From Verrucomicrobiota bacterium (GTDB lineage Bacteria; Verrucomicrobiota; Verrucomicrobiia; Chthoniobacterales; UBA10450): a stretch of 64,000 bases of DNA. A program made the position numbers and the translations under genes. The notes under the pieces were generated by a model, which saw nothing but the letters and a program-made list of their open reading frames with translations, made no database searches and was not told the DNA's origin. Below, one piece after another: positions 1-64,000 of the stretch. Where the stretch lies: the NCBI GenBank assembly GCA_019244415.1, contig JAFASN010000130.1, forward strand, positions 22,270 through 86,269, in the 5' to 3' direction. Position 1 is the first letter of the stretch. Every line of letters begins with the position of its first letter.

Positions 1-1170
1 CCGCGCTTATCGCAGGCGGTGGATTTTCGGCGCGAGGACGACGTTTTCACGTTGAATTTTGACAATCATGGCGTGTTCCACGTGGAACAAATCCCATGCT
101 GGCTCACGCACACGACGCGCCAAACGGCCGAGATCATCCGCGCAAATTTGCATCGCTCGCCCTTATTTCAACGACGGATCCAGGGTACGGGCACCCGGTA
201 CTGCCCGTCCATCGAAGATAAAATTGTTCGCTTCGCCGAACGCGAATCTCATCACATTTTTCTTGAACCCGAGGGGAGGCACTCCGAGGAAATCTACGTC
301 AACGGACTCTCTACCAGCCTGCCGTTTGATGTCCAAATCGCCTTACTCAGGACGATTCCAGGTATGTACTCAGCTGAAATCGTGCGACCGGGGTACGCGG
401 TTGAGTACGATTTTTTCCCGCCGACAGAGTTGAAGCGAACGCTAGAAACGAAGCGCATCGAGCGCCTATATCTCGCAGGGCAGGTGAATGGCACATCCGG
501 GTACGAGGAAGCGGCCGGCCAGGGGCTCGTGGCGGGCATTAATGCAGCCCTAAAGACACAAGGGCGCGGAGAATTCACGCTGGCTCGAGAAACGAGTTAC
601 ATCGGAGTGATGATCGATGACCTTGTCACACGGGGAACTGACGAGCCGTACCGCATGTTCACAAGCCGGGCGGAGAACCGGCTGAATTTGCGGCAAGATA
701 ATGCTGACCTGAGACTCACGGAACTAGGAGCGAGCATTGGCCTCGTCGATTCCGACCGGCTCACACGTTTCCGCGCCAAACGCGAGGAGATAACGCGCGT
801 TCAGGCCAAAGCCGATGCGCTTCACGTGAACGGAAAAGCACTACTCGCAGCGATGCGCTCGCCCGAGTTCCGGCTCGGTGATCTGCCTGCGGAAATACGC
901 GCTCAGGCTTCCGATGACGTCTGGCGGCATCTTTGGATCGAGAGCCGCTACGCCGGGTACATCGCTCGCCAGACAAGCGCCCGGCCCGAAGAACGAATGT
1001 TGATACCGGGTTCAGTGGATCTCACGCGCGCTCCAGGACTTCGTAACGAGACGCGTGAAAAGCTCGCTTTGCTTAAGCCGAGTTCATGGACCGAAGCAGC
1101 GCGAATCCCTGGGTTGACAGCAGCCGATCTCGCAATCCTTCAAGTCTGGATACGGAAGCACAGTTGTTGA
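1..1170 (+). CDS. mnmG: tRNA uridine-5-carboxymethylaminomethyl modification enzyme MnmG (GidA), C-terminal part
   Basis: The reading frame is open from base 1, so the window starts inside the gene; about 389 C-terminal codons of a protein that is normally about 620 residues are present. Seen: the FAD/NAD-domain end with the family stretches [19 protein letters not shown] and [18 protein letters not shown], then the [15 protein letters not shown] segment and the helical C-terminal domain. Known: with MnmE it installs the (carboxymethyl)aminomethyl group on U34 of certain tRNAs in the cytoplasm. The GTG listed at 19 in the ORF track is internal. The stop overlaps the TTG start proposed for plsY, so the two are likely co-transcribed. 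Confidence 0.96.
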
Positions 1171-1781
1171 AATACCTAGTACTCAGCTCTGTCGCGGCGT
1201 ACCTTGTTGGCTCGATCCCCTTCGGGTATTTAGCCGGGCGATGTGCCGGAATCGATGTACGCCAGCATGGAAGTGGTAACATCGGTGCTACTAACGTTTT
1301 ACGCGTTCTTGGAAAGCAGTATGGATATAGTGTCTTCGCAGCTGACACTCTCAAGGGTTTTTTACCGGTCCGGTTCGCGCTTTGGCTCGGTCACGCCGGC
1401 GGCGCTCCGGTGTACTTTGGCATCGTTGCGGCGGTATGCGCCGTGTTGGGGCACTCGTTTCCGGTTTGGCTCCGCTTTCGCGGCGGGAAGGGAGTAGCGA
1501 CTTCCGCCGGCGCCTGCTTTGGACTGCTTCCGCTTGAGACGGCAATCTGCGCGGCGGTTTGGATCATTGCATTCTTGCTTTTGCGCTACGTTTCCCTCGC
1601 CTCCATTTGCGCCGTGATTGCGCTTCCCCTGAGTACATGGCTGCTGCTGCCGCCGGTAAATACCGGCCACCGCTTACTCCTGCTTTTCAGCGTCGCGATT
1701 GCGGTTTTAGTCGTACTGCGGCATCGAGGAAACATTCGACGCCTGATTGAAGGCACTGAGCCACGGTTCTCTCGAAAGTGA
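1164..1781 (+). CDS. plsY: Glycerol-3-phosphate acyltransferase PlsY
   Basis: Integral membrane acyltransferase that uses acyl-phosphate to acylate glycerol-3-phosphate, the first step of phospholipid synthesis. Seen: about five hydrophobic segments and the family signatures GSGNIGATN (phosphate-binding loop) and FRGGKGVAT. The ORF track starts at 1086 inside mnmG, but similarity to the family begins at [22 protein letters not shown] choose the tandem TTG at 1164, which overlaps the mnmG stop and gives 205 aa, the usual PlsY length. It overlaps gpsA by 4 bp, joining the enzyme that makes glycerol-3-phosphate with the one that uses it. Confidence 0.95.
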
Positions 1782-2773
1782 AAACGACCGCAATCATCGG
1801 CGCGGGCAGCTGGGGCACAGCGCTGGCGGCGTTATGGGCAAAGGACGGGCGGCCAATTACGATTTGGGGAAAGCGTCCGGAGCTGATGGCCTCAATGCTG
1901 CGTACGCGCGAGAACGCCGATTATTTGCCCGGCGTTCGCATTCCTAAGAACATCCAGCCAACCAGCGATTTCGCTGATTGTTCCGGTGCCGAGCTGCTCG
2001 TATTCGTCACACCATCGATGGCTCTCCGGCAGATTGCGGCGAGCGTGCGCGCGGCCGGCGTTCGCTCAGGCGCGACGTTGCTCAGCTGCACGAAAGGGAT
2101 CGAACATGGCAGCGGAAAACGGATGAGCGAAATTCTCGAGGACGTATTTCCGGGCCATGCAATCGCCGTACTTTCCGGGCCGAACCTGGCCATCGAAGTC
2201 GCGCGCGGATTACCCACCGCCACAGTGATCGGATGCGCGCACGAAAGCTGCGCAAAAGAATTGCAGAGTTTCCTCGGCAGCGAGCTGTTCCGCGTTTACA
2301 CGAGTACAGACCTCGTCAGCATCGAACTCGGGGGCGCGTTGAAAAATGTCTTCGCGCTTCCCGCGGGTGTCGTGGACGGTCTGAGTCTCGGCGATAATTC
2401 CAAAGCGGCACTCGTGACGCGCTGCATGGCTGAGATGTTGCGGCTCGGCACCGCGATGGGCGGAAACGCACGCACGTTTTACGGGTTAAGCGGCGCGGGC
2501 GATCTGATTGCCACCTGTTTCAGCCAGCACAGCCGCAATCGACGCGTCGGTGAACGGCTTGGGCGGGCGGAAACGCTGGCCCAAATCCAAGCCGATATGC
2601 AGATGGTGGCGGAGGGAATTCCGACGGCGAAAAGCGCTTATGAGTGCGCGCGCCGCCTGGGCGTTGACACACCGATCATAGACCAGGTTTACGCGGTGCT
2701 CTACGAAGACAAACCGCTTTTGTTCGCCATGCAGGAACTGCTCGGGCGCGATCCCAAAGCCGAGCGGCTCTAA
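1778..2773 (+). CDS. gpsA: Glycerol-3-phosphate dehydrogenase [NAD(P)+]
   Basis: Soluble enzyme that reduces dihydroxyacetone phosphate to sn-glycerol-3-phosphate for phospholipid synthesis. Seen: N-terminal Rossmann motif GAGSWGTALA (residues 8-17), the segment LSGPNLAIEVARGLPTA, the catalytic-lysine region ELGGALKNVFALPAGVVDGL, and GLSGAGDLIATC. Length 331 aa is typical. The GTG start sits in a 4-bp GTGA overlap with the plsY stop, which suggests translational coupling. Its stop overlaps the stop of convergent purN by 4 bp, leaving no room for a dedicated terminator. Confidence 0.97.
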   Translation: MKTTAIIGAGSWGTALAALWAKDGRPITIWGKRPELMASMLRTRENADYLPGVRIPKNIQPTSDFADCSGAELLVFVTPSMALRQIAASVRAAGVRSGATLLSCTKGIEHGSGKRMSEILEDVFPGHAIAVLSGPNLAIEVARGLPTATVIGCAHESCAKELQSFLGSELFRVYTSTDLVSIELGGALKNVFALPAGVVDGLSLGDNSKAALVTRCMAEMLRLGTAMGGNARTFYGLSGAGDLIATCFSQHSRNRRVGERLGRAETLAQIQADMQMVAEGIPTAKSAYECARRLGVDTPIIDQVYAVLYEDKPLLFAMQELLGRDPKAERL

Positions 2774-3357
2774 GCGGCGGACGCGTACTGCGCGAAGACC
2801 TGCCGGAGAGCTTCCGGATAGAGCGCGTGCTCGGCTTGCTGGATGCGCTTGTGCAATGAGTCGGGCGTGTCTGTTTCCAGCACCGGTACTTCGCGTTGAG
2901 CAATGATGTCACCATGGTCGATCAGTTCATCGACGTAATGCACGGTCACGCCGGTGATTTTTTCCCTCGCTGCAAGCGCTTGTTCCCACGCGCGCAATCC
3001 GGGGAATTTCGGAAGCAACGAAGGATGAATGTTAATGATCCGCCGAGGAAACGCGTTCAGTATCGCTTTTTTCAAGATCCGCATGAACCCGGCGAGTACG
3101 ACAAACTCGGTGTTCGCTTCACGCAGTATTCTCACCAACTCCGCTTCGGCGCCTGGGTCGAGCCGAGTACGGAAATCACCTGGCGAGAGACAGGTATGCG
3201 GGACGCCGAATTCTCGCGCGATCTCCAGAATGGGCGCGTTCTTCACATCGGAAATCACCGCCACCGGCGTTGCGGCGAGCCGGCCTTCACGAACGGCTTG
3301 GAGAATTGCGCGGCAGTTTGAACCTTTGCCCGAGCCAAGGATTGCGATCTTAACCAT
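2770..3357 (-). CDS. purN: Phosphoribosylglycinamide formyltransferase PurN
   Basis: Transfers a formyl group from 10-formyl-tetrahydrofolate to GAR, the third step of purine synthesis. Seen: start MVKIAILGSGKGSN (phosphate-binding loop), VLAGFMRIL, the catalytic IINIHPSLLPKFPG segment with the invariant Asn/His, and GVTVHYVDELIDHGDII with the catalytic Asp. The ATG at 3357 is chosen over the ORF-track start because the family N-terminus begins there; it gives 195 aa, the normal size. It overlaps the upstream nucleotidyltransferase gene by 8 bp, so it is the last gene of a three-gene overlapping operon. Confidence 0.96.
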   Translation of the reverse strand: MVKIAILGSGKGSNCRAILQAVREGRLAATPVAVISDVKNAPILEIAREFGVPHTCLSPGDFRTRLDPGAEAELVRILREANTEFVVLAGFMRILKKAILNAFPRRIINIHPSLLPKFPGLRAWEQALAAREKITGVTVHYVDELIDHGDIIAQREVPVLETDTPDSLHKRIQQAEHALYPEALRQVFAQYASAA

Positions 3358-3829
3358 TCCGCATCTTGTCCAGTAACGCCGTGGTGGAGTACCCCGCTTG
3401 GAACGGGATGATCTCAACCTTCGCGCCGAAGTCTGCGACCATGCGCCGTTCTTCCCGATCAAGCGAGTCGATGTTGTAATCGCCGCCTTTCACATAGATG
3501 GCCGGTTGCGCCGCTTCGAGGAAGCGCGTCGCAAGTTCCTCATGAAAAATGGTCACGTAAGTGACCGATTCGAGCGCGGCGAGTACTTCGGCGCGGTCCC
3601 GTTCGGTATTGAGCGGCCGGCTTTCCCCTTTCAGCATACGCACGGAGGCATCACCATTGAGCCCGACGGCGAGCGCGTCTCCGAGCCGGCGCGCCGCGGC
3701 AAGGTAACGCACATGCCCGACGTGAAGAATGTCGAAGCAGCCGTTCGTTGCCACAAGCGATTTGCCTTGGGCGCGTAGCCGGCGGGACTCCTCGCGCAAT
3801 TGAGAAAGATCGAGGATTTTCTCTCTCAT
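3350..3829 (-). CDS. rfaE2: D-glycero-beta-D-manno-heptose 1-phosphate adenylyltransferase (HldE C-terminal domain type)
   Basis: Cytidylyltransferase-fold enzyme that adenylates heptose-1-phosphate to make ADP-heptose for LPS inner core. Seen: nucleotide-binding NGCFDILHVGH (HxGH) near residue 30, LNGDASVR, SRPLN, YVKGGDYN and a C-terminal GYSTTALLDKM. At 159 aa it contains only the adenylyltransferase half; the kinase half found in E. coli HldE is not in the window. It overlaps both neighbours (4 bp with the lipid kinase, 8 bp with purN). The presence of this enzyme supports an LPS-bearing Gram-negative envelope. Confidence 0.93.
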   Translation of the reverse strand: MREKILDLSQLREESRRLRAQGKSLVATNGCFDILHVGHVRYLAAARRLGDALAVGLNGDASVRMLKGESRPLNTERDRAEVLAALESVTYVTIFHEELATRFLEAAQPAIYVKGGDYNIDSLDREERRMVADFGAKVEIIPFQAGYSTTALLDKMRNG

Positions 3830-4719
3830 GGGGTGAACCCGACACAGTGCAGCGCTTTCGGCAGCAACTCGAAAACCGCTGGCTCATTGCCGATCATTTC
3901 ACCATCTACGTTGAACCACATCCCGGGTCGCGAAGTAATCGCCACCTTTTGCGCCCGCCGGAAGATCACTGCATCGGAGCCAAGATGTCGCCCCAGCAAA
4001 ATTTGCGCAGCGACGATGGCGAGCTCGGCCGGGCCGCGCTCCGGAATTAAGACGACATCGAGCAATCCATCGTCGATCTTCGCTTCCGGTGCGATCGGAA
4101 CACCGCCCGCGACATAGCGGCCGTTCGCGATGACGACGTTGTATAAATCAGTTTCCCAGCCGGGTGTATCATCCAGCGCGACGGTGGTGGTGTAGCCGCG
4201 CAGCTCGGAAAAGGCAGCCGCCGCCGAACGCAAGTACGCCAGCGGTCCCCACGTCTGCTTCATTTCGGGCGTAAGTTTTTCATCAACCACGCCGCTGAAC
4301 CCGCCCGAGGAGACGTTCAGGAAATAGCGGACCCGGTCACTCGTCACACGCACGAGGTCAACATCGCGCGTCTGGCCGGCGCGGATGATCTCGACCGCAG
4401 TTTCCACGTCGCCGGGCAGCCCAAGTGTGCGGGCGAAATCGTTGCCGGTGCCGAGCGGCACGATTCCGAGCGCGGTGCCGCAATGCTCGGTCGCGATTCC
4501 ATTCACCACTTCATTGAGCGTGCCATCACCGCCGGCCGACACGATTAACTCCGCTCCTGCCCGCGCTGCTTCGCGCGCCGCCTGTTCGGCGTGTCCTGGC
4601 GCTTGCGTGAGGTGAAATTCGTCCGGTCGCAACAGCTCTAATTGCCTGCGGATCGCATCAGTCTCTCTCACCGACCCGGCGATTGGATTGAGAATGACTG
4701 CGGTGCGCACGAACGACAC
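3826..4719 (-). CDS. Diacylglycerol/lipid kinase family protein (YegS/DagK fold)
   Basis: Predicted cytoplasmic lipid kinase. Seen: N-terminal VILNPIAGS, the glycine-rich nucleotide loop VSAGGDGTLNEVVNG at about residues 60-75, LGTGNDFARTLG, and the C-terminal beta-sandwich with PEAKIDDGLLDVVLI. Length 297 aa fits the DAGK_cat family. The ORF-track GTG at 4719 and another GTG at 4710 are both possible starts, and the divergent DUF4912 gene begins within the same bases, so the exact starts are uncertain. It heads an operon with the heptose adenylyltransferase and purN. The substrate (diacylglycerol or another lipid) cannot be read from the sequence. Confidence 0.88.
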   Translation of the reverse strand: MSFVRTAVILNPIAGSVRETDAIRRQLELLRPDEFHLTQAPGHAEQAAREAARAGAELIVSAGGDGTLNEVVNGIATEHCGTALGIVPLGTGNDFARTLGLPGDVETAVEIIRAGQTRDVDLVRVTSDRVRYFLNVSSGGFSGVVDEKLTPEMKQTWGPLAYLRSAAAAFSELRGYTTTVALDDTPGWETDLYNVVIANGRYVAGGVPIAPEAKIDDGLLDVVLIPERGPAELAIVAAQILLGRHLGSDAVIFRRAQKVAITSRPGMWFNVDGEMIGNEPAVFELLPKALHCVGFTP

Positions 4720-5479
4720 TCAGCCGCCGGAAGCGGCGAAGCAACGCTCCTTTTCGCTTGCCGAACGAGTAAGTGAATGGTTCAACGCGGGAATGCCAAC
4801 ACGGCCGGCTGATTTCGCCATCTCGAGCGATCCCGTTCCCGCCCGAACTGCGGATTTGGCGGAGCAATCGTCTCAGCCGGAGCTGTACTCAGGGCCGGCG
4901 TCGCTCTTCGCCGTCGCGCGCAATCCCACCACGCTGTTCGTTTGCTGGAATGTGAATTGGGCAGCGGTCTTTGCACACGCGCTGCCGGTGGATCGCAGAG
5001 CGCACGTGAAGTTGAGGTCGGCGCGCGGCGAGCGTACTCACCCTGTCGAGCCGCTGAGCGGAACTTGTTGCATTGGCGACTTGGAACCTGGAGACACGTA
5101 CGAGATCGAGCTCGGTTTCATTCCTGCGCCCGAGCAATGGCAACCGATCACTTCAGCTCCGGCGGTGGAGCTGCCGCGGCAAACGATCGCGATCGACAGC
5201 GCGATCGTGGATGTTGCCAGCGTGCCGTTCCATCTTGAATTTCAGGAGCTGGTGGAATTATTCGACGGTAACGGGAGGGTCGCCGAAGCGCTGGCGGAAC
5301 TCGAGCGACGCGCGGCCGAGAGCGATCTCAGCGCCCGTGTGGATCAGGAGCCGGCGCGCGTACTCAAACTCTCCGCCGAAACGTTGCAGAAAATCACGGC
5401 CACGCGCGAAAAGCTAACGAGATCCCAACCGCGGCGCCTCGAGCGGGAGCAATGGCTCGGCAGCAGTTTGCACGGATGA
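4694..5479 (+). CDS. DUF4912-like protein
   Basis: The middle of the protein (about residues 60-150) resembles the DUF4912 domain: a start like LFAVARNPTTLFVCWNV, a beta-rich stretch, then YEIELGFIP. It is followed by PFHLEFQELVELFD and a charged helical C-terminus. No catalytic motif is visible, and the function of the family is not established. The start is uncertain: ATG 4694 overlaps the 5' end of the divergent lipid kinase; ATG 4793 would avoid the overlap but removes about 33 residues that look protein-like. The gene stands alone between the purN operon and the end of the nos operon. Confidence 0.7.
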   Translation: MTAVRTNDTQPPEAAKQRSFSLAERVSEWFNAGMPTRPADFAISSDPVPARTADLAEQSSQPELYSGPASLFAVARNPTTLFVCWNVNWAAVFAHALPVDRRAHVKLRSARGERTHPVEPLSGTCCIGDLEPGDTYEIELGFIPAPEQWQPITSAPAVELPRQTIAIDSAIVDVASVPFHLEFQELVELFDGNGRVAEALAELERRAAESDLSARVDQEPARVLKLSAETLQKITATREKLTRSQPRRLEREQWLGSSLHG

Positions 5480-5484
5480 GCTGA

Positions 5485-6207
5485 CTACATCTGGCCAAGG
5501 TGCTGCTCGAGCAGCTTCTGCATCTCGCGCGGCTTGGTAAGAATGATGGAGTTCCCTTTGACCTCGAGCAGTTCCTGGGCGCGCAATTTGGCGAGAGTAC
5601 GGGAAAGCGTTTCGCTGGTGCTGCCCATTTCGGCGGCAAGTACACGCTTGGTGCGGTCGAGGCGAATTTCGCAGTCCTTTTGCGGGAGCGGTCGCGGGCA
5701 ACGTTTCAGGAGCCAGTTGGCCAGTCGCGTTTCCATGTCTTTGAGGGTGAGATCGTCGAGAAGTCCCACGATCACGCGCAGGTGCTGGCTCATTGAGCCG
5801 AGCATGCGCAGCGCGAGCTCCGGCCGTTTACGCACAAGCTCCACGAACTCCGTTTTAGGGACGAGCAACACTGTACTTTGCTCAGTGGCGCGAGCGTTGG
5901 CTGGATAGCCCGTTTCGGACGCGAGCGATGCTTCCGCGAACGATTCCACAGGGCGGAAAAGGTAAATCGTCTGTTCTTTCCCCGCTGCGCTGACGCGATG
6001 AACATTGATCGCGCCTCTCTGCACAATGTAAAAACCTTCCGAGCGTGCGCCTTCGCGAAACAGGTACTCACCTTTGGCCAGCTGCTTGGTCACGGCGAAG
6101 GACGCGATGGCATCGATGTCGCTCTGCGCCAGGCCGACAAAAAGCTGGCAGCTGCGTAATGTACTCGCGACGACAATCTGCCGGAAGCCGCTCCCGTCCA
6201 GTGGCAT
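5485..6207 (-). CDS. Crp/Fnr-family regulator (DNR/NnrR-like)
   Basis: Transcription factor with an N-terminal cyclic-nucleotide-binding-fold sensor (about residues 15-135: FREGARSEGFYIVQRGAINV) and a C-terminal Crp-type helix-turn-helix (about 150-230: LAAEMGSTSETLSRTLAKLRAQELLEV). No N-terminal FNR cysteine cluster is present, so it is not an oxygen-sensing FNR proper; the pattern fits DNR/NnrR-type nitrogen-oxide regulators. It is the last gene of the nos operon and a perfect TTGAT-N4-ATCAA site precedes the first gene, so positive autoregulation of the operon is a reasonable inference. Effector unknown. Confidence 0.88.
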   Translation of the reverse strand: MPLDGSGFRQIVVASTLRSCQLFVGLAQSDIDAIASFAVTKQLAKGEYLFREGARSEGFYIVQRGAINVHRVSAAGKEQTIYLFRPVESFAEASLASETGYPANARATEQSTVLLVPKTEFVELVRKRPELALRMLGSMSQHLRVIVGLLDDLTLKDMETRLANWLLKRCPRPLPQKDCEIRLDRTKRVLAAEMGSTSETLSRTLAKLRAQELLEVKGNSIILTKPREMQKLLEQHLGQM

Positions 6208-6231
6208 GGGCAGAAGCCTAACGCGCCGCGG

Positions 6232-6462
6232 CTATTCGTCGCGCCAAAAATGCGTCAGCCAGCCGCCGGAGAGCCTTTCCACCCGCGAGCGAAATCCTTC
6301 GCCGGCCAGCTTCTCGATAAGCGGCGCGGGAAGAAACGGCGACGAAATCGTGAGTCCCTCGCCGGGCGCGAGCGCCTCAATGGCGGCGCGTATTTCGGGT
6401 AACGGCTCCGTTCCCTGCGCGATGATCGGCCGCACATCGAACATTTTGAATTTCACCGTCAC
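6232..6462 (-). CDS. DUF2249 domain protein in nos operon
   Basis: Small 76-aa protein beginning VKFKMFDVRPIIAQG and containing LAPGEGLTISSPFLPAPLIEKL and a C-terminal GWLTHFWRDE, all typical of the DUF2249 fold related to TusA. I choose a GTG at 6462 that overlaps the nosY stop by 4 bp (GTGA); the longer ORF-track version runs antiparallel into nosY and is unlikely. DUF2249 genes are frequent companions of denitrification and nitric-oxide genes. The biochemical role is not established. Confidence 0.82.
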   Translation of the reverse strand: MTVKFKMFDVRPIIAQGTEPLPEIRAAIEALAPGEGLTISSPFLPAPLIEKLAGEGFRSRVERLSGGWLTHFWRDE

Positions 6463-7232
6463 CCTTCCCACTGTTTCAGCCTCGCACTGGCGAAGTGAGT
6501 GAGCGCTCCGGCCCAGACCAGCGCGATGAATCCAAACCAGAGAGCTGCATGCGCGATCCACCACGCCGCCAGCGGCGTCGTGCCGGCTGCTTCCGCGGGA
6601 ATTTGCTGCAAGGCGAAAAGCGCTTCGATGCGAAAGGCGTCGAGCGGATTCAACATCAAGCACGCCGTCCAGATCTCAGGAACGCGCTGAAGTACAGGCC
6701 ACCGCGCAGCGAAGAGCGCCACCAAATCAATGCCGACGAGCATTAGCAGCCATGCGCTGACGGCGGTGATGAGCGCCTGCGCACGATCGCGCGCGAGAAA
6801 GCCGCAAGCGAGGCCAAGGGCGACGAAAGCCGCCGCCAGCAGAAGCGTTTGCGAAAACAGCAGCGCGAGCGAAGCGAGCGTTGCTCCTGCGAAGAAAGCC
6901 GGAACAAACAACAGCAGCAGTACCGAACCGAAAATCGAGAAGAGCGCAAAAAATTTGCAGATCACAAACGTGCGGCGTCGTAAAGGCTGACTCAACAGGA
7001 GCGGCCATTCCTCGCGTTCGCCTTGCGCGCTGCTCACTCCCGCCAGCAACGAGAACAGCGAGACAAAGTACAGCGCGACCTGAAGAATGAAGAACCCGGT
7101 CGCGTTTGCATCCTCGGCAAACAGCAGGGCAGCCACTCCGCCCAGCAGCGCCAGAGCCGAGAACACCTGAAAATAACGGTTGATTACGACCGAGCGAAGC
7201 TCGCGACGAAACACCGCACGCGAAACATGCAT
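6459..7232 (-). CDS. nosY: NosY-type ABC transporter permease
   Basis: Membrane permease of the NosDFY complex, which supports assembly of the copper-sulfur CuZ site of nitrous oxide reductase. Seen: an N-terminal RRELRS cytosolic segment, then about six transmembrane helices (FSALALLGGVAALLF, FFILQVALYFVSLFSLLAGV, FSIFGSVLLLLFVPAFFAG and others) and the family block GEREEWPLLLSQPLRRRTFVICKF. Start ATG 7232 lies 1 bp after the nosF stop; an upstream in-frame ATG at 7250 overlapping nosF is also possible. The C-terminus overlaps the DUF2249 start. Confidence 0.92.
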   Translation of the reverse strand: MHVSRAVFRRELRSVVINRYFQVFSALALLGGVAALLFAEDANATGFFILQVALYFVSLFSLLAGVSSAQGEREEWPLLLSQPLRRRTFVICKFFALFSIFGSVLLLLFVPAFFAGATLASLALLFSQTLLLAAAFVALGLACGFLARDRAQALITAVSAWLLMLVGIDLVALFAARWPVLQRVPEIWTACLMLNPLDAFRIEALFALQQIPAEAAGTTPLAAWWIAHAALWFGFIALVWAGALTHFASARLKQWEG

Positions 7233-7233
7233 G

Positions 7234-7950
7234 TCAGACCGCAGCGACATTTTCGCGATCGCCCTCACGCGGCGCGAACCGCTCAAGCTCTTCAAAATCG
7301 TGCGGAAGATCGTTCGGATGCAGCTCGCACTCTATCCTTCCCTCACGGCAAAGCAGGCAATGATCGGCCACGCCGTTCCATTCCGCGATCAGGTGAGTGG
7401 TCACGAGCACGGTTTTCCCGCGCTCCGCTTCGCTTTGCAGGATTTCCTGCAGCCGCTTTCGCCAACGCGGGTCAAGACTCAGCCCCGGTTCATCGAGTAA
7501 AAGTACCGGCGCGTCCGGCAGCAGCAGCAAGGCAAGCCCGAGGCGCTGACGCATCCCGCCGGACAGCGCTGCCGTGCGAACGCGCTCGACATCCTGCACG
7601 CCGGCCAGCTCGAGCATCGCTCCCGGTCTCGATGGCGCGACGCCGCGCAATTGCCCATAGAAGCGCAACAGTTCGCCACCCGTAAGACGCGCGTGAAAGC
7701 TCGGGCTCTGCGGTAAGTACGAGAGCGATCGCAGAGCCGCCAGCCGGTCGTGCGCAATGTCGATGCGGTTCACGTGCGCGCTGCCCCGATCCGCTTTCAC
7801 CAGCCCGGCGAGAATCTTCATGGTGGTACTTTTGCCGGCGCCATTTGCGCCCACGAGCAGGGTTATTGCGCCGCGCTGGGCGCGCAGATTCAGCCCGCGC
7901 AGCACTTCTTTGCCCGCGAAGCTTTTTCGCAGATCGCGCGCGACAATCAT
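7234..7950 (-). CDS. nosF: NosF-type ABC transporter ATP-binding protein
   Basis: ATPase of the NosDFY complex. Seen: Walker A GANGAGKST at about residues 35-43, Q-loop in LSYLPQSPSF, signature LSGGMRQRLGLALLLL, Walker B PVLLLDEPGLSLD, and an H-loop VTTHLIAEW. Length 238 aa is typical. It follows nosD by 16 bp and precedes nosY by 1 bp. Its identity as NosF rather than another ABC ATPase rests on the position between nosD and nosY. Confidence 0.94.
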   Translation of the reverse strand: MIVARDLRKSFAGKEVLRGLNLRAQRGAITLLVGANGAGKSTTMKILAGLVKADRGSAHVNRIDIAHDRLAALRSLSYLPQSPSFHARLTGGELLRFYGQLRGVAPSRPGAMLELAGVQDVERVRTAALSGGMRQRLGLALLLLPDAPVLLLDEPGLSLDPRWRKRLQEILQSEAERGKTVLVTTHLIAEWNGVADHCLLCREGRIECELHPNDLPHDFEELERFAPREGDRENVAAV

Positions 7951-7966
7951 CCCGCTTGCTCTCCCT

Positions 7967-9463
7967 TCACCTCGCCCCGGCCGCGGTGCTGGCGCGTCGC
8001 GCTCGTATTTTCCAGAACTCCCGCGTAAGCGGCGCCGGATCTTCGATCGAGCTCACTCCGGGAATTTGCGCGCGCTGGTTCGCAAACTGGAGCAGCTTTA
8101 CCGCCGGGCTGCCGGACAGAAACGCGATTGGCGGAAAATTGCGCCGCAGCAAACCGAACAGGTCCACCTCACGATGCGGCAAATCTCCGATGCCGTCGTG
8201 GTTCAGGTCGATCTCGGCGCCGTTGTCCCACAAATTCCCGACGCCGTTTACAGCCCACGCGTTTTGCTCGATGTCCGAGCCGCCGGTTTCGACCGTGTGC
8301 AGGTTTCCGGCAAACACATTCTCGGTGAACTGGTTGCTGTCCTGGTTGGCCGCGAATTTCAGGCCAATGTAATTGTCACAAACGCGGTTGCGCGCGATCT
8401 CGTTGCCGTTGCATTGATTGAACGAGAGACCGACCGCGTCTTTCTCGACCACGTTGTCTTCGAATCGGCAGCGGTCACTCGATTGCACGATGAGGCCGTA
8501 TGCCCGCTGGCCGCGATTGCTGAGGAAACGATTCCCGCGCACGAGCGCTTCTTTTGAAAACATGATTGCGCCGCCCGCGGCGTTATCGCTGAAGGTGTTG
8601 TTCACCACCGCATTCGTGTCGGAGTACATGTAGTGCAGCCCGTAGCGCGTCTGGTGCACGTAATTGTTTTCCGCCCGGGAGTTGTTGGTGAACGAGAAGT
8701 AAATTCCGTCGCGCGTATCGCTAATGTCGTTCCCGCGAATGAGATTACCGTCGCAATTCCACTGGTGCACACCGTTGCCGCGCCAGTTGTTGAGCAGCGC
8801 GGTGTCGCAATTTTCGGTACTTTGGCCCACGCCCTTTTCCACCGGCTCGCCTGAAACCGGAATCGTCGTTTTGCCTTGAATGCGATTCTCGAGTACGCGC
8901 GCGCCGGAAACTTTCTTGAGGTAAACGCCATGAAGCGAATTGGCGATGACGCAATGTTCGATCGTCACGCGATTGCCGGTGACGAACACCGCCGCGTCAT
9001 CCTCGAGCAGTTTCAATCCCGAGCCGGTGATCCGCAGATCGCGGAGAGTAACGTCGTTCGCCGCAATGGTGACGACTTTGCCGGTGTGATCACCGCGAAT
9101 CTCCGCGCCGGCGTCACCGGCAAGCGTCAGCGGTTTGTTAATAACGAGCGCGCCGTTATGAACGCCCGCTTCGATGCGAATGGTGGAATGCGGAGCGGCC
9201 GCATCGATTCGCTGTTGCAGCGGGAGCGTCGCGGCAAGCAGCGGTTGTGAAAACAATAACAGCGCCGCAAAGGCCTGGGGAGCGCACGCGACCTCGCGTG
9301 TATGTTTCGGCGCCCTCGCCGAAACCACCCTCCTAGAGACGAACGGCGAGTCGTCGTTCGCAGCACGCGAGTCGCGTGCGCTCCGCAGAAAATATCGCGC
9401 GCGAACGGCGCGTACGACGCCGAGTCGGAGTACGGACCGAAGCGTAACGGGCGCGAGCGTCAT
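7967..9463 (-). CDS. nosD: NosD, periplasmic beta-helix copper-assembly protein
   Basis: Periplasmic partner of NosFY in building the NosZ copper sites. Seen: from about residue 85 onward a right-handed beta-helix made of repeating units such as NRVTIEHCVIANSLHGVYLKK and NYVHQTRYGLHYMYSDTN, ending with DLPHREVDLFG. The ATG at 9463 overlaps the nosB stop by 4 bp. A signal-like segment AFAALLLFSQPLLAA lies near residues 65-79, unusually far from the start: the codons between come from a palindromic repeat inserted at 9278-9384 that stays in frame. Export of the current protein therefore depends on an atypical long N-region or a different start. Confidence 0.92.
   Translation of the reverse strand: MTLAPVTLRSVLRLGVVRAVRARYFLRSARDSRAANDDSPFVSRRVVSARAPKHTREVACAPQAFAALLLFSQPLLAATLPLQQRIDAAAPHSTIRIEAGVHNGALVINKPLTLAGDAGAEIRGDHTGKVVTIAANDVTLRDLRITGSGLKLLEDDAAVFVTGNRVTIEHCVIANSLHGVYLKKVSGARVLENRIQGKTTIPVSGEPVEKGVGQSTENCDTALLNNWRGNGVHQWNCDGNLIRGNDISDTRDGIYFSFTNNSRAENNYVHQTRYGLHYMYSDTNAVVNNTFSDNAAGGAIMFSKEALVRGNRFLSNRGQRAYGLIVQSSDRCRFEDNVVEKDAVGLSFNQCNGNEIARNRVCDNYIGLKFAANQDSNQFTENVFAGNLHTVETGGSDIEQNAWAVNGVGNLWDNGAEIDLNHDGIGDLPHREVDLFGLLRRNFPPIAFLSGSPAVKLLQFANQRAQIPGVSSIEDPAPLTREFWKIRARRASTAAGAR
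9278..9384. repeat. REP-like compound palindrome inside the 5' end of nosD
   Basis: Outer arms GGAGCGCACGCGACCTCGCGTG (left) and its near-exact complement at 9364-9384 (CACGCGAGTCGCGTGCGCTCC) differ by one bulged base. Inside lies a perfect 9-bp stem GTTTCGGCG/CGCCGAAAC with loop CCCT, and a third weaker stem CGAACG/CGTTCG. The element is about 107 bp and separates the nosD start codon from the codons of its signal-like segment. It looks like a dispersed REP/MITE-type element; the copy number elsewhere in the genome is unknown. Confidence 0.8.
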
Positions 9464-10089
9464 GCAAACGGTTCCTTTCGCGAGAACCAGCCGGCCAGCA
9501 TGATCATCAAGACCGACGCGCAGAGCAGAATGGCGCCGAGCTGCGGGAAGCTGTACTCACGGAAGTTCGCGATCTGTTTTACCCCGATGAGCAGCGGCGT
9601 GAACGGCTTGATGCGCACCGGCGCGTGTGGGTCGAGGTTGTGCCCGTAGGTGTAGAGCCGGTACCAGAACGACGCGATGGAAAAGATGCCGAAGTAGCAG
9701 TAAACGGCGAAGAGATCGACGAGGTTGCCCATGCTGCCGAACACGATCGAGCGCAGGATCATGAGGATGATCAAACCGAACACGAACGGCATCCAGCGCA
9801 TCTCCAGGAAATCGGCCTGCTGGATCGGCTTCATGCCGATGTAATGATTCAGGCCGTTAATTTCGTTCAGGTGCTGCCCGTTCAATCCGCCGCCGACGAT
9901 CTTGTAGGTGTAGATGTAGAGATCGAGCCCGTCTGAGTACTGCGGTGCGACGAGGTGCATGCGCCAGAGCGGAAAGAAGAGCGAGACCGCGATCGTGATC
10001 GCCGCGGCGAGCAGCAGCAAACGAGACCTCAAGTTCAGCGGCCGGCTCAGAAACCGGAATTCTCGCCGGAGCAGCTCGGAAATGTTCAT
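9460..10089 (-). CDS. nosB: NosB-like membrane protein of clade II nos cluster
   Basis: A 209-aa membrane protein starting MNISELLRREFRFLSRPLNLRSR, with about five hydrophobic segments (LLLLAAAITIAVSLFFPLW, FVFGLIILMILRSIVFG, LFAVYCYFGIFSIASFW, LGAILLCASVLMIMLAGWF). Conserved-looking periplasmic residues occur in NEINGLNHYIGMKP. Known: nosB is found directly downstream of clade II (atypical) nosZ genes and its role is not firmly established. ATG 10089 is chosen because the longer ORF-track version begins within the low-complexity end of nosZ. It lies 55 bp after nosZ and overlaps nosD. Confidence 0.88.
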   Translation of the reverse strand: MNISELLRREFRFLSRPLNLRSRLLLLAAAITIAVSLFFPLWRMHLVAPQYSDGLDLYIYTYKIVGGGLNGQHLNEINGLNHYIGMKPIQQADFLEMRWMPFVFGLIILMILRSIVFGSMGNLVDLFAVYCYFGIFSIASFWYRLYTYGHNLDPHAPVRIKPFTPLLIGVKQIANFREYSFPQLGAILLCASVLMIMLAGWFSRKEPFA

Positions 10090-10144
10090 GGCCAAATCGT
10101 TCGTCGCAGCTGGAGCGGGGGTACTCCAGCCGGGCAAACGGTCA

Positions 10145-12238
10145 TTACGGTTGCGGTGACGCGCTCTCGGCGGGGCTTGCCGGCGCGCTTGCATTCGAGC
10201 TCGCAGACGAAGCAGCGTTGGGGCTCGCGGGCGGGATGGGCGGACCCGCTTCGGGATTCTCGGTTGCGGGTACCGGCGATTCCGTCGCGGTTCCCTTGGT
10301 GTCAACACTTGGAATTGTTGGGCCGGGCTGCGGTGCGCCTGGCGTATTCGTGTAAACGGCGCCCGGCATGGGCTGGCCTGTGTTTGCAAACACCAGGTAA
10401 CCCTGCATTTCCTGGTGCAAAGCCGAGCAGAAGTTCGTGCAGTAGAACGGGAACACGCCCGGCTTGGTCACTTTCATGTGCAGCGTCTTGGTTTCGCCGG
10501 GATCCATCACCATGTTGATGTTGTTTTCGACAACACCGAACCCGTGGATCATGTCCCGCGTTTGCTCGACGTTGGTGACATGGATCGTGAGGTCATCGCC
10601 CACCTGCGCATCGATGCGGTCCGGGATGAAGCGGCTGCGAATGGCGATCACCTTCGCTTCCACCTTGTTGCCGTTGCGAGTCACACCGGTCTGTGCCTTA
10701 TCCCAAACGGCGTTCGGATCGTGGTTCTCCTGTTTCGGATACGCCTCGATCGGCTGCACGTCGCTCACTTTCAGGATTTGCGCGAAATGCGGCTCCGCCT
10801 CTGTGTACGTTTCGTACACCATCTTCATCTTCGCGCCGGTAATGTCGATGAGTTGACTGGACTCCGGCTGTGAGGGCCCGACGTTGATGTGGCGTCCGGC
10901 GGAAAGCTTGTTCATCGCGACGAGCCATTTCCCGTACGGATGCGCGGTGTCGCTGCCGGCGACGACGAGGTGACCCGTGCTGTAATGCGTCGGTACTTTA
11001 TCCAGCACCGTTTTGGTCATGTCTTTGCGTTCGTCGTCACTCCAGGGCGGGAGCTTCCATTTAGTAATATTCGAGTCGATGAAGAGCGAGGTGTAGGCAT
11101 TGCCCACGCCGTCGAACTGCGTGTGCAGCGGCCCCAGCCCGACCGGCACTTCGCCTTCAACGACCGCCTCGTACTTAACCACCGGAATTCCGCGTACTTC
11201 GCCGCTGAACGTTTTGTTATCGATCGCGGCTTTCAGTTTCTCGAAGTTCACCACGGTCACTGAAGGCTGCAATTTGCCGCCGTAGGCGAGCCATTTACCG
11301 GTCGGATCGGTGTCCACGCCGTGCGGCGATTTGCCGATGGGCAGAAAGTACAAGATACCCGGCACCTTGGCCGGATCGAGCACCGGCACGCCGGCCATTT
11401 CCTGCGCTTTGCCCTGCGCCACGGCCTGCTCAGCCGCGCGCCAGTTCACAATGGCGGAATAATCGCGATCCATTTGGGTCGAGTTCACTTCGAGAACGTC
11501 GTGCGCCATTTCGCTGTTGTAGCTGGTCCAGAACGCCCATCCGCTCGAAGGGCCTTTGCCGGTCGACGCGAGGTCCCAATCAAATGGCGGCGTGAGGATT
11601 TGCCAGGCCACACTCATGTTGCCGGTTTGCGGATCGACTTTGATCGCGCTCACCATGCCGTTGAATTCTTTCGGGTAGTCGTTCGGATCAGCGACGCGGC
11701 CCTTCGGCAGCGGGACGGAGAAACGCGTCGCCACGAGCAGGTACTCAGTGTTCTCGGTGACAAACGACGAACCGTGATTGCCCATCGAGTTCGGGATTGG
11801 GCCGAGGATCTGGTGCGTTTTGAAATCGCGCAGATCGATGCGCGCCACGCGGTTGTTGGCGTTGTCGTTCACAAACAGCCAGCGGCCGTCGTACTTCGAC
11901 TGTGTTTGCGAGAGCGCGGGATGATGCACATCGCCCCAGGTGTACTGGCCGAGCATCTTTTTCGATTCCTCATCGTAGCCATAGCCGGTGCCTGAGTACG
12001 GCGAGAACACCGGGATGGTGGTGATGTGACGCATCGAAGGAATGCCGGCGACAAACACCTGGCCCGAGTGCCCGCCCGAATAGAACAGGTAGTACTCGTC
12101 CTTCTCCCCTGGCGCGACGTAAGTGGCTGATGCGTTGGCCGCGCGATAGCCTTTGTTCGTGCTGCTGCTTTCAAAGCAGCTCGTCAGCGAAAACGCGGCG
12201 CACGCAACCGTTCCCGCAAACAGCAACTTCGTTTTCAT
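10145..12238 (-). CDS. nosZ: Nitrous oxide reductase, clade II-type NosZ
   Basis: Periplasmic multicopper enzyme reducing N2O to N2. Seen: signal MKTKLLFAGTVACAAFSLTSC with a lipobox (LTSC) rather than a twin-arginine signal; a seven-bladed propeller containing CuZ-type histidines in DVHHPALS, GNHGSSF, SPHGVDTDP, GPLHTQFDG, GSDTAHP and AEPHFAQ; and a C-terminal cupredoxin with the CuA motif CTNFCSALHQEMQGY. Beyond CuA there is a tail of about 70 residues rich in Pro, Ala and Ser. Start ATG 12238 (697 aa) is chosen because the ORF-track extension runs into azurin. A Sec/lipoprotein signal, nosB next door and a DFY set fit clade II. It follows the azurin gene by 17 bp. Confidence 0.96.
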   Translation of the reverse strand: MKTKLLFAGTVACAAFSLTSCFESSSTNKGYRAANASATYVAPGEKDEYYLFYSGGHSGQVFVAGIPSMRHITTIPVFSPYSGTGYGYDEESKKMLGQYTWGDVHHPALSQTQSKYDGRWLFVNDNANNRVARIDLRDFKTHQILGPIPNSMGNHGSSFVTENTEYLLVATRFSVPLPKGRVADPNDYPKEFNGMVSAIKVDPQTGNMSVAWQILTPPFDWDLASTGKGPSSGWAFWTSYNSEMAHDVLEVNSTQMDRDYSAIVNWRAAEQAVAQGKAQEMAGVPVLDPAKVPGILYFLPIGKSPHGVDTDPTGKWLAYGGKLQPSVTVVNFEKLKAAIDNKTFSGEVRGIPVVKYEAVVEGEVPVGLGPLHTQFDGVGNAYTSLFIDSNITKWKLPPWSDDERKDMTKTVLDKVPTHYSTGHLVVAGSDTAHPYGKWLVAMNKLSAGRHINVGPSQPESSQLIDITGAKMKMVYETYTEAEPHFAQILKVSDVQPIEAYPKQENHDPNAVWDKAQTGVTRNGNKVEAKVIAIRSRFIPDRIDAQVGDDLTIHVTNVEQTRDMIHGFGVVENNINMVMDPGETKTLHMKVTKPGVFPFYCTNFCSALHQEMQGYLVFANTGQPMPGAVYTNTPGAPQPGPTIPSVDTKGTATESPVPATENPEAGPPIPPASPNAASSASSNASAPASPAESASPQP

Positions 12239-12255
12239 TTCATTCTCCTTCTTGA

Positions 12256-12741
12256 TCACTGCGCTTTCACTGTGAACGTGCCTTTCATTCCCTGCGTGGC
12301 GTGCCCCGGGAAAGTACAGGCGAAGTCGTAATCGCCGGGCACGTACGGCGCCGTAAACGTGACGCTGTCGCTTTCGCCGGGCCCGAGCAGTTTCGTGTGG
12401 GCGATCACATCCCTGGCCGAGGCGGGCGGGACGTAATCGTGCGCGGCATCCATGGAAGCGTTCTCGACGAACTGGTTCCAATTCACGCCTTTGTTCAGCA
12501 GGACGAAGTTGTGGCCCATCGACGCTTTGGGCGAGGTGCCTTTGTTCGAGAGCGTCACCGTGACCTGCTGGCCAGGTACGGCTTCGAGCGCAGTGGTGCT
12601 GAATTTCATCTTGTCATCGGCGCTGAGCTCGAGCGTCTTCGGGGGCGCCGATGGAGCGCGGTTACAGCCAGCAAGTGAAAGGAATAGCGCACCGCAGCCG
12701 ACGATGACCGCCGGCAGCGCATGAAGGGCAGATTTTCTCAT
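12256..12741 (-). CDS. Azurin-like blue copper lipoprotein
   Basis: Small electron-transfer cupredoxin. Seen: lipoprotein signal ending FLSLAGC, then a cupredoxin domain with copper ligands His in KASMGHNFVLL and the Cys-His-Met cluster DFACTFPGHATQGMKG. Length 161 aa equals a signal plus the usual azurin of about 128 aa. It is the first gene of the nos operon, so it is a plausible electron donor to the NosZ CuA centre (inference). No Shine-Dalgarno sequence precedes the ATG, and the FNR box is spaced so that transcription could start at the ATG itself. Confidence 0.92.
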   Translation of the reverse strand: MRKSALHALPAVIVGCGALFLSLAGCNRAPSAPPKTLELSADDKMKFSTTALEAVPGQQVTVTLSNKGTSPKASMGHNFVLLNKGVNWNQFVENASMDAAHDYVPPASARDVIAHTKLLGPGESDSVTFTAPYVPGDYDFACTFPGHATQGMKGTFTVKAQ

Positions 12742-12775
12742 TGGAGCAAAATGGGAAGTCCGCCCTCACCGCGCT

Positions 12776-12789
12776 TTGATGCAGATCAA
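12776..12789. promoter_or_regulatory. Perfect FNR/DNR box upstream of the nos operon
   Basis: The 14-mer TTGATGCAGATCAA matches the FNR/DNR consensus TTGAT-N4-ATCAA exactly. Its centre lies 41.5 bp from the azurin ATG, the classic distance between a class II FNR-type site and the transcription start, and a weak -10 (CATTTT, 12753-12748) is present. It lies between divergent azurin and ybdK. The Crp/Fnr protein at the end of the operon is the obvious candidate ligand. Confidence 0.82.
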
Positions 12790-12844
12790 CCCCGAGCGAA
12801 TTTCCTGTCGAACTGCGCTAGTGTGCGGGTTCAGTTCTCCTCTT

Positions 12845-13972
12845 ATGCAAGGTCGCCAGCACGTTTTCACTCTCGGCATCGAGGAGGAATTCCAGATCAT
12901 CGATCCGGATACGCGCGAGCTGCGTTCGCACATCCAGGAAATCCTGGCCGACGGCAAGATGCTGTTGCGCGAGCACGTGAAGCCGGAGATGCACCAGTCC
13001 GTCGTCGAGCTGGGCACGGAAGTTTGCAGTGATACCAGGAGCGCGCGCCAGCAGGTCGTGAAACTGCGCAGCGGGCTGGCTGGATTGGCTGAACGGCACG
13101 GTCTGAAGATCGCGTCAGCCGGCACGCATCCGTTTTCGCATTGGATGGATCAACAGATCACGGCAGACGAGCGCTACGCCACCATCGTGCAGGACATGCA
13201 GCAAATCGCGCGTGCCAATCTCATCTTTGGCCTGCACGTTCACGTGGGCATTCCGGATCGCGAGACCGGCATCCAGGTGATGAACCAGGCGCGCTATTTC
13301 CTGCCGCACTTTTACGCGCTCTCCACGAACTCCCCGTTCTGGCTGGGCCAGAACACCGGGCTCAAGGCCTACCGCCAGATGATTTTCGAGCGTTTCCCGC
13401 GCACGGGCGTGCCGGACACGTTTGAAAGTCTCTCTGAGTACGAAGATTACCTCAAGCTGCTCGTCTCCACGGGCTGCATCGATAACGCTAAAAAAATCTG
13501 GTGGGACGTTCGTCTCCACCCGTTTTTCGACACGATCGAGTTCCGCATCTGCGACGCGCAATCACGCGTGGACGACACCCTTGCACTGGCCGCCCTCATG
13601 CAAGCTGTCGTACTCAAGCTGCACAAATTCCTCCGCCAAAATGTCACCTTTCGCATGTACCGGCGGCGGCTGATCGACGAAAACCGCTGGCGTGCCGGGC
13701 GCTACGGCCTCGACGGGAAGCTGATCGATTTCGGCCGCGCCTGCGAAGTAGATGAGCGTGATCTCATTCACGAAATCCTGCATTTCGTTGCGCCGGAAGT
13801 GGACGAACTGGGCAGCCACGCGGAGATGGCGCACGTCGAGAGAATTCTACAGGAAGGGACCGGCGCCGACCGCCAGCTGCGTGTCTGGGAGCAAACCGGG
13901 AATATCCGAGCCGTCGTGGACCACATCGTCGGCGAGACGTATGAAGCGCTCGAGCTTGGCCGCGAAGCGTGA
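12845..13972 (+). CDS. ybdK: YbdK-type carboxylate-amine ligase (GCS2 family)
   Basis: Member of the glutamate-cysteine ligase 2 family; the E. coli protein has weak gamma-glutamylcysteine ligase activity, but the physiological substrate is unknown. Seen: FTLGIEEEFQIIDPDTRELR at the N-terminus (metal-binding acidic residues), GTEVCSDT, HPFSHW, LHVHVGIPD, the core FWLGQNTGLKAYRQMIFERFPRTGVP, and FDTIEFRICDAQS. ATG 12845 gives 375 aa, the usual length; the ORF-track start is upstream of family similarity. It is divergent from the nos operon with the FNR box in between. Confidence 0.92.
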   Translation: MQGRQHVFTLGIEEEFQIIDPDTRELRSHIQEILADGKMLLREHVKPEMHQSVVELGTEVCSDTRSARQQVVKLRSGLAGLAERHGLKIASAGTHPFSHWMDQQITADERYATIVQDMQQIARANLIFGLHVHVGIPDRETGIQVMNQARYFLPHFYALSTNSPFWLGQNTGLKAYRQMIFERFPRTGVPDTFESLSEYEDYLKLLVSTGCIDNAKKIWWDVRLHPFFDTIEFRICDAQSRVDDTLALAALMQAVVLKLHKFLRQNVTFRMYRRRLIDENRWRAGRYGLDGKLIDFGRACEVDERDLIHEILHFVAPEVDELGSHAEMAHVERILQEGTGADRQLRVWEQTGNIRAVVDHIVGETYEALELGREA

Positions 13973-14945
13973 GACGCGACAGCAGAATCGACCTGGCCGG
14001 CGTGAAGCCGACCGCGCGCCTGTCGGCGTTGTTGTCTCTGATAAGAGGCGGTTCCGCGTAACCGTCGGCGCGATTCTTTTGGTCGCGGCGCTTTCGGTAC
14101 TCAGCGGCTGCAATCGTGGAAAGCAGGAGCCGGCGCCCCGTACTTACCATGTGCGCGGCATCGTGCGGGGGATTTCGCCAGATCGGACAACGATCGATAT
14201 TGAGCACGAAGCGATTCCGGGATTCATGCCATCAATGACCATGCCGTTTAGCGCGGCCGATCCGAATGAGGTGGCGCATTTCAACGCCGATGACGCGGTC
14301 AGCTTTGAGCTGCTCGTGACGGAGAAGGAGGCGACCGTGAAAAATATCAGGCGCATCGCCGCCGCCGAAGTACATCTGCCCACGCCCTCGCCGCCGGTTC
14401 CAAGTACGAGCACGATCACGAGCTTGAGCCCAAGGTTAAAAGAAGGCGATGAGATGCCGGTCTTCACGCTCACCAACGAGCGCGGCGAAAAGATCACGCT
14501 CGATTCTTTCCGCGGCCGGCCGTTCGTACTCACGTTTATTTACACGCGCTGCCCGCTGCCAAATTTTTGCCCTCGCATCTCGAGAGATTTTGCAGCGCTG
14601 CAGGATGCGATTGAGCACGGCGCAGGGCCGCTGGCCGAGACACGACTGCTGAGCATTACTCTCGATCCGAAGTTTGACACGCCGCAGGTGCTGAGCGCCT
14701 ACGGCAAAAGCGAAAATGCCGACCCCAAAATCTGGAGTTTCGCAACTGGCGATTCCGCGGAAATCGATGCGCTTACGCAAGCCTTCGCTGTGTACCGGCA
14801 GAACGAAGGGGGGACGCTGAGTCACGGCCTCGCGACCGCGCTTGTCACCTCCGGCGGAAAAGTCGCGAAGCTTTGGCGTGGCAACGGCTGGACACCGGCC
14901 GAAGTTACCGCCGCGATCGCGCATCTAAACGGCGCCGGGGACTAA
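13941..14945 (+). CDS. CusF-like plus SCO1/SenC fusion lipoprotein
   Basis: Exported copper-chaperone-like protein. Seen in order: a membrane segment ending in a lipobox (LSVLSGC, about residues 50-56); a CusF-type domain (HVRGIVRGISPDRTTIDIEHEAIPGFMPSMTMPF) whose Met-rich turn binds Cu/Ag in CusF; a Pro/Ser linker; and a thioredoxin-fold SCO domain with CPLPNFCP and the distal His in GTLSHGLA. Known: SCO proteins load copper into CuA of cytochrome oxidase and, in some bacteria, of NosZ. The start is uncertain: ATG 13941 overlaps ybdK by 32 bp and no closer ATG/GTG/TTG lies in frame before the signal. Confidence 0.88.
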   Translation: MKRSSLAAKRETRQQNRPGRREADRAPVGVVVSDKRRFRVTVGAILLVAALSVLSGCNRGKQEPAPRTYHVRGIVRGISPDRTTIDIEHEAIPGFMPSMTMPFSAADPNEVAHFNADDAVSFELLVTEKEATVKNIRRIAAAEVHLPTPSPPVPSTSTITSLSPRLKEGDEMPVFTLTNERGEKITLDSFRGRPFVLTFIYTRCPLPNFCPRISRDFAALQDAIEHGAGPLAETRLLSITLDPKFDTPQVLSAYGKSENADPKIWSFATGDSAEIDALTQAFAVYRQNEGGTLSHGLATALVTSGGKVAKLWRGNGWTPAEVTAAIAHLNGAGD

Positions 14946-15123
14946 GTACGCCGGCTGAGATTCGAGTCTTTAGAAAACAAATCAATCGGCTGCGGCTGCA
15001 AACCTAAAGCAAGTAGGCAGACTTCCGTACTCATCCGCGAGTCGTGGCGTTATTCGGCGAACGAGACCCGAAGCGCGCTGTGGAAGTACAAGCAACGATT
15101 GCCCATCAATGGTTTGTATTGCA

Positions 15124-15144
15124 CATATAGTATAACTACATATG
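15124..15144. promoter_or_regulatory. AT-rich imperfect palindrome, likely PadR operator/promoter
   Basis: CATATAGTATAACTACATATG lies 10 bp upstream of the padR ATG in an otherwise GC-rich region. The halves CATATAGT and ACTACATATG are complementary apart from a 2-nt bulge, and the centre TATAGTATAAC could serve as a -10 box. PadR repressors commonly bind AT-rich palindromes with ATGT/ACAT cores overlapping their own promoter, so autoregulation of the padR-permease pair is likely. Confidence 0.55.
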
Positions 15145-15154
15145 ATAATCCAAT

Positions 15155-15487
15155 ATGCGTGACCGCGAGCTGAAGAAAGGAAGTGCGGAGCTGCTCGTGC
15201 TTTCGCTGCTGGAGCATCGGCCGCGGCACGGCTACGAAATCGGGCAACTGATTGAATTGCGTTCACACGGTGCGCTCCGATTTAATGTCGCCTCACTTTA
15301 CCCGCTGCTTTACCGGCTGGAGAAACGCGGCTGGATTCGTGGCCGCTGGATCGAGAAAGCCGGGCAACGCCGCCGCCGTTTCTACCGGCTGACGCCAGCG
15401 GGCAGGCGCATGCTGGCGCAACAGCGCGAGGGCTGGCTCAAATTCGTCGAGGCCATCGGCCGTGTCGCTGCAATCGAGTATGCCTGA
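15155..15487 (+). CDS. PadR-family transcriptional regulator
   Basis: A 110-aa winged-helix protein. Seen: KGSAELLVLSLLEHRPRHGYEIGQLI (helices 1-2), FNVASLYPLLYRLEKRGWIRGRW (recognition helix and wing), and GQRRRRFYRLTPAGRRML, all hallmark PadR blocks. It belongs to the short PadR group with a short C-terminal helix. It overlaps the ABC permease start by 8 bp. Short PadR genes immediately before ADOP permeases are a common pair, and the regulator probably represses both genes. Confidence 0.93.
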   Translation: MRDRELKKGSAELLVLSLLEHRPRHGYEIGQLIELRSHGALRFNVASLYPLLYRLEKRGWIRGRWIEKAGQRRRRFYRLTPAGRRMLAQQREGWLKFVEAIGRVAAIEYA

Positions 15488-18179
15488 TTTCAAGGAAGAG
15501 ATTCGGCGCAGGCTGGCTCCACTGGAGCTCACGCCAGCGCGTGAGGCGGAAATTACCGAAGAGTTGTCGCAGCACCTCGAAGAAGAGTATGAGCACGCCC
15601 TAAGTACGGGGGCAACGGCAGCGGAAGCAAACGGCGCTGTACTCAAGGAGTTGAACAGCACAGACCTGTTCGCTCGGGAATTCCAAGGTGGGGAGCGCCG
15701 CGACGGGAAGGATCGCGATGTTCTCGGCCTATGGAGGAGAAGAAGCGCATGGGCAGATATTTTGCAGGATTTGCGCTTTGCCTTCCGCACGCTCGGAAAC
15801 AATCCCGGGTTCGCCATCGTCGCCGTGCTTGCGCTGGCGCTCGGCATTGGCGCAAACAGCGCGATTTTCAGTGTGGTCAACACGTTGCTGCTCCGGCCGC
15901 TGCCGTACAAGAATGCGCAGCAGCTTGTCATGATATGGGAAAACGCCGCCCATCTCGGATTTTCAAAGAACACGCCATCGCCGGCGAATTTTCTCGACTG
16001 GCAGAAGCAGAACACGGTTTTCGAGGACATGGCTGCGTTTGCCGAGCGCAGTTTCAATCTTACCGCTGCGGGACAACCTGAACGGCTCGACGGCCGCCGC
16101 GTGTCCGCAAATCTGTTCAGCTTGCTCGGCATGAAGCCGATCGTTGGCCGCGACTTCGTGCCACAGGATGATCAGCCGGGAACAAAGGTCGCGCTTCTGA
16201 ACGAAACCCTGTGGAAGGGCCGCTTCGGCGGGGACCCGGATGTCGTCGGGCGCGCGATTATGCTCAACGGCGAAAGCTACACTGTGGTCGGTGTGATGCC
16301 GGGCAGCGTGCGTTTACCTGCGTTCGGTAACTGGCGCGACCAGGTCTGGGTGCCGCTCGCGTTTTCATCCGCGGAAGCGGCAGATCGGGGCGACCATTTT
16401 CTCCAGGTGATCGGGCGCATGAAACCCGGCGTCACCCTGGATAAAGCGCAGGCGGAGATGGAAACGATCGCCGCGCGGCTGGCGCAGGAATATCCTAAGT
16501 ACAACACAAGGATCGGCGCGGTCGTGCGCCCGCTGCACGAAGAGATTGTCGGCAACATGAAACCGGCGCTGCTTGTGTTATCAGGGGCAGTTGCGTTCGT
16601 GCTGCTGATTGCGTGCGCGAATGTGGCGAATCTTCTGCTCGCCCGCGCAGCCGTGCGGCAAAAGGAGATCGCGCTGCGCCTCGCCCTCGGCGCTGACCGG
16701 CTTCGACTGACCAAGCAGTTGCTTGTGGAAAGTGTAATGCTTTCGCTGCTCGGCGGCATCGCTGGCCTGGCGCTCGCCTACGCGGGGCTTCAGCTGCTGG
16801 CGCGCTTCATTCCGCAAGACATCGCCCAGCCGGGGCTCATCGGCATTAATGCTAACGTACTCATTTTCACCTTTGCCGTGGCGATAGTCACGGGACTCGT
16901 CTTCGGCCTGGTGCCAGCCACTCAGGCGTCCCGCTTCAACCTAAGCGACACGTTAAAGGAAGGCGGCCGCGGATCCGGCGCGGGCGGTCCCGGGAAACGG
17001 CTGCGCCGCGTACTCGTCATTACTGAAGTGGCCGTGTCGTTCGTTTTACTCATCGGTGCGGGGTTGCTCATCAACAGCTTTATGCATTTGCGCAATCTCA
17101 ATCCCGGTTTTCGCGTCGATCATTTGCTCGTCATGAATGTGGACTTAGCCGAAGTGAAGTACCCGGATAACGCGCGGCGCACCGCGTTCTTCGACGAAGT
17201 GGTCAGGCGTGTGCGAGTGCTGCCGGGCGTGCATTCCGTCGCAGTGGCAGGGAATTTGCCGCTCACGTACAACGGCGATTCAATGAGCATCGCAGTGGAA
17301 GGCATTCCTGATCCGCCGCCGGATCAATGGCCGGACGTGATCTATCGCGCGGTCGGTCCCGGTTATTTCAGTACGATGGGAATTCCGCTGGTGCGCGGGC
17401 GCGATTTCAATGACGAGGACAAGATGGACTCCACCCTGACGGTGGTGGTGAGCGAAAGAACCGCGGACCATTATTGGCCCAGCGAAAACCCGATCGGCAA
17501 ACGCCTGAAACCCGGCTCGAGTACATCGGCAACTCCGTGGCGCACCGTCATCGGAGTCGTCAAAGACGTGCGGCAAAACGATTTCATCGCTGAGCCGAAG
17601 ATGCAGATGTACTTTAGCTATCGGCAACTCACCAACCTCGTTCCGAACGCGCTGGTCGTACGGACGACAGTCGAGCCGTTGAGTGTAGCCGCATCAGTGC
17701 GCAACGCCATCTGGGCGGTGGACAAAGACCAGCCCGTCTCGAACATCGATTCGATGGAACACGTCGTTGCCACCGCCCTCGCGCGGGAACGGTTCAGCAT
17801 GCTGCTGCTCGCGATTTTCGCTGGAATCGCGCTTGTCCTCGCGGCCGTTGGTATTTACGGCGTGATGAGTTACTCCGTCGCGCAACAAACGCAGGAGATC
17901 GGAATCCGCATAGCTCTCGGGGCGAAGCGCAGCGACGTATTAAAGATGACGGTTGCGCAAGGACTGAAGCTCGTCGGGATTGGGCTCGCGTGTGGCCTGG
18001 CCATCGCCATTGTACTCACACGCGTGATGGCGACTTTGCTCTTCGGCATCAGCGCGACTGATCCGGTCACGTTCCTCAGCATCACGCTCGTGCTGCTCGC
18101 GGTGGCGCTGCTGGCCAGCTACATCCCGGCGTCGCGCGCCACGAAAGTGGATCCAATGATGGCGCTACGCGCGCAGTGA
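15480..18179 (+). CDS. ADOP/MacB-like ABC transporter permease
   Basis: Large permease of the acidobacterial duplicated orphan permease type. Seen: a soluble N-terminal prefix of about 90 residues (IRRRLAPLELTPAREAEITEELSQHLEEEYEHAL), TM1 with NPGFAIVAVLALALGIGANSAIFSVVNTLLLRPLPY, a MacB periplasmic core, three TMs (about 390-490), a second periplasmic core, and three C-terminal TMs ending SYIPASRATKVDPMMALRAQ. No ATPase gene is adjacent, which is normal for this family. ATG 15480 is used; GTG 15462 is an alternative, both inside padR. The exported substrate is unknown. Confidence 0.92.
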   Translation: MPDFKEEIRRRLAPLELTPAREAEITEELSQHLEEEYEHALSTGATAAEANGAVLKELNSTDLFAREFQGGERRDGKDRDVLGLWRRRSAWADILQDLRFAFRTLGNNPGFAIVAVLALALGIGANSAIFSVVNTLLLRPLPYKNAQQLVMIWENAAHLGFSKNTPSPANFLDWQKQNTVFEDMAAFAERSFNLTAAGQPERLDGRRVSANLFSLLGMKPIVGRDFVPQDDQPGTKVALLNETLWKGRFGGDPDVVGRAIMLNGESYTVVGVMPGSVRLPAFGNWRDQVWVPLAFSSAEAADRGDHFLQVIGRMKPGVTLDKAQAEMETIAARLAQEYPKYNTRIGAVVRPLHEEIVGNMKPALLVLSGAVAFVLLIACANVANLLLARAAVRQKEIALRLALGADRLRLTKQLLVESVMLSLLGGIAGLALAYAGLQLLARFIPQDIAQPGLIGINANVLIFTFAVAIVTGLVFGLVPATQASRFNLSDTLKEGGRGSGAGGPGKRLRRVLVITEVAVSFVLLIGAGLLINSFMHLRNLNPGFRVDHLLVMNVDLAEVKYPDNARRTAFFDEVVRRVRVLPGVHSVAVAGNLPLTYNGDSMSIAVEGIPDPPPDQWPDVIYRAVGPGYFSTMGIPLVRGRDFNDEDKMDSTLTVVVSERTADHYWPSENPIGKRLKPGSSTSATPWRTVIGVVKDVRQNDFIAEPKMQMYFSYRQLTNLVPNALVVRTTVEPLSVAASVRNAIWAVDKDQPVSNIDSMEHVVATALARERFSMLLLAIFAGIALVLAAVGIYGVMSYSVAQQTQEIGIRIALGAKRSDVLKMTVAQGLKLVGIGLACGLAIAIVLTRVMATLLFGISATDPVTFLSITLVLLAVALLASYIPASRATKVDPMMALRAQ

Positions 18180-18349
18180 TCGTCAACGATCCATCGCGAG
18201 CGTCTTGGAAGAGACGACCTCGGATGGCCGAAGTACTGGCGCGACCGATTCCGTTGCAGCAGTTCCTTTGAAAACGATCAACCGCTTCGCTCCCGACCGG
18301 CGACTCCGTCCCGAGGCGTCATGCCGGCGCGATTCCCGCAGACGTTCGG

Positions 18350-18832
18350 CTATGTCGCCGCGGCGGCTGCTTTCTTCTTACGGCCAGCGGCAGCCGGCTG
18401 TTCCTCCGGCGCTTTCTCCTTTTTGCCTTTTCGAGATTTCGACTCTTCCGGCGCGGGTTCTTCGTCCACGACAAACGCGGCATCGACCCATTCCAGATAG
18501 GCGATAGGCGCGGCATCGCTTTTACGCTGGCCAAGTTTGATGATCCGGGTGTAGCCGCCGTTCCGCTCCGCGCTGCGCGGCGCGATATCATCGAACAGCT
18601 TCTTCACCGCGTCCTTTTGCCGAAGATAGGCAAAGGCGGTGCGGCGTGCGTGCAATGAACCGTCCTTGCCTAGCGTGACCATTCGTTCAGCCAGCGGCCG
18701 CACCGCTTTGGCTTTGGCCAGGGTGGTCTTGATCCGCTGGTGTTCGATCAAGCTGCAAACCTGGTTGGCCAGCAGCGCTTTGCGGTGCTCGGCTTTGCGC
18801 CCGAGCTTAACTGTTTTGTTTTGGTGTCTCAT
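18350..18832 (-). CDS. rplQ: 50S ribosomal protein L17
   Basis: Seen: [31 protein letters not shown] at the N-terminus and [26 protein letters not shown], the signature ends of L17. The canonical protein is about 120 residues; here it is 160 because of a Lys/Ala/Glu-rich tail after residue 122 ([20 protein letters not shown]). It lies 66 bp downstream of rpoA, the usual order. The spacer of about 170 bp on its 3' side (18180-18349) shows no gene. Confidence 0.97.
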
Positions 18833-18871
18833 GCCTCACGGTTGACGAGTTACGGGGACAGCTACCCTGCT

Positions 18872-18894
18872 CATATGTTGTGATGCAACATATG
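18872..18894. promoter_or_regulatory. Perfect AT-rich inverted repeat between rpoA and rplQ
   Basis: CATATGTTG-TGATG-CAACATATG is a perfect 9-bp inverted repeat with a 5-nt loop, beginning 4 bp after the rpoA stop codon. It lacks a T-run and is AT-rich, so it is a poor intrinsic terminator. It could be a protein operator, an mRNA processing hairpin that sets the rpoA/rplQ ratio, or a repeat remnant. Function unknown. Confidence 0.5.
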
Positions 18895-18898
18895 ATGC

Positions 18899-19939
18899 TT
18901 ATTCTTCGCTCGCGCCGTTTGAGCTGGCGCCGTCGGCGCTCGCGGCAATCGGCGTCTCCACCAGGCCTGGATCGAATTTCATCCCCAAGCCGAGGCCGAG
19001 GGCAGTCAGTTTATCCTTGATCTCGTTCAGCGATTTCTTGCCGAAATTCCGGTACTTCAGCATCTCAGCTTCGGTTTTTTGCGCGAGCTGGCCGACGGTG
19101 GTGATGTTCGCATTGTTAAGGCAATTGGCAGCCCGCACACTGAGCTCGATTTCATTGACGCTCATATTCAGAAGCTTCTTCAGCTTCATGTTTTCCTCGC
19201 TCACGCCGGCCGGCGTTTCGTCGAACTCGATCACGTCCTCATTGAAGTTGACGAAGACATCGAGGTGATGACGCATAATGGCGGACGCTTGCAGAAGCGC
19301 GTCATCGGGCGTGAGGCGCCCGTCGGTCCAGACTTCGAGAATCAGCTTGTCGTAATCGGTGCGCTGGCCGACGCGAGTATTCTCGACCGCGTACTTCACC
19401 CGAGTGACGGGCGAGAAGATGGAGTCAATCGGGATCAATCCAATCGGCTGATCAGCGCGCTTGTTTTCCTCGCCCGTGGCGAAACCGCGCCCGACGCGAA
19501 CCTCAAGCTCAGCGTCAAACTTGTGCTTCTTATCGAGCGTGCAGATGACCTGATCAGGATTCAAAATCTCGTAGCCCTGCGCCAGTTGAATGTCGCCGGC
19601 AGTGACTTCACCTTCTTTGTTCACGGTAAGGTTTAATTTGCGCGGCTCGTGCTCGGCGGCCTTGAATTTTACCCGCTTGAGGTTGAGTACGATGTCGGTG
19701 ACGTCTTCGACCACGCCGGGCAAAGTGGCGAACTCGTGCTGCGCGCCCGCGATTTTCACCGCGGTAATGGCCGCGCCTTCGAGCGACGAAAGCAGTACTC
19801 GCCGGAGCGAATTGCCAACGGTATGGCCGTATCCGGCTTCAAAAGGTTCTGCGACAAACTTCGCGTAAGTTTCCGTGGACGTCTTCTCGTCCTTCGAGAG
19901 CGTCTTGGGCATTTCAAACCGACCGTAACGAATAGGCAT
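18899..19939 (-). CDS. rpoA: DNA-directed RNA polymerase alpha subunit
   Basis: Seen: N-terminal domain with YAKFVAEPFEAGYGHTVGNSLRRVLLSSLEGAAITAVKI, the DVTDIVLNLK loop, and GRGFATGEENK; C-terminal domain with LNMSVNEIELSVRAANCLNNANITTVGQLAQKTEAEMLKYRNFGKKSLNEI that contacts UP elements and activators. ATG 19939 (346 aa) begins the family sequence MPIRYGRFEMPK; the ORF track runs further into a repeat. No rpsD/rpsK/rpsM precedes it, so the usual S13-S11-S4 block is separated from rpoA here. Confidence 0.98.
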   Translation of the reverse strand: MPIRYGRFEMPKTLSKDEKTSTETYAKFVAEPFEAGYGHTVGNSLRRVLLSSLEGAAITAVKIAGAQHEFATLPGVVEDVTDIVLNLKRVKFKAAEHEPRKLNLTVNKEGEVTAGDIQLAQGYEILNPDQVICTLDKKHKFDAELEVRVGRGFATGEENKRADQPIGLIPIDSIFSPVTRVKYAVENTRVGQRTDYDKLILEVWTDGRLTPDDALLQASAIMRHHLDVFVNFNEDVIEFDETPAGVSEENMKLKKLLNMSVNEIELSVRAANCLNNANITTVGQLAQKTEAEMLKYRNFGKKSLNEIKDKLTALGLGLGMKFDPGLVETPIAASADGASSNGASEE

Positions 19940-19943
19940 GATT

Positions 19944-20033
19944 AGATTTTCGATTGCCGATTGCCGAGTGCCGATTTGAGGAAAGCGCACGGGCGGCGCC
20001 TTCAATCAATCGGCATTCGGCAGTCGACAATCT
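19944..20033. repeat. Inverted GATTGCCGA-type repeat upstream of rpoA
   Basis: The left arm contains tandem GATTGCCGA units (TCGATTGCCGATTGCCGAGTGCC) and the right arm carries the complementary sequence (GGCATTCGGCAGTCGACAATCT), separated by about 25 bp. It sits immediately upstream of the rpoA start and inflates spurious ORFs. The rest of the spacer to 20320 holds GC-rich possible hairpin sequence around 20050-20110 and no recognisable gene. Confidence 0.6.
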
Positions 20034-20320
20034 ACAGTTCCTTTCGCGCCGGGTTCCCCCTGGCGAGTGAAGCTTCGCGTCCAGCGACGGAAACCCAGGG
20101 ACCAACGGCGCAACGATTATTGTGTTACTCGCTGCGAAGGAGGGGAATAAACACCAGCGCACCGAATTTGCAAGCCATACCGAGCCAAGGTCGCGGAATT
20201 GTGTACAGACGTGTCCTGTAACTTTCCGCGGCTTGTACTTGGGATGCCGCACCGCATGGCGACGATTTCAAATAGGTATAGCCGATGCTACCGTTATCCT
20301 GTTACACTGGATGCTGCCTT

Positions 20321-20563
20321 ATGGAGAGCGAGAGTGACGCGAAGGGAGAAGACCCTGGGCAGTTCGTCAAGAACTCCGTCCTTTACAAAGAGTTCCTGGC
20401 TGAGCGCGAAGAAATTTTAAAGCATAAATGGATCGAGAGCGAAAAAGCGGGGGCGGACATCGGCTTCGAGAAGGCGCTGCTCGATTGGATCGTAAAACAT
20501 CGTTCGAACTGGCGGCAAAAACGCCTGAAGGAGGGTCGCGGCTCGACGCCAGCTAACGCCTAG
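20321..20563 (+). CDS. Small conserved-looking hypothetical protein
   Basis: An 80-aa acidic/basic helical protein from ATG 20321, with the core FVKNSVLYKEFLAEREEIL and IGFEKALLDWIVKHRSNWR. The composition, the Trp/Arg-rich C-terminal half and the position 47 bp upstream of pyrR suggest a real gene; I do not recognise a named family. No signal peptide or catalytic motif is visible. The ORF-track start at 20285 is less likely because it adds an unrelated Cys-rich leader. Confidence 0.6.
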   Translation: MESESDAKGEDPGQFVKNSVLYKEFLAEREEILKHKWIESEKAGADIGFEKALLDWIVKHRSNWRQKRLKEGRGSTPANA

Positions 20564-20609
20564 TTTTGCTTTCCTTTAATGCGACCCGGTGAGGCCGCGA
20601 AGGAACTGA

Positions 20610-21164
20610 ATGACCGATTCCCGTACTCATCCTGAGTCGTCCATCCTTCTGATGGACGCGGCTGCGCTTGGGCGCGCCTTGCGGCGCATCGCGCATGAAG
20701 TCATCGAGCGCAATCCTGAGCTGCGACAGGTGGTGCTCGCAGGGATTCCTTCGCGCGGGAATGAGATCGCGCGCCGGATAGCCGGGATCATTTCCGGAAT
20801 TGAAAAAATCGATCTGCCACTCGGGGTGATCGACGTAGCGATGCACCGCGACGATGTCGGCAGGCGAGCGGAGTTGCCGGTGGTGCAACCCTCAAGTTTG
20901 CCGCTTCCGCTCGAGGATCGCACGGTCATCATCGTTGATGATGTACTTTTCACCGGGCGAACGGTGCGCGCTGCGCTCGATGCGATCACGTCGTTCGGAC
21001 GACCGGCGAAGATTCAGCTGGCAGTCTTGATTGATCGCGGCCATCGCGAGTTGCCGATTCGTGCCGATTACGTGGGCAAAAATGTGCCGACCGCGCCGGA
21101 CGAGCGGGTGCGCCTGCGCTTGGGCGAGGCGGAGGAAGGTGTGTGGCTCGTGCGCCAGTCATGA
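20610..21164 (+). CDS. pyrR: Bifunctional pyr regulator/uracil phosphoribosyltransferase PyrR
   Basis: PRTase-fold protein that regulates pyr operons by binding mRNA in the presence of UMP and also has weak UPRTase activity. Seen: the PRPP-binding motif RTVIIVDDVLFTGRTVRAALDAI at about residues 106-128, ERNPELRQVVLAGIPSRG, and VLIDRGHRELPIRADYVGKNVPT, all characteristic of PyrR rather than of generic PRTases. It heads pyrR-pyrB-pyrC. I could not identify a convincing attenuator hairpin upstream, so the mode of control (attenuation or translational repression) is open. Confidence 0.95.
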   Translation: MTDSRTHPESSILLMDAAALGRALRRIAHEVIERNPELRQVVLAGIPSRGNEIARRIAGIISGIEKIDLPLGVIDVAMHRDDVGRRAELPVVQPSSLPLPLEDRTVIIVDDVLFTGRTVRAALDAITSFGRPAKIQLAVLIDRGHRELPIRADYVGKNVPTAPDERVRLRLGEAEEGVWLVRQS

Positions 21165-21204
21165 ACATGACTCGTTTGTCGCGCACTGAAATCGGCGCTG
21201 CGGC

Positions 21205-22161
21205 ATGCAGCCGCTTTCCGCGGAGCAAACCATGACGACCCGCTGGAACCGCAAGGATCTTCTCGGCCTGCGCGAGCTTTCCGCCGGCGAGATCAATCTC
21301 GTCCTTGAGACGGCCGACGCCTTTAAGCAGGTCGGCACCCGCGAAATCAAAAAAGTACCGGCGTTGCGCGGTAAAACGCTGGTCAATTTCTTCGTCGAGC
21401 CGAGTACGCGAACACGCACCTCATTCGAGCTGGCAGCGCTGCGTCTCAGCGCGGACATCATCAACATTTCTGCCGAAGCTTCGAGTCTGACCAAAGGCGA
21501 AACGCTTAAGGATACGGCGCGGAATCTCGAGGCACTTCATGCGGACATCCTCGTCATCCGCCATAGTTCCGCTGGCGCGCCGCAGTTTCTGGCGGAGCGG
21601 GTCAGCTCGAGCGTGATTAACGCCGGTGACGGTGCGCACGAGCACCCCACGCAAGGGTTGCTCGATGTGTACACGATTCGGGAACGAAGAGGCCGCATCG
21701 AAGGCCTGAACGTCGCGATCGTCGGCGATATTCTTTTCAGCCGCGTTGCCCGCTCGAACATCTTCGCCCTTACCAAGCTTGGCGCGCGCGTCACACTCGT
21801 GGGCCCAAGTACGCTCGTACCGCGAGAATTCGAGAAATTTGGCGTGACCGTTTCCCATGATTTGGAATCCGTGCTGCCGCAGGCGGACGTCGTGAATCTC
21901 CTGCGTATTCAGCATGAACGGCAGCGCAACGAGTACTTTCCCGGGCTGGGCGAGTACATCCGGCTTTTCGGCCTCACCAGGGAGCGCGCAAAATTGTTGA
22001 AACCTGATTGCCTGATCATGCACCCGGGGCCGATTAACCGCGGGGTCGAGATCGATAGCGAACTCGCCGATGGCGCGCAGAGCGTCATTCTCGACCAGGT
22101 GACGAACGGTCTCGCAGTACGAATGGCGGTACTATACTTGTGCGGAGGAATCGCGGCGTGA
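21205..22161 (+). CDS. pyrB: Aspartate carbamoyltransferase catalytic subunit
   Basis: Condenses carbamoyl phosphate with aspartate in pyrimidine synthesis. Seen: the carbamoyl-phosphate loop [27 protein letters not shown], the Asp-domain LLRIQHERQ, and [12 protein letters not shown]. Length 318 aa (309 if it starts at ATG 21232, which precedes [12 protein letters not shown] and is equally plausible). No pyrI regulatory chain is present. It lies about 40 bp after pyrR. Confidence 0.97.
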
Positions 22162-22255
22162 CGACTTTCATCCCGAGGGCAGCGCAGTGCCGTCGCAAAG
22201 CCGGCGCAACCCAGCGCCTCGGGTTGGCTCGGGATCATTGGTTCGCTGCTTGCTC

Positions 22256-23539
22256 ATGAACGCCACCATTATCCGCAACGGCCGCATCATCGATCCGGCG
22301 AATGGACGCGATGAAGTTGGCGATTTGCTCATCGTCGATGCAGCGATCGCGGATCTCTCCCAACTCTCATCCGTCAACTCTCCACCGAACGAGATTGATG
22401 CACGCGGTCTGATCGTCGCTCCCGGGCTCATCGATATTCATGTGCACCTGCGGGAGCCGGGCTTCGCCTGGAAAGAAACGATCGCGACCGGCGCGCTGGC
22501 GGCAGCAGCAGGCGGATTCACGACGGTGGTTTGCATGCCGAATACATCGCCAGCTGCCGATAGCGCCTCAACCGTGACGTGGATCAAAGATCGGGCGCGC
22601 GATACAGCTTGCGTCCATGTCCTTCCCGCGGGCGCTATTTCTAAGAATTTGGCCGGCGAAGAGCTCGCGCCCATCGCGTCGCTCGCCCACAGCGGGGTTG
22701 TTGCCATTACAGACGACGGCCATTGCATTCAAAACCACGAGCTCATGCGCCGCGCCGTGGAGTACGCGCGCATGGTCGGCCTGCCGGTGCTGGATCACTG
22801 CCAGGATTATCATCTTGTCGGCAACGGTGTGGTGAACGAGGGGGAATGGAGTACGCTGCTCGGTTTACCGGGCTGGCCGGCCGCGGGCGAAGAGGCGATC
22901 GTGATGCGCAACATTCTGCTGGCGGAGCTTTGCCAGCATCATATTCACTGTCAGCACATCAGCAGCGCCGGAAGCGTGCGGCTCATCCGCGAAGCTCGCG
23001 CACGCGGAGTAAAAATCTCAGGCGAAGTCTGTCCCCATCACCTTGCCCTGACGGACGCTTCCATTGAGACCTTCGACCCGAAGTTCAAGATGAACCCGCC
23101 GCTGCGTAGCGAGCGTGATATCGAGGCGCTGGTCGATGGAATCGCGGATGGTACTCTCTCCATCCTGTGCAGTGATCACGCGCCGCACGCCGCCTTCGAG
23201 AAGGAAGTGGAGTTCGACAAAGCGCCGTTTGGAATCATCGGCCTGGAAACGGAGCTCGGTCTTTTCATCGATATTCTTGTGCATAAACGCCGCGCCATCT
23301 CGATTCGGCGGCTGGTGGAAATGTTCACCGTCGAACCGGCGAGGCTGCTCAACCTTGACGCTGGTACTTTATCGCTGGGCGCAAAAGCTGACGTCACGTT
23401 ACTCGATCCCGACATGGAATGGACGGTGGACACGAATCTATTTCGTTCGTTATCGCACAACACGCCGTTTAGCGGCTGGAAACTGCGGGGACGAGCCGTG
23501 CGCACGATCGTTGCAGGAGAGACAGTGTTCGCCTTGTAG
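22256..23539 (+). CDS. pyrC: Dihydroorotase, multifunctional complex type
   Basis: Zinc amidohydrolase cyclising carbamoyl-aspartate to dihydroorotate. Seen: zinc motif DIHVHLREPGF (about residues 58-68), GGFTTVVCMPNT, VLDHCQDYHL, GEVCPHHLALTD and the catalytic CSDHAPH. It belongs to the class I (long, about 430 aa) type. ATG 22256 is chosen because the family sequence TIIRNGRIIDPANG begins right after it; the ORF track adds an unrelated leader. It ends the pyr operon, and a palindromic repeat overlaps its stop codon. Confidence 0.97.
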   Translation: MNATIIRNGRIIDPANGRDEVGDLLIVDAAIADLSQLSSVNSPPNEIDARGLIVAPGLIDIHVHLREPGFAWKETIATGALAAAAGGFTTVVCMPNTSPAADSASTVTWIKDRARDTACVHVLPAGAISKNLAGEELAPIASLAHSGVVAITDDGHCIQNHELMRRAVEYARMVGLPVLDHCQDYHLVGNGVVNEGEWSTLLGLPGWPAAGEEAIVMRNILLAELCQHHIHCQHISSAGSVRLIREARARGVKISGEVCPHHLALTDASIETFDPKFKMNPPLRSERDIEALVDGIADGTLSILCSDHAPHAAFEKEVEFDKAPFGIIGLETELGLFIDILVHKRRAISIRRLVEMFTVEPARLLNLDAGTLSLGAKADVTLLDPDMEWTVDTNLFRSLSHNTPFSGWKLRGRAVRTIVAGETVFAL

Positions 23540-23605
23540 AGGCGGGTGTCCTCACCCGCAGAACCCTGCGTGGCAAATTCGCGGCTGAGGACAGCCGCCC
23601 CTACA
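23535..23605. repeat. Palindromic repeat at the pyrC/CBS convergent junction
   Basis: Left arm TGTAGAGGCGGGTGTCCTCACCCGC and right arm GCGGCTGAGGACAGCCGCCCCTACA are near-complementary across a 21-nt spacer, and each arm is itself a small palindrome (GGCGGGTGTCCTCACCCGC, GCGGCTGAGGACAGCCGC). It sits between convergent genes, overlaps the pyrC stop, and could act as a bidirectional terminator. It has the look of a dispersed REP family. Confidence 0.7.
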
Positions 23606-23620
23606 TTAGCCGCCCGTACA

Positions 23621-24067
23621 TTAGCTGAATCCGCCGCTGATGTAGCTTTCGAGATGCTCGATCGTCGCGCTTTGAACGGAGATGACGTGCTTGACCAGGT
23701 CGCCGATCGAGATCACCCCGATGAGGTTGCCGTTTTCCACCACCGGCAAATGCCGGATGTGGCGTTCCGTCATCATGCGCAGGCAATTTTCCACCGGTTC
23801 ATCCGGAGAGGCGATCGTCAGATTGCTTGACATGATCTCCTCGACGGGCGTCTCGCGTGAGCGGCGGCCGCGCAGGAAAACTTTGCGGGTGTAATCGCGC
23901 TCGGAAATTATTCCGGCCAGCTCGTCGCCGCGCGTGACCAGGAGCGCGCCAACATTTTTATCGGCCATCATCTGGATGGCATCGAACACCGTTGCGTCGG
24001 TCGGAATCGAGTAAACGGTGTTTCCCTTTTGACCAAGGATTGCGCTGATGGTTCCGCTTACGTCCAT
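23621..24067 (-). CDS. Two-CBS-domain protein
   Basis: A stand-alone pair of CBS domains (148 aa): first at about residues 10-70 (TVYSIPTDATVFDAIQMMADKNVGALLV), second at about 78-135 (ASPDEPVENCLRMMTERHIRHLPVVENGNLIGVISIGDLVK). CBS pairs bind adenosine nucleotides and usually regulate a partner enzyme or channel. It lies 64 bp downstream of sufD on the same strand; whether it belongs to the suf operon functionally is unclear. Confidence 0.9.
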   Translation of the reverse strand: MDVSGTISAILGQKGNTVYSIPTDATVFDAIQMMADKNVGALLVTRGDELAGIISERDYTRKVFLRGRRSRETPVEEIMSSNLTIASPDEPVENCLRMMTERHIRHLPVVENGNLIGVISIGDLVKHVISVQSATIEHLESYISGGFS

Positions 24068-24131
24068 GAGGAAAACGCCGGACGTTCAGCCTAGGTTGCA
24101 CGCCGACGAAGCGCAACGATTTTCCGGGGCG

Positions 24132-25460
24132 CTACAAGCTCCGCGCGATTGATCTCCGGAGGTACTCGCCGATCTGCTCATGCGATAAACGCGCGATCGC
24201 TTCATCGAGAAAACCCGCGGTCACAAGCTGCCGCGCCACGTTTGGCGGAATACCGCGGGCGAGAAGATAAAACATCTCCTCCTCATCTATCTGACCGCTT
24301 GTTGCGCCGTGGCTGCACTTCACGTTATCAGCCAGGATCTCCAGGCCGGGCATTGAGTTCGCTTCGGCATCATCGCTAAGCAGAAGGTTGCGCACCGTTT
24401 GATACGCGTCGGTAAAATGGGCGTGTGGTTCGACCCGGATCAGACCGCCGAATGTTGTGCGGGCGCTGTCGTTGAGAGCGTTTTTATAAAGCAGATCGCT
24501 GGTCGTGTGCGGGCATTCATGGTCCTGCAAAGTACGGGCGTCGAATTCGCGCCGGCCCGTGGCGATCCCAATCGCGAGCATGTCGCTGCGCGCGCCTTCG
24601 CCTACGAGGCGGCTACGGCTTTCCAGGCGAGAGTACAACGCGCCGAGGTTCGCATTCAGGCTCATGGCTGAACCATCGCGCTCGACTCGGGTCGAATTCA
24701 CCTGCACGGTGACGACTTCTTCGCTCCAATCCTGCACACAAATGTAGCGAACATTCGCGCCGGGGCCGACGATAAGATCGTTCACCCCGCATGCGAAACC
24801 GGGCTGATCTCTGAGCGAGCGGAAATGCTCGATAACCGTGACTTTCGACATTTCGCCCGCGACCAAGAGCAGATGCGGAAAGACGGCGGCGTTCGGCGTC
24901 GCCAGCCAATGGAAAACCTCAATTGGAAGCTCAATTTCGACCCCGCGCGGCACGTAGAGAAATGCTCCGGCACAAACAAAAGCGCGATGCAACGCGGCAA
25001 ACCTGGCAGACCCAAGCGTTGGCGGTTCAGCCATGAAGTTCGGGCGAACCAGGTTTTCGTACTCAGTGATCGCGCGCTCGAGCGGCTGAAAAATCACGCC
25101 GTGGCCGCGCAACGAGTCAGCAATGACATCGCGCTCGAGCAATTGATCATTGGCGAAAACGAGACGTGCAGCTGACTCCGCAAGCGCGGTTGATCGGTCG
25201 AGCAATTCGCCGCGTTGCTTATCCGATAACTCGCTAGTCCGAATGTACTGATCGAGCTTCAGCGCATCGACATTGGCAAAGCGCCAGGCCTGGTCTTTCC
25301 GCGAAGGAGGCGGCAGCTTCTGGAACTCGGCCCAGCCGGCGCGTTGCTGCTCGCGAAACCACGCCGGCAGATCCTTGCCTTCGCCAAATGAGTACAACAG
25401 CGACGCCGTACGAGTACGTTGCTCCTTCACCGGCTCTAGCAAAGCTGTGTCGTTGTTCAT
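24132..25460 (-). CDS. sufD: Fe-S cluster assembly protein SufD
   Basis: Scaffold component of the SufBCD complex. Seen: N-terminal helical region LPAWFREQQRAGWAEFQKLPPPSRKDQAWRF, then the beta-helix core with LYVPRGVEIELPIEVF, and the C-terminal FGGLIRVEPHAHFTDAYQTVRNLLLSDDAEANSMPGLEILADNVKCSHGAT block with the conserved Cys-His near the SufB-SufD interface. Length 442 aa. It follows sufB by 44 bp. Confidence 0.95.
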   Translation of the reverse strand: MNNDTALLEPVKEQRTRTASLLYSFGEGKDLPAWFREQQRAGWAEFQKLPPPSRKDQAWRFANVDALKLDQYIRTSELSDKQRGELLDRSTALAESAARLVFANDQLLERDVIADSLRGHGVIFQPLERAITEYENLVRPNFMAEPPTLGSARFAALHRAFVCAGAFLYVPRGVEIELPIEVFHWLATPNAAVFPHLLLVAGEMSKVTVIEHFRSLRDQPGFACGVNDLIVGPGANVRYICVQDWSEEVVTVQVNSTRVERDGSAMSLNANLGALYSRLESRSRLVGEGARSDMLAIGIATGRREFDARTLQDHECPHTTSDLLYKNALNDSARTTFGGLIRVEPHAHFTDAYQTVRNLLLSDDAEANSMPGLEILADNVKCSHGATSGQIDEEEMFYLLARGIPPNVARQLVTAGFLDEAIARLSHEQIGEYLRRSIARSL

Positions 25461-25504
25461 TCGCCAGAACGCTTCCGAATTTACTGGGGATCGCGCCGCG
25501 GTTT

Positions 25505-26920
25505 TTACCCGACGCTGCCTTCCATCTCCAGCTCGATCAATCGCTTCAGCTCGACCGAATATTCCATCGGGAACTGTCGCACGAGATCGTTGACGAAGCC
25601 GTTCACGCTCAGGCTCATGGCCTGCGCTTCAGTCAGGCCGCGCTGTTGCATGTAAAAAATTTGCTCCGCGCTCACCTGCGACACGCTCGCTTCATGTTGA
25701 ACGGAGTTACCCGTGCCGCGAACGGTTATCGCAGGGTAGGTGTCGGTGCGGCTCGTCGCGTTGATGAGCAATGCATCGCACTCGGTGTTGTTCTTGCAGT
25801 TCTTGAGGTGCCTGGGCACGTGCACCAGTCCGCGGTAGGTGGCGCGGCCGGTGCCGATGGAGATCGATTTCGAGATGATGTTCGATGTCGTCTCGTCCGC
25901 CGCGTGGATCATTTTCGCGCCGGTATCCTGGTGCTGGCCGTTGCTGGCGAGCGCAATGGAAAGTACTTCGCCGCGCGCTTTGCGGCCCTTGAGTACGACA
26001 CCCGGGTACTTCATCGTCAGCCGCGAACCGATGTTGCAATCGATCCACTTGATCTCGGCCTGTTCGTGCGCGAGCCCGCGTTTGGTCACGAGATTAAACA
26101 CGTTCGGCGACCAGTTCTGCACCGTGATGTACTGAATTTTCGCTCCGCGCATTGCAACCAGCTCGACCACGGCCGAGTGCAACGTCGCCGTGTTGAATTT
26201 CGGCGCGGTGCAGCCTTCCATGTAGGTCACCTCCGCGCCTTCATCCACGATAATGAGCGTGCGCTCGAACTGCCCGAAGTTCTCCGCGTTGATCCGAAAA
26301 TAGGCCTGGAGCGGGTGCTTCACCTTTACGCCCGGCGGCACGTAGATGAACGATCCGCCGCTGAACACCGCCGAATTCAGCGCGCTAAACTTGTTGTCGC
26401 CGATCGGGATCACTTTGCCGAACCACTTCCGGAAAATTTCCGGGTGCTGCTTCAGGCCCTCCGTTGAACCAACGAAAATTACGCCCTGCTCGCCCACAGC
26501 TTTCTTGATGTTTGAGTACACGGCTTCGCTATCGAACTGCGCCTCGACGCCGGCGAGGAATTTGCGTTCCTGCTCCGGAATCCCCAGCCGCTCGAACGTG
26601 CGCTTCATGTCCTGCGGCACGTCTTCCCATGACCGCGTCGGCCGCTGACCGTGCGCGAGGTAGTAGCGGATTTTCGCGAAATCGATCGCGTTCAGGTCGT
26701 CGCTCGCCCAATGCGTCGGCATCGGTTTTTCGTCAAAAATGCGCAGCGCCTTGAGCCGAAACTCGCGCACCCAATCATCCTCGCCTTTGACGTCGCAGAT
26801 GTAATTGATGACGCGCTCGTTCAGCCCGACGCCAGCATCGTAATCGTACTTAACGTCGTAGTGAAAATCGCCGATCGAACGATCAATGTTAACTGCCGAT
26901 TGTTCCGTTGCCGTAGCCAT
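25505..26920 (-). CDS. sufB: Fe-S cluster assembly protein SufB
   Basis: Scaffold subunit on which nascent Fe-S clusters form. Seen: [31 protein letters not shown] at the N-terminus, [52 protein letters not shown] (with the conserved Cys), and the C-terminal [47 protein letters not shown] 26920 gives 471 aa and matches the family start MATATEQ...; the ORF track begins 24 codons upstream. Confidence 0.97.
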
Positions 26921-26993
26921 AGGTTGATCCCGAGGGGGTAATAACATAACGCAGCGCGCCGGTTTTGCTAATGCGCACGAGCTGCGCTGCAAC

Positions 26994-27697
26994 TCAGTCG
27001 GGCGTCACGAGGGCGAAGATAAAGCCATCGTAGCCTTTCGCTCCGACGGTTTGGATTGCGGTTGCACTCACGCGCCGTTCATCGTGCAGCCGCTCGTAAA
27101 AACGCCGGATACCGCGAATGTTTTCATCCGCGGTCTGGTCAATCACTGCGCCTTTGCGCACCACGTTGTCGGCGATGATCAGCGTTCCCGCACGCGACAG
27201 GCGCAGCGAGGCATCAAAGTATTCGGCATAACTCACCTTATCGGCATCGATGAAGATGAGATCGAATGGCGGATGATGCTGCGCGATCAGCATCTGCAAT
27301 GTCTCGATCGCGGGTCCGGTGCGAACTTCCACGATGTCAGCCAGACCAGCTCGCGAGACGTTTCGCCTCGCTACATCGGCGTACTCGCGTTTCAGTTCGA
27401 GCGTTAACAATTGCCGCTCGGCGGGAGCCCGCGTGCCAGCCAAATTGTGCTGTAGCCGCCAAGCGTGCCGAGTTCGAGAATAGTACGCGCTCCCTGCACT
27501 CGAGCGAGCAACATGAGCAATTTGCCCTGCGCAGGTGACACCTGGATCGGCGGCAGTCCGGAGTGCTCACTCTCATGCAGCGCAGCTGCTAGCGCCTCGT
27601 CATTGCCGCCAAGGGATTCGCTGATGAACCGATCAACTTCTTCCCAGAGCTCCTCAGGTGAGGAGGACGTGACGCTGCTGTCAGAAGGCGACGACAA
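26994..27697 (-). pseudogene. Frameshifted family 3 O-methyltransferase
   Basis: Two ORFs make one SAM-dependent O-methyltransferase (CCoAOMT-like). The first (27697-27404) carries PPIQVSPAQGKLLMLLARVQGARTILELGTLGGYSTIWLARGLPPSG; the second (to 26994) carries LLTLELKREYADVARRN, FIDADKVSYAEYFD, IIADNVVRKGAV and a normal C-terminus. The family expects LPxGGxLLTLE at the joint; losing one base in AGCGGCAATTG breaks GGQ into GN-Cys-stop. Either a recent 1-nt deletion or an assembly error. It sits within the suf operon between sufC and sufB. Confidence 0.85.
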
Positions 27698-27705
27698 CGG
27701 CGAGC

Positions 27706-28470
27706 CTACGCTATGGCCGGTTCGGCGGCGTGCTCCCGGATCCAGTCGTAGCCCTTCTCTTCCAGCTCGAGTGCAAGGTCTTTGCCGCCGCTGCGGACAA
27801 TGCGGCCCTGCACCATCACGTGGACGAAATCAGGCACGATGTAGTTAAGCAGGCGCTGGTAGTGAGTGATGAGAAGCATGCCGCGCGCGGGGCTGCGCAG
27901 TGCGTTGACGCCGTTAGCGACGATCTTGAGCGCATCGATATCGAGCCCGCTGTCGGTCTCATCCAAAATGGCGTAGCGCGGCTCGACCATAGCCATTTGC
28001 AGAATTTCGCAGCGTTTTTTTTCGCCGCCGGAGAAACCTTCGTTCACTGCGCGCGAGGTGAACGCGCGGGGAATCTCGAGCTGGTCCATTTTTTCGTAGA
28101 GGCGGGCGTAGTACTCAGTCGCCTCGAGTTCTTCGCCTTCGGGCAAACGCGCCTGTACTGCCGCGCGAAGGAAGTTGGCGATCGTTACCCCGGGCACTTC
28201 GCTGGGATATTGAAAGGCCATGAAGATGCCTTTGCGCGCGCGTTCGTCGGGCTCGAGTTCAAGAATATTTTCGCCGTCCATCAATACCTCGCCGCCGCCT
28301 ACTTCGTAATCGGGATGACCGGCGATGACTTTCGCCAGCGTACTTTTGCCTGACCCGTTCGGCCCCATGATCGCGTGTACTTCGCCTGCGGCGACGCTGA
28401 GGTTCAGCTCGCGGATGATCGGGTTGCCGCCAATCGCCGCGCTGAGGTTCTTTATTTCGAGCTGCTGCAT
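27706..28470 (-). CDS. sufC: Fe-S cluster assembly ATPase SufC
   Basis: ABC-type ATPase of SufBCD. Seen: Walker [10 protein letters not shown] (about residues 34-42), the SufC-specific [20 protein letters not shown], signature [37 protein letters not shown], and H-loop [13 protein letters not shown] 28470 gives 254 aa. First gene of the operon sufC-OMT-sufB-sufD; no sufS, sufE/U or sufR gene is nearby in this window. The region of 126 bp to the divergent acyltransferase presumably holds both promoters. Confidence 0.97.
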
Positions 28471-28596
28471 AGTCCGAGCCCAAAAACATAGCGAGATTTC
28501 GAGCCGCGTCATCCCGGCGGTGAACGCGATCTTCTTTTCTCCGGCCTGACTGTTAGCTTCCGCAGAGCGCCTCGGCTACGATTCGTCCCGCTCCGA

Positions 28597-29577
28597 ATGA
28601 GGCGAACTTTGCGCAGGAAAAAAATCCGCCAGCGGCTGGAGTGGCTGGCCCTGAGTACGGGCATGACGGTCGTTCCATTGCTGCCGCGGCGGCTTTGTTA
28701 CGGCCTCGGCCAGATGCTCGGCGCCCTCGGCTACTTCGCCGATGTGAAGGGGCGCGCCGTCGCGCTGGCCAATATCGAAGCGGCACTCGGCTGCAGCGGA
28801 AAGGAGTCCCGCAGGACTGCGCAAGGTTCCTATCGCACCTTTGCCTGTACATTAATTGACCTACTCTGGAGCTCGCGCCTGACGCCCGAAAATTTCAGGC
28901 GCTACATCGACATCGAAGGCCTCGAGCGCGCGGAAGCTGAAGCGGGCGAGCGGCGTTCGGCCATTGTCATCTCGATCCATTACGGCAACTTCGAATGGCT
29001 CAGTCTTGCCATGGGATTCCTCGGGTATGCCGCCGACATCGTAGCTGAGCGCCAGAAAAATCCGTTGCTTGAACCGCTGATGCATCGTGCGCGCAATCGC
29101 TCCGGGCACACCGTCATTCCGCGCAAGGGCGCCGTCGTGCGTCTCTACAAAACGCTGCGCCGCGGCGGCCGCGTCGCCATTCTCATTGATCTGAATGTGC
29201 GCCCCACTCAACCGGCCCTTATCATCCAGTGTTTCGGCCTCGAGACTTGCGTGACTATTGCCCACGCCTGGCTGCACGAGCGCAGCGGCGCGGCGGTGAT
29301 TCCGGCGCATTGCGAGCCGCTGCCCGGCGGCCGTTACCGCGTGGTATGTCACCCGAAGATTGAGATTCCGCCTGGCGCCACCGCGACCGAGATTGCGCAG
29401 GCCAGCTGGGATTCATTCGAGCCAGTCATCCGCAACAATCCCGCTCCCTGGCTCTGGATGTATAAACATTTCCGTTTTCAGCCAAAGACCAGCCCGCGCA
29501 AGTACCCGTTTTACGCGAATACTTCGCCGCATTTCGAAAAGCTGAAGCGGCGACTCAGCGCGAGCGGCGCCATCTGA
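28597..29577 (+). CDS. LpxL/HtrB-like lysophospholipid acyltransferase
   Basis: Inner-membrane-associated acyltransferase of the lipid A late-acyltransferase family. Seen: an N-terminal hydrophobic region (ALSTGMTVVPLLPRRLCYGLGQMLGALGYF), the catalytic HX4E motif in SIHYGNFEWL, ERQKNPLLEPLMHRARNRSG, IPRKGAVVRLYKTLRRGGRVAILIDLN, and the C-terminal APWLWMYKHFRFQP. Length 326 aa is typical. It probably adds a secondary acyl chain to lipid A or an ornithine-type lipid; the exact acceptor is not readable. Divergent from sufC. Confidence 0.9.
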   Translation: MRRTLRRKKIRQRLEWLALSTGMTVVPLLPRRLCYGLGQMLGALGYFADVKGRAVALANIEAALGCSGKESRRTAQGSYRTFACTLIDLLWSSRLTPENFRRYIDIEGLERAEAEAGERRSAIVISIHYGNFEWLSLAMGFLGYAADIVAERQKNPLLEPLMHRARNRSGHTVIPRKGAVVRLYKTLRRGGRVAILIDLNVRPTQPALIIQCFGLETCVTIAHAWLHERSGAAVIPAHCEPLPGGRYRVVCHPKIEIPPGATATEIAQASWDSFEPVIRNNPAPWLWMYKHFRFQPKTSPRKYPFYANTSPHFEKLKRRLSASGAI

Positions 29578-29681
29578 CCTCGCGGCTTCGAGCGACAACG
29601 ACCGTCGGCTGAGTACGCGCGCGGTGCGTGCCTGGTGCTGGCACTTCACGTGCTCGCTTGGGTGTGCTTCCCACCATTCCT

Positions 29682-30362
29682 ATGTCCCACTGTGTTCCTC
29701 CCGAAACCGCACTCGAATCCAAAGTCGCCAGCGAACTGAACAACCTTCTCCAGATCATCTCGGGCACGAGCGCCTTGATCGAGAACGTGTGGGACGGCGC
29801 CAAAGGCTCCGAGAAATATTTCGAGATGCTGCGCACGAGCATTGAGCGCGCGGAACAGGTCACGGCGCAGCTCGTCGCGCGGGCTGGCGGTACCGCGGGC
29901 AAAGTTCATCTCCACCTGGATTTCAACGCTCCTTCAAACGTCGTCACCTTGCCGCCGGCGGAGCCGCGCAAACGCTCGATCCTTATCACCGATGACGAGC
30001 CGATGGCCCTGGCGTTGCTGGGAAATCTGCTCGGCGACGCCGGCTACGAAGTGAGTACAGCACAATCCGGCTTCGAATGCCTCGACCGTTTTCGCCGCGC
30101 GCCGCACCTGTTCGATCTCGTCCTGCTCGATCTCGCCATGCCTTGCATGAACGGCGAGGAAACCTTCATGCGCCTGCGGCAAATCTTCCCGGCCACGGAA
30201 GTCGTACTTATGGCCGGGTTCGTCGAAGCGGCGCAGCTTGCGCGCATGATGAACAACGGCCTGGCGGGTTTTCTTGCCAAACCGTTCACCTCAGGCGACG
30301 CCATCGCGCTCGCCGACTCCGTTATCGAACGCGCCCGGCAACGCCGGACCGGCACCATGTGA
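29682..30362 (+). CDS. Response regulator with degenerate HisKA-like N-terminus
   Basis: Seen: an N-terminal helical segment of about 70 residues, ESKVASELNNLLQIISGTSALIEN, that resembles the H-box of hybrid kinases (AHDFNNLLxxI) but has Ser where the phospho-accepting His should be; then a receiver domain (about residues 100-220) with acidic pair ITDDEPMAL, phospho-acceptor DLVLLDLAMPCMNGEE and Lys in FLAKPFTSG. No DNA-binding output domain. It is 50 bp from the following cNMP-binding histidine kinase, whose GTG alternative would overlap it, so the two likely form a signalling pair. Confidence 0.87.
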   Translation: MSHCVPPETALESKVASELNNLLQIISGTSALIENVWDGAKGSEKYFEMLRTSIERAEQVTAQLVARAGGTAGKVHLHLDFNAPSNVVTLPPAEPRKRSILITDDEPMALALLGNLLGDAGYEVSTAQSGFECLDRFRRAPHLFDLVLLDLAMPCMNGEETFMRLRQIFPATEVVLMAGFVEAAQLARMMNNGLAGFLAKPFTSGDAIALADSVIERARQRRTGTM

Positions 30363-30412
30363 CCGGCAAATTCGCGCGCTACGGCATCGCGGCTGCTCAT
30401 TCCACTGTACTC

Positions 30413-31531
30413 ATGAGCTCTGCCGCGAGCGCAATTGATCAGCTTTCCCGGAACCGCCTTTTCGAAGGAATCGGCGGCGACGTTCTCGAAAAAATCCGCC
30501 CGCAACTGGAAGTACTGCACTTCGATCGCGGTGAAGTCGTCTTTAACGAAGGCGACCCTGGCGATTCGCTCTTCCTGGTGAGCGAAGGTTCGGTGAAAAT
30601 CTCGCGGCAGGACAAGCGCGGGCAGCAGCAGGTGCTCGCGTACATGCACCCGGGCAACTTTTTCGGCGAGCTCGCGATGCTCAATCGCGCCCCGCATTCC
30701 GCCATGGCCACGGCGGCTGAACCGACCACGCTCGGCGCCGTCACCGAAGAAACCTTTCAGCACTTGCTCGAGCTTGCGCCGAGCCGGCTGCATCTGAATT
30801 TCCTGCGCTCCGTCAGCGAACATCTGCGCAGTGTTAACGCCCATTTCATCAGTGAGACCTTGCGCAGCGAGAGGCTTAACCTCGTCGGGTCGATGGCGAA
30901 CTCCATCATCCATGACTTGAAAAATCCGATCTGCATTGTGCGTTGCTGCGCGGATTTGATCGCAAGCGAAACGAACGATCCGCGCCTGCGCGAGCTTACC
31001 GGCATGCTCGATAGCGCGGTGGATGGCATGCTCGCCATGACACAGGAGCTGCTCGATTACGCCCGCGGCTCCATGCAGCTGCATAAACAGCTCGTCTCCA
31101 TCTGGGGAATGCTGGACGAGCTGAACTCGCAGTCGCTCCGCTTGTTGCCGGGCAAAAACATCCAGTTCGTCAAACACATTCGCTACGACGGCAACATTGA
31201 GATCGACCCGGCCCGCTTCATTCGTGTGCTCGCAAACCTGATTAAAAATTCACGGGAAGCGATGCGCGGTGGCGGCATTCTCACGCTCACGACTGATCTC
31301 GTGCACGATCAAGTCGTCCTTCGCATCTCGGATACCGGCAAAGGCATTCCACCGGAAGTCGTGCCTAAAGTGTTCGAGCCTTTTGTCACGCATGGCGAGC
31401 GCGCCGGCACCGGGCTTGGGCTCGCCATTGCCCGTTCCGTCATTGAAGCGCACGGCGGCAAAATCTCCATCTCGAGTGTGCAAGGCAGCGGGACAACGGT
31501 GGACATTCGTCTGCCCAAACCGCGCGAGTAG
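30413..31531 (+). CDS. Histidine kinase with N-terminal cyclic-nucleotide-binding domain
   Basis: Soluble sensor kinase of 372 aa with no membrane segments. Seen: a Crp-type cNMP-binding domain (about residues 10-130: LFEGIGGDVLEKIRPQLEVLHFDRGEVVFNEGDPGDSLFLVSEGSVKI and HPGNFFGELAML), a linker, HisKA-type H-box MANSIIHDLKNPICIVR (about 165-180), and an HATPase_c with N-box NLIKNSREAMR, G1 SDTGKGIP and G2 GTGLGLAIARS. It likely senses a cyclic nucleotide or redox cue and phosphorylates the adjacent receiver protein (inference). ATG 30413 is used; GTG 30359 is possible. Confidence 0.9.
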   Translation: MSSAASAIDQLSRNRLFEGIGGDVLEKIRPQLEVLHFDRGEVVFNEGDPGDSLFLVSEGSVKISRQDKRGQQQVLAYMHPGNFFGELAMLNRAPHSAMATAAEPTTLGAVTEETFQHLLELAPSRLHLNFLRSVSEHLRSVNAHFISETLRSERLNLVGSMANSIIHDLKNPICIVRCCADLIASETNDPRLRELTGMLDSAVDGMLAMTQELLDYARGSMQLHKQLVSIWGMLDELNSQSLRLLPGKNIQFVKHIRYDGNIEIDPARFIRVLANLIKNSREAMRGGGILTLTTDLVHDQVVLRISDTGKGIPPEVVPKVFEPFVTHGERAGTGLGLAIARSVIEAHGGKISISSVQGSGTTVDIRLPKPRE

Positions 31532-31573
31532 CGGAGGCATTGCGGGTCTGTTTTAGCGCGACGAAGTTGCGCC

Positions 31574-32974
31574 GTGGCATCGCCGCGCAAACCGAGTCTC
31601 CTCGTTTTTCTTCCGGACCAGCAGCGGGCGGATACCATCACGCCTGAGTACGCGCCGAACCTGGCGAAGCTGGCGCAGCAATCGGTCGTCTTCGAGCGCG
31701 CCTATGTCACACACCCGGTCTGCACACCGTCACGCTCCGCCATCATGACGGGGACGTGGCCGCACCAAAACGGTTGTACTCACAACAGTGTCCTCTTGCC
31801 CGCTAAGTACAAGTGCCTGCCGCAATTCGTAGACAGTAACTATATCAGTGGCTACTTTGGCAAATGGCATTTGGGCGACGACGGCCGGGCGCAGCGTGGG
31901 TTTCAGCATTGGATTTCAACCGAAGGAACAAGTGACTACAGCCGCTATCTGATTGAACACGGCCAGAAGCCGGACCGGCCAGATAGCAGCTTTTCCGCGC
32001 GGTCTGTTAGTAGATTACCTATTGAGTTATCCAAGACACAATTCCTGGAGAAGCATGCCTGCGACTTCATTGAAAAGTACGGGCGCGAACCTTTCGTTCT
32101 GTTTGTCGCGTTTGTAGAACCTCATTCGCCGTATAATGGGCCGCTGAACGCGATCCACCTCTTGCCTGAGGAAGTAAGTACTCCAGCCGAACTCAGGCGC
32201 GATACGCCGCTACGGTATCGCCTGATGCAGGAGTGGCAGGAAGCGGAAGCGATCCTTGATCGTGAAAGGTTACCCGAGCAATACTACTTCGGCGTTACTC
32301 CGGAAGAACGCAGGAGTATACGGCAGCGCTACCTCGGGCTAGTTACCCAGGTAGATCAAAGCATAGGAGCTATCCTGGAAACCCTGGTGAACAACGGCGT
32401 GTTCGATGAAACGATAATTGTTCATACCAGCGACCACGGCGACATGCTTGGTGATCATCAACTTTTCGGCAAGGAAGTGATGTTTGAAGAAGCGGTCCGC
32501 GTCCCATTGATCGTCAAAATGCCACACCAGCAGAGTGCGACGCGGTACAGTCATCCCATAAGTCAAATTGATCTATTACCGACATTGGTTGAACTACTCG
32601 GCGGCGAGCAGTCCGATCAGTTTGCGGGGACAAGCCGGGCCGCTGTTCTACAGGAAACGGTAAGTACGCCGATCGATGATCCTGTATTTGTCGAATGGTC
32701 GCCAAACCGTACCAAAATCAAGAAGCGCAGCACGCTTGGCTGGCGCTGGCGGATCCGCCGGGCAGCCAACGAATCAACTCGCACCATCATCTGCGCCGAC
32801 GGCTGGAAATTATCATTGCGCAAAGGCGACGTGAACGAACTCTACCAGCTAAATCGCGATCCGGCTGAAACGACGAACTTGTTCGCCAAGCCTGAGTACA
32901 CGCGAGTGATTCACGAGCTGACCGAACAAGTACACGCCTGGCAGGAACGGACGCGCGATCCGCTCAAGCTATGA
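31574..32974 (+). CDS. Sulfatase family protein
   Basis: Alkaline-phosphatase-superfamily hydrolase. Seen: LLVFLPDQQRADTITPEYAPNLAKLAQQSVVFERAYVTHPVCTPSRSAIMTG with the formylglycine motif CTPSR, GYFGKWHLGDDG, and metal ligands IVHTSDHGDMLGDHQLFGKE. No signal peptide is evident, unlike many polysaccharide sulfatases. GTG 31574 gives 466 aa. GC content looks lower than in neighbours from about 31.8 kb. No dedicated formylglycine-generating enzyme is in the window. Substrate unknown; the adjacent sugar genes suggest a sulfated glycan or phosphonate-type ester. Confidence 0.9.
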   Translation: MASPRKPSLLVFLPDQQRADTITPEYAPNLAKLAQQSVVFERAYVTHPVCTPSRSAIMTGTWPHQNGCTHNSVLLPAKYKCLPQFVDSNYISGYFGKWHLGDDGRAQRGFQHWISTEGTSDYSRYLIEHGQKPDRPDSSFSARSVSRLPIELSKTQFLEKHACDFIEKYGREPFVLFVAFVEPHSPYNGPLNAIHLLPEEVSTPAELRRDTPLRYRLMQEWQEAEAILDRERLPEQYYFGVTPEERRSIRQRYLGLVTQVDQSIGAILETLVNNGVFDETIIVHTSDHGDMLGDHQLFGKEVMFEEAVRVPLIVKMPHQQSATRYSHPISQIDLLPTLVELLGGEQSDQFAGTSRAAVLQETVSTPIDDPVFVEWSPNRTKIKKRSTLGWRWRIRRAANESTRTIICADGWKLSLRKGDVNELYQLNRDPAETTNLFAKPEYTRVIHELTEQVHAWQERTRDPLKL

Positions 32975-33749
32975 TCGAGCGCACCGCCATACCTTTGACT
33001 AACTTGCTCCAGCGAGACTGCTCCGGCTCGGCCAATTCGCCCATCGTCACATAGTTGCCGTTGTCGCGCTGGAACCATGTTGGCAACGACAGGCCGGCTG
33101 CCTTGATACTCCGGTAGCAATTTTGAGTGATCACTCCACGTTGCGTACTTTCGCCGAAAACGGCGTAGTTATCCCGCGTCACAAACAGCCGCAAATCACC
33201 CGGCTTACTGATCTCGTCCTTCAGTTCGTCCATGACCTTCGCGTTACGAATATCTGTTTTCATATGTCGGAAAAGATACCGCAGTACTTTGACCCGAATG
33301 TATTGGTGGATCCAGATCTGATACCATCTCCTTCTCTCAAGCAGAACGTCGCCATTGGCAGTAGGACGTGCGCGGGGAAAAAGCGATAGCTCCGGTTTCT
33401 CGAGAGTTATGCGGCAACGGCAACAAAGCAGGGCAGCGACATCGGGCTGAAGGCGAACATGGTCGAATAGTTCAATGAACTTCGGCGTGACTAGTTGGAT
33501 GGGATACTTATCGTCCGAACACCAGTAAACCCATTCTTCGTCGTCGAGGTCGTTGATCAGGCGAAGTACCGTGCCAGGTATATCCGCCGGCGTTTCGATG
33601 TAATGTTCACGATCTGTGTTTTTGCCTCGTAGTCTCTGATACGGAATGCGAAAGACAAAGGGGTGATCCGGCCAAAGCCTGGCGTATTGCTCGATCATAT
33701 GCCGGGTAATCACGCGGTGGCGATCCCAGCTCAGGACGATGGCTTTCAC
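32964..33749 (-). CDS. Putative glycosyltransferase-like protein
   Basis: A 261-aa protein starting MKAIVLSWDRHRVITRHMIEQYARLWPDHPFVFRIPYQ, with an acidic stretch LINDLDDEEWVYWCSDDKYPI that could coordinate a nucleotide sugar and metal (DxD-like WCSDD), and YIRVKVLRYLFRH. These features fit an uncharacterised surface-polysaccharide glycosyltransferase, but I cannot name the family with certainty. It is convergent with the sulfatase (11-bp overlap of 3' ends) and overlaps kdsD by 4 bp, so kdsD and this gene form a short operon. GC is lower than average, common for surface glycan genes. Confidence 0.65.
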   Translation of the reverse strand: MKAIVLSWDRHRVITRHMIEQYARLWPDHPFVFRIPYQRLRGKNTDREHYIETPADIPGTVLRLINDLDDEEWVYWCSDDKYPIQLVTPKFIELFDHVRLQPDVAALLCCRCRITLEKPELSLFPRARPTANGDVLLERRRWYQIWIHQYIRVKVLRYLFRHMKTDIRNAKVMDELKDEISKPGDLRLFVTRDNYAVFGESTQRGVITQNCYRSIKAAGLSLPTWFQRDNGNYVTMGELAEPEQSRWSKLVKGMAVRSIIA

Positions 33750-34717
33750 AGTAGCTTTAGGCGGGTTAAGTCCTGCGAATCGACAATGCCCACCGGGATA
33801 TTGTCGTCGTTCACCACGACCAGGTCATCGATGCGGTGGCGCTCGAGCAGATTGAGTACTTCCACCGCGAGCTTGTTTTCATGGACGGCTACCGGGTTCA
33901 GCGTCATCAGGTCAGCGACGAGCCGGTCGCCAATTTTCGGGTCGGTCTGGAAATGGCGGGCGAAGTCGCCGTGGGTGAAAATGCCAAGCAACCTGCCGTC
34001 GCCGTCGGCCACAACGGCCGCCCCGGCGCGTACCGTAGTCATTGCCTTGAGCACCTCACGAATCTTTGTGTCGGGCGGCACCATTGCCAGGGCGTCGCGC
34101 GGGCGCATCACCTGATGTACTCGCATGAGAAGGCTGCGGCCGATCATTCCCGCCGGATGATACCGGGCGAAGTCCTCCTTTTTAAAACCGCGCGCCTCGA
34201 GAAGTACCATGGCCAGAGCATCGCCGAGCGCGAGCATGACGGTCGTGCTGGAGGTGGGGGCAAGGTTCAGCGGGCATGCTTCCTGTTCGATCTCGAAGTC
34301 CAGTACGATGTGCGCGTTCTGCGCCAGCGTTGATTCGGCCGCGCCGCAGATGGCGATGATCTTCACTTCAAGGCGCCCGAGCGCCGGTAGAATGCGGAGC
34401 AATTCCTCGGTCTCGCCGCTCGCACTGAGCGCCAGGACGACGTCGCCTTCCGCCACCATGCCGAGATCACCGTGCAGCGCGTTGAGCGAATCGAGCACTA
34501 CTGCGGGCGAGCCGGTGCTGGTAAGGGTGGCGGCAATTTTGCTGCCGATGTTTCCCGATTTACCCACGCCGAGTACAACAACTTTGCCCCGCGCATCCGC
34601 TGCCTTGCGCAGGATTTCCACCGCATCGCTGAAATTTTGCCCGAGCCGCTCCCGGACGCGCTGAAGCTCGCGAATCTCAATATCGAGCACACGTGCGGCC
34701 TTTTCGAGGTAGTCCAT
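33746..34717 (-). CDS. kdsD: Arabinose-5-phosphate isomerase (KdsD/KpsF family)
   Basis: Isomerises ribulose-5-phosphate to arabinose-5-phosphate, the first step of Kdo synthesis. Seen: SIS domain (about residues 35-170) with GVGKSGNIGSKIAATLTSTGSPA, LNALHGDLGMV and LALSASGETEELL, then two CBS domains (about 205-260 and 270-320: HQVMRPRDALAMVPPDTKIREVLKAM; LMTLNPVAVHENKLAVEVLNLLERHRIDDLVVV). Length 323 aa. ATG 34717 matches the family start MDYLEKAARVLDIE; the ORF track adds 86 unrelated residues. Confidence 0.94.
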   Translation of the reverse strand: MDYLEKAARVLDIEIRELQRVRERLGQNFSDAVEILRKAADARGKVVVLGVGKSGNIGSKIAATLTSTGSPAVVLDSLNALHGDLGMVAEGDVVLALSASGETEELLRILPALGRLEVKIIAICGAAESTLAQNAHIVLDFEIEQEACPLNLAPTSSTTVMLALGDALAMVLLEARGFKKEDFARYHPAGMIGRSLLMRVHQVMRPRDALAMVPPDTKIREVLKAMTTVRAGAAVVADGDGRLLGIFTHGDFARHFQTDPKIGDRLVADLMTLNPVAVHENKLAVEVLNLLERHRIDDLVVVNDDNIPVGIVDSQDLTRLKLL

Positions 34718-34792
34718 CGAAGTATAATTGTGAACCGGGGGACGAAGCCGGGCAAGATGCCCGGGCGTTCGCGGCGTGGGAGGAGATTTTGT

Positions 34793-35089
34793 ATGAAACC
34801 ATTCGTTCTTAGCAGCTTCATTGCGCTGGTACTCGCTGGCACGGCATTTGGCCAAACCTTCACCGCGCCCGCGCAGCCGCGGCGCACGACCAGGCCGCAG
34901 CCTGCACCGCCAATCACATCGCGTGATGTCGAGGGCGTAGTACCGCGTGCTGTTCGCGGCGGGAACCCGGCGCAAATGCTTAATCCCCGCGCCCCGGCGA
35001 AGTACGGCACGTCCCGACAGAACGTGATGTTGAAGCCGGACGGCTCGGGCCGCTGGAATGGCATCCGGCTGTTCGTGATTAACTTCTGA
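34793..35089 (+). CDS. Small exported protein of unknown function
   Basis: A 98-aa protein with a clear Sec signal peptide (MKPFVLSSFIALVLAGTAFGQ) and a mature part rich in Pro/Arg/Thr (PAQPRRTTRPQPAPP) ending GSGRWNGIRLFVINF. A good ribosome-binding site (GGAGGAG, 7 nt before ATG 34793) decides the start. I do not recognise a family. It is divergent from kdsD and about 70 bp upstream of a glycosyltransferase gene. Confidence 0.7.
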   Translation: MKPFVLSSFIALVLAGTAFGQTFTAPAQPRRTTRPQPAPPITSRDVEGVVPRAVRGGNPAQMLNPRAPAKYGTSRQNVMLKPDGSGRWNGIRLFVINF

Positions 35090-35157
35090 GCGGCGAAACA
35101 GCGAACGCCGAGCTTCCGGTTGTCGCGTCTTATTGCGCGACGTTTCTCAAGCCGGAG

Positions 35158-36264
35158 ATGCTGCACATCTATCGGCAGATCACCTCGCTGCGGCGTGTGC
35201 GCCCGGTGGTGATCGCGCAAAAGCGGGAGAACGCCGACAAATTTCCGTTTGCCCGGCTGGATCTCGTTAGGAAAACGCCGGGGCATTTTCTGCGTCGATT
35301 CTGGACCCGCCAGCTGCGCGACACGCCGTGGCAGCTCACGCGTGCTGAAACCGCGCAGTTGATCTGTGTACTCACTCGGGAAAAAGCGGAGTTGCTGCAC
35401 ATTTATTTCGGTCATATCGCGGTGCATTTGCTGCCGTTGATCCGCCATTGGCCGCAGCCGTCGATTGTCTCGTTTCATGGCGCTGACGTCGGCGTTGATC
35501 TGGAGAAGCGCGCGTATCGCGAAGCGACCCTGGAGATGCTTTCGGCTGTTCGTCGGGTGCTCGTCCGGTCAGAGTCATTGCGCGACGCGTTGGCCGCGAT
35601 CGGTTGTGAGGAATCGCGGATTGTCGTCCAGCGCACCGGCATTCCGCTGGAGGAATTTGCGTTCCGGCAACGAACGGCACCGGCGGACGGACAATGGCGT
35701 TTGCTTCAGGCCTGCCGCCTGATCGAGAAAAAGGGATTGGCCACGACGCTGCGCGCATTCGCGCAATTCCGGCGCAACTTTCCTGGCGCAACGTTGACGA
35801 TTGCCGGCGACGGCCCACTGCGCAGCGAACTCGAGGAACTCGCCCGCGAACTTCAGCTCGGTGACGCAGTTCGCTTCACGGGCTTCATCTCGCAAGCGGA
35901 GCTGCGCGATTTGCTGTACTCATCGCATGCGTTTTTTCACCCGAGCGAAACAGGCAGTGACGGCAACCAGGAAGGCGTGCCGAACTCGATACTGGAGGCG
36001 ATGGCGAGCGGTTTGCCGGTTTTCGCCACGCGCCACGGCGGAATTCCAGAAGTGGTGGAAAACGGACGCACCGGTTTTCTGGTCAGCGAGCGTGACTTTA
36101 CCTCGTTAGCTCAGCGATTGATCGAAGCTGTAAGCAACCCGGAGGAGCTTTTCGCGCTCGGCCGCATGGGCTCGGAAGCGGTGGCGCGCGAGTTTGATCA
36201 ACGCGAGCAAACCCGTCGGCTGGAAGAGATTTACCTGAGCGAAATGAATCACCGCTCAGCGTGA
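35158..36264 (+). CDS. GT4-family glycosyltransferase
   Basis: Retaining GT-B glycosyltransferase. Seen: N-terminal acceptor domain (LLHIYFGHIAVHLLPLIRHW, SFHGADVG) and a Glycos_transf_1 domain (about residues 185-350) with LLQACRLIEKKGLATTLRAFA, TLTIAGDGPLRSELEELA, FTGFISQAELRDLL and the catalytic EX7E-like EGVPNSILEAMASGLPV. The codons just before ATG 35158 read VASYCATFLKPE, which looks like true N-terminal sequence; no ATG/GTG/TTG lies in frame there, but a CTG at 35086 overlaps the upstream stop, so the true start may be non-canonical. Confidence 0.9.
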   Translation: MLHIYRQITSLRRVRPVVIAQKRENADKFPFARLDLVRKTPGHFLRRFWTRQLRDTPWQLTRAETAQLICVLTREKAELLHIYFGHIAVHLLPLIRHWPQPSIVSFHGADVGVDLEKRAYREATLEMLSAVRRVLVRSESLRDALAAIGCEESRIVVQRTGIPLEEFAFRQRTAPADGQWRLLQACRLIEKKGLATTLRAFAQFRRNFPGATLTIAGDGPLRSELEELARELQLGDAVRFTGFISQAELRDLLYSSHAFFHPSETGSDGNQEGVPNSILEAMASGLPVFATRHGGIPEVVENGRTGFLVSERDFTSLAQRLIEAVSNPEELFALGRMGSEAVAREFDQREQTRRLEEIYLSEMNHRSA

Positions 36265-36286
36265 TTCGAACCGGAAAAGGAAGAAA

Positions 36287-37294
36287 TCACAGCTGACAGA
36301 AAAAATGCGCAAGACTTTTCCTGCCCGTACTAAACGATAGTTTCTCCATCGCGATTTCAATTGCGCGTGCCGCTATCGCCCGGCGCTCACCCTCATGCTC
36401 CAGCAGTCGCTGCGCAATGGTGATGAGCTGGTCTGCGGTGCGATCAACGCCGCAGGTTTCTGGGTAGGCGATTGTCTCAGTGGCGCCATCGCCGCCAACG
36501 CAAACACTTCGGCAGAGCAGGGCGTCGCCCGCTACCTGGCCGGGCACACGGCTGCGGTCGAGCTGAAAAACAATCTTGTGGCGCGCGACCTCGCCCAGGT
36601 AAGCGCGGTAGCTGGCGCGTTGTTCGTGTACCCGTACTTTGGCGAAACCGATCTGCGCGATCATGCGCGCGCCGCGGCGGCGATCAAGATTGAAAACAGT
36701 GACGGCTTCACGCGTGGCATCGCTGATCTTTTTCGCCGCCAGCAGCGCCGCGAGGTGATTCCGCGATGGCACATCGAACTCGCGCGTACCGACGAAAATG
36801 CCCGCGCGATGCGCTGCCGACCAGTTCCAGTTTTCATCGTCAATGGGGCATGGCGTGGGGATAAATGCCACCCGCCTGGATGTGACCAACCGCAGGATCT
36901 GCGCGGCGTGCTCCGTACTGGCCACGCAGCCATCTGCTGCGCGCGCGATTCGCACGAAGCGCTCAAACTTTCCCGGATCACTCAACTGCTGCGCGATCTG
37001 GTGCATGCCGGTTTCCTTGAATGCGACCGCAACCGGCCGCTTCGCTCTCCTGAGCTCGCTCAGCGCCCGTTCGGTCGCGCGAAAATCGCCGCGTAACATA
37101 AGCAGCACCGGCCAGCCGCTGGCGAGCGCGCGCTTTGTCTCGCGAAAAACCGCGCCATGCGTGCAGGCGGCGTAGGCGTGAAAGTTGACCGGTGCATGTA
37201 CTTTGGATGACGCGCGCGCCTGCTCGTCGGAAAAATGTTGCTCCGGATCGCGCCCGGCGGGATTGAGTACCGCGAGCCGGAAATCATCGGCCAT
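36287..37294 (-). CDS. Putative glycosyltransferase-like protein
   Basis: A 335-aa protein beginning MADDFRLAVLNPAGRDPEQHF, with VLLMLRGDFRATERALSELRRAKRPVAVAFKETG, IPTPCPIDDENWNW, GIFVGTREFDVPSRNH, and a C-terminal donor-like half (FQLDRSRVPGQVAGDALLCRSVCVGGDGATETIAYPETC). The layout resembles a GT-B glycosyltransferase, but the motifs are weak. It starts 2 bp after the PBP1 stop, so it is co-transcribed with the peptidoglycan synthase. Function uncertain. Confidence 0.6.
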   Translation of the reverse strand: MADDFRLAVLNPAGRDPEQHFSDEQARASSKVHAPVNFHAYAACTHGAVFRETKRALASGWPVLLMLRGDFRATERALSELRRAKRPVAVAFKETGMHQIAQQLSDPGKFERFVRIARAADGCVASTEHAAQILRLVTSRRVAFIPTPCPIDDENWNWSAAHRAGIFVGTREFDVPSRNHLAALLAAKKISDATREAVTVFNLDRRRGARMIAQIGFAKVRVHEQRASYRAYLGEVARHKIVFQLDRSRVPGQVAGDALLCRSVCVGGDGATETIAYPETCGVDRTADQLITIAQRLLEHEGERRAIAARAIEIAMEKLSFSTGRKSLAHFFCQL

Positions 37295-37296
37295 GC

Positions 37297-39891
37297 TCAA
37301 TCGCCTGTATCGTCGTCGTTGTTGCTGGGCTCGACTGGAATCGCGCGCCGTACTTTCGGTGGCGTCGGCGCTGGAGAAGCAGCCTCGACGGGAACGGCAC
37401 GCCGGATTTCGACAGGCGAATCTGATGGAACTGCCGCCGCGGTGTCGGCCGGTGGAGCATCAGCGGCATCATCACGCTGCACCGGTTGAGCCTTGAGTAC
37501 TGGCTTGCTCGGATCAGGCATCTCTTCGGCGACAGCTTTTTCACTCGTCTCGGCTGCCGGCGAAGCTGACGGCGCGGGTGTTGCCGCTGGTTTGAGTTTC
37601 AGTGTCGCATGCACCGCATTGTAAGGATCGCGCTCGGCCAGGAGCGTGGGTCCTTTCGGCGTCACCGGCGTTACGCTGCTTGTATCGGCTGCGAGCGAAG
37701 CACGCGGAAACTCGGATGGCGGCAACTCCTGCGCGAACGAGGCGCGCGCGCCGCCGTGCACGTTGCAAGGTTCCGTCGGTCTTTGCGCCGCTGTTGCCAG
37801 CTCGTCATACGTCGTCTTCACCTCGCCATTAGGCGTTTGCTCGACGCACTTGTCGGTGCCGAGCAAGCCAGATTTTGAGCAAATGTTGACCAACTCAAGG
37901 CCGCCCGGCTGCGGGATTTGTTTTGCCGGGAAATGCTGGGCCGCGGTGTTCATTACGTCCACCCACACCGGGAGCGCGATATCGTGCCCGAAAGCGCCGC
38001 GGAAAATGCGCTGCGGTTTATCGAACCCCGCCCAGACCGCGCAAGTAACCGAGCTGTCGTAACCGGCAAAAAGTACATCGGTGAAATCGTAGGCCGTGCC
38101 GGTCTTGCCGCCCGCATCCATCTGCTTAAGGCCAAACTGTGTGCGCGCTGCTTTGCCCGTACCGTGATCGAGTACATCGCGCAAACAGGAATGTACTTCG
38201 TAGGCAATTTCCGGCGCGATAACCTTCTCCATCTTGCCGTCGTGCCGTTCAGCATGCCAGATCGTGCCATCTTTCTCCTCGATGCTCTCGAGTACGTGCG
38301 GCGCATTCGGCCGCATGCCGCCGTTTGGGAAAATGGTGTAGGCCAGCGCGAGCTCGGCCAGCGTTACTTCGCTGCTGCCGAGGAATGTTGCCGGGTACGG
38401 TCGCAGCGGCGATTTGATCCCGGCGTTGTGCATGAGCTCCACCACGCTATCCACGCCGGGCTCCATGCCGATGCGCACGGTTGCGCCGTTCTTTGATTTC
38501 GCCAGCGCTTCACGCGCAGTGATCGGCCCTTCGTAACGGTTATCCGCCGACTCCGGTCCCCACTCGCCCAGAATGCCGGTCCGGCCGCCGATCATCACCG
38601 CTCGATTATCCAGCGCGGAATCCTCCACGATCGAGCCCGGGAACAGCCCGTCGGCAAACGCCGCCGCGAATACGAATGGCGTTATCGCGGTGCCCGCCGG
38701 CCGGCGCGCCTGCAACGCACGGTCATATTGATTGTGCTCGAAATCGCGCCCGCCGACGAGCGCGAGAATGCCGCCCGTTTTGTTGTCCAGCGCGATCACC
38801 GCCCCCTGCAAGTACTCCGGGCGCGGCTCCGAATCGCTGTGGCCTTTGCGGAAATTGGCCGCGTACTCAGCGTAGGTTTGATGATCATAGCCGGGATGTT
38901 TCTCCGCAGCATCAAGATGCGAACGCAGCGATTCCTCGGCCGCCTTTTGCAGATCAGCGTCAATCGTGGTGTGAATGCGAAATCCTTCGTTCATGGCGCG
39001 GTCCCAGCCGACTGTCTCGATGACTTTCTGCCGGATCAGATCCACCGCATAAGTCTGTCCCTGCGCGCTTTGGCGGTCGCCCACGAGCAGGTCTGTTGAT
39101 TGCGCACTTTCGCAGCGCTGGCGATCGATAAAACCGAGCTCGCGCATCCGCGCCAGCACCACATTGCGCGTCTCGCGCGCGGCGGCGCGGTCGGTCCACG
39201 GCGAGAGCCGGTTTGGGCTTTTGATCAATCCCGCCAGCGTGGCGCATTCGGTCAGCGTCATCTGGCTCGCCGGTTTATCGAAATAACCGCGCGCTGCCGC
39301 TTCCGCGCCATAGAGGCCGCCGCCGAAGTAAATGCGGTTGAGATACAGCTCCATGATCTTCTGCTTGCCGAGCGCATGCTCGATTCGTTCTGCCAAAAAG
39401 ATCTCCAGCAGCTTGCGGCGGAACGTTCGCTCCTTAAGGGAGAAACTGTTTCGCGCGAGTTGCTGCGTGATCGTACTTGCTCCCTGCCGCACGTGACCAG
39501 CCGTCACATTCTTGAGTGCGGCGCGCACGATTCCCCACGGATCGTAGCCGCCGTGCTGATAAAATTTGCTGTCCTCCGTGGCGACGACAGCGTTGACCAG
39601 ATCGCGCGGGATTTGGTCATAGGGGATTGTCTGCCGGTTCTCGACGTAAATCTGACCGAAGATTTTGCCGTTGCGATCGAGGATCACGCTCGCGGATTCC
39701 ATCTGGTCGAGTTTGCTCAGGTCGTAGGTCGTGGCTTGCGCCTTGAGCTGCGAAGCGAGCAGCGCGAAGTAAATGGCCCCGGCAAATAGTAGCAGGAGTA
39801 CGATGACGGCCGGGACGTAGAATACCGGGCGTGCATACCAGGCTCGCCGGTACTTATAACTCAGTGGCGGGACGAGGAACGATGTCGGCAT
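37297..39891 (-). CDS. Class A penicillin-binding protein (PBP1-type)
   Basis: Bifunctional peptidoglycan synthase architecture, 864 aa: a TM helix (residues 22-48), GT51 glycosyltransferase domain (about 70-250) with ATEDSKFYQHGG and GASTITQQLARNSF, transpeptidase domain (about 370-680) with SxN motif KSKNGATV and KTG motif DAGGKTGTAYDF, then a Pro/Ala-rich tail of about 150 residues with repeats of RRAIPVE type. Oddly, where the SxxK nucleophile motif should be (RPAG-SxxK-PF), the sequence is RPAGTAITPFVF, with Thr for both Ser and Lys. Glycosyltransferase activity is likely; transpeptidase activity is doubtful. Confidence 0.9.
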   Translation of the reverse strand: MPTSFLVPPLSYKYRRAWYARPVFYVPAVIVLLLLFAGAIYFALLASQLKAQATTYDLSKLDQMESASVILDRNGKIFGQIYVENRQTIPYDQIPRDLVNAVVATEDSKFYQHGGYDPWGIVRAALKNVTAGHVRQGASTITQQLARNSFSLKERTFRRKLLEIFLAERIEHALGKQKIMELYLNRIYFGGGLYGAEAAARGYFDKPASQMTLTECATLAGLIKSPNRLSPWTDRAAARETRNVVLARMRELGFIDRQRCESAQSTDLLVGDRQSAQGQTYAVDLIRQKVIETVGWDRAMNEGFRIHTTIDADLQKAAEESLRSHLDAAEKHPGYDHQTYAEYAANFRKGHSDSEPRPEYLQGAVIALDNKTGGILALVGGRDFEHNQYDRALQARRPAGTAITPFVFAAAFADGLFPGSIVEDSALDNRAVMIGGRTGILGEWGPESADNRYEGPITAREALAKSKNGATVRIGMEPGVDSVVELMHNAGIKSPLRPYPATFLGSSEVTLAELALAYTIFPNGGMRPNAPHVLESIEEKDGTIWHAERHDGKMEKVIAPEIAYEVHSCLRDVLDHGTGKAARTQFGLKQMDAGGKTGTAYDFTDVLFAGYDSSVTCAVWAGFDKPQRIFRGAFGHDIALPVWVDVMNTAAQHFPAKQIPQPGGLELVNICSKSGLLGTDKCVEQTPNGEVKTTYDELATAAQRPTEPCNVHGGARASFAQELPPSEFPRASLAADTSSVTPVTPKGPTLLAERDPYNAVHATLKLKPAATPAPSASPAAETSEKAVAEEMPDPSKPVLKAQPVQRDDAADAPPADTAAAVPSDSPVEIRRAVPVEAASPAPTPPKVRRAIPVEPSNNDDDTGD

Positions 39892-39967
39892 TCAGCAGAG
39901 ACGAAACGAGGCAAACCTTAGGCGTAAATTCAGGGAAAAGCGATTCGCGGCTGACCAAGGCTCTGTT

Positions 39968-41092
39968 GTGAGCGAAACCGATCCCCATCCTGTCATTCCG
40001 AGCGCAGCGGAGCGGAGCCGAGGAATCCCGACAAGTGACCGGACAGCTACGCTACGGGATCCCTCGGCTTCGCTCGGGATGACGCTATTGGGGGAAATCA
40101 TCCGCGAAGAAATTGTTGCGCACGGCCCGATGACCTTTGCCCGTTTCATGGAACTTGCGCTTTATCACCCACAGCACGGCTACTATGGCAGCGGGCAGGC
40201 GCAAATCGGTCGCGGCGGCGATTTCTTCACCAACGTGAGCGTCGGTGCGATTTTCGGCAAATTGCTCGCGGCGTACTTTATTGAATGGTGGCAAAAGCTG
40301 GGGCGGCCTGACGAGTTCACCGTCCTCGAGCAAGGCGCGCACGACGGGCAATTTGCCCACGACGTACTCAGCGCTCTCGCTCGCAGCCAGTGCTTTGAAT
40401 CCATTCGCTACTTGATCGTTGAGCCATTCCCGATCTGGCGCGAACGCCAGCAGCAAAAACTCGCGACTTTTTCCGGGAAATGCTTCTGGGCCGAATCAAT
40501 CCAGGAGGTCGAGCCGTTCATCGGCATTCATTTTTCTAACGAGCTCTTCGACGCCTTACCTGTTCATTTGCTTGATGGGGAAGGCGGCGAATGTCTTGTC
40601 TCTTTCGATGGCGGTCGTTTTCATCTAGATAAGTACGCGTCCCGCGAAGAAAGTACAGACGCGCCAAAACTCATGCGCGAAATTGCGGGGAAACTTTCGC
40701 GCGGCGTTATTCTCGTCATCGACTACGGCTACACCCGCGAGCAACTGGCCGCGCGCACGGAAACTTCGCTGCGCGTCCGCGCCCGACATCGAGTTCTCGC
40801 GTCGCCGTTCGCTGAAATCGGTCAGGCCGACATCTCAGCGCATGTAAACTGGACCGCTCTCATCGAAGCGGCGCAATCAGCCGGCGCGCAGCTAATTGGC
40901 CTCGAGGATCAACATCACTTTATCACCGGGATTCTGCGCGAGCTGGTGCCAGCGGCTGACGTGCAACATTTCTCCGCGTCAGACAAACGCGGCCTGCAAA
41001 CATTGCTCCACCCAGAAATGCTCGGCCGGAGCTTCCACGCGCTTGCGTTGGGCAAAAACTTCTCCTCTCCTCTTGCCGGTTTCGGTCCGTAA
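39968..41092 (+). CDS. MidA/NDUFAF7-family SAM-dependent methyltransferase
   Basis: COG1565-type protein arginine methyltransferase-like enzyme. Seen: EIIREEIVAHGPMTFARFMELALYHPQHGYY, IGRGGDFFTNVSVGAIFGKLLA, VLEQGAHDGQFAHDVL (SAM-binding, with Gln for the more usual Gly region), FIGIHFSNELFDALPVHLL and VILVIDYGYTREQL. In mitochondria NDUFAF7 methylates a complex I subunit; the bacterial role is less clear. Codons 8-37 are made of a palindromic repeat (39990-40084). GTG 39968 has AAGG upstream; ATG 40079, inside the repeat, is an alternative start. Confidence 0.87.
   Translation: MSETDPHPVIPSAAERSRGIPTSDRTATLRDPSASLGMTLLGEIIREEIVAHGPMTFARFMELALYHPQHGYYGSGQAQIGRGGDFFTNVSVGAIFGKLLAAYFIEWWQKLGRPDEFTVLEQGAHDGQFAHDVLSALARSQCFESIRYLIVEPFPIWRERQQQKLATFSGKCFWAESIQEVEPFIGIHFSNELFDALPVHLLDGEGGECLVSFDGGRFHLDKYASREESTDAPKLMREIAGKLSRGVILVIDYGYTREQLAARTETSLRVRARHRVLASPFAEIGQADISAHVNWTALIEAAQSAGAQLIGLEDQHHFITGILRELVPAADVQHFSASDKRGLQTLLHPEMLGRSFHALALGKNFSSPLAGFGP
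39990..40084. repeat. TCATTCCGAGCG-type palindromic repeat inside a CDS 5' end
   Basis: Left arm TGTCATTCCGAGCG...GAGCCGAGGAATCCCG and right arm CGGGATCCCTCGGCTTCGCTCGGGATGACG are complementary apart from an 8-nt insertion in the left arm. Short palindromes of this TCATTCCGAGCGAAGCGAGGAATC form are dispersed in many bacterial genomes. This copy stays open in the frame of the methyltransferase and even provides an ATG in its right arm. Confidence 0.78.
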
Positions 41093-41182
41093 TCTCCGGT
41101 CAGTACGCTGAAGCTGTTGGTGCCTAACCTTTGCTCTGGAAAAAACGGAAGATTGGCCTCACATTCTCCAGCCAGGTTGATC

Positions 41183-43219
41183 ATGGGCGATCCCGTTAAT
41201 CCCGACGTCACGGCAGTACAACGCGCTGAGCTGCCCAATGGTGAGCGCGCGGCCACTCAAACACCGGAACGGGCTGATCTCCGGCCGGAAAGTATTCAGG
41301 ATGCAGTCATTCGGCTGGCGGGCAACTCTCAGGATGGTATCCAGACGGCCGGCGCATTTCTCGCGCGGCTCGCCGGCCGCAGCGACCAGGAAGTCATGAC
41401 GTACATGACGATTCCCGCGACCATTTCCGGCGGCCCGTCCATATTCCAAGTACGCATCGGCTCGGGCGAAGTACTTTCACCGGGCGATGAGGCAGACTTT
41501 CTCGTCGCGTTTTACCAGCATAGCTATCAGGACCACGTCAGCTTCCTCAAAGAAGGCGGCGTGCTGCTTTATGATTCGGACAACGTTGAGCCAAATCTCG
41601 AAGACAAGCGCTACGTTTATGTAGGCGTCCCGGTCACCGGGCTCACCGTCGAGGCGCTCGGTGGCACCGCCAAGGATAAAGGCAAAAACATTTTCGTACT
41701 CGGGCTGATCGCGAAGATTTTCCATCTCGATGTCGAGAAGCTCGTCGCGCTCATCAAAGAAAAATTCGGCGGCAAAGACGAGAGCATCGTCAACACCGCC
41801 ATCATGGCGTTCACCGCCGGGTACGCTTACCCCGTCGGCAACCTGCTCTCGAAGCTTTACCAATTCGAAAAGATCGAAAAATCGGGTGGGCGCGCGCAGA
41901 TAACCATGGATGGAAACCAGGCGCTGGCCTACGGCCTTATCGCTGCGGGCGTGCGTTTCGGCGCCGGCTATCCGATCACGCCCTGGTCTTCTGTCATGGA
42001 AATTCTCCGGCGTGAACTGCCTAAGTACGGCGGCACGTTCGTGCAGGCTGAAGACGAGCTTGCATCGGTCTCAATCGCACTCGGCTTTTCCCTCGCGGGC
42101 TATCTGCCCGTGACCGGCAGCGCAGGACCGGGCATTTCGCTGAAGACGGAAGCGATCGGCTGGGCGTCGATGGCGGAAATGCCGCTCATCGTGGTGAATG
42201 TGCAACGCGGCGGCCCGAGTACTGGCCTGCCGACGAACGTCGAGCAAAGCGACTTGTACCAGGCGATCTTTGGCGGCCACGGCGATAGCCCGCGCGTCGT
42301 GCTCGCGGCGAAAACGGTGGAAGATTGTTTTTACATCGCCATCGAAGCCGGGCGGATTGCCCGCAAGTACAGCACGCCCGTTTTTATTTTGAGCGACGGC
42401 TCGCTGGCCACGCGCATCGAGGCGTTTGACGAGCCGAATCTGGCCGAGCTGATGCAGGAAGCGAAGCCTGACCTCACGCCGCGCGAAACGCACAAGCCGT
42501 ATGCGCTCGAGCGAACGACGCACCATCTCGCGCCGGGCACGCGCATTCGCGACGGTAAGTACCCGCTGCTGTCGGGGCTCGAGCACGACGAGATGGGTCA
42601 TCCCACCGGCAGCCCGAAGATGCACATGGCGATGACGGCGAAACGCCGCAACAAATTGCGCGAGCTTGCCAAGGAATTACCGCTCCCTGACGTTTACGGC
42701 CACGATGAGGGCGACGTCCTCCTCGTCGGCTGGGGCTCAACCTACGGCCCGATCCACGACGCGGTGAAACAACTGCGCAGCCGCGGCGAGAAAGTAAGTG
42801 CGATCCACTTGCGACATTTGCACCCGCTGCCGGACGGATTGGAAAACATTTTTGCGAGATTCAAGAGCATCGTCGTCATCGAGATGAATGACCAGGGCGT
42901 TTACGGCTTTGGCCAGCTCGCGACGGTTTTGCGCGCCCGCTTTTGCGAGCCGAAGATTCAAAGTCTCACCAAGACCGACGGTCTCACTTTCCGCGTCAAA
43001 GAGATCCTGAATGGGCTCGGGCAAGCGCATTCGCCGAACGGCTCGAAGTCCAACGGCGCTTCCGTTACGCCGGAGCCGTCATCGCCGACGCGCGCCGCTG
43101 CCAGCGTCTCAGCCGAGCGTGATCACGCCATGGATAACACACCGAACCAACCCGGTACTGAAGCGATCCTCGCCTCCTCCGGCACAAACGAAAGCCGCGA
43201 CACCGAGAAGGAGAGATGA
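41183..43219 (+). CDS. korA: 2-oxoacid:ferredoxin oxidoreductase, fused gamma-alpha subunit (KorA type)
   Basis: Catalyses oxidative decarboxylation of 2-oxoglutarate (or a related 2-oxoacid) with ferredoxin. Seen: N-terminal gamma domain (about residues 35-225: IRLAGNSQDGIQTAGAFLARLAG, IPATISGGPSIFQVRIGS) fused to the alpha domain (about 255-620: GNQALAYGLIAAGVRFGAGYPITPWSSVMEIL, EDELASVSIALGFSLAG, GSAGPGISLKTEAIGWASMAEMPLIVVNVQRGGPSTGLPT). A low-complexity Ser/Pro/Asn tail of about 65 residues ends the protein. ATG 41183 is chosen at the start of family similarity. The beta subunit follows after a 210-bp repeat-filled gap. Confidence 0.94.
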   Translation: MGDPVNPDVTAVQRAELPNGERAATQTPERADLRPESIQDAVIRLAGNSQDGIQTAGAFLARLAGRSDQEVMTYMTIPATISGGPSIFQVRIGSGEVLSPGDEADFLVAFYQHSYQDHVSFLKEGGVLLYDSDNVEPNLEDKRYVYVGVPVTGLTVEALGGTAKDKGKNIFVLGLIAKIFHLDVEKLVALIKEKFGGKDESIVNTAIMAFTAGYAYPVGNLLSKLYQFEKIEKSGGRAQITMDGNQALAYGLIAAGVRFGAGYPITPWSSVMEILRRELPKYGGTFVQAEDELASVSIALGFSLAGYLPVTGSAGPGISLKTEAIGWASMAEMPLIVVNVQRGGPSTGLPTNVEQSDLYQAIFGGHGDSPRVVLAAKTVEDCFYIAIEAGRIARKYSTPVFILSDGSLATRIEAFDEPNLAELMQEAKPDLTPRETHKPYALERTTHHLAPGTRIRDGKYPLLSGLEHDEMGHPTGSPKMHMAMTAKRRNKLRELAKELPLPDVYGHDEGDVLLVGWGSTYGPIHDAVKQLRSRGEKVSAIHLRHLHPLPDGLENIFARFKSIVVIEMNDQGVYGFGQLATVLRARFCEPKIQSLTKTDGLTFRVKEILNGLGQAHSPNGSKSNGASVTPEPSSPTRAAASVSAERDHAMDNTPNQPGTEAILASSGTNESRDTEKER

Positions 43220-43239
43220 ATCGGGAAACAGCAAAGCCC

Positions 43240-43427
43240 CAATCGATTTGAAAACCAGAAATCCAGAAACAGAACCAACTCGTCTGAATTTTTCTGGTTT
43301 TGTGGCGTTGAAAGTACTCCCTCTGCGGCGATTTCGCCGCGAAGCTTTGAATTTCGAAATCAAAGAACCAGAAATGAAGTCGGATATGCCTTTTTTCTGG
43401 CTTCGTGGCTTTCAAATTAAATCCCTC
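43240..43427. repeat. Two ~90-nt imperfect palindromes between korA and korB
   Basis: Each unit has the plan TTTGAAA..CCAGAAA - about 25 nt - TTTCTGG..TTGAAAG/TTTCAAA. Unit 1 is about 43249-43313, unit 2 about 43344-43422; between them is a small GC hairpin GCGGCGATTTCGCCGC. A related copy lies at 53779-53884. No gene is encoded in this 210-bp gap, and the units lie just before the korB start codon. Confidence 0.72.
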
Positions 43428-43429
43428 TT

Positions 43430-44392
43430 ATGAACGATACAGAGACTGTAGCAATGCCGGTTGAGACGCCAGGTCTAGTAGACTTCCCGCGTGAGAAACT
43501 CACCAAGAAAGCCATCACCGCCGACCATCCCACCTGGTGTCCGGGCTGCGGCGACTTCGCCGTCCTCGCCTCGTACTACAAGGTCCTCGAGAAGCGGCAG
43601 GTCGATCACGAGAAGATCGTCACCCTCGCGGGCATCGGCTGCTCCTCGCGCTTTCCCTATTTCGTCAATGGCTACGGTGCCCACTTCATCCATGGCCGCG
43701 GGGTCCCGCTCGCTTCCGGCGTGAGTCTTTCGCGGCCGGACCTTAAGGTCTTCCTCTTCGGCGGCGACGGTGATGGTTTCTCCATCGGCGGCAACCACCT
43801 CGACCACGGCGCGCGCAAAAACATCAACCTCACCTACGTCATCATGGACAACTTCGTCTATGGTCTGACGAAAAAGCAGACCTCACCGACGTCGCCCATC
43901 GGCTTCAAGAGCAAGACCGACCCGCAAGGCGCAGTTGACCAACCGGTGATCGCCATGAAAAAGCTCGTCGCCAGCGGGGCCACCTTCATCGCCCGCACCC
44001 ACGCCGCCCAGGTCAACCACATGATCCAGATGATCGAGCGCGCCATGGATCACCAGGGCTTCTCGGTGATCGAATGCTTGTCAGAGTGCGTCGAGTTCTA
44101 TCCGGGAGCGTTCGACCCCGCGAATCCACGAAAGGGTGGATCGTTTGAGTTAATTCAAGAGAAGAAGTGGGATGGAACGGCGGAAGATGAAATGCGCCAC
44201 GACGTGACGGATGAACTCGCCGCCTACAAGTTGGCCATGTTGCCTTTCCCCGGCGTCTTCGGCGTCTTTTATCAATCCGACCGACCTACGAAGAACGCGT
44301 TGGAGAAACGTTGGGTTGATCAATCAAGAGAGAAGATCGGGCAGGCCAGCGATTTGGATATTCTCCAGAAGACGTTCGACAGAATGAAGTAG
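43430..44392 (+). CDS. korB: 2-oxoacid:ferredoxin oxidoreductase beta subunit (KorB type)
   Basis: Thiamine-diphosphate-binding subunit. Seen: HPTWCPGCGDFAVL (Cys pair of the family), LAGIGCSSRFPYFVNGYGAHFIHGRGVPLASGV, the ThDP motif GGDGDGFSIGGNHLDHGARKNINLTYVIMDNFVYGLTKKQTSPTSP, and TFIARTHAAQVNHM. Length 320 aa. Partner of the fused gamma-alpha subunit upstream. Unlike korA, this gene has almost none of the AGTAC words that fill the first 43 kb. Confidence 0.95.
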   Translation: MNDTETVAMPVETPGLVDFPREKLTKKAITADHPTWCPGCGDFAVLASYYKVLEKRQVDHEKIVTLAGIGCSSRFPYFVNGYGAHFIHGRGVPLASGVSLSRPDLKVFLFGGDGDGFSIGGNHLDHGARKNINLTYVIMDNFVYGLTKKQTSPTSPIGFKSKTDPQGAVDQPVIAMKKLVASGATFIARTHAAQVNHMIQMIERAMDHQGFSVIECLSECVEFYPGAFDPANPRKGGSFELIQEKKWDGTAEDEMRHDVTDELAAYKLAMLPFPGVFGVFYQSDRPTKNALEKRWVDQSREKIGQASDLDILQKTFDRMK

Positions 44393-44414
44393 CGCTACAC
44401 ATGTAGCGTACTTC
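44386..44414. terminator. Hairpin overlapping the korB stop codon
   Basis: GAAGTAGCGCTACA-CA-TGTAGCGTACTTC forms a 13-bp stem with a one-base bulge and a 2-nt loop, starting within the last codons of korB. There is no long T-run after it, so it may be a rho-independent-like hairpin of weak type or an mRNA-stabilising structure. Confidence 0.45.
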
Positions 44415-44485
44415 ACGCTTCCTGCTTCTGACTCGGAGATTCATCAGAGGCATTCGATCGCACGAATTAGTCGCCTGCTCGCGAT

Positions 44486-44746
44486 TTAAACGCGGGGGAA
44501 GTGGATTCGGAGCTTGTAGCAGACGAAGAGCACCAGAATCGCTCCGAGCGTTGAAACGATTAGACCCGCGGGATGATAGCGCTCGGTCGCTGGCCGAACG
44601 AAGAGGTGTGTGACGGCACCGCCAATCAGCGAACCAACGATCCCGAGGACGATCGTCCAGAAGATTGTCATGTGCGTGTGCATAACCGATTTGGCGATGA
44701 CTCCCGCGATCAGGCCGACGAGGATGTACCAGATGAAGTGGAACAT
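44486..44746 (-). CDS. GlsB/YeaQ/YmgE-family membrane protein (transglycosylase-associated)
   Basis: An 86-aa protein with three hydrophobic helices and small-residue glycine zippers: IWYILVGLIAGVIAKSVM, IVLGIVGSLIGGAVTHLF, LIVSTLGAILVLFVCYKL. This is the plan of the YeaQ/YmgE/GlsB family, often induced under general stress. It lies 5 bp downstream of the PRC-barrel gene and is the last gene of a four-gene minus-strand cluster. Function in the cell unknown. Confidence 0.88.
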   Translation of the reverse strand: MFHFIWYILVGLIAGVIAKSVMHTHMTIFWTIVLGIVGSLIGGAVTHLFVRPATERYHPAGLIVSTLGAILVLFVCYKLRIHFPRV

Positions 44747-44751
44747 AAGAT

Positions 44752-45558
44752 TTAGCGCTGGTCTGTATTCAAGGTAGGATTCGCGACAGTTGGCTCACCT
44801 GGCGGTGAAGCAGCCGTTGGGTTCCCAATTCCGGCGTCAGCCGAAACTGGAGCAGCCGTTCGCGGCGAACCGGGAACCTGCTGTCCGCCCTCACCCGGAG
44901 CACGCGTCGGCGCATCTGTTCGCCTTGTCCAAATGCTGGACCGGGTCGAGTCCCGCGGCTCGCGTTCGCCCCAGCCGTGCGTGGCCGGTTCGTCGGTCTT
45001 CACGGGGGCATTCGCGTCCCCTTTTTCGCTGGCAGGCTCACCTTCAATGAGCGCGTCGTCAGGAACTACGACAAGCTCGTTGCCCACTTGCAGGTCGGCA
45101 TCAGCCCGGACGTATCCATGGATGCGGGAGCGCTGCTGGTTGAAGATGCTCTCGAGTTTGTTGCGAACACCCTCGCCGACAGCAAAGCCAATAATTGTCC
45201 CGTCCGTACCATTAATGAGCACGTCGTCGATCGAGCCAAGCAGGCGGCCGCTGCGGGTGACCATTTTGTGGCCAATGACATCGGACATCCGGGGAAGATT
45301 ATCGAGCTCGTCCGGCACGCGCTTTTCAAGAGAGGAACCGCGCACGGTGACCGCATCGGGCCCAATGGAATGCAGTGCCGAAGCGGGAATAATCCGGCGT
45401 GTGCCGCCCGTGCCCACAATCGTTTCCCCGTGCGCGACGACAAAGCCCGCCACTCGCTCGCCATCGCGTTGCACGATGATCTCTTTGATTTTGCCGAGAC
45501 GTTGCGCCGCTTCCATGTCTATGACGGCCCGCCCCACCAGTTGACTTCCCTTGATCAT
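44752..45558 (-). CDS. PRC-barrel domain protein
   Basis: Seen: two PRC-barrel domains, about residues 3-75 (GSQLVGRAVIDMEAAQRLGKIKEIIVQRDGERVAGFVV) and about 92-165 (MSDVIGHKMVTRSGRLLGSIDDVLINGTDGTIIGFAVG), followed by a disordered tail of about 95 residues rich in Pro, Thr, Ala and Gly. PRC barrels are found in photosynthetic reaction centres and RimM and in many stress-linked proteins. It forms one transcription unit with the genes on both sides. Confidence 0.9.
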   Translation of the reverse strand: MIKGSQLVGRAVIDMEAAQRLGKIKEIIVQRDGERVAGFVVAHGETIVGTGGTRRIIPASALHSIGPDAVTVRGSSLEKRVPDELDNLPRMSDVIGHKMVTRSGRLLGSIDDVLINGTDGTIIGFAVGEGVRNKLESIFNQQRSRIHGYVRADADLQVGNELVVVPDDALIEGEPASEKGDANAPVKTDEPATHGWGEREPRDSTRSSIWTRRTDAPTRAPGEGGQQVPGSPRTAAPVSADAGIGNPTAASPPGEPTVANPTLNTDQR

Positions 45559-45581
45559 ATCCAGCCTCGCATTCCAGCTCG

Positions 45582-46001
45582 CTACACGTTTAGAAGCCGA
45601 TCGAAAAACGCGCGGTAACGCTGCAGCGCTACGCGCAGATCTTCGGTTGAGACATTATCGCCGCGGCCCCACTGTCCCTCGAGTTTGGAGCGCTCGTCGG
45701 CGAAGCTGCTCGCCAGCCGCTTGATGACGTCCGCTACCAGCGCATCGCCCTGCTCCACCGCACGGCGCGGCTCATCCACAAACGCCGCCTGGATTTCCGT
45801 CCAGCGGTTACGGAAATTGGCCGACTCGTTCTCAGGAAAAAGCGGCGTAGCCTTATCGATGTCGGCGGGCCGGCCGGTTGTTCCTTGACGATTGTCCAAG
45901 TCCTTCGCCACTTCGGCCGTAGAAGTCGGTCTGTCGCCGCTGCGCGGTTCATCCCCGGCTATTTCCATGGCCGGCCGATCAGTTGTTGGTTCCATACTCA
46001 T
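45582..46001 (-). CDS. Hypothetical FVDEP-domain protein (soluble)
   Basis: A 139-aa soluble protein with a disordered N-terminus (residues 1-55) and a helical C-terminal domain: FRNRWTEIQAAFVDEPRRAVEQGDALVADVIKRLASSFADERSKLEGQW followed by LRVALQRYRAFFDRLL. The downstream half closely parallels its neighbour at 45998-46552 (AQARFVDEPSQAAGEADTLVKELM ... YYRSLFEELL), so the two are paralogues sharing one domain. It overlaps that gene by 4 bp. Role unknown; neighbours suggest envelope or osmotic stress. Confidence 0.75.
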   Translation of the reverse strand: MSMEPTTDRPAMEIAGDEPRSGDRPTSTAEVAKDLDNRQGTTGRPADIDKATPLFPENESANFRNRWTEIQAAFVDEPRRAVEQGDALVADVIKRLASSFADERSKLEGQWGRGDNVSTEDLRVALQRYRAFFDRLLNV

Positions 46002-46552
46002 CGCATTGCCTCCTCGCGTGTTGCTGGTTGTGCTAACAGTTCTTCAAAGAGCGATCGGTAATAGACCATCGCCTGGCGGATATCTTCGGTGGTCGCCTTA
46101 CCGGCGTTGTTGCGCAGCGCGATATCCCGCGCAGCCCGATAATTGTTCACCACGTTGGGATGATCCACCGAGATGTCTGCCGCTCGCTGCTCAAAATCCC
46201 CGATCGGATAGCCGCGCGTCTGCATCAACTCTTTCACGAGCGTGTCCGCCTCGCCCGCCGCTTGAGATGGCTCATCCACAAAGCGCGCCTGAGCCTGCTT
46301 CCACGCCTGGGTGAACCGGTCGTGCTCTTCCGACGTGAGCGCACGTATATTCAGGCCGCGTACACGCTTCTCCCGCGCTGCCAGCTCCGCCTCCGCCTTG
46401 CGCTCGTCGCCGAACTGCCCCACCGCACGCTGGTATTCAGGCCCGAACTTCTGCCGCAAGGCGTCCGAGCGCCGGCGTTGCAGAAAGAGGAATACGCCCA
46501 CTGCGATCACCACCACGATGAGCACCAGAAGCAATATAGCCGTCGTTGACAT
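45998..46552 (-). CDS. Hypothetical membrane-anchored FVDEP-domain protein
   Basis: A 184-aa protein with an N-terminal TM helix (AILLLVLIVVVIAVGVFLFL), a basic/charged linker with LRQKFGPEYQRAVGQFGDERKAEAELAAREKRV, and a C-terminal helical domain WKQAQARFVDEPSQAAGEADTLVKELMQTRGYP with ISVDHPNVVNNYRAARDI and YYRSLFEELL. The ATG at 46552 is chosen over the ORF-track start because the TM helix begins right after it. First gene of the FVDEP-FVDEP-PRC-GlsB cluster. Confidence 0.78.
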   Translation of the reverse strand: MSTTAILLLVLIVVVIAVGVFLFLQRRRSDALRQKFGPEYQRAVGQFGDERKAEAELAAREKRVRGLNIRALTSEEHDRFTQAWKQAQARFVDEPSQAAGEADTLVKELMQTRGYPIGDFEQRAADISVDHPNVVNNYRAARDIALRNNAGKATTEDIRQAMVYYRSLFEELLAQPATREEAMR

Positions 46553-46753
46553 CGTTCCTTCCAGGAGGCGACAGAATCCAGCGCCGCCAGCAATAGACAT
46601 TCGAAATTGATCGCTGCTCTGCGTCCCTCTCTCGGAGCTCTATCAAAAATCGCAGGCTCTGCGACCGCTGAACTGCCGATTCGAAACTGCGGCGTTGCGT
46701 TCAACGCTACGCCGTTCAGTTGCGTTGGCAGCAAAAGAAGACCAGCCTCAGGA

Positions 46754-47740
46754 ATGCAACGATCTTCCTACAACGCGAAGGCCTATTCCGCTGCGAGTGA
46801 GAAATCGGGGCTCCGCTCAGCAACCATTCCGCGCCGCGAGCCGTTGGAGCGTGACGTGCAGATCGAGATTCTCTACTGCGGCATCTGCCACTCCGACCTC
46901 CATTCCGTTCGCAACGAGTGGAGCGAGTTCATGGCCACTCAATACCCGATCGTTCCCGGCCATGAAATCGTCGGCCGTGTCACCAAAGTCGGCTCGGGCG
47001 TAACCAGGTTTAAAGAAGGCGATCTCGCTGCGGTCGGCTGCATGGTGGACTCGGATCACACCTGCGCGCAATGCAAGGCTGGTCTTGAGCAGTTCTGCCC
47101 GAACATGGTTCTCACCTTCAACTCGCCGGACAAACACCTCGGCGGCGTCACCTACGGTGGGTACTCCGACATCGTCGTCGATGAACCTTTCGTCCTGCGC
47201 GTCCCGTCTCACTTGGGACTCGCGGCCGCGGCGCCGCTCCTTTGCGCCGGCATCACCACCTATTCGCCCATGCGTCACCACGGCGTAGGCAAGGGGAAGA
47301 AAGTCGGAGTAGTCGGTCTCGGCGGCCTCGGCCATATGGCGGTAAAATTCGGGCGCGCCTTTGGCGCTCACGTCGCCGTCTTCACCACCTCGCCTCACAA
47401 GAAGGAGGACGCGCTTCGTCTCGGCGCCGATGAAGTCATTCTCTCGCGCGACGCCAATGAGATGAAGAAACACGAGAGAAGCTTCGATTTCATCCTCGAC
47501 GCCGTTTCGGCCGACCACGACATCAATGCCTACATCAACCTGCTCGCCGTGGACGGCAATCTTACCCTGGTCGGTGCTCCTGCTGAACCATTGCGCGTGC
47601 CCGCCTTCAGCCTCATCATGGGCCGCCGCAACCTCTCCGGCTCAGCCATAGGCGGAATCGCCGAGACCCAGGAGATGCTCGACTTTTGCGGCAAACATCA
47701 CATCACGGCCGATATCGAAGTGATCCCAATCCAAAAATAA
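46754..47740 (+). CDS. Zinc-dependent alcohol dehydrogenase (YahK/CAD-like), C-terminus frameshifted
   Basis: MDR-family NADP-type alcohol/aldehyde reductase. Seen: catalytic zinc ligands CGICHSDLH and GHEIVG, nucleotide motif GVVGLGGLGHMAVKFGRAFG, and IGGIAETQEMLDFC. In the structural-zinc loop DSDHTCAQCKAGLEQFC only three Cys are seen where four are usual, with Asp in the first place. The ORF stops at IPIQK-TAA, but the next frame continues INEAYERLLKSDVKYRFSIDMASLKSE to a stop at 47818-47820, exactly the family's missing end. One lost A in the run CAAAAATAAACG explains it: real decay or a homopolymer error. Confidence 0.88.
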   Translation: MQRSSYNAKAYSAASEKSGLRSATIPRREPLERDVQIEILYCGICHSDLHSVRNEWSEFMATQYPIVPGHEIVGRVTKVGSGVTRFKEGDLAAVGCMVDSDHTCAQCKAGLEQFCPNMVLTFNSPDKHLGGVTYGGYSDIVVDEPFVLRVPSHLGLAAAAPLLCAGITTYSPMRHHGVGKGKKVGVVGLGGLGHMAVKFGRAFGAHVAVFTTSPHKKEDALRLGADEVILSRDANEMKKHERSFDFILDAVSADHDINAYINLLAVDGNLTLVGAPAEPLRVPAFSLIMGRRNLSGSAIGGIAETQEMLDFCGKHHITADIEVIPIQK

Positions 47741-48055
47741 ACGAAGCCTACGAACGACTACTCAAGTCCGACGTAAAATACCGCTTCTCCATCGACATGG
47801 CGTCGCTTAAGTCTGAGTAAGCGAGGTCGGTCGCGGGGAAATCGTTATAACTCCGGCATCAGCGCGCGTTCGGCTGAATTCGCACTTCGGGCGTCGCCAG
47901 CGAGCTGGACACAAACACGGGTGCGTTTACAAAACGCAACATATGCGGTTGACGCACTCGTCTCCCGCAATAGACTGCGGTGCATTGCAAAGCAAGAATT
48001 CCTGATCGACACCAGCACGCCCCCGGATAAGATCAAGCCCTTTGCGCTAGAGCGT

Positions 48056-48790
48056 ATGAAGGGAAGCGATCGATCTCTCTTGTCAACGAAGCCGATTCCT
48101 CGCCGCGAACGGCTCATACTCGCTTTGGACGTTCCGACTGGAGAAGATGCGAAGCGCTTAGTGAATGAACTCGGGGATTCCGTGCTCTTTTACAAACTTG
48201 GGCTGCAACTGTTCATGTCGGGAGATTACTTCCCGCTAATCAAGTGGCTCACGGAACGAAACAAAAAGGTTTTCGTCGACCTAAAGTTCTTCGATGTTCC
48301 GGAAACTGTGAAATCGGCGGTTGCGCAGCTACGGCAACATCACGTCTCGTTTGCCACAGTTCACGGCAATGAAGGTATGCTCCGCGCTGCCATCGAAGAA
48401 AAAGATGGAATAAAAATATTATCTGTCACCGTTCTGACGAGCCTCGATCAGACTGATCTGCAAGATCTCGGATTCGAATGCGACGTTGCGACTCTCGTGC
48501 TGTCGCGAGCTCGGCGCGCGCTGGAGGTGGGCTGCGACGGGGTAATTTCGTCGGGACTTGAAGCAGAAACGCTGCGCAATGAACTTGGAGACAATTTCCT
48601 GATCGTTGCTCCCGGGATTCGGCCAGTGGAGAATAGACTGCAGGACGATCAAAAGCGCATTGTCACGGTGCAAGAAGCGTTCCTGAAAGGCGCCGACTAC
48701 GTTGTTATAGGGCGGCCGATCCGGAGTGCTAGTAACGCCAGATGCAAAGCCGAAGAAATTCAAGCTGAAATAGCTGAACTTTTCGGCTGA
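48056..48790 (+). CDS. pyrF: Orotidine 5'-phosphate decarboxylase
   Basis: Final step of UMP synthesis. Seen: LILALDVPTGEDAKRLVNEL, the catalytic triad segment VFVDLKFFDVPETVKSA (DxKxxD), FATVHGNEGML, and the phosphate gripper APGIRPVENRLQDDQKRIVTVQEAFLKGADYVVIGRPI. ATG 48056 gives 244 aa; the ORF track includes 45 unrelated upstream residues. It is separate from pyrRBC at 20-23 kb. The 235-bp spacers on both sides show no gene. Confidence 0.95.
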   Translation: MKGSDRSLLSTKPIPRRERLILALDVPTGEDAKRLVNELGDSVLFYKLGLQLFMSGDYFPLIKWLTERNKKVFVDLKFFDVPETVKSAVAQLRQHHVSFATVHGNEGMLRAAIEEKDGIKILSVTVLTSLDQTDLQDLGFECDVATLVLSRARRALEVGCDGVISSGLEAETLRNELGDNFLIVAPGIRPVENRLQDDQKRIVTVQEAFLKGADYVVIGRPIRSASNARCKAEEIQAEIAELFG

Positions 48791-49025
48791 AAATCGGTGT
48801 CGGCGTGGACCGTTCGAACAGCAAGACATCAATCATCTTGAGCCGCGTATCCGACTCAATTAGTGTGTTCCGATGCAGCGCTGAGTTGTTCGAACTTACT
48901 CTGCAGCTCGGCAAAGCCAGCTTCTCGCGCTCAAGGAAGAGAGCGTAGAAGCATGCTTAATCCAAGTTGTCGATCGGAGAACTCTAGCAGCTTGAATGTG
49001 CAATGGTAAACACCTCTCTCGTCAT

Positions 49026-49745
49026 TTAGAATTGTCGATCGTACTCTCGCGATACTCGCGTCAGCAACGCCGAGTACTCCATCTGGGTCGCCTCAAGATC
49101 TCTCCACTTAAACGGAAATCCGTTTGCGTTAGTCGCGCGAAATCGGAGGAACTGAAACTCATCGAAAGCTGCCTTAGCACGCTCCGTTAGTCGCCGCGCC
49201 GCCTGCGCAGCTTCCTGGATCGGGTGCTTATATCGCTTACCGTCGGTCGGCCATGACTTGTTTCCTTCGAAGGAGACATATTGCTCCGCGAAGGTGATGC
49301 CGACGAATGCTACACAGATCGGGTGTCCTCCTCCTCGCTTAAACTGCGTAGCTTGATTAACGAGATCCGTTATCACTCGATCGATCTGTTTAATCATTGC
49401 TTTTGCTAGTATGTTTGTCTCGGCGCCGATCTCGATAGTCGCAACTGGACCACGTGCGACGAGCATTCCCTCTTCGAGAACGGCAACAGCTGCTGGAACT
49501 AGTTCGCCAAATGTACCATCGCCACGCCGACCTGGCTTTCCGATCATCAGATTGCGCAGGTTAACCACTCGTTCGTGTCGTTGAACCCGCTCTATCAGCT
49601 TCGTTGATTTGCCCAGCGCAACTAAATCCTCATACATCTGAGATGCCACTAGATCACCGAGATTAGATGCGCGGTGGCGATACGGCTTACCTTCGAACAA
49701 GCTGCGGAAGGTGCGGAGGAGCGCGTACTTCTCCTCGCTCATCAA
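49026..49745 (-). CDS. Probable type II restriction endonuclease partner of the adjacent methyltransferase
   Basis: A 239-aa protein overlapping the DNA methyltransferase by 4 bp, the usual arrangement of a type II R-M pair. I see no assignable nuclease family; possible catalytic acidic and Lys residues occur in VATIEIGAETNILAKAMIKQID and GGGHPICVAFVGITFAEQYVSFEG. The call as endonuclease therefore rests on context, size and the lack of a better fold. GC content is clearly lower than in housekeeping genes nearby, consistent with transfer. Recognition sequence unknown. Confidence 0.65.
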   Translation of the reverse strand: MMSEEKYALLRTFRSLFEGKPYRHRASNLGDLVASQMYEDLVALGKSTKLIERVQRHERVVNLRNLMIGKPGRRGDGTFGELVPAAVAVLEEGMLVARGPVATIEIGAETNILAKAMIKQIDRVITDLVNQATQFKRGGGHPICVAFVGITFAEQYVSFEGNKSWPTDGKRYKHPIQEAAQAARRLTERAKAAFDEFQFLRFRATNANGFPFKWRDLEATQMEYSALLTRVSREYDRQF

Positions 49746-50545
49746 TCTACATGTAACTTCGAATGAGTAGCACCGACGGTGCGCGGAAGGGCAGTCGCGA
49801 GATGCAGCCGCTGTTCCGCGATTTTCAAGTAAGCGGGTTCTATCTCGTTGCCGACGCTATTCCTTCCGGTCGCGATTGCGGCGAGATTGGTACTGCCTGT
49901 TCCAACGAACGGATCAAGTACCGTATCGCCTGCAAACGAGAAGAGCTTTATCAGCCGCTCCGCCAAACTCACGGGGTAAGGCGCAGGATGACCGCGGCGC
50001 GTCGATTCGCCGTTGATATCCGCCCATGCAGAGCGAAGCCATGACTTCATCTCGTCGCGCGTAAGCATCGACAATGCTTTCTGAATCGCGGATGGCGAGC
50101 GGTACTCGCCGCCTTTGCGCAGGAACAGAATATATTCCACATCATTCTTAATGATTGCGTTGGGCTGATAAGGCTTGCCATAGAAACCTGCTCCGTTTCC
50201 TTTCGCTTCCGTTACTCCATTTGCGATTTTGAACCAGAATATGGGTGTGAGTGCATCGAGACCAACCGCACGTGCACGAACCATGATGTCCGCGTGCAGC
50301 GGCATCACGAGATGCCGCCCTTGTCGCCGTGGAATGCAAACGTCCCCCACGACACAACAAATCCTGCCACCCGGCACAAGGACCCGCGCGCATTCGCGCC
50401 AGACCCTGTCCAACTCACCAAGGAAAGCTTCGTAGCTGGCAATCTCTCCAAGTTGGCCAGCATTGGACTCGTACTTCTTTAGGGTCCAATACGGCGGCGA
50501 GGTCACGATGAGGTGCACGCTCTCACGAGGTGCAACGACGAACAC
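49742..50545 (-). CDS. Site-specific DNA methyltransferase (class beta, probably N4-cytosine)
   Basis: Seen: catalytic motif IV TSPPYW only about 15 residues from the N-terminus (SPPY[W] is typical of m4C and some m6A enzymes), WRECARVLVPGGRICCVVGDV, a central target-recognition region, and C-terminal SAM motif I VLDPFVGTGSTNLAAIATGRNSVGNEIEPAYL. The order IV-TRD-I is class beta. The start GTG 50545 leaves a shorter N-terminus than usual, and upstream sequence is a gene relic, so the 5' end may have been trimmed or replaced. Pairs with the putative endonuclease. Confidence 0.88.
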   Translation of the reverse strand: MFVVAPRESVHLIVTSPPYWTLKKYESNAGQLGEIASYEAFLGELDRVWRECARVLVPGGRICCVVGDVCIPRRQGRHLVMPLHADIMVRARAVGLDALTPIFWFKIANGVTEAKGNGAGFYGKPYQPNAIIKNDVEYILFLRKGGEYRSPSAIQKALSMLTRDEMKSWLRSAWADINGESTRRGHPAPYPVSLAERLIKLFSFAGDTVLDPFVGTGSTNLAAIATGRNSVGNEIEPAYLKIAEQRLHLATALPRTVGATHSKLHVD

Positions 50546-50548
50546 GCG

Positions 50549-50745
50549 GATTGTCGCGTTTAGCTTTTCCCGCCTCTTCTCGTGCGCCCGTGTTCGCGCT
50601 GGGCGCAGTGCTGGAGCGGTTCGTCTCTGATACGAAGGGGAAGGCTTGGCCGGCGGCCGCTTCTTTTGCGTTGCAGGTCGAGGGTGTCGAAGGGGCGGTG
50701 TGGGGACGGATTTGGTGCCGCCCTCTTCGCCCGTGATGAAACACC
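50549..50745 (-). pseudogene. Decayed partial copy of the exported protein gene at 51925-52464
   Basis: The sequence matches the 3' half of the gene at 51925-52135: shared blocks include TGCTGGAGCGG, GAGGTCGAGAGT/CAGGTCGAGGGTGTCGAAGGG, and ACGGACTTGGTGCCGC/ACGGATTTGGTGCCGC. On the minus strand the fragments GTKSVP, TLDLQR and IRDEPLQ of the parent can be found in shifted frames. Several indels make it non-coding. It lies directly upstream of the methyltransferase start. Confidence 0.72.
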
Positions 50746-50805
50746 CGTCGATGCGACATCGGGCGTCGTATGTTTTCGAGGTATCCGATCACCTTCGCGG
50801 AAGAG

Positions 50806-51024
50806 GTAGTCTCTCTTTCCTCGCCTCGACGAGCTTCGCGGAAGACGTAGCCTCTCTTTCCGCAGGTGGATAGGATTTGCCGAGGCTGTAGTCTCTCTTT
50901 GCTGACCTAGATAATTTTAATCGACCTCGTAGCCTCTCTTTCCGGGCATTGGTAAATTTCCCAGGAGCTCTAGCCTCTCTTTCATGAGGCTGGGAAATTT
51001 CGCTTCGTCGTAGTCTCTCTTTCC
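50806..51024. repeat. Six-unit, 41-bp-period repeat array with a 15-bp core
   Basis: The core GTAGYCTCTCTTTCC occurs at 50806, 50847, 50888, 50929, 50970 and 51010: steps of 41, 41, 41, 41 and 40 bp. Core variants are one or two bases (TTTGC at the third, CTAG and TTTCA at the fifth). The 25-26 nt between cores vary but keep a loose pattern (AT-rich AAATTT or TTCGCGG centre, then purine-rich end). No Cas gene is near. The period is about four helical turns, so cores would lie on one DNA face. Confidence 0.85.
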
Positions 51025-51166
51025 AAATGTCGCCAAAGTTGGTTGACCTCGAATAGGATCTATTTGCGGGTGTGCGTGAGTCTCGCCAAAGAGCGCAGTA
51101 GTTCTTTGCGGTCAGCCTTGACCGGGGCGCTGTCGCGGGCTGCGTCTTTTTGTTCGCAGACGCCGA

Positions 51167-51712
51167 TTACCGGAACATCCGATACCGCACGGGCGGAGCA
51201 GTGCGGTGGCGCGCGGCGAGTTCGAGCGGTGATGTAGTCACGAGGGGAGTAGCACGAAAGAGCGATGGCGCGCGCCCCCGTCCCTTTGTCACCTCGATTA
51301 TCTTCCCGTCGCGTTTCATCCGGTTCAGGACCACGGAAACTTTCTCCACCCCCATCGGACACTCTGCCTGTCGAAGAACGGCCGCGATGTCGCGCACGGT
51401 GAAGTCGGTGGTCATCTGCCGAATCGCCCATGTCACCGCTCGAATCCCTCCGCCGTACCCCTTGCTCAACGCCTGCAAATTCACTTCCGGCGTGACCGGG
51501 ACAGGCGGCGTCGCCTCCACAGAAGGAGCGGCTGCCTGAGCATTCGTGGGCCGCTCGGACTCATCGCGCCCCACTCCGCCGGCGTGGCGGGCCACCGATT
51601 TGTCGCGATCAGCCCGAATGAGCTGATACGCGGCGAGTAGTTGTTGGCGTTCGGCGATCTGCTCGCGAAGCTCCGCCTCCCGCACCGTAATTTCTTCGAG
51701 AGTCATGGGCAT
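51167..51712 (-). CDS. Putative winged-helix DNA-binding protein
   Basis: A 181-aa protein with a charged helical N-terminus likely to form a coiled coil (TVREAELREQIAERQQLLAAYQLIRADRD), a Pro-rich linker, and a winged-helix-like domain at about residues 88-155: AVTWAIRQMTTDFTVRDIAAVLRQAECPMGVEKVSVVLNRMKRDGKIIEVTKGRGRAPSLF. The domain predicts helix-helix-recognition helix-wing order. No named family recognised. It lies 142 bp from the 41-bp repeat array, which makes it a candidate ligand of that array (inference only). Confidence 0.7.
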   Translation of the reverse strand: MPMTLEEITVREAELREQIAERQQLLAAYQLIRADRDKSVARHAGGVGRDESERPTNAQAAAPSVEATPPVPVTPEVNLQALSKGYGGGIRAVTWAIRQMTTDFTVRDIAAVLRQAECPMGVEKVSVVLNRMKRDGKIIEVTKGRGRAPSLFRATPLVTTSPLELAARHRTAPPVRYRMFR

Positions 51713-51924
51713 TTAGGAAAGCCAGCAAATGCAATGCTAGACGCCCAGACGCCCGCTGCGGCACTCTTCTGTCATTTAACGGTGAGGCGTCGGCCCGGCG
51801 ACCGCGCGCCCGCGTGTCACTGCGGATTTTCCGTGGTCCGGCGGGTTCCCGGCACGCTGTGTTCGGAAACGGGTCGGCGCCCTACCCGTCACGCTTCGAC
51901 CCGGGAGGCGTTCGCCCGTCGTTG
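51713..51924. other. GC-rich spacer without a gene
   Basis: About 210 bp between two minus-strand genes. It is very GC-rich with several short complementary stretches (for example GGCGTCGGCCCGGCGACC and GGTCCGGCGGGTTCCCGGCA) and a segment AACGGGTCGGCGCCCTACCCGT. I see no coding sequence and no clear promoter; it resembles another dispersed structured repeat. Confidence 0.4.
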
Positions 51925-52464
51925 TTAACTTTTCTCGCGTGTTCCGGCGCGCAGCTTTTCGCGTTGGGCGCGATGCTCGAGCCATTGCTGGAGCGGCTCG
52001 TCTCGAATGACGAAGTGGAAGCCTTGCGTGGCGGCGGCTTGTTTGGTGCGTTGGAGGTCGAGAGTTTCGAAGGGTACAGTGTGGGGGACGGACTTGGTGC
52101 CGCTTTCTTCGAGAGTGATGAAGTGGAGCTGGTCGTTTTCGCGCCAGTAATCAGCGACGGTGTAGCTGGTGCCGTCTTGGAAGACGAGCTGTGGACGGAT
52201 GGTGGAGGCGCTGCCGAGAAGCAAATAAGCGGGTGAGGCTGGGATGAAGCTCGGGGCGGAATATTGCGTGGTGAGATACGGGACTGGATACGGAACGGGA
52301 TAGAAAACCGAAGTCGGCGCGACTGGTGGAAAGAGATAACGCCGGCAGAACCGATCCAGCACAATCACGTTTATCGGTCGGCGAGGTGCGACATGCGTCT
52401 GGGCGATGGCAACTCTACTGCCAGCGAGAAGTCCCAACACCGCACAAAAAATCGCCCGCCACAT
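51925..52464 (-). CDS. Exported hypothetical protein
   Basis: A 179-aa protein with a Sec signal peptide (MWRAIFCAVLGLLAGSRVAIAQ), a Pro/Tyr-rich segment YPVPYPVPYLTTQYSAPSF, a short beta-rich domain PQLVFQDGTSYTVADYWRENDQLHFITLEESG that looks like a small SH3-like fold, and a charged C-terminus FVIRDEPLQQWLEHRAQREKLRA. No family recognised with certainty. A decayed duplicate of its 3' half lies 1.4 kb downstream at 50549-50745, beyond the repeat array. Confidence 0.7.
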   Translation of the reverse strand: MWRAIFCAVLGLLAGSRVAIAQTHVAPRRPINVIVLDRFCRRYLFPPVAPTSVFYPVPYPVPYLTTQYSAPSFIPASPAYLLLGSASTIRPQLVFQDGTSYTVADYWRENDQLHFITLEESGTKSVPHTVPFETLDLQRTKQAAATQGFHFVIRDEPLQQWLEHRAQREKLRAGTREKS

Positions 52465-52538
52465 TCAACCTCCTGCCGCGCAAAATCCCACAATTCAATT
52501 GTACGCTCCAAGCGCAACGCAGCAACCGTGACAGTGGG

Positions 52539-52611
52539 AACACGGATTTTCATCGATTGAACAGGCTTCGCAGTTATCTGCATCCGTGTTTCAGTGTTTT
52601 AATCCGTGGCG
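52539..52611. repeat. ACACGGAT/ATCCGTGT dispersed repeat copy
   Basis: The sequence AACACGGATTTTCATCGATTG ... TGCATCCGTGTTTCAGTGTTTTAATCCGTGG contains inverted ACACGGAT and ATCCGTGT arms about 30 bp apart and a second ATCCGTGG. This fits a well-known kind of short dispersed repeat in environmental bacteria. It lies in the 215-bp spacer between two minus-strand genes; nothing else is seen there. Confidence 0.55.
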
Positions 52612-52679
52612 AAAATGCCGGCTGCCGGTGATTACCCGTACTTCCAGCGCTTACCTTTTGAGTACCAACTGGGATACTT

Positions 52680-53135
52680 TCAGGTGCCGGCAAGGATTAG
52701 AATGGCGTGCGAATCGCCGGGATCCTGCTCGCCGCTCACGAAGCGAAATCCGCATTTTTGCAGGACGCGCATGGAGGCGCTGTTGTGTTTGGCGACGCCG
52801 GCGTGCAGCGGCCGGCGTTTTTCCATCTGAAGGAAAGCGGAGAGCGCCTGCGTGGCGATGCCGCGGCCCCAAAAGGCGCGATCAAGCCAGTAGCCGATTT
52901 CGCGTTCGCCATCGCGGATGAAGCTCACGATGTGCCCGGCTGTCTGGCCGTTTACGATGATGGTCTTCGTCAGGCCCGTTTCGCTGGCCAGGATCTTTGC
53001 CCAATGGGCGTCGAAGGCGGGACGGTCGCGGGAGTTGAACATCACCATGGCCAGGGCTTCGGGATCGCGTTGATGCTCGAAAAACAACGGCAGGTCGTCA
53101 GGCTCGACGTCGCGTAATTGGACTTGTTGGTTCAT
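52680..53135 (-). CDS. GNAT-family N-acetyltransferase
   Basis: Seen: VQLRDVEPDDLPLFFEHQRDPEALAMVMF at the N-terminus, HIVSFIRDGEREIGYWLDRAFWGRGIATQALSAFLQ with the acetyl-CoA pyrophosphate loop RGIATQA, and VAKHNSASMRVLQKCGFRFV, the RimJ/RimL-type ending. ATG 53135 gives 151 aa; the ORF-track extension upstream is not family sequence. Substrate unknown (protein N-terminus, antibiotic or small amine). Confidence 0.9.
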   Translation of the reverse strand: MNQQVQLRDVEPDDLPLFFEHQRDPEALAMVMFNSRDRPAFDAHWAKILASETGLTKTIIVNGQTAGHIVSFIRDGEREIGYWLDRAFWGRGIATQALSAFLQMEKRRPLHAGVAKHNSASMRVLQKCGFRFVSGEQDPGDSHAILILAGT

Positions 53136-53300
53136 GCGCGATACCGCAGCGCAAATCGTGGGCGGGAGCGAGACAGAAATCTCCTCACCACGAGGCAAGT
53201 CATCAAGCCGTTCCGGCATTCCTCTTTTCCCTGATCATCTCCTGCTCCGGTTCCTGTATTCCTGGCTTCCAAATTCACTCCCACTGAGTGACGGTTCCGT

Positions 53301-53780
53301 ATGCAGAAAATTATTCCATTTCTCTGGTTTGACTCCAACGCGGAGGAAGCGGTCGCGTTTTATCTCTCCGTCTTTAAGGATGGCAAGATTGTCTCGACAG
53401 CGCGCTACCCGGAAGGCGGGCCGGCGCACTTGCCGGCGGGCAAAGTGATGACGATCGCGTTCGAGCTGAATGGGCAGCAATTCGTGGCTTTGAATGGCGG
53501 ACCCGGCTTTCCGTTTACGAACGCCGTCTCACTGGTCGTGAATTGCGAAGGGCAGGAGGAGATCGACTACTACTGGGAGAAGCTCGCGGCCGATGGCGGC
53601 GAACATATCCAGTGCGGCTGGCTCAAGGACAAGTTCGGTATGCCGTGGCAAATCGTGCCGAGGCAGATCTGGGATTGGTTGAACGGCGATGATCCCGCGC
53701 GCGTGCAACGCGTCACGGCCAAGGTCTGGCAGATGGAGAAGCTCGACCTCGCCGAACTCGAGCGGGCGGCGAATGGTTGA
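53301..53780 (+). CDS. VOC-superfamily protein (PhnB/3-demethylubiquinone-9 methyltransferase-like)
   Basis: A 159-aa vicinal-oxygen-chelate fold protein: KIIPFLWFDSNAEEAVAFYLSVFKDGKIV, VMTIAFELNGQQFVALNGGPGFPFTNAVSLVVNC, and the C-terminal WLKDKFGMPWQIVPRQIWDWLN. These are signatures of the PF06983 group, commonly annotated as PhnB-like. No enzymatic activity can be assigned. Stands alone, followed by a palindromic repeat. Confidence 0.9.
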   Translation: MQKIIPFLWFDSNAEEAVAFYLSVFKDGKIVSTARYPEGGPAHLPAGKVMTIAFELNGQQFVALNGGPGFPFTNAVSLVVNCEGQEEIDYYWEKLAADGGEHIQCGWLKDKFGMPWQIVPRQIWDWLNGDDPARVQRVTAKVWQMEKLDLAELERAANG

Positions 53781-53884
53781 ATTTGGAAGCCAGAAAGCCA
53801 GAAGGGAAGAAAAATTTCAAAGCCATAAAACCAGAAAACTGACTGCATCTGTCGAATCTTTCTGGCTTTCTGGTTTTCAAATTC
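53779..53884. repeat. Copy of the CCAGAAA/TTTCTGG palindromic repeat family
   Basis: GAATTTGGAAGCCAGAAAGCCAGAAG at the left and TTTCTGGCTTTCTGGTTTTCAAATTC at the right are complementary, and an inner arm TTTCAAAGCCATAAAACCAGAAAA pairs with the same right arm. The right arm is the complement of the left arm of the unit at about 43249, so the three units belong to one family. It occupies the gap between convergent genes and could act as a terminator. Confidence 0.75.
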
Positions 53885-53903
53885 ATCCTGCATTGCACCA
53901 CGA

Positions 53904-55409
53904 TCACGCCACCGGCACGACCGGCACCGGCGTTTCGGTGTGGATGATTTCTTCCTTATCAGTGATGAGCTTGCGCAGGATTGGGATAAGAATGAGGAGC
54001 GCCATTCCTACCGCTAGACTGCCGAGACCTAGCTCGGTGAATAGTCTCGCGTAGCCAGCATTTGTCGCGGCGGCGGTGGCGCCGTTTGGCTCGGGGATCA
54101 TGCCGGAGAAATCACCCGCAAAGAGTGACGCGAGACCGGTCACGAGCATCCAGCTTCCCATCATCACGCCCTGGTATTGCCGCGGCGCGAGCTTGCCGAT
54201 CATGGCGTAACCAATGGGCGAGATGAGCAGCTCGCCGATGCTTTGCAGGACATAGCTGGCAAAGAGCCAGGCAAACGCGCTTTTACCATTCCCGCCGGCT
54301 AACTTGATGCCGAGCGGTAGAATGAGAAACGCGACCGCCATTAAAAGAAGCGAGGTGGCGAATTGCTGTGGAATATCGATGCGCCAGCCACGGCCCCGCA
54401 TTCGGGTGAAAACCGACGCCAGCAGCGGGCCGCCGACCACGATGCAAACCGTGTTGATGTTCTGAATCCATTGCGGCTGAATCCTGACGCGGCCCACCAT
54501 CAGGTTCACGTTATTGACCGCGAAAAGCATGAGGCCATTCGGGGCCATCTGGTAAAGCGACCAGAACATGAGTGAACCGACGGTGAGAATCAGATACGCC
54601 GTCATGTTCCGCCGCTCGCGCCGGTTCCGGTGCGTGACGGTGAGATAAATCAGCGTGACGGCGACGAGGGCGCAGATTCCCTTGATGATGGTCTCGGTGC
54701 CGCCGGGCCGCTGAAGCATGAACCAGACGACCGGCACGAGCCCGAATAGAATGGCGATGCCGGCGAGCTGACGGACCCGGAACTGTTTTTGCGTCGCATC
54801 GAGCAGAGGCGTGTTGCGATCAGCGAGCGTCTTCCAGTTCGACGCGGCGACGACGATGGCGACGAAGTTGCCGAGGGTGGCGAAGATGAAGAGGCTCGAG
54901 TAGCTCTGCGTCGCCTGGAAGTAACCTGCCGCGCTGAAACCGACGAAGAACCCGACGTTCATACCGGCGTAATTCCAGAGAAAGGCACTCTCGCGCCGCG
55001 GATCTTCCGGAGTGAAACGCTGCGTCAGCATCATGTTGATGCAGGTAACGTTCAGCCCGCTGCCGGTGAGGAAAAGGGCGAGGCCGACATAGAACAACGC
55101 GAGCGTGCCGGTGGCGATGCAGGCGCAGCCGATTACCTGTAACAGCATGCCGCCGACGAAAAGGTTGCGATTGGAAAGAAACCGGCCGCCGAGGTAGCCG
55201 CCGAAAAGGTGCAGGCCGTAGTTAAACGCGCCGAATACACCCATGAGCGCTGTCGCTTCCTTCGTGCCGAGATGCAGGTGCTTCGTCGCGTAAAGTACCA
55301 GCGTTGAGTACAGAACCGCGAAGCCGAGCGTGGCGAATATCTGAATGAAGAACAGCGCCCCCGTTCCCGGCACGGCGGAGAAACGGCGCGTCTTCATTCG
55401 CCCCTTCAT
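53904..55409 (-). CDS. POT/PTR2-family proton-coupled peptide transporter
   Basis: A 501-aa MFS protein with about 12-14 transmembrane segments. Seen: FFIQIFATLGFAVLYSTLVLYATKHLHLGTKEATALMGVFGAFNYGLHLFGGYLGGRFLSNRN (POT motif region in TM1-3), INMMLTQRFTPEDPRRESAFLWNYAGMNVGFFVG (the PTR2 FYxxxNxGS-like segment as FLWNYAGMNVG), and ELLISPIGYAMIGKLAPRQYQGVMMG (PTR signature). It imports di-/tripeptides with protons. It contains no AGTAC word in 1.5 kb, unlike most of the window. Confidence 0.93.
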   Translation of the reverse strand: MKGRMKTRRFSAVPGTGALFFIQIFATLGFAVLYSTLVLYATKHLHLGTKEATALMGVFGAFNYGLHLFGGYLGGRFLSNRNLFVGGMLLQVIGCACIATGTLALFYVGLALFLTGSGLNVTCINMMLTQRFTPEDPRRESAFLWNYAGMNVGFFVGFSAAGYFQATQSYSSLFIFATLGNFVAIVVAASNWKTLADRNTPLLDATQKQFRVRQLAGIAILFGLVPVVWFMLQRPGGTETIIKGICALVAVTLIYLTVTHRNRRERRNMTAYLILTVGSLMFWSLYQMAPNGLMLFAVNNVNLMVGRVRIQPQWIQNINTVCIVVGGPLLASVFTRMRGRGWRIDIPQQFATSLLLMAVAFLILPLGIKLAGGNGKSAFAWLFASYVLQSIGELLISPIGYAMIGKLAPRQYQGVMMGSWMLVTGLASLFAGDFSGMIPEPNGATAAATNAGYARLFTELGLGSLAVGMALLILIPILRKLITDKEEIIHTETPVPVVPVA

Positions 55410-55570
55410 GTCGCCCTACGCCATTGAACATGTCAAGACTCCGCTCGGGCTGCTCGTACTCGTAAGGTAACCGCTGGCCTGAGTACGGCGATGAATGTTG
55501 TATGATAATGCGCGAGTGCGTTACACTGGAAGCTGGGCGGGTGATGATTCCGTTGCAGGTGAGTAACAAC

Positions 55571-56581
55571 ATGAGATTATCGCGACGGAATTTTCTGAAA
55601 TCGGCGGCAGCGGGGGTGACCTGTGCTGCTGTTCCTCTAGGAGCAAAGGCGGCGGAGATCGGAGCGCGAGAAGTTACGCCCGAGGAAATCATCGAGCTTT
55701 TCGACGATTTGCCCGGGCAAAAGGCGGTCACGATTTACGCGCCGGGAAAAGACCGGAAGCGCGATTTCGTTATTCAACTCAACTCAGAGAAACGCTTGTT
55801 CGTGGCGAGCGCGATCAAGACCTTTGTACTTTGCGAAGCGCTGCGGCAGGCCGATTCACCTGACGTCGCCGAGAAGCTTGAGGCGAAGGAGCTCGCCCTG
55901 AACTCAAGCGTGTGGTCGTTCGGCAGTCCCATTTTTAATCCACCGGACCTGACCGGCCTCGTCTCGGAGCGTACCACGCTGGAGGCGATGATCCTGCGCA
56001 GCGATAACACTGCCACCGACATGGCACTCAAACTCGTCGGCCCGGAAAACGTGCGCAGATTTCTCGCTGAAGCAGGACTCGATGAGACACTCATCCCCGA
56101 CAGCACTCGCGCGCTCACCGCTTATCTCCTCGGCGCGCCTAACTACAAGACGATTACCTGGGAAGAACTACTTGAGATAGCTAACCGGCCATTTGTTCAC
56201 TCATTTCTCAACAATGTGCAGACGCTTGCATCATCGACGGATGATCTGGTTTCGTACTATTCGCGCGCTTTGCAGGGCGAGTTCTTCCATTACAAGGAGA
56301 CGCTGAATGAATTCCGACGCATCCTCACCTTGTGCGATTTCATCTATCTAATTCCGCTGCCACTTGGTGTGAGCGCCTATGCGAAGAGTGGAAACGCCGA
56401 TGCCCCTGGTTTTCATGCGAGAGCGATCGCAGGCGCGATCTACTTCGCGCGGCAATGGGTCTATTTCGCCTTTGTCCTTAACTGGGATGCTGCGGCGCAA
56501 ACCGATCCAGAGACAGTTCAACGTTTTTTTGCAGCCATCCATTGTTCGCTGGAACGAATCAAGAGTTCGTTTTGTCCATAG
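55571..56581 (+). CDS. Serine hydrolase of the class A beta-lactamase fold
   Basis: Exported via a twin-arginine-type signal (RLSRRNFLKSAAAG, residues 2-15). Seen: nucleophile motif SxxK in VASAIKTFVL, SDN motif in LRSDNTATDMALKLVG, and a KSG triad (AYAKSGNAD) in place of KTG. The omega-loop Glu of true class A enzymes is not obvious, so a peptidase or esterase role is as likely as beta-lactam hydrolysis. ATG 55571 (336 aa) begins the signal peptide; the ORF track adds 23 codons. Confidence 0.85.
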   Translation: MRLSRRNFLKSAAAGVTCAAVPLGAKAAEIGAREVTPEEIIELFDDLPGQKAVTIYAPGKDRKRDFVIQLNSEKRLFVASAIKTFVLCEALRQADSPDVAEKLEAKELALNSSVWSFGSPIFNPPDLTGLVSERTTLEAMILRSDNTATDMALKLVGPENVRRFLAEAGLDETLIPDSTRALTAYLLGAPNYKTITWEELLEIANRPFVHSFLNNVQTLASSTDDLVSYYSRALQGEFFHYKETLNEFRRILTLCDFIYLIPLPLGVSAYAKSGNADAPGFHARAIAGAIYFARQWVYFAFVLNWDAAAQTDPETVQRFFAAIHCSLERIKSSFCP

Positions 56582-56646
56582 CAGCGACTTGTCCAAGTAC
56601 GGCAGCAACTCCACGCTGCTCCGGGTGCCAAGGCCAAGTATCTAAG

Positions 56647-56971
56647 GTGCGCAAGTATCATCATCTCGGAATACCGACGACGGAGAAGAGACCCGGCGAA
56701 GTGCATCTGAAGCTTGAAAGTTTACGTCAGTGGTTATGAAAGTCCGTATCACATCGAATGGATGAGGTACGAGCCGGATGCATCTTACCCGGAAATTGTG
56801 AAGAACGTTCCCCATGTTGCCTTTGAAGTTGATAACCTTGAGGAAGAACTCAAAGGCAAAAAGGTAATCATCGCCCCAAACAGCCCGAGTACAGGCGTCA
56901 CCGTCGCATTCATCGAGGACAACGGCGCACCAATCGAGTTATTACAAGTGCAGCGAAGTTTATGTCGTTAG
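56647..56971 (+). pseudogene. Frameshifted glyoxalase/bleomycin-resistance (VOC) protein
   Basis: Frame 1 (from GTG 56647) reads KYHHLGIPTTEKRPGEVHLK; the next frame, from 56714, continues KVYVSGYESPYHIEWMRYEPDASYPEIVKNVPHVAFEVDNLEEEL and ends APIELLQ. Together they give a normal short VOC protein; a 2-nt loss in CTGAAGCTTGAAAG would explain the break. The 85-bp gap to the next gene and the low start quality fit a decaying gene, but an assembly error cannot be excluded. Confidence 0.75.
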
Positions 56972-57056
56972 AAGCTTCGCAGAGATTAAGTACACCCTGA
57001 TGGTTTGACTTAGGCACATGTTACCCGACCATTAGCGCCCCCGCGCCATTGCAGTA

Positions 57057-57707
57057 CTAAGGCGCGCGCGAACGCAAGGTTCCCCGGTTTTGGCAAATGT
57101 TAAACCCGAGGATGAGAAGCAAAGGTAGTCCGAGCCACAAGGTAGAGAAGAACTCGGGTACTCTGGAAGAAAGTACCGATACGTCGTCGAGGTGAAAAGT
57201 ACCGAAGTCATCGCGAAAACCGAACTTGAGGTTAGTGTTCGAGCCGGTGGCGAGTAAGTCAGTGAAAGTAAACTTGGTGTAGGAACTCGGCGGAGCAGAA
57301 GTATCCAGAAGAAGAATTCCATTCCAATAAACTTCAAAGTCAACCGGATTACCTGAAGAGGAACTGGCCCGGACGGCTTCGGTTTGGTTCCCGTCCATCC
57401 AGAAAGTGAGCGTGTAGCTCGAGCCGCGCTCGGTGGCGAGGTTCTGCTGTAGATAGCCTTTCGAGCCAACAGGGCCGGCGAATGCGCCGTAGCTGCCAGT
57501 GTGGGCAGAATCCTGGTCAACTCCAAATGCCCCTCTGTTCACGGCCGCGGAGGTCGCGCCGGTGCCGGTATTACCGGTTAAGTACCATGGCGGGAAACCG
57601 CCAGTTTCGAAACCGCCATTTTTGACGATGTTGCTTATGGGCATGGCTGATGCGCAAACGGCAAAGCCAAGGAAGCTGAGAGCTGACAAGGTGAATGGCG
57701 TCTTCAT
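57057..57707 (-). CDS. PEP-CTERM-like sorted exported protein
   Basis: A 216-aa secreted protein: signal peptide MKTPFTLSALSFLGFAVCASA, a carbohydrate-binding-like beta-sandwich starting IVKNGGFETGGFPPWYLTGN and ending FHLDDVSV, and a C-terminal sorting signal: VPE motif, hydrophobic helix (STLWLGLPLLLILGFNI) and basic end (NRGTLRSR). This is the PEP-CTERM plan read by exosortase systems, here with VPE as the leading motif. No exosortase gene is in the window. Related proteins are linked to exopolysaccharide and biofilm in Verrucomicrobiota and Planctomycetota. Confidence 0.85.
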   Translation of the reverse strand: MKTPFTLSALSFLGFAVCASAMPISNIVKNGGFETGGFPPWYLTGNTGTGATSAAVNRGAFGVDQDSAHTGSYGAFAGPVGSKGYLQQNLATERGSSYTLTFWMDGNQTEAVRASSSSGNPVDFEVYWNGILLLDTSAPPSSYTKFTFTDLLATGSNTNLKFGFRDDFGTFHLDDVSVLSSRVPEFFSTLWLGLPLLLILGFNICQNRGTLRSRAP

Positions 57708-57826
57708 ATCTGGCGGCGTAGAGCGCGTTTATGGAGCGGATACGTGCGCGATGTCAATGCTAAAATGCCCAACCGCGAGCTCGGATGCTGCCGCATCTCA
57801 CCGTTTCAAGAGGCAGCTTACAAGCC

Positions 57827-60184
57827 TTAGTTCCGGGCGAGTGAGCTGAGTACCTTCTCGAACTCCCGGTCTTGCCGGAGTGAATCCCATTGCGGCTGGA
57901 GCTTGAGAAATCCGTAACTCAAGTACGTAGGCGAACGCTCGACGGTGATGATTTGTTCAACGGCGAGCCGGGTCTCGCCAGCCCAGGCGTAGGTTTGCGC
58001 GAGATTGACGGCGAAGTTAGCGCCATCGACGGCATCTTTAGAGATTGGCATGAGCTCGCAGGCACGGCGGCCTTCGCGCAGAGCATCATCCTTTCGCCCC
58101 AGTCCGGCATCAATCATTCCGAGCAGGCTCAGAGCAGCAGGAAAATCAGGCTGTTTTTGCAAAACGGCGAGCAGCTCGTCGCGAGCGGAGTTGAAAGCTG
58201 ATTGCGCTTTTGCCGCGTCGCCCTCCCAGCGTGCGACAACGCCTTCCCAGTACGCTCGCGGGAAATTAACTCCGTTATTCACGACGCCTTCGCGCGGGTA
58301 ATTCGCGAGCACGCGAGCGGCTGCCTCGGGCGTGCGTTCGCAGAGGGAATAAAACGGATCATCGACGTCAGCCGCGGTCTTCGGATCTTCGGCGATCAAT
58401 GACGTGAGCGTGGCCTGGTACGGCTTGATATCAGCGTGCCAATCGACCGCGATCGATGCTCGCAGAATACGCGTCTGCGGATCACCAGGAACGACATCGA
58501 GAGCGCGATCGTAAGTACGGGCTTCTTCGGCATAGCGATGTTGCCAGTGATAGAACAACGCCATCTGCTGAAGAGTGAAAAAGTTGCGCGGATCGAGCTC
58601 AAGAGCGCGCTCGAGGTTTTCCGTGGCCTGTTCCCAACGGCCCTGCCGGCGATCGATGTAGGCGGTGTACTCAAACACTTCCGCGCTGTTAGGCAAAGTC
58701 CGGCGCGCCTTGGCCAGCTCGCTGCGCGCGCGGTCGTAGTCGCGGAAGCCGTGATAATAGTAATCGGCCAAAGCGAGGTGAGCTTCGCCGGAGTCGGGCT
58801 GGAGATGGAGCGCGGTTTGCACGGCGGAGTTTGCCATTTCAAGGCGCGCTGGAGTTCGATCGAACCCATCCCAGTACATATTCCCATGTACTCTGGAGAG
58901 CAGACACCAGGCAGGCAGGAACCGGGCATCGCGCGACACGGCTTCATCAAGCAAACGAGACGCTTGGATGAGATTCGCCTTCGCCTGAATCTGATTTGTC
59001 GTCGCAGCAAAAAGGGATTGGGCGCGAAGGTAAAGATCATAAGCGGTCAGATCGGTCGTCGCCGGTTTGTCGATGGCCGCCTTCTCCCGCGCGGAGAGTC
59101 TGGCCCGGAGTTGATCGGCGATGGTGCGGGCAATTTCGCTTTGAATGGCGAAGACATCGTCGAGCGGGCGATCGTAATTTTCCGCCCAGGTATGCGCATC
59201 AGTGCGGGCATTAATCAGCTGCGCATTCACGCGCACCTTTCCACCCGCGCGCTGCACGCTCCCCTCGAGAAGGTAGGCCACGCCGAGCTGTTGGCCGATC
59301 TCGCGGAGGTTGCGCTCCACCCCGGTTTTGTACTGCATCACACTGGTGCGGCTAATCACTTTCAGGTCAGCGATTTTCGCCAGGTCAGTCAGAATCTCAT
59401 CCTGCACGCCATCGGCGAAATAAGCGTTCTCCTTATCGCTGCTGAGATTTTCAAATGGCAGGACGGCGATACTTTTCTCCGGGATAGCTCCGGCGGGACG
59501 CGCTCGCGTTCGAGAAAATATGAGTACAGCCGCGCCGGCCAGAACGAGCAAGCCCGCGCTCGCCGCCAAAGCGACCCAGCGCCTTTTGGCGCGCCGTTGG
59601 CGAACGGCGGCGAACTTGGCTGGAAGCCGCGGATTACCGATGTTTTCTCCATAAAGGTTGACCACGCAGACGCGCACGCCGTGTTTCACTTCGCACTCTC
59701 CGAGGTCGTGCAGACAAGGCCGCCAATCCTCGAACTCGGCCACGTCTTCCGCGATGTGTCGGGAGAGCAGAATGTGACCGCCGTCACCGCAATCCATCAC
59801 GCGCTGGGCGATGTTGATTCCAGCACCGGCGACGTTGGTGCGGCCAGCGACGTCCACCACGGTACTTACCGGGCCGCTGTGCACGCCCATCCGCAGCGGG
59901 ATTCGTGGGCCGCTTTTTAACTCGCGGTCAATCTCCATTGCGCATCGTACCGGGGCTTCCGGGCTGGTGTAGAAGACGAGAGCCATGCCATCCCCCGTGG
60001 GAATACTCACCAGCTTTTCGGCGGCTTCAGCTTCCCGCACGGGTTCGGAGCGCCGCACGATGCCGGTTAATCGGTCGATGGCCGCGTGCTGGTCTTTGAT
60101 CGAGAGCTTCGAGTAACCAATGATGTCGATGAACAGGACATGCGCGATCTGAAGCGCGATCGCCTTTTTCGGTTCATCTGGCAT
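57827..60184 (-). CDS. Class III adenylate/guanylate cyclase with TolB-like and TPR regions
   Basis: A 785-aa signalling protein. Seen: cyclase homology domain (about residues 12-185) with metal-binding Asp residues in FIDIIGYSKL and IPTGDGMALVF, AEKLVSIPTGDG Lys, and NVAGAGINIAQRVM with the catalytic Asn/Arg; one TM helix (about 208-228); a TolB/FlgO-like region IAVLPFENLSSDKENAYFADGVQDEILTDLAKI (about 240-360); and about ten TPR-type repeats to the C-terminus. The cyclase is cytosolic. cAMP from it could feed the cNMP-binding kinase at 30.4 kb (speculative). Confidence 0.92.
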   Translation of the reverse strand: MPDEPKKAIALQIAHVLFIDIIGYSKLSIKDQHAAIDRLTGIVRRSEPVREAEAAEKLVSIPTGDGMALVFYTSPEAPVRCAMEIDRELKSGPRIPLRMGVHSGPVSTVVDVAGRTNVAGAGINIAQRVMDCGDGGHILLSRHIAEDVAEFEDWRPCLHDLGECEVKHGVRVCVVNLYGENIGNPRLPAKFAAVRQRRAKRRWVALAASAGLLVLAGAAVLIFSRTRARPAGAIPEKSIAVLPFENLSSDKENAYFADGVQDEILTDLAKIADLKVISRTSVMQYKTGVERNLREIGQQLGVAYLLEGSVQRAGGKVRVNAQLINARTDAHTWAENYDRPLDDVFAIQSEIARTIADQLRARLSAREKAAIDKPATTDLTAYDLYLRAQSLFAATTNQIQAKANLIQASRLLDEAVSRDARFLPAWCLLSRVHGNMYWDGFDRTPARLEMANSAVQTALHLQPDSGEAHLALADYYYHGFRDYDRARSELAKARRTLPNSAEVFEYTAYIDRRQGRWEQATENLERALELDPRNFFTLQQMALFYHWQHRYAEEARTYDRALDVVPGDPQTRILRASIAVDWHADIKPYQATLTSLIAEDPKTAADVDDPFYSLCERTPEAAARVLANYPREGVVNNGVNFPRAYWEGVVARWEGDAAKAQSAFNSARDELLAVLQKQPDFPAALSLLGMIDAGLGRKDDALREGRRACELMPISKDAVDGANFAVNLAQTYAWAGETRLAVEQIITVERSPTYLSYGFLKLQPQWDSLRQDREFEKVLSSLARN

Positions 60185-60301
60185 CGGCAGTGTTCCCCAT
60201 CGTAGCAGAGCGGCAACGAGCGTCGATGCGCAACTTCGCCGTGGTACTCAGGCAAAAAACGGTGTTGCGCGAGGCGCGGCAAACCCGGAGTTTATTTGTT
60301 C

Positions 60302-63300
60302 ATGCGCTTCTCACGTCTCGCCCCGCTGGCTGGCTTCATCGCGATTGCCTTTACCTCCTCAGCTACTGCTCAGGACCTGCCAAACACCACACGATTACTG
60401 CGATTCCCAACGACAAACGACCGGCAGATTGTCTTTTGCTACGCTGGAGAACTTTACACCGTCGATATGCACGGCGGCGTGGCTCGCCGACTGACCAGCG
60501 GGCAGGGCTATACTTCCTTCCCACGGTTCTCACCCGATGGCGCGCAGCTGGCATTTACTTCGCAATATGACGGAAACACGGAGGTTTACGTCATGCCGGC
60601 TGAAGGTGGCGCGCCCAAGCGGCTAACTACTTCAGCGACGCTCGGCCGCGACGACATCTCGGACCGAATGGGACCGAACAATATCGTGATGACCTGGCAA
60701 AATACCAAGCCGCTGGTCGTATTTCGCTCGCGCATGAGATCGTTCAACGATTTCATCGGGCAGCTATTCACTGTCGGGATGGACGCCGAGTTACCTCAGC
60801 AGTTGCCCGTGCCGCGCGGAGGATTCGTTAGCTTCTCACCGGATGATTCCAAGATGGCTTACAACCGCGTCTTTCGTGAGTTTCGGACTTGGAAGCATTA
60901 CCGCGGCGGCATGGCGGATGACATCTGGATTTATGATTTCAAAACAGGCGCAATTGAAAACCTGACTAACAACCCGGCGCAGGACATCTGCCCAATGTGG
61001 GGGCCTGATAACCACATCTACTTCATCTCCGATCGTGACAACCGGATGAACCTGTACTCAATCGACCTCGGCAGCAGGGAACTTAAGCAGCTCACTCACT
61101 TCAAGGATTTCGACATCAAGTTTCCGTCCATCGGGAAAACGTCGATCGTTTTCGAGCAAGCTGGATACATCTGGCGCTACGATCTGGCTAACGGCCAGGC
61201 AGCACCGGTGCCTATCCAGGTGGACGAGGACTTCGCTTCCGGCCGTTTCGCTTTCGTTGATGCGTCCAAGCACACCGAGTCGGTGAATCTGGCGCCTGAC
61301 GGCGAACGCGCCATCGTCGTAGCGCAGGGAGACCTGTACTCAGTCCCGCGGAAGGAAGGCACGGCACGTAATCTGACGAAAACTTCCAATGCGCATGAAC
61401 GCGACGCCGTCTGGTCGCCGGATGGCAAATGGATTGCCTATAACTCGGATGCCACCGGCGAGAACGAGCTCTATATCCGCTCCCAGGATGGCAAGAGCCA
61501 ACCCGTCCAGGTTACCAGCGGGGCAGATACTTACTACTACCAGGTTATCTGGTCACCCGATAGCAAGAAGCTACTTTGGGCGGACCGCCTCCAGCGTTTG
61601 CGTTACGTTGATGTAAACAGCAAAGCGGTGACACAGGTGGACCAGGATAAGTGGGGCGAAATCGAATCGTATGACTGGTCCCCGGACAGTCAGTGGATCG
61701 CATGGTCGCGTCCGGAGGAGAATGGAATGCCGAAGGTGTATCTTTTCTCTACCGCGAGCAAGAAGCAGACACCAGTCACTGATGAATGGTATGCTTCGGG
61801 TAACGTTGCTTTCAGCGACGATGGCAAGTACCTCCTCCTCGCTTCGGCACGAGATTTCAAGCCTACCTTCGGCGACGACGAGTTTGAGAACGTCTATGTC
61901 GATATGGAGCGCGTTTACCTCGTCACCCTCGCGAAAGATACCGAGCCTCCACTTGGCGCACGCAGCGACGAAGTAGGCAAAGCCGAGGAGAAACGCGCAA
62001 AGGAGAAGCAAAAGGAATCCGACGAGAAGAAGGAGACGAAACCCGACGAAAAGAAGTCGCCGGCTCCATCGGCCGAACCAAAGAAGCCGGTGACGGTAAA
62101 GGTAGATCTCGACGGGATTCACGACCGCATCTCCGGTTTGGAAATCCAGCCCGGTAACTACAGCGACATCCGCATGATCGATGATCGCATCTTTTACTTG
62201 CGGCGCACCGTCGCGGACAGCGAAGGAGAAAACGAAGAAGAGGGGGACGATCGCGATCGCAAGGCGCACCTCTGTTTCTACAGCCTGACTGACCGTAAGG
62301 AAACGGTGCTGGGCGATGTCAACGGCTACCAGATCAGCGCTGATGGAAAGCGCATGCTGGTGAAGATTAAAAAGGATTACGCAATTATCGACCTGCCCAA
62401 AGACAAGCTCGAGACGAAAGATCATGAGCTAAAGCATGCCGGGCTCGATATGCAGCTCGACCGGCATGCGGAGTGGAAGCAAATCTACCTCGAAGCGTGG
62501 CGGCAAATGCGCGACTTCTTCTACGCTCCAAACATGAATGGGGTGGACTGGAAAGCCATGCGGGACAAGTACGCAGCTTTAGTCCCATTCGTGAATAACC
62601 GAAACGATCTGACCTATCTTCTCGGTGAGCTAATTGGCGAGCTGAACAACGGTCATACCTATGTCGGTGGCGGTGAGCGGCCGGAAACATCGCGCATCAA
62701 GCTCGGATTGCTCGGGGCGGAGTTTTCGCGGGATGCAGCCAGCAAGGCTTATCGCATCGACCGCATTTTACCCGGCGAGAACTGGGATAAGCACACACGC
62801 TCACCACTGACCGCGGAAGGCGTAAACGTGAAACCGGGTGACTACATCCTCGCCATCAACAACACCCCTGTCTCGAGTTTGCCCAACCTTTACGATGCAT
62901 TGATCGGCACGGCAGACAAACAGGTAATTCTGCGAGTTAACTCAAAGCCGACCGATGAAGGCGCCCGTGATGTGACGGTGGTGCCAGTAGCTGATGAGTC
63001 GCCGCTCTATTATCTGGCATGGGTGCAGAAAAACATTGCGCACGTTGCCAGTAAGACAAACGGCGAAGTAGGTTACCTGCATATTCCAGACATGGGCCGG
63101 CCCGGCTTGGATGAGTTTACAAAGCTTTACTTCCCGCAGATTCACAAGAAGGCACTGATCGTTGACGTGCGGGGTAATGGCGGCGGATTTGTTTCGCCGC
63201 TGGTCATCGAAAGATTGCGGCGCGCCTTGGTCATGGTGGAGATCGCCCGCAACGGCATGCCGCAAACGAATCCACCTCAGACCTTCGTCGGGCCGATGGT

Positions 63301-63682
63301 TGCACTTTGCGATGAGTACTCCGCCTCGGACGGCGATATCTTCCCCTACCGATTCAAGACACTCGGCCTGGGCAAATTAATCGGTAAACGAACCTGGGGC
63401 GGCGTCATCGGCATTCGCAATCCACTTCCTCTGATGGATGGAGGTCAGTTCTTTAAGCCGGAGTTCGCGCCGTACTCGAAAGAAGGTAAAGGCTGGGTCA
63501 TCGAAGGTCACGGCGTCGATCCAGACATCGTGGTGGACAATGACCCCACCAAGGAGTTTCACGGCGAAGACCAGCAGCTCGACCGCGCTATTCAGGAAGT
63601 GCAGGACGAACTTAAGACGAAGCGCTACGATTTACCGCCGGTGCCGCCGTATCCTGATCGCAATCCAGAAAAGAAGAGTTGA
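60302..63682 (+). CDS. Tricorn-like S41 protease
   Basis: A 1126-aa exported protease: signal peptide MRFSRLAPLAGFIAIAFTSSATAQ, a beta-propeller region (about 30-530, repeated xxxPxWSPDG/IAYNSD blades), a Lys/Glu-rich linker (about 555-600), a second propeller-like part, a tricorn C1 domain with LNNGHTYVGGGE (catalytic His), a PDZ (GVNVKPGDYILAINNTPV), and the S41 catalytic core with DVRGNGGG and the Ser in DEYSASDGDIFPY. It degrades peptides in the periplasm. ATG 60302 begins the signal peptide; the ORF track starts 2 codons earlier at TTG. UvrB begins directly after its stop. Confidence 0.93.
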   Translation: MRFSRLAPLAGFIAIAFTSSATAQDLPNTTRLLRFPTTNDRQIVFCYAGELYTVDMHGGVARRLTSGQGYTSFPRFSPDGAQLAFTSQYDGNTEVYVMPAEGGAPKRLTTSATLGRDDISDRMGPNNIVMTWQNTKPLVVFRSRMRSFNDFIGQLFTVGMDAELPQQLPVPRGGFVSFSPDDSKMAYNRVFREFRTWKHYRGGMADDIWIYDFKTGAIENLTNNPAQDICPMWGPDNHIYFISDRDNRMNLYSIDLGSRELKQLTHFKDFDIKFPSIGKTSIVFEQAGYIWRYDLANGQAAPVPIQVDEDFASGRFAFVDASKHTESVNLAPDGERAIVVAQGDLYSVPRKEGTARNLTKTSNAHERDAVWSPDGKWIAYNSDATGENELYIRSQDGKSQPVQVTSGADTYYYQVIWSPDSKKLLWADRLQRLRYVDVNSKAVTQVDQDKWGEIESYDWSPDSQWIAWSRPEENGMPKVYLFSTASKKQTPVTDEWYASGNVAFSDDGKYLLLASARDFKPTFGDDEFENVYVDMERVYLVTLAKDTEPPLGARSDEVGKAEEKRAKEKQKESDEKKETKPDEKKSPAPSAEPKKPVTVKVDLDGIHDRISGLEIQPGNYSDIRMIDDRIFYLRRTVADSEGENEEEGDDRDRKAHLCFYSLTDRKETVLGDVNGYQISADGKRMLVKIKKDYAIIDLPKDKLETKDHELKHAGLDMQLDRHAEWKQIYLEAWRQMRDFFYAPNMNGVDWKAMRDKYAALVPFVNNRNDLTYLLGELIGELNNGHTYVGGGERPETSRIKLGLLGAEFSRDAASKAYRIDRILPGENWDKHTRSPLTAEGVNVKPGDYILAINNTPVSSLPNLYDALIGTADKQVILRVNSKPTDEGARDVTVVPVADESPLYYLAWVQKNIAHVASKTNGEVGYLHIPDMGRPGLDEFTKLYFPQIHKKALIVDVRGNGGGFVSPLVIERLRRALVMVEIARNGMPQTNPPQTFVGPMVALCDEYSASDGDIFPYRFKTLGLGKLIGKRTWGGVIGIRNPLPLMDGGQFFKPEFAPYSKEGKGWVIEGHGVDPDIVVDNDPTKEFHGEDQQLDRAIQEVQDELKTKRYDLPPVPPYPDRNPEKKS

Positions 63683-64000
63683 GTGGCGTTTGAACTAGAG
63701 TCGAACTACAGACCGCGCGGTGATCAGAGCCAGGCGATCGCCAAGCTGACAAAGTCGATCCAGGCCGGCAACAAGCACCAGACGTTGCTTGGGGTTACCG
63801 GGTCTGGCAAAACGTTCACGGTGGCGAACGTGGTGCGTGAGATCGATCGTCCCACTCTTGTTATTTCGCATAACAAGACACTGGCCGCCCAGCTGTACTC
63901 GGAGTTCAAACAGTTCTTTCCCCGAAATGCCGTCGAATACTTCGTTAGCTACTTCGATTACTATCAGCCGGAGGCTTATATTCCGCGTTCGGACACCTAC
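63683..64000 (+). CDS. uvrB: Excinuclease ABC subunit B, N-terminal part (runs off window)
   Basis: The first 106 codons of UvrB are present; the ORF continues past 64000. Seen: [15 protein letters not shown], Walker [15 protein letters not shown] (about residues 40-53), [19 protein letters not shown], and [18 protein letters not shown] (beta-hairpin start). Start GTG 63683 is chosen because the codon after it begins the family sequence; it directly follows the tricorn stop with no gap, so co-transcription is likely. UvrB unwinds and incises damaged DNA with UvrA/UvrC. Confidence 0.95.

Follow-up and report, generated by a model that had tools for sequence, protein, structure and literature searches.

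We propose that the azurin-nosZ-nosB-nosD-nosF-nosY-DUF2249-crp operon found in the window (the whole stretch of 64,000 nucleotides that was analysed) is transcribed from a DNR-type class II activator promoter as a leaderless mRNA, with the operon's own regulator as the most likely activator, a reading to which we give a probability of about 0.82. According to this proposal the operator would be bound at -41.5 by a dimeric activator of the Crp/Fnr family, most probably the DNR-like product of the last gene, which would contact RNA polymerase in the class II manner. Transcription would begin at the azurin ATG or within 1 nt of it, giving a leaderless mRNA, and translation of azurin would, as usual in this lineage, do without a Shine-Dalgarno sequence. 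The regulator is probably carried on the same transcript, and activation would in consequence be self-reinforcing. Comparison of related sequences supports the operator, the phase of the -10 element, the position of the ATG and the association of the regulator with the operon, while binding, the start site, the NO signal, leaderless translation and the positive loop are what we infer.

The genes between 12741 and 5485 are collinear on the minus strand with intergenic gaps of at most 55 bp, in the order azurin, nosZ, a membrane protein in the nosB position, nosD, nosF, nosY-like, DUF2249 and Crp/Fnr regulator (Table 1). A TIGR04246 NosZ accompanied by nosB, nosD, nosF and nosY places the operon among the clade II (Sec-dependent) nos operons, and its gene order is common to its relatives, being the same in genomes G034, G019, G022 and G062; the G101 regulator is found 1.45 kb beyond DUF2249, and in G011 and G070 the contig stops before the regulator position. 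In keeping with a Chthoniobacterales genome, the closest named nosZ loci are those of MAGs from this order. Both NosZ (LTSC) and azurin (LAGC) of the window look like lipoproteins, and NosZ bears a Pro/Ser/Ala-rich C-terminal tail of ~80 residues past the conserved domain.

Table 1. Features of the azurin-nos operon and of its predicted promoter.
Feature	Coordinates	Strand	Evidence and remarks
DNR/FNR-type operator TTGATCTGCATCAA	12776..12789	-	centre -41.5 from predicted start site; conserved in nine family relatives at same ATG distance
predicted -10 hexamer CATTTT	12748..12753	-	A at -11, T at -7; weak TATAAT match; sits where class II geometry requires
predicted transcription start	12741	-	A of azurin ATG, ~+/-2 nt; inferred from class II spacing and -10 phase
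azurin-type cupredoxin lipoprotein, 161 aa, first operon gene	12256..12741	-	PF00127 3.7e-17; TIGR02695 4.8e-26, below its cut-off
nosZ, clade II Sec-dependent N2O reductase	10145..12238	-	TIGR04246 833 bits (cut-off 625)
conserved membrane protein, nosB position	9460..10089	-	no family match; same place in relatives
nosD	7967..9463	-	TIGR04247 365 bits (cut-off 300)
nosF, ABC ATPase	7234..7950	-	PF00005
nosY-like ABC-2 membrane protein, start uncertain	6459..7232	-	weak PF12698 below cut-off, and position
DUF2249 (COG4309) protein, start uncertain	6232..6486	-	PF10006 7.1e-12
Crp/Fnr regulator, last operon gene	5485..6207	-	SETLSR recognition helix, DNR-like sensor domain, no FNR Cys cluster

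The first-pass annotation had recognised a Crp/Fnr protein in the last gene, and this is correct: the 240-aa product combines a cNMP-binding fold with an HTH_Crp_2 domain. Its SETLSR recognition helix is of the E..SR type of FNR and DNR. The protein contains only three Cys and is therefore not a [4Fe-4S] FNR; the name FNR was rejected, as the N-terminal Cys cluster is absent and the NCBIfam Fnr model gives 62 bits against a cut-off of 228, and so was FtrB, whose NCBIfam equivalog gives 106.6 bits against 211. Pseudomonas aeruginosa DNR (3dkw) is a clear sequence relative (E 9.6e-19, with a FAEA segment in common) even if only the third-best solved one, and the Crp/Fnr fold, the E..SR helix and the lack of a 4-Cys sensor are features of DNR found again here. 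The His-His pair of DNR aligns with Cys-Gln, the Cys being kept in the full-length family orthologues. Of the two kinds named in the earlier FNR/DNR label of the box, the regulator resembles DNR and not FNR, whose cysteine cluster it lacks. A second paralogue of the regulator, 59% identical, is present in G062 (contig C1, L244), and a partial one in G028, a genome in which nosZ was not detected.

Of the 12 nosZ-bearing genomes of the family 10 encode an orthologue of the regulator (~70% identity or more), versus 1 of the 71 others (Fisher p ~3e-10). Furthermore G015 (locus L095), which possesses azurin and nosZ, has neither the DNR box nor the regulator; in G030 the box is present on a truncated contig and no regulator was found. 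This co-occurrence favours the link between regulator, box and operon that had been suggested from the window, and the assignment of this protein to the box may be regarded as well supported at the level of sequence. A different Crp/Fnr protein, for example a true FNR encoded outside the assembled part, might nevertheless be the activator, with the operon's regulator acting elsewhere. Two considerations give room for this: the MAG is 92.6% complete, and TTGATN4ATCAA is bound by several Crp/Fnr subfamilies. However, no other FNR/DNR-like protein was found in the genome, in which the single further HTH_Crp_2 match above cut-off lies on a MarR-like 156-aa ORF, and the association of the regulator with nosZ, together with the joint absence of regulator and box from G015, makes this explanation unlikely though not negligible. 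The regulator's own start was searched for a second box (up to 2 mismatches) and none was found nearby; given the gene order, a closed positive autoregulatory loop is plausible.

The DNR likeness of the regulator and the presence of DUF2249 suggest that NO may be the signal. The genome's NirK-like protein scores below the family cut-off; contig C126 of G000 (L248, 1492-3066) encodes a NirK-like protein that carries a fused membrane region at its N terminus, and no DNR box with up to 1 mismatch was found near its gene. There are three COX1-family proteins in the genome, one of which adjoins a CcoO-like gene, and a non-exhaustive look at the genome identified no dedicated NO reductase.

The box itself had been described as an exact FNR/DNR consensus match centred 41.5 bp from the azurin ATG, and both statements hold. 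The element is an exact TTGATN4ATCAA 14-mer centred at 12782.5, which puts its midpoint 41.5 bp from the first base of the ATG. In the window it consists of the core without the flanking C and G of the family consensus, whose flanks extend the box to CCTTGATN4ATCAAGG; this consensus matches the CTTGATN4ATCAAG operator known to precede nos genes (PMC1274295). A feature that had gone unmentioned is the CATTTT -10-like element downstream of the box. When azurin-nos loci were compared within the family and across the remainder of the phylum, a box with 0 or 1 mismatch was present in ten family members (the window included; NosZ 74-85% identical), with the ATG at 41.5 bp from the box centre in seven of them and at 42.5 bp in three. 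In these promoters the stretch that separates box and -10 has a mean identity of only 30%. Thus the spacer sequence has diverged with the distance to the ATG kept, and it is the spacing that is conserved.

Anchoring eighteen promoters on the box (the ten family members and eight Opitutaceae-type loci) places an A at -11 in every one. The pair A..T at -11/-7 appears in 16 promoters against 0.57 expected, and TANNNT in nine against 0.10, both at the one offset expected from class II geometry, although related sequences are not independent samples. By phase, then, these 16 show the class II arrangement of a site near -41.5 with a -10 element at -12 to -7, the window with its CATTTT. The predicted start in the family falls at the ATG or one base before it, and most of the Opitutaceae-type loci would have leaders of 1-7 nt, mostly 5-6.

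It might be argued that the box is used but the operon mRNA carries an ordinary leader, arising from another start site (an upstream promoter, or a different azurin start), the 41.5 bp being incidental. The -10 of the window is indeed weak, and leaderless initiation is a poorer fit for two loci, L106 and L093. The in-frame ATG of L106, 42.5 bp from the box centre, precedes the apparent lipoprotein start by ~34 codons, which leaves room for a leader there, and L093 has no T at -7 and contains a Shine-Dalgarno-like AGGAG. The T at -7 is also missing from L094, and in the Opitutaceae-type L121 the start codon is ambiguous. Some azurin-nos loci (L095, L119, L099) are devoid of a box; in L095 the nos operon is instead adjoined by a gene for an NnrS-like membrane protein (3906-5090), a name given by eye only. 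Against an ordinary leader stand the -10 signature, which peaks at one offset from the box in 16 of the 18 promoters, the conservation of the ATG distance and not of the spacer sequence, and an excess of in-phase over off-phase sites of 44:4 within the class, as detailed below. We consider this explanation improbable, and the class II, leaderless reading of the first-pass annotation receives strong support from the ATG distance, the -10 phase and the phased-pattern counts. The comparison speaks well for a predicted DNR-type class II promoter that starts transcription at the first codon, and it looks like a conserved regulatory design, the layout being found again in nearly all related box-bearing operons and ahead of other NO genes in the class.

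The translation signals were analysed in samples of ~0.3-0.4 Mb per genome with simple start calls. At the azurin gene there is no Shine-Dalgarno 4-mer from -20 to -4 of the ATG, and at nine of the ten family azurin starts such 4-mers are absent from the usual -15 to -5 region. This had been noticed before and taken in favour of leaderlessness; the observation is true, but it is uninformative on that point, since the G000 and G022 samples display no Shine-Dalgarno enrichment upstream of start codons, and the missing sequence is thus a property of the lineage. TANNNT is enriched about two- to threefold at -17 to -11 in the same samples, versus ~1.1- to 1.4-fold for control motifs, and the azurin start carries the corresponding leaderless-gene signal, a TANNNT-like element ~12 bp upstream with no Shine-Dalgarno sequence.

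The 3.15-Mb assembly holds two exact TTGATN4ATCAA sites, where ~0.96 would be expected at 58% G+C, and the chance of an exact site in any given 100 bp is ~3e-5. The azurin box is consequently weak evidence genome-wide and strong evidence at one pre-specified place. The other exact site (C17, another contig) overlaps the start codon of an unrelated HTH-type ORF and was for this reason treated as a chance occurrence and not as a second operator. That the azurin box too is a chance match, or else a neutral or repressor site, is very improbable in spite of the roughly one exact match expected in a genome of this size, because the site, its flanks and its phase are conserved across genera and because activators of CRP/FNR promoters classically sit at -41.5, in register with the -10 element. 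The box is also unlikely to serve the divergent YbdK-type ligase gene (12845 onward), whose ATG and the box centre are 62.5 bp apart; in relatives this gene either went undetected in the vicinity of the operon or is separated from it by well over 1 kb.

The layout was then sought across the phylum. A search for the box with any ATG gave too much background, and the phased pattern box-N22-TANNNT-N6..13-ATG was used in its place, applied to 388 genomes with the same elements placed 6 bp off-phase as a control. The phased pattern gave 62 matches against 20 off-phase, 44 against 4 within the class, and 34 against 1 in the three families holding most matches, which were chosen after the result was seen. 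The tail from the -10 to the ATG is 6 or 7 nt in 19 of the 34 cases of these three families (p ~1e-4), corresponding to leaders of 0-1 nt. The genes behind the phased sites include five DUF2249 genes, azurins, SCO1-CusF fusions, a NirK-like oxidase fused to cytochrome c, another multicopper oxidase, COX1-family/heme-copper oxidases, cytochrome c, a bacterial globin, a TonB receptor and cupins; they belong mostly to NO/N2O or copper respiration, and functional coherence was not a criterion of the search. A set of 80 nosZ loci spanning many phyla showed no clear phased site outside Verrucomicrobiota.

The regulon of the family itself appears small, the same exact layout having been seen beyond nos only at a cNMP-domain gene in G018. 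This gene, found just upstream of azurin in G018 (L005, 1-700) and also in L013, encodes a cNMP-binding-domain protein without HTH; it has an exact box of its own, an ATG at 41.5 bp from the centre and a -10 CATTAT, and would represent a second leaderless-type gene beside the nos operon. In Opitutaceae-type genomes CusF-SCO1 fusions lie repeatedly behind phased boxes (L123 11273-12121, L124 6685-7533, L127 7013-7885, L288 908-1744), which suggests a copper-delivery role with nos. G191 (L289, L290) has six phased boxes within ~30 kb, before DUF2249, cytochrome c, COX1-like and truncated globin genes among others, a region that we regard as a denitrification island. A Verrucomicrobiota-wide NO/N2O regulon, comprising nos, azurin, DUF2249, SCO1-CusF, NirK-like oxidases, globin and heme-copper oxidases, may then operate from leaderless or near-leaderless class II DNR-type promoters with operator, -10 and start codon in one register, a reading to which we give about even odds.

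Soils are rich in Verrucomicrobia, and the clade II nosZ of this family is an N2O sink with little-studied regulation. If our reading is right, a short DNA pattern would predict nitrogen-oxide-responsive verrucomicrobial genes together with their start codons to the base, and it raises the question of whether leaderless translation ties expression of the N2O reductase operon to the balance of ribosomes and initiation factors. Should the one-register regulon exist, promoter geometry would dictate transcription as well as how translation is initiated, and the N2O respiration of these soil bacteria would be a leaderless stimulon.

Work on bacterial leaderless genes describes TANNNT ~12 bp upstream of the start codon as the mark of the TA-led type (PMC3160421), and that on Akkermansia muciniphila, of the same phylum, gives ~10% of mapped start sites as leaderless (PMC4782308). 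Both are genome-wide catalogues, and in their accessible parts we found no link to DNR/FNR class II promoters; a literature search excluding most subscription journals found no leaderless nos or DNR regulons. In Nitrosophilus labii, whose nos genes are also of clade II, TTGA-N6-TCAA sites lie upstream and the nosB site is 48 bases from the predicted start; unlike in the window, the predicted starts there are 15-37 bases before ribosome binding sites, and the transcripts are leadered (PMC11539149). The FixK2-dependent nosR promoter of Bradyrhizobium diazoefficiens likewise has a Crp/Fnr box before nos genes, with a mapped start 40.5 bp from the box axis, but it belongs to an alphaproteobacterial nosRZDYFLX arrangement with a different regulator (PMC5582078). 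The DNR-regulated denitrification promoters resemble ours in the operator, whose consensus precedes nos and other NO genes in Pseudomonas and beta-proteobacteria, in the Crp/Fnr activator and in the link to DUF2249, COG4309 being found in NO regulons of Proteobacteria (PMC1274295). They differ in that the sensor-domain sequence here is distant from that of their DNR and in that the operator here is placed for a start at the start codon, leaderless transcripts being unmentioned in that work (PMC1274295). The promoter would thus belong to a known class, DNR-type class II, and what would be new is its predicted placement, with transcription starting at the start codon itself.
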